Below, piece after piece: positions 1 through 9,463 of a DNA stretch of 9,463 bases. Position numbers and translations under genes: made by a program. Each line of letters opens with the position of its first letter. Position 1 is the first letter of the stretch. The DNA is from Pelagibacteraceae bacterium TMED65 (GTDB lineage Bacteria; Pseudomonadota; Alphaproteobacteria; TMED127), in contig NHDS01000028.1 of NCBI GenBank assembly GCA_002167215.1, forward strand, positions 24,843-34,305, read 5' to 3'. The notes beneath the pieces are model-generated. The model was not told the origin of the DNA. It did no database searches and saw nothing but the letters and a program-made list of their open reading frames with translations.

Positions 1-726
1 AAATCAACAGTTTCTCTAAACCTTGCCATAACCTTAGCATCAAAAAAATATAAAGTTGGTTTGCTAGATGCAGACATCTACGGTCCTTCAATTCCCAGAA
101 TGATGGGAATTTCTGAAAAACCCAGTTCAGATCAAAATAAAAAGATACTCCCTTACGATAAATTTTCAATAAAGTCGATGTCAATCGGAAACATGGTCCC
201 GGAGGAAAAAGCTATAATTTGGAGAGGCGCTATGGCGTCAAGTGCAATTAGACAACTCGTAAGTGATGTTCAGTGGGGTGATTTGGACTATTTGGTAATT
301 GATTTGCCACCTGGGACCGGAGATATTCAATTATCACTTTGTCAGAATATTAAAATAACCGGTGCATTAATTGTTTCGACACCACAAGAGATTTCTTTAA
401 TCGATGTAAGAAAGGCAATTGGTATGTTTCAAAAAGTAAATGTGCCTATTCTTGGCATTATTCAAAATATGAGTTATTTAGAAATTAATGGATCAAAAAA
501 CTACCTATTTGGTAAAAATGGTGCACTAAAAGAATCAGAAAAACAAAAATTTGAATTTTTAGGTGATATCCCAATAAACCCTGAAATTTGCGACTCAGGA
601 GACATCGGCAAACCAATAACAACTAATAAAGATTCAAATATATTTAAGATTTTTAGTGAGATTTCTGATCGTTTTATTTCTTCTCTTACAAAAAACAAAA
701 AATCTGAAGTTAAAATTACAAACTAA
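1..726 (+). CDS. mrp: Mrp/ApbC family P-loop ATPase, Fe-S cluster carrier (5' end missing)
   Basis: The reading frame is open at the left edge. The first codons read KSTVSLNLA, the end of the deviant Walker A motif GKGGVGKST, so the N-terminus lies outside the window. Seen next are [10 protein letters not shown] (nt 67-96) and the Walker B-like LPPGTGDIQ (around nt 304-330), both signatures of the Mrp/NBP35 group of the MinD/ParA superfamily. Proteins of this family are cytoplasmic dimeric ATPases that bind and hand on iron-sulphur clusters. The C-terminal segment after NMSY (nt 466-510) reads [16 protein letters not shown] where enterobacterial Mrp has a CxxC cluster-binding pair; both cysteines are absent here. 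As I recall, alphaproteobacterial Mrp proteins often lack this pair, so this may be lineage-typical rather than decay. The gene ends in TAA and overlaps the 3' end of thyX on the other strand by 11 bp. Family assignment is secure; cluster-carrier activity is inferred. Confidence 0.93.
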
Positions 727-1642
727 AAATTTCTTTTATACTTTCATGCTCTCTTTTGGAAAGACCATGTTTCTTTTGTTTTTTTCCATGTAGCAAGAAT
801 TTAATATAAGCAATTCCTTCCTCTGATATTGTAAGTGCTTTTAATCTATTGTTAATGAAAGCATCATATGTCAGTGGAACCCATTTTTTGAAAATGTTCA
901 TCATAACCTCAGCATATACTCTTATTTCATACTGTGCATGAGGATCAAATCTGAGAGCAAGAAAGTGCATCAAATTATGAAGATCTATTTTCCAATACCA
1001 CTGTGTGTAAGCGTTAAGTGGTAATGTCATTCTCGATAATTCTCTGGCCAATCCATTTCTTTTCTCATTAATTAAATTTCCTTCTTCGTCCGAGTTTAAT
1101 AAAGTAGAGTAATTTTCAAAAGATCTCCTTGAGTTTTCCTTTATAATTTTCGAATACAGTTCAATTTCCTCAGATTCTAAATTTCCCGATCTTCCCTGAT
1201 TATTTGATTTTGACTGAGGCTTAAGATCTCTTTTTTTTGGAATATAAAATTCTCTATCAAGTATTGAATATCTCGCAGAATATTCATTTACATTGGCTGT
1301 TCTGTGTCTAATCCATTGTCTTGCAACGAAAATTGGAAGTTTAATATGAAATTTTATTTCATTCATTTCAAACGGCGTTGAGTGTCTATGACTTATCAAG
1401 TAGTTTATGAGACTTTTATCCTGATTGAGTTTTTTTGTTCCTTTTCCATATGATACTCTTGCTGCTTGAACAATTGAAGAATCGTCACCCATGTAATCTA
1501 TAACTCTTATAAATCCATGATCTAATACCTTAAAACTTTGATATAGAATTTTTTCAACTTTTTTTACAGTCACTCTTCTTGTAGAGAAGTTATTTTTTCT
1601 TACTTTTTCAATGTCAATTTGTTGATCTGTTTTTTTTTTCAT
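716..1642 (-). CDS. thyX: Flavin-dependent thymidylate synthase ThyX
   Basis: 308 residues, near the usual length for alphaproteobacterial ThyX with its short N-terminal extension. ThyX makes dTMP from dUMP in the cytoplasm using FAD, NADPH and methylene-tetrahydrofolate, replacing ThyA. The ThyX motif (RHRxxSxNExSxR) appears as [15 protein letters not shown] around residues 112-126, with Asn in the Ser position; that Ser is known to be dispensable, and I recall Asn in alphaproteobacterial homologues. Other family blocks seen are [20 protein letters not shown] near residue 40, HRHSTPFE before the motif, and [20 protein letters not shown] with DPHAQYEIR near residues 212-241. The start at 1642 gives a Lys-rich leader followed by the expected fold; no strong ribosome binding site is visible. 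The gene is divergent from ssrA and its stop lies inside the 3' end of mrp. No nearby thyA is seen. Confidence 0.96.
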
Positions 1643-1726
1643 ATAAAACTTTTATATCAGGATAACTTATTTTTATACTAAAACAATTTATAGGTTTTAT
1701 TTTTTTAATCATTCATTATTATAAAA

Positions 1727-2004
1727 ATGCTGATTTCAGCTATGGCAATAAACGTTTGATTTTGAGCCGAGGCGGACCCGGGGGCGGTACCCGGCGCCTC
1801 CACCATATGGGGGCGAAATAGGATCGACGCGCGTGTGAATAATCAAAAACTTTGCCCGGAATGGTACCAACGTTATCGGACCAAACTTATAAATGCCAAC
1901 GATAATGAAATGGCACTCGCTGCTTAATTAATTAAGAAAGCGCGGTAGTGAGCACCGGGCAACAGAAGTCTCATCGGCAAGGGCGGGCAATTGTTCGCCC
2001 TTGT
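1727..2004 (+). ncRNA. ssrA: Circularly permuted (two-piece) tmRNA, alphaproteobacterial type
   Basis: The 3' half of the tRNA-like domain comes first: T stem CCGGG/CCCGG (1778-1782/1790-1794), then CGCCTCC, discriminator A and CCA (1795-1805). After a 3-nt linker comes the 5' half, GGGGGCG (1809-1815) and AAATAGGATCGACG. The two halves pair into a 7-bp acceptor stem with G1811 opposite U1799, the G3-U70 alanine identity pair. Helix 2 is visible as TTTGATT (1755-1761) with AATCAAA (1841-1847). An 8-bp helix TTGCCCGG (1852-1859) with CCGGGCAA (1955-1962) encloses the pseudoknot region and the tag. This order is that of the permuted genes known from alphaproteobacteria, whose precursor is cut into acceptor and coding RNAs. 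The RNA rescues stalled ribosomes. The T loop (GGCGGTA) is not the usual TTCRANY. Outer ends are approximate; a small hairpin (1729-1740) near the 5' end may belong to the acceptor piece. Confidence 0.95.
1895..1927 (+). other. tmRNA tag-peptide reading frame
   Basis: Resume codon GCC at 1895 opens ANDNEMALAA followed by TAA, so the full tag would be AANDNEMALAA with the charged alanine. The ANDN start is typical of alphaproteobacterial tags and the ALAA end is the usual protease-recognition tail. The tag is short for the group (Caulobacter encodes 13 residues). The stop lies in a TTAATTAATTAA run just after the tag. Confidence 0.9.
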
Positions 2005-2010
2005 TTGTTT
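1978..2010 (+). terminator. Intrinsic terminator of ssrA
   Basis: CAAGGGCG (1978-1985) pairs perfectly with CGCCCTTG (1996-2003). Two G-U pairs and a C-G pair extend the stem to a four-base AATT loop, and TTTGTTTT follows. The stem sits at the 3' end of the tmRNA coding piece, so it may also define the mature or precursor end. Confidence 0.85.
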
Positions 2011-2072
2011 TAGGTACACTCACAAAGGGTTTTAGAGGGTTCACTCAACAGAATAAAAGAGAGGTAATGTCG
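2001..2072 (+). repeat. Diverged repeat, copy A (ssrA downstream flank)
   Basis: TTGTTTGTTT (2001-2010) followed eight bases later by CTCACAAAGG (2019-2028) recurs with the same spacing at 2388-2415. With small gaps the match continues through AACAGAA and AGAGG to about 2072. The left end of this copy (2001-2019) also matches copy C at 2994-3012. Confidence 0.6.
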
Positions 2073-2387
2073 TAATTAGTTGCAGACAAAGTTGCTAGTT
2101 CAATCTTTATTCTCATTATCTATAATCATCAATGACAAGTTATACATTAGAAGTTTTTCTAGTTTTGTTAAAAATATTTCATTTATATCTATGATAAAAG
2201 ATTGTTATTTGATTTTAATAATTTGAAGGCGCCCTAAACTCTTTCAATCAAAGGAAGGAATAAGTCAAGAACGCCCATATATAAGATTGTAACTTGTTGG
2301 CATTGGTTGAAATTTTTCTTATTTATACCAACTATCATTAATATTTATAAGAAACATACTTAAATGATCAAAGGTTACTTTTTGCAC

Positions 2388-2462
2388 TTGTTTGTTTGAA
2401 GGATCCTCACAAAGGTCTTCAAAGCTTTTCAAAACAGAAATACGAATGAAGAGGAAGTTGCG
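2388..2462 (+). repeat. Diverged repeat, copy B
   Basis: The first 28 bases match 2001-2028 at 23 of 28 positions without gaps, including two exact 10-mers (TTGTTTGTTT and CTCACAAAGG) at identical spacing. Further blocks AACAGAA (2433-2439) and AGAGG (2450-2454) follow in the same order as in copy A, with one- and four-base length differences. No gene or transposase accompanies it. Confidence 0.6.
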
Positions 2463-2498
2463 ACTGCAACTAAATCCAATGTTAATTATTATGGTATC

Positions 2499-2536
2499 GG
2501 TTCAAGCAAAATTACTTTAGTTATAGTGCTTGAACC
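2499..2536. repeat. Perfect 10-bp inverted repeat, possible terminator hairpin
   Basis: GGTTCAAGCA (2499-2508) and TGCTTGAACC (2527-2536) are exact inverted copies around an 18-base loop. It lies 13 bases past the stop of the small minus-strand gene and could end its transcript, but no T-run follows on the minus strand. On the plus strand it is followed by AT-rich sequence and then a T-rich tract. A regulatory or repeat role is equally possible. Confidence 0.5.
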
Positions 2537-2549
2537 AATATTTAATATT

Positions 2550-2708
2550 TTATTCTTTTTTTTCTTTTGTTTCTTCTTCTTTTTCTTCAGAAATTTCTTC
2601 AGTTTTTTCTTCTACAACTTCTTTTTTTTCTCCATGCCCATCCGCTTTTATGGATTCAGAGGAAAATAAAAATGCTAACAAGAAAAATAAAAGGTAAAAA
2701 TATTTCAT
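2550..2708 (-). CDS. Small exported Glu/Lys-rich protein, function unknown
   Basis: 52 codons starting ATG at 2708 and ending TAA at 2550. The start is supported by a GGAG ribosome binding site six bases upstream. The N-terminus MKYFYLLFFLLAFLFSS is a clear signal peptide: one Lys, then about 14 hydrophobic residues. Likely cleavage is after IKA, near residue 22. The rest (DGHGEKKEVVEEK and onward) is almost entirely Glu, Lys, Thr and Val, with about 15 Glu and no Cys, so the mature product would be a roughly 30-residue, charged, probably disordered periplasmic peptide. I do not recognise a family. The ordered signal peptide plus good ribosome binding site argue for a real gene. The tail is encoded by TTC-rich sequence on the plus strand and could alternatively be low-complexity drift. 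Confidence 0.7.
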   Translation of the reverse strand: MKYFYLLFFLLAFLFSSESIKADGHGEKKEVVEEKTEEISEEKEEETKEKKE

Positions 2709-3083
2709 GAATATCTCCAATAAAGGTTAGATATTTATTTTAATAAATCTTTAATCTTTTTGAAATTTTTCTTCTTTATACTTGATATCACCCACTGTTA
2801 TAATACTCAAACTAAAATAACTAAATAAGACATTCTCGTCTTCTTATTGTAAAATTAACACATTAAAAACAGATTAGTACATAAAAGTGTTCATATATTG
2901 CGTACACTTTCAAAGCAACTCATTAATAAAGGATTTTAGAACTCAAACCAGGACACAGAAGGTTGATTGGAAAGGACATGCAATTGTCCAAACTTGATTG
3001 TTTTAGGTAAACAATAAAAATTTCATAGTAAGTATTATTTAATAGATAAAAGTTTAGATTACTTCATAGGTGAAACAATCAAA
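2709..3083. other. Intergenic region with repeats and hairpins
   Basis: About 375 bases without a gene. It should contain the promoter of the small exported protein on the minus strand. Visible structures are a hairpin AATAAGA/TCTTATT (2824-2830/2842-2848), a 7-bp inverted repeat AAAGTGT/ACACTTT (2884-2890/2904-2910), and the ssrA-derived segment at 2915-3012. TATAAT at 2799-2804 lies in a TGTTATAATA context that resembles half a Zur site; I do not call it an operator. Confidence 0.5.
2915..3012 (+). repeat. Degenerate copy of the ssrA 3' end and terminator (copy C)
   Basis: Positions 2947-3012 align without gaps to 1954-2019, with 49 of 66 bases identical by hand count. The match covers ACC-GG...ACAGAAG of the tmRNA coding piece, GCAATTGT of the terminator loop and TTGTTTTAGGTA past the T-run. 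A further block ATTAATAAAG (2922-2931) matches ATTAAGAAAG (1931-1940) just after the tag stop, with a 2-base shift. No tag, acceptor stem or CCA is recognisable upstream. The original terminator stem is lost, but GGACA/TGTCC (2974-2978/2985-2989) forms a new 5-bp hairpin before a T-rich stretch. It is best read as a decayed partial duplication. Confidence 0.7.
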
Positions 3084-3920
3084 TCATATTTGAAATAGTA
3101 CATATTGTTTTTTTGATTCTTCATCAGTTATTTTTGCTTCAAATTCATTTAAAGAAGAATCAAATAATGTGAAATTTTTCCAAATATTTAAAAGAAATTG
3201 AATATTTCGCCCTTTGCGTTCTTTAGGAGGATCAAACACTAATCCTATGATGGGTTGATTACTTTCTGGATTTTTAATATGGGCTCTGAAAATTTCACAA
3301 TTATACATCTCAAGATTTACAGCTGGGACTGACATTCCAGATACTAAATTAACTGGAGAACGTTCATGATGAATTTTCTTCCATTTATAGCCAGTTTCAT
3401 ATCTTTCATTCAAATTAAAGTTTTTTGCTTTTTTAACTATAAACGAATTTTCAATACCAGCTAGTGATAAAATTTTGCCATTTTTACAATCAAATCCAGA
3501 ATAAATTAGGATTTGAAGAAAAATTGGCATTATTGTTGAAGCGATATGTCCCTCAACAAATCTTTCTGCTGCATGCTTTGGACCTGAAATTACTAGATCT
3601 CCATCATCTTTTAAAACGTCATATATTTTATCCAGAAATACTCCCTGATTTCTTTGATGTTCAATCACGTGTGAACAGTGAATCATATCATATTTTGATT
3701 TAAATTCGAATGAATTGAAATCTTCAACAAACTCTGCATCTTTTTCATATTTATCAATAGAATCGACTATTAAACCAAAATCTCTCATTATTTTAGTATG
3801 ACTACCTAGCGCACCACCAATATCTAGAACTTTGAATTTTTTTTTAAAACTTTTCATGGATAAGAGGTATTCTATTAAAACAAATCCACCCCAGTCCAAT
3901 TTTATAAAATTTTTAGTCAT
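3084..3920 (-). CDS. Class I SAM-dependent methyltransferase, substrate unknown
   Basis: 278 residues. The N-terminal half carries the Rossmann-type methyltransferase core. Motif I is VLDIGGALGSHT (residues 31-42), a variant of the E/DxGxGxG loop. The acidic end of strand 2 lies at IVDSIDKY (51-58). YDMIHCSHVIEH (77-88) is the motif before strand 4, and VLKDDGDLVISGP (102-114) the post-motif III strand. This pattern is that of the Methyltransf_11/23 (UbiE-like) groups. The remaining 160 residues have no motif I recognise and may form the acceptor-binding part. No signal peptide or membrane segment is seen, so it should act in the cytoplasm. It stands alone between two gene-poor stretches, so context gives no substrate. 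The start at 3920 is the only sensible Met before motif I, but no ribosome binding site is obvious. Confidence 0.85.
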   Translation of the reverse strand: MTKNFIKLDWGGFVLIEYLLSMKSFKKKFKVLDIGGALGSHTKIMRDFGLIVDSIDKYEKDAEFVEDFNSFEFKSKYDMIHCSHVIEHQRNQGVFLDKIYDVLKDDGDLVISGPKHAAERFVEGHIASTIMPIFLQILIYSGFDCKNGKILSLAGIENSFIVKKAKNFNLNERYETGYKWKKIHHERSPVNLVSGMSVPAVNLEMYNCEIFRAHIKNPESNQPIIGLVFDPPKERKGRNIQFLLNIWKNFTLFDSSLNEFEAKITDEESKKQYVLFQI

Positions 3921-4147
3921 TTTATTAAGTGAGCAAATTTGATGCCATTCAATTACAAAAAAGTCTAAAACGCTGATGTTTTAACTAATTTCGTTGTTTT
4001 CATAAACTGAAAATCAAATAAATTTTTTAAAAATATTAAAAAGAAAAATTATTTAACGGACAATCAAAACAAAGGATTTAATCAACAATTATACCCTGTA
4101 GTTTTAACTCTTATTGTTTAGATGCTCAAACCACCAATAAATTATTC

Positions 4148-4171
4148 AAATAAGAAAAAACATTCTTGTTT
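4148..4171. terminator. Weak AT-rich hairpin downstream of the receptor gene
   Basis: AAATAAGAA (4148-4156) pairs with TTCTTGTTT (4163-4171) with one wobble, around a six-base loop. It lies about 20 bases past the stop of the minus-strand TonB-receptor gene and may end its transcript. There is no clear T-run, so the call is tentative. Confidence 0.3.
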
Positions 4172-4192
4172 AAATCTCCTATTACATAATTT

Positions 4193-6163
4193 TTAATATT
4201 TTAGCTTAAGATTAAACATGAAAGATCTTCCAGGAAGTTGAACTTGAGCTTTTTTTGATTCTAAGTGATCTCTGCCAACAGTATCTAATAGATTGGAAGC
4301 AACTAGCATCAAATGACCTGAAACATTAGAATATGAAAAATCTCTCGTTAGATCAAAGTCTAACCTAGAATGACCACCTGTTCTTGTTTGAAAAGGGCCA
4401 ATAAAATCTTTATCAAAATAATGATAATAGTCTAAGTTAGCGTCCCAGTTATCATTGATCAATTGTAAACCAGCATTTAATTTTGATTGAGGTATTCTAG
4501 ATAGCGCTTTGTCATTTGATGTCCTGTATCCTTTTAAGAAATCAACCATCACACTTGTAATAAAATCAAAATCATCAATTTTAGCTAAACCATATTGACC
4601 ACTTAACTCTGCACCGGTAAAAATAGCGTTGTATTGCTCATGAATTACATTATTAAAATCTTCCCCCTCCACTGCAACCGTAGCTCCATCTCTATCTGCA
4701 GCTATGAAATCATCAATAAAGTTGTAATAAGTTTCGATTTTGATTTTATTTAAATCTTTTCCGTAATTGTAGCCTATTGAAAAATTATATGAGGTTTCTA
4801 CACCTAGGTTTATTTCACCATTCTCAAAATTTTCTAAAGCATGATGTGGACCATTGGCATATAATTCAACAGGGTTTGGTGCTCTTTGAGTAAAGTCAAA
4901 TCCAGCAAAAATCGTATTATTGGGTATGAATTCATTTTTAATTGTTGAAGAAAAGGCACCCGCGAAAAACCCATTTTCGTGATTAGTATTTTTTAGATTT
5001 ACTGATTCAACTCTTCCTCCAAGATCTAGATCAAAAGAATCAAAGTTAAAGTTTTCTAAAACAAAAAAACCAAAGCTATTAGTTTTAGTTCTTTCTAAAT
5101 GACCCTCTTCATCTCCCAATGCCCCTTGGTCTTTATTCTGAAAATGAAAACCAATTAATCCATTTGAATTTTGACTTATTAGTGGTTTGTGATTTACAGA
5201 AGTTTTTAACTCATAAGAATCATTAAAAAAAGTAATATTATGATTTTTTCCTGCTGTAGTTCTTTCCGCATGGTTATATTCAGATGCCGTCCCTTCAAGA
5301 TTAAATTTATCAATAAAATTATTATTTAGTGAAATTGAGGATTTAAAGGAAACAGTGTTCCTAGTTGGATTTAACGAAGTATTGTTTTCTTCACCCTTAC
5401 CTCCAGGAAGAAAGTACACAGCTTCTAATTTGTCAACCGAAACGCCGAAGTAATTGTCCCCATCATTGTAAGTAAAGCCAACTCCTCCAGATGTCATGAA
5501 TTTAGAAGAATTTGGTTGTTTAGAATCTGTATTTGCAAGGTCATAAGATCCTGAGCTTAAAAAACTACCCGAACCCCTTACTGTATAATTACCAACAGAT
5601 TCCGCTAATTTTAACGCTGATTTTAATTCTCCTCCCGAAGTTTGATAACCAAAGTCTGCTTGAATAATTTCAGGGGGAATTAGATTATCAATATTTATTA
5701 GGGGGTTAATAATATTTACAACACCGGCGAAACCATTATTACCATATAAAAGGGTTCCTGGTCCTTTAATAATTTCAATTTTGTCAATTAACATTGGGTC
5801 ATAACCTACAATATGGTCTTCACCAAACTCTGAAACATCACTTAAAGATCCACTGTTTTGTAAAATTTTAACTCGAGAATTAGACATACCTCTGATTATA
5901 GGACGACTTGCGTTTCCTAATCCTTGAGATGAAATACCGGGTAGATCCTTTAACATACTTCCAATAGAATAATTTTTTTTAACTTCCATTTTATGCCCGT
6001 CAAATAAAATATTTCCTCTATCTGCCTCAAAATTTTCAGTTGGTTGAATTTTTGAGGTTATAAAAATATCTGGTGCTGTAAATATAGTATCTGCCGAACT
6101 TTAAAAGCAAAACACTACTGTTGTGAAAAAATAAATTATTTGCTTTTTTAAGGGGAATTTCAT
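4193..6163 (-). pseudogene. ZnuD-like TonB-dependent zinc receptor, interrupted by an in-frame stop after the signal peptide
   Basis: One frame runs from ATG at 6163 to the stop at 4193, broken only by a TAA at 6101-6103. Codons 1-20 (MKFPLKKQIIYFFTT...) are a signal peptide core. After the TAA the frame resumes SSADTIFTAPDIFITSK, a normal mature receptor N-terminus. The plug domain follows: SIGSMLKDLPGISSQGLG, RPIIRGMSNSRVKIL, GEDHIVGYDPMLIDKIEIIKG and TLLYGNNGFAGVVNIINP. A beta-barrel of about 480 residues ends in LPGRSFMFNLKLKY, with the usual terminal aromatic residue. NPVELYANGPHHALENFE in the barrel and the DH of the plug resemble the ZnuD group of zinc receptors. It is divergent from zur across a Zur box, which supports zinc uptake. 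The longest uninterrupted frame starts at 5989 inside the plug, with neither signal peptide nor complete plug, so it cannot be the native start. Either this is a very recent nonsense mutation, a sequencing or assembly error, or readthrough occurs. Confidence 0.8.
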
Positions 6164-6185
6164 TGTAATATGTACTTGATAAATT

Positions 6186-6191
6186 ATTATA
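6186..6191 (-). promoter_or_regulatory. Candidate -10 element of the TonB-receptor gene
   Basis: The minus strand reads TATAAT here, 22 bases before the receptor ATG. Its -35 region would fall at about 6209-6214, inside the Zur palindrome, so Zur binding would block RNA polymerase. No good -35 match is seen. The plus-strand TATAAA at 6194-6199 could serve zur in the same way. Confidence 0.45.
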
Positions 6192-6199
6192 TATATAAA

Positions 6200-6216
6200 G
6201 TGTTATATTATAACAC
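6200..6216. promoter_or_regulatory. Zur box between the zinc receptor and zur
   Basis: GTGTTATATTATAACAC is a perfect 17-bp palindrome around T6208. Its core TGTTATA-N-TATAACA is the known proteobacterial Zur operator. It lies in the 53-bp space between the divergent receptor and zur starts and touches the first zur ATG, so one Zur dimer pair could repress both genes when zinc is sufficient. Confidence 0.88.
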
Positions 6217-6669
6217 ATGATATTTTCAAACTGTTTTATGGTCAAATCGATACAAAAAAAAGCATTTGAATTTTGCTTCAAAAACAAGCATAGATATACT
6301 GAACCAAGAAAAAAGGTTCTTGAAATCGTTTCCTCAAGCAAAAAACCTTTGAAAGCTTATGAAATTTTAGAAAAACTTGGACTTGAACTTAACAATCCAA
6401 AGCCTCCTACCGCTTATCGTGCTATTGAATTTTGGCAAAAATATAACTTTATTCATCGAATTGAAAGTTTAAATGCTTACTCTGCTTGCATATCCGATCA
6501 TTTACATTCAGGTACACAATTCATGATTTGTGATGATTGTGGAAAGGTTATGGAATCAACTTCCTGTGAATTACCCTCCAAAATCCAAAAAGAATTAAAA
6601 AAAAAACAATTTAGAACTACCAAATGGAATCTTGAAATCAGTGGTCAGTGTAATGATTGTTCTTCTTAA
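6217..6669 (+). CDS. zur: Zinc uptake regulator Zur (Fur family)
   Basis: 150 residues, the usual Fur-family size. An N-terminal winged helix includes NPKPPTAYRAIEFW (60-73), the Zur form of the Fur recognition helix. It is followed by FIHRIESLNAYSAC, which aligns closely with E. coli Zur. The regulatory zinc ligands of E. coli Zur (H77, C88, H96, E111) map to H80, C91, H95 or H97, and E113. The structural zinc site maps to C105/C108 (CDDC) and C145/C148 (CNDC). Zn-loaded Zur represses zinc-import genes. A second Met at 6238 gives an N-terminus closer to E. coli Zur and may be the true start; the ATG at 6217 directly abuts the operator, and neither has a visible ribosome binding site. The operator implies autoregulation. 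The 3' end nearly meets the converging DUF3299-like gene, with only 3 bases between. Confidence 0.93.
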   Translation: MIFSNCFMVKSIQKKAFEFCFKNKHRYTEPRKKVLEIVSSSKKPLKAYEILEKLGLELNNPKPPTAYRAIEFWQKYNFIHRIESLNAYSACISDHLHSGTQFMICDDCGKVMESTSCELPSKIQKELKKKQFRTTKWNLEISGQCNDCSS

Positions 6670-6672
6670 ACT

Positions 6673-7263
6673 TTAATTTAAAACTACTTTTGCTTCCTTA
6701 AGACGAAAAAAAATGTTGTAGAGGTCATCATCCGGTACTAACTCCAACTTACCACTTAAATTAATTGCCTCGTATGAATAATTAACTGGTTTTTTTGCGT
6801 GAACTTCTATTATTAAGTTTGAAGAAGCGTGTACATGATATGGACAGCTAATTGGGAAGGGTAACAATAGAAAAGTTTTTTGTTTGTCACTTAGGTCTAA
6901 TGGAAACATATAACCTTGAACCAATATTTTCTTATTTTCCAACAATTTAATTTCAGAAGAAAATTCAGGACGCACACCGGTCCACTCATAACCTTCTTTA
7001 TCTTCAAAAGTGTATTCATTCATTCCTGTTTCCCCAAAAACATCCCAAGGTGTTCCACCATCAGGTAAATTTATAAACTCATCAATGTTAGATATTAAAT
7101 CGGATGTATCGTTAAACTGCTCCTCGTCTTGAACAAAATCTTTCTGAACAGATAAGTTTTCTTGAGACTCCAGGCTCATCAGGCTCTTTGGAATGATTTT
7201 AATAGATATTAGAAAAAGAGAAAAAAAAAGATATTTAATTATAGATTTGATTATTTTATTCAT
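6673..7263 (-). CDS. DUF3299-like exported protein of a zinc-linked ABC operon
   Basis: 196 residues. A Lys-containing N-terminus plus hydrophobic residues 8-24 form a signal peptide or membrane anchor, so the rest should face the periplasm. A spacer rich in Asp, Glu and Gln follows. The C-terminal half has the DUF3299 pattern: KKILVQGYMFPL (111-122), FLLLPFPISCPYHVHASSN (131-149), a beta strand IIEV, and a final INLSGKLELV...YNIFFRLKEAKVVL. From memory, family members carry a proline run after the Cys-His; here it is replaced by C140-P-Y-H143-V-H145, a plausible metal site. It is the last gene of the operon, 14 bases after the permease stop, with AAAGAG before its ATG. DUF3299 proteins accompany similar ABC pairs in the Zur-regulated Zrg zinc-uptake locus of Vibrio (recalled, unverified). 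The molecular role is unknown. Confidence 0.75.
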   Translation of the reverse strand: MNKIIKSIIKYLFFSLFLISIKIIPKSLMSLESQENLSVQKDFVQDEEQFNDTSDLISNIDEFINLPDGGTPWDVFGETGMNEYTFEDKEGYEWTGVRPEFSSEIKLLENKKILVQGYMFPLDLSDKQKTFLLLPFPISCPYHVHASSNLIIEVHAKKPVNYSYEAINLSGKLELVPDDDLYNIFFRLKEAKVVLN

Positions 7264-7277
7264 ATCAACTCTTTGAT

Positions 7278-8633
7278 TTATGTATTCCTAGTTAATTGAT
7301 TTGCAACACTTATTTTTGAAAAAGTGTAAACTGGGAACAGTGCAGCTACAAATCCTGTAAATACAACAATTATAGAAATATAAAATATCTTTGTTGAAAG
7401 CATAAAAGAAACTTGAACAACAGATAGTGTATTAAAAGTAAATACCATTAAATAAAAAATTATAAGACTTATAACAATCCCAATTATAACACCAATAAGG
7501 GCAATGAAAATTCCTTCAAAACAAATTAATTTAAAAATTCTTTTTTTTGAATAACCAATTGCTCTTAAAATAGATAAATCCCCCATTCTATTTTCTAAAT
7601 TAGCTGCCAACCCTGAAAAAACACTCAACGCTGCAAAACAAATTAGAATTACTGATAATATATTTAAACTTTTTGAACCAATTCCTAGCATCGAAGATAA
7701 TCTGGTAATCTCTTTTGCCGGATTTGCTGCCTGCATTAATGTTTCTTTATTTATTTTTAAGGGTAAATTTATGTTTGCTATAGGAGTTTTCGTTGTAATA
7801 AGTAATGCCGTAATTTCTGATGAGTGATTATTTTCAATTGTATCTTCATTACCTTGATGACTATGTTCATTGTGAACCTTTGATTCATGACTTTCGTGAT
7901 CATGAATGTCGTGAGTGTTTGATTCAGATTCATCATGATCATTGTGATGATGATTATGACTGTCATTTTTTTTTAAATTATCGTTATTTTTTAATTTGAG
8001 ATTTTCAAAATTATTTAAATCAACTTTCTTATGGTGATGCATCTCTAGTACTGAATTTAAATCTGTTAATATTAAATTGTCTAGAACCGTACCAGTAGAT
8101 TTCAAAATACCTACAACTTTATATTTATGCTCGTCATGTTCTTTACCACCATCAAACAGTCCATGTGAACCTATAAATTCATCATTTAATCTCAGATTTA
8201 TTGAAGAACCAATTACAACTTCATATTCTTCATCCCAAGTTCTTCCTTTTTGGATTTTTGCCTCGTAGTGATTTAAATAATTTTTTGTTGTTCCTACAAT
8301 TCTTTTTCCTTTCCAACTATCTCCCAGTGCAAGTGGTATTGCTTGTTCCACTTGAGGGTGTGTTATAAATTTTTCAACTTCCTCTAATGGAATATTCCCT
8401 GTTGGCACATCAATATGATAAATAGAAGATAAAACAATTTGTAATGGGCTTCCTTTCGCTCCAATAACTATATCAATTCCTTTCCCATCATTATTAATTC
8501 TATTTTGGACATTATCAGTAAATTGAGTTATTAAAATCGCTATTGAAAGACCAAAGGCAGTTAGTAATGTTGAAAGTAAACAATTTATCCATCTTGATTT
8601 TAATGAATGATATATGTAATCAAAATCATTCAT
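7278..8633 (-). CDS. FtsX/MacB-like ABC permease with His-rich extracytoplasmic insert
   Basis: 451 residues with the FtsX/LolC/MacB layout. One membrane segment is near the N-terminus (about 17-38), then a large extracytoplasmic domain (about 40-320). Three C-terminal membrane segments follow (about 324-345, 370-398, 414-437), with the FtsX coupling motif ENRMGDLSILRAIGYSKKRIF between the second and third. The extracytoplasmic domain carries an insert, residues 199-270, with about 16 His in clusters such as HHHNDHD and HDIHDHESHE plus many Asp and Glu. This suggests zinc binding near the outer face of the membrane. The ATG overlaps the ATPase stop as TAATG, indicating translational coupling, and the DUF3299-like gene follows in the same operon. 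With the nearby Zur box and zinc receptor, the likely role is zinc acquisition or periplasmic zinc handling. MacB-type permeases often transmit mechanical force rather than transport across the membrane, so direct import is not assured. Confidence 0.85.
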   Translation of the reverse strand: MNDFDYIYHSLKSRWINCLLSTLLTAFGLSIAILITQFTDNVQNRINNDGKGIDIVIGAKGSPLQIVLSSIYHIDVPTGNIPLEEVEKFITHPQVEQAIPLALGDSWKGKRIVGTTKNYLNHYEAKIQKGRTWDEEYEVVIGSSINLRLNDEFIGSHGLFDGGKEHDEHKYKVVGILKSTGTVLDNLILTDLNSVLEMHHHKKVDLNNFENLKLKNNDNLKKNDSHNHHHNDHDESESNTHDIHDHESHESKVHNEHSHQGNEDTIENNHSSEITALLITTKTPIANINLPLKINKETLMQAANPAKEITRLSSMLGIGSKSLNILSVILICFAALSVFSGLAANLENRMGDLSILRAIGYSKKRIFKLICFEGIFIALIGVIIGIVISLIIFYLMVFTFNTLSVVQVSFMLSTKIFYISIIVVFTGFVAALFPVYTFSKISVANQLTRNT

Positions 8634-9253
8634 TATTTAATTTCCAAAATTTTTGAAAAATTTTTTTTAATCCGTTGGTCATGTGACGAAACAATCAAAG
8701 TTGATTCTGTTTTTTTTACTTGCTCAAAGATTAACTTAATTACTAATTCAGTGTTTTTATCATCAAGTCCTGAGGTTGGCTCGTCTGCAAAAATAACTTT
8801 CGGATTATTAACCACACCTCTGGCAACAGCTACACGTTGAGATTCACCAAAACTCAAATTTTTTACTATCATTTTATTGTAACCATTCAGGCCAAGATTA
8901 TCGAGTAACTTATTAATATCCAATGAGTTTTTTTTATTTTTGGCAATAGCTATATTTTGCTCTACATTAAGATGTCCAATTAAATGAAGTTTTTGAAAAA
9001 TAAAGCCGAAATTTTCTGATCTAAGTTGATCAAGTTGCAATTCAGATAATAAAGAATACTTTGTGTTTTTAAAATTTATATATCCAGATGAAGGTTTTAA
9101 TAAACCAGATAGCAAATTTATTATAGTTGTTTTTCCGGAACCAGATGGTCCTAGTATAAGTAAATGTTGTTCTTCGTTAACTTTGAAACTCAAGTTATTT
9201 AAAATGATAAAATCTTCAACTTTATATTTAATATTTTTTATATCAAACAGCAT
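8633..9253 (-). CDS. LolD/MacB-like ABC transporter ATPase
   Basis: 206 residues, slightly short for the LolD/MacB-N type (about 220-230). Walker A is GPSGSGKT (35-42), the Q-loop Gln is Q87 in FIFQ, the signature is LSFGESQR (133-140, Phe replacing the second residue of LSGGE), Walker B is KVIFADEPTSGLD (152-164), and the H-loop is H191 in SSHD. All catalytic residues are present. It should drive the permease encoded immediately downstream; the stop overlaps that gene's ATG by one base. The start at 9253 gives the normal N-terminus of the fold (MLFDIKNIKYKV). A good promoter ends only a few bases upstream, so the mRNA is probably leaderless or nearly so. Its substrate is inferred to be zinc-related from the His-rich permease and the neighbouring Zur-controlled genes. 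Confidence 0.93.
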   Translation of the reverse strand: MLFDIKNIKYKVEDFIILNNLSFKVNEEQHLLILGPSGSGKTTIINLLSGLLKPSSGYINFKNTKYSLLSELQLDQLRSENFGFIFQKLHLIGHLNVEQNIAIAKNKKNSLDINKLLDNLGLNGYNKMIVKNLSFGESQRVAVARGVVNNPKVIFADEPTSGLDDKNTELVIKLIFEQVKKTESTLIVSSHDQRIKKNFSKILEIK

Positions 9254-9262
9254 TTAAAGTAA

Positions 9263-9291
9263 ATTATATATTCATCCCTATAAACCATCAA
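9263..9291 (-). promoter_or_regulatory. Sigma-70-type promoter of the ABC/DUF3299 operon
   Basis: On the minus strand TTGATG (9286-9291) and TATAAT (9263-9268) are separated by exactly 17 bases. Transcription would start near 9256, only about three bases before the ATPase ATG. I see no Zur box in or around it. Confidence 0.6.
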
Positions 9292-9353
9292 CAATTGAAT
9301 GCACAAATCTATATCGTATTGTCTTGAAAAAATTTTACCATCAACTATTTAAT
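9284..9353. repeat. 17-bp direct repeat upstream of the ABC operon
   Basis: ACCATCAACAATTGAAT (9284-9300) and ACCATCAACTATTTAAT (9337-9353) agree at 15 of 17 positions, 53 bases apart. The first copy contains the -35 element of the operon promoter. The second is part of an imperfect stem CCATCAA/TTGGTGG (9338-9344/9356-9362). These may be operator half-sites or a local duplication. Confidence 0.45.
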
Positions 9354-9375
9354 AATTGGTGGATATTTTTCAGTG

Positions 9376-9417
9376 AAGAAAATCAAAGAAAGGGTGTTCT
9401 TAATACTCTTTCTTTGA
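9376..9417 (-). terminator. Intrinsic terminator of the upstream minus-strand gene
   Basis: TCAAAGAAAG (9383-9392) and CTTTCTTTGA (9408-9417) are perfect inverted copies. The stem extends inward by six more pairs, two of them G-U, to a three-base loop. On the minus strand the hairpin is followed by TTTTCTT. It separates the partial gene at the right edge from the ABC operon. Confidence 0.8.
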
Positions 9418-9436
9418 ACTAAATATAAAAATTTAT

Positions 9437-9463
9437 CTACTTCTTTTTACCACCTGCTATCAA
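9437..9463 (-). CDS. C-terminal end of an unidentified gene (cut by window edge)
   Basis: The last codons read LIAGGKKK followed by TAG at 9437-9439, about 20 bases before the strong minus-strand terminator. This position relative to the terminator makes a real gene end plausible. Too little is visible to name it; the other minus-strand frames at the edge cannot be excluded. Confidence 0.4.
   Translation of the reverse strand: MIAGGKKK

Follow-up and report, generated by a model that had tools for sequence, protein, structure and literature searches.

A predicted zinc receptor of the TonB-dependent type is interrupted by one early stop codon in the stretch of DNA analysed here (9,463 nt, called the window throughout). 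With a confidence somewhat better than even, we regard this gene as a recent loss-of-function nonsense allele of a Zur-regulated, ZnuD-like receptor; that the base is real and that function was lost are both inferred. On the minus strand, the frame opens with ATG 6163 and reads MKFPLKKQIIYFFTTVVFCF (20 codons) up to TAA 6103–6101. Beyond this stop it goes on as SSADTIFTAPDIF..., with 635 stop-free codons in the same frame, and ends with TAA 4195–4193. A previous sequence-only reading had described one in-frame TAA after 20 codons and an otherwise intact receptor of 635 residues, and re-reading the sequence gave the same result. The features concerned are compiled in Table 1.

Table 1. Features of the receptor locus and its surroundings (positions in the window).
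Feature	Position	Strand	Basis
Signal-peptide start, ATG and following codons, 20 in all	6104..6163	-	Aligns with start of P0001
In-frame TAA within the signal peptide, close to its end	6101..6103	-	Read from sequence
Rest of ZnuD-like TonB receptor frame, 635 codons plus TAA stop	4193..6100	-	Sequence, profile matches
598-aa ORF from first in-frame start past the internal stop	4193..5989	-	ORF reading
Putative palindromic operator of the Zur type, TGTTATAATATAACA on the minus strand, between receptor and divergent zur-like gene	6201..6215	.	Motif match
zur-like Fur-family repressor gene, divergent	6217..6669	+	ORF from first ATG; profile matches
DUF3299 protein, FtsX/MacB-like permease (His-rich loop), LolD-like ATPase	6673..9253	-	ORFs, profile matches

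The earlier placement of the TAA exactly between the signal peptide and the mature part holds only in so far as the stop is near the end of the signal. By the -3/-1 rule the relatives suggest cleavage after ...SSA, which would place the TAA within the signal peptide, at position -4 or so relative to this likely cleavage site. In either case the window receptor lacks an uninterrupted signal peptide joined to its mature part. The position of the stop is not statistically special. Among the single changes that create a stop in the 656-codon frame, 12 of 285 routes (about 4%, a count which takes in the routes at the stop codon itself) fall within the first 24 codons, and the stop was spotted after the fact; its location is therefore no evidence of design. 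Recoding of TAA is ruled out, as the sequence-only reading had also argued, since TAA terminates seven of the eight genes whose ends were read in the window (the terminal stop of the receptor counted), the remaining one ending with TGA. The first ATG, GTG or TTG in frame past the internal stop is ATG 5989. The resulting ORF of 598 aa has neither a signal peptide nor the 37 N-terminal residues of the mature part, and an annotation starting there would hide the defect, just as had been anticipated.

In a comparison with homologous proteins, none of those listed was found to share the early end of the window frame. A search of predicted proteins clustered at 90% identity yielded 928 matches, and the 120 listed are all 653–673 aa long; no N-terminally short homologue is found among these 120, although N-terminally cut proteins could hide within the 90%-identity clusters. 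The nearest of the listed matches, P0001, represents a cluster of 28 members and has 97% identity across the mature residues. It starts with MNFLSKKQIFYFITTAVFCFESSAD, a signal peptide which is colinear with that of the window and belongs to the same protein, and it has Glu at the column of the stop. That orthologues might encode the signal peptide elsewhere, the case named as refuting in the sequence-only reading, was not found and is rejected on the strength of P0001. At the same column P0002 (88%) and P0003 (87%) have Asp. The previously suggested origin of the stop by a TTA (Leu) to TAA change is thus unsupported. A counterpart of the 37 mature N-terminal residues is seen in the relatives, a rough motif for them being matched in 119 of the 120 listed homologues.

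Orthologous loci, whose comparison had been proposed together with the first description of the stop, give the same picture. In 21 out of 21 related loci, on contigs titled Alphaproteobacteria or Rickettsiales, the N-terminal frame is open and free of stops; as judged by eye, this holds from the beginning of the mature part back across a stretch resembling a signal peptide. These 21 were taken from 51 loci, 30 from a genome search being left out, many of which are the same places; retained in the counts are L001, with no more than 104 bases ahead of the mature part, L021, which is cut by the end of its contig, and L018, whose receptor frame is broken close to the C-terminus (two overlapping tblastn pieces around 3589–3632). 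The latter, the only such case among the 21, could reflect either an error or another broken allele. Hence among the relatives examined, that is the 120 listed homologues and the 21 loci, the internal stop is found in the window sequence only. Of 32 related genomes that share the order of G001, 21 had a match to the receptor at E <= 1e-100, none of the matches being closer than 78%; the receptor may be dispensable in the other 11, or these genomes may merely be incomplete. Scans for the single protein gave 38 pattern matches in genome contigs and 76 in viral contigs, with no relative in either set, and a plasmid search gave no match. The alphaproteobacterial host is probably marine, to judge from the source labels that some homologues carry (MarineAlpha8 and tara, for example).

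The identity of the gene as a zinc TonB receptor, proposed from the sequence alone, is supported by family and structure matches. Within the 635-residue part both domains of TonB-dependent receptors are found above their gathering scores, the plug (PF07715, residues 36–127, E 3.5e-14) and the beta-barrel (PF00593, residues 200–590, E 9.2e-23). The top NCBIfam match is ZnuD (NF038289, E 6.3e-61), but its 206.9 bits stay below the curated cut-off (950) and do not make the receptor a formal member of this family; the best solved structure by sequence is likewise ZnuD (PDB 4rdr, E 2.1e-34). Together with the divergent zur-like gene and the Zur-type box, these matches make a Zur-repressed zinc receptor the very probable, predicted function. 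The box, TGTTATAATATAACA, is exact and the window's only match to the Zur-type motif when up to two mismatches are allowed; by chance 0.10 such matches would be expected, and at least one occurred in 18 of 200 shuffled sequences. It is furthermore conserved upstream of the receptor gene: all 21 related loci have it there, 18 of them as an exact copy, and none deviates by more than one base. From this arrangement we infer regulation of the receptor gene by Zur at this putative site.

The zur-like gene, whose true start could be a later in-frame ATG, lies inside the fetched stretch in 8 of the 21 related loci and is directly upstream and divergent, as in the window, in three of them (L003, L005 and L017). 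The genes for the DUF3299 protein, the permease and the ATPase accompany zur and the receptor in four loci (L001, L015, L017 and L019), and with these two they possibly form a metal-linked transport operon. Elsewhere in the window, ORFs of at least 80 aa are absent between 1643 and 3083, after thyX. Part of this stretch is a permuted alphaproteobacterial tmRNA gene at 1691–2018 (Rfam RF01849, 200.6 bits at 1691–1976; ARAGORN 1713–2018, tag ANDNEMALAA), which, for this part, speaks against general decay of the contig. In the remaining ca. 1 kb (about 2020–3083) there is a small minus-strand ORF at 2550–2720, coding for 56 aa with a hydrophobic start followed by an acidic tail.

If the TAA is real, a single recent nonsense mutation would have inactivated this copy of the receptor. 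A ribosome starting at ATG 6163 would add no more than 20 residues. A protein restarted at ATG 5989, with neither the signal peptide nor the initial 37 residues of the mature part, in which the TonB box is expected, would presumably fail to arrive in the outer membrane. As yet no decay is seen in the promoter region, in the Zur box or in the remaining frame. The comparison with P0001, which carries a sense codon in place of the stop, agrees with such a course. Over the mature part 17 of 635 residues differ between the two. In an alignment of 31 sequences (30 of the 120 listed homologues plus the window), the window has one residue that departs from an otherwise invariant column, Lys for Glu at mature residue 235, which is a charge change; P0001 shows no such residue, and in eight members at greater distance the count is zero to three. 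Of residues that occur in none of the other 29 sequences of the alignment, the window has four and P0001 three, too few to show relaxed selection. So few changes give no clear sign of a long decay, as would be expected for a young allele, but relaxed selection is what a true null allele should lead to with time.

The exact operator and the lack of a second lesion would fit a recent change, and they would fit an error just as well. Indeed, the most serious competitor of a nonsense allele is that the TAA arose by base calling, amplification or assembly and that the cells carry an intact receptor. We give this explanation a substantial chance, though one short of even. It accounts equally well for the sequence, as the allele is known in a single copy, and the absence of the stop from all 120 listed homologues and from the signal region of the 21 loci speaks in its favour, as does the otherwise intact frame behind an intact operator. 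The window may, moreover, derive from a metagenome contig of unknown depth, and the frame break in L018 illustrates that records of this kind do contain breaks or errors. Against an error it can be held that no other broken gene was noticed in the window at the level of ORFs and profile matches, and that part of the ORF-poor stretch after thyX is explained by the tmRNA gene. The sequence-only reading had named loss of function, polymorphism and error as options for a single stop in an otherwise intact receptor, a reading which is supported here.

A special case of the nonsense allele would be an on/off polymorphism kept by selection in the population. The allele would then persist at an appreciable frequency, with zinc uptake being traded for protection against phages or bacteriocins through loss of an exposed receptor, which other cells would retain. 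We consider this improbable, both for the polymorphism as such and for this trade-off. The receptor is surface exposed, judged by its family, the P0001 cluster comprises 28 member sequences, and a match in only two thirds of the related genomes, with the ambiguity mentioned above, could point to a dispensable gene. However, no second copy bearing the stop was found among the relatives examined, and a base substitution is no fast switch.

Programmed readthrough of the stop or phase switching, likewise put forward from the sequence alone and here conceived as a means to regulate the amount of receptor, is very unlikely. The frame is open past the stop and the leader contains A6 and T6 tracts, but slippage by one base there would presumably shift the mature part into another frame and would not by itself get past the stop. 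A conserved in-frame stop, as expected of readthrough, was seen in none of P0001–P0003 and in none of the 21 loci. The repeats around the stop comprise one 11-nt direct pair, nine inverted pairs and one short tandem array, none of them a switch-like repeat at the stop: the tandem array (6179–6213, 2.3 copies) is located upstream of the start and away from the stop, and those inverted repeats that lie nearby are AT-rich and either short or imperfect. Also no notable RNA structure was detected downstream of the stop (z 0.62; 147 of 200 shuffled sequences fold at least as well). With a stop that no relative examined shares, no switch repeat or notable structure, and TAA as the usual stop in the window, such a mechanism has no support. 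Equally little credit is due to a working shorter protein restarted at ATG 5989: in-frame ATGs do exist at 5989 and 5956, but the product would lack any signal peptide and the 37 mature residues whose counterpart the relatives have, and, as a clear ribosome-binding site is missing upstream of both 5989 and 6163, this feature does not discriminate between the two starts.

Taken as a nonsense allele or as an error, the window thus holds a single allele, broken or mis-read, of a receptor type already known, and no new mechanism is indicated. A gene caller could begin the protein at 5989 and so mask the missing signal peptide, which calls for caution. If the allele were common in the population, it would mean standing loss of the receptor in uncultured, probably marine, bacteria.

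With ZnuD the window receptor has in common that it adjoins a zur-like gene and a Zur-type box; it differs in being a distant relative that scores below the family cut-off, and in the nonsense codon of the window copy. A further counterpart is ZnuK of Caulobacter, which PMC4176598 presents as an alphaproteobacterial, Zur-repressed zinc TonB receptor; the window receptor is likened to it by the Zur site and the description. In the site list of that paper (PMC4176598) the zrpW and znuM sites have only shorter arms in common, whereas the znuK site has the arms TGTTAT...ATAACA, and the box in the window has these same arms.
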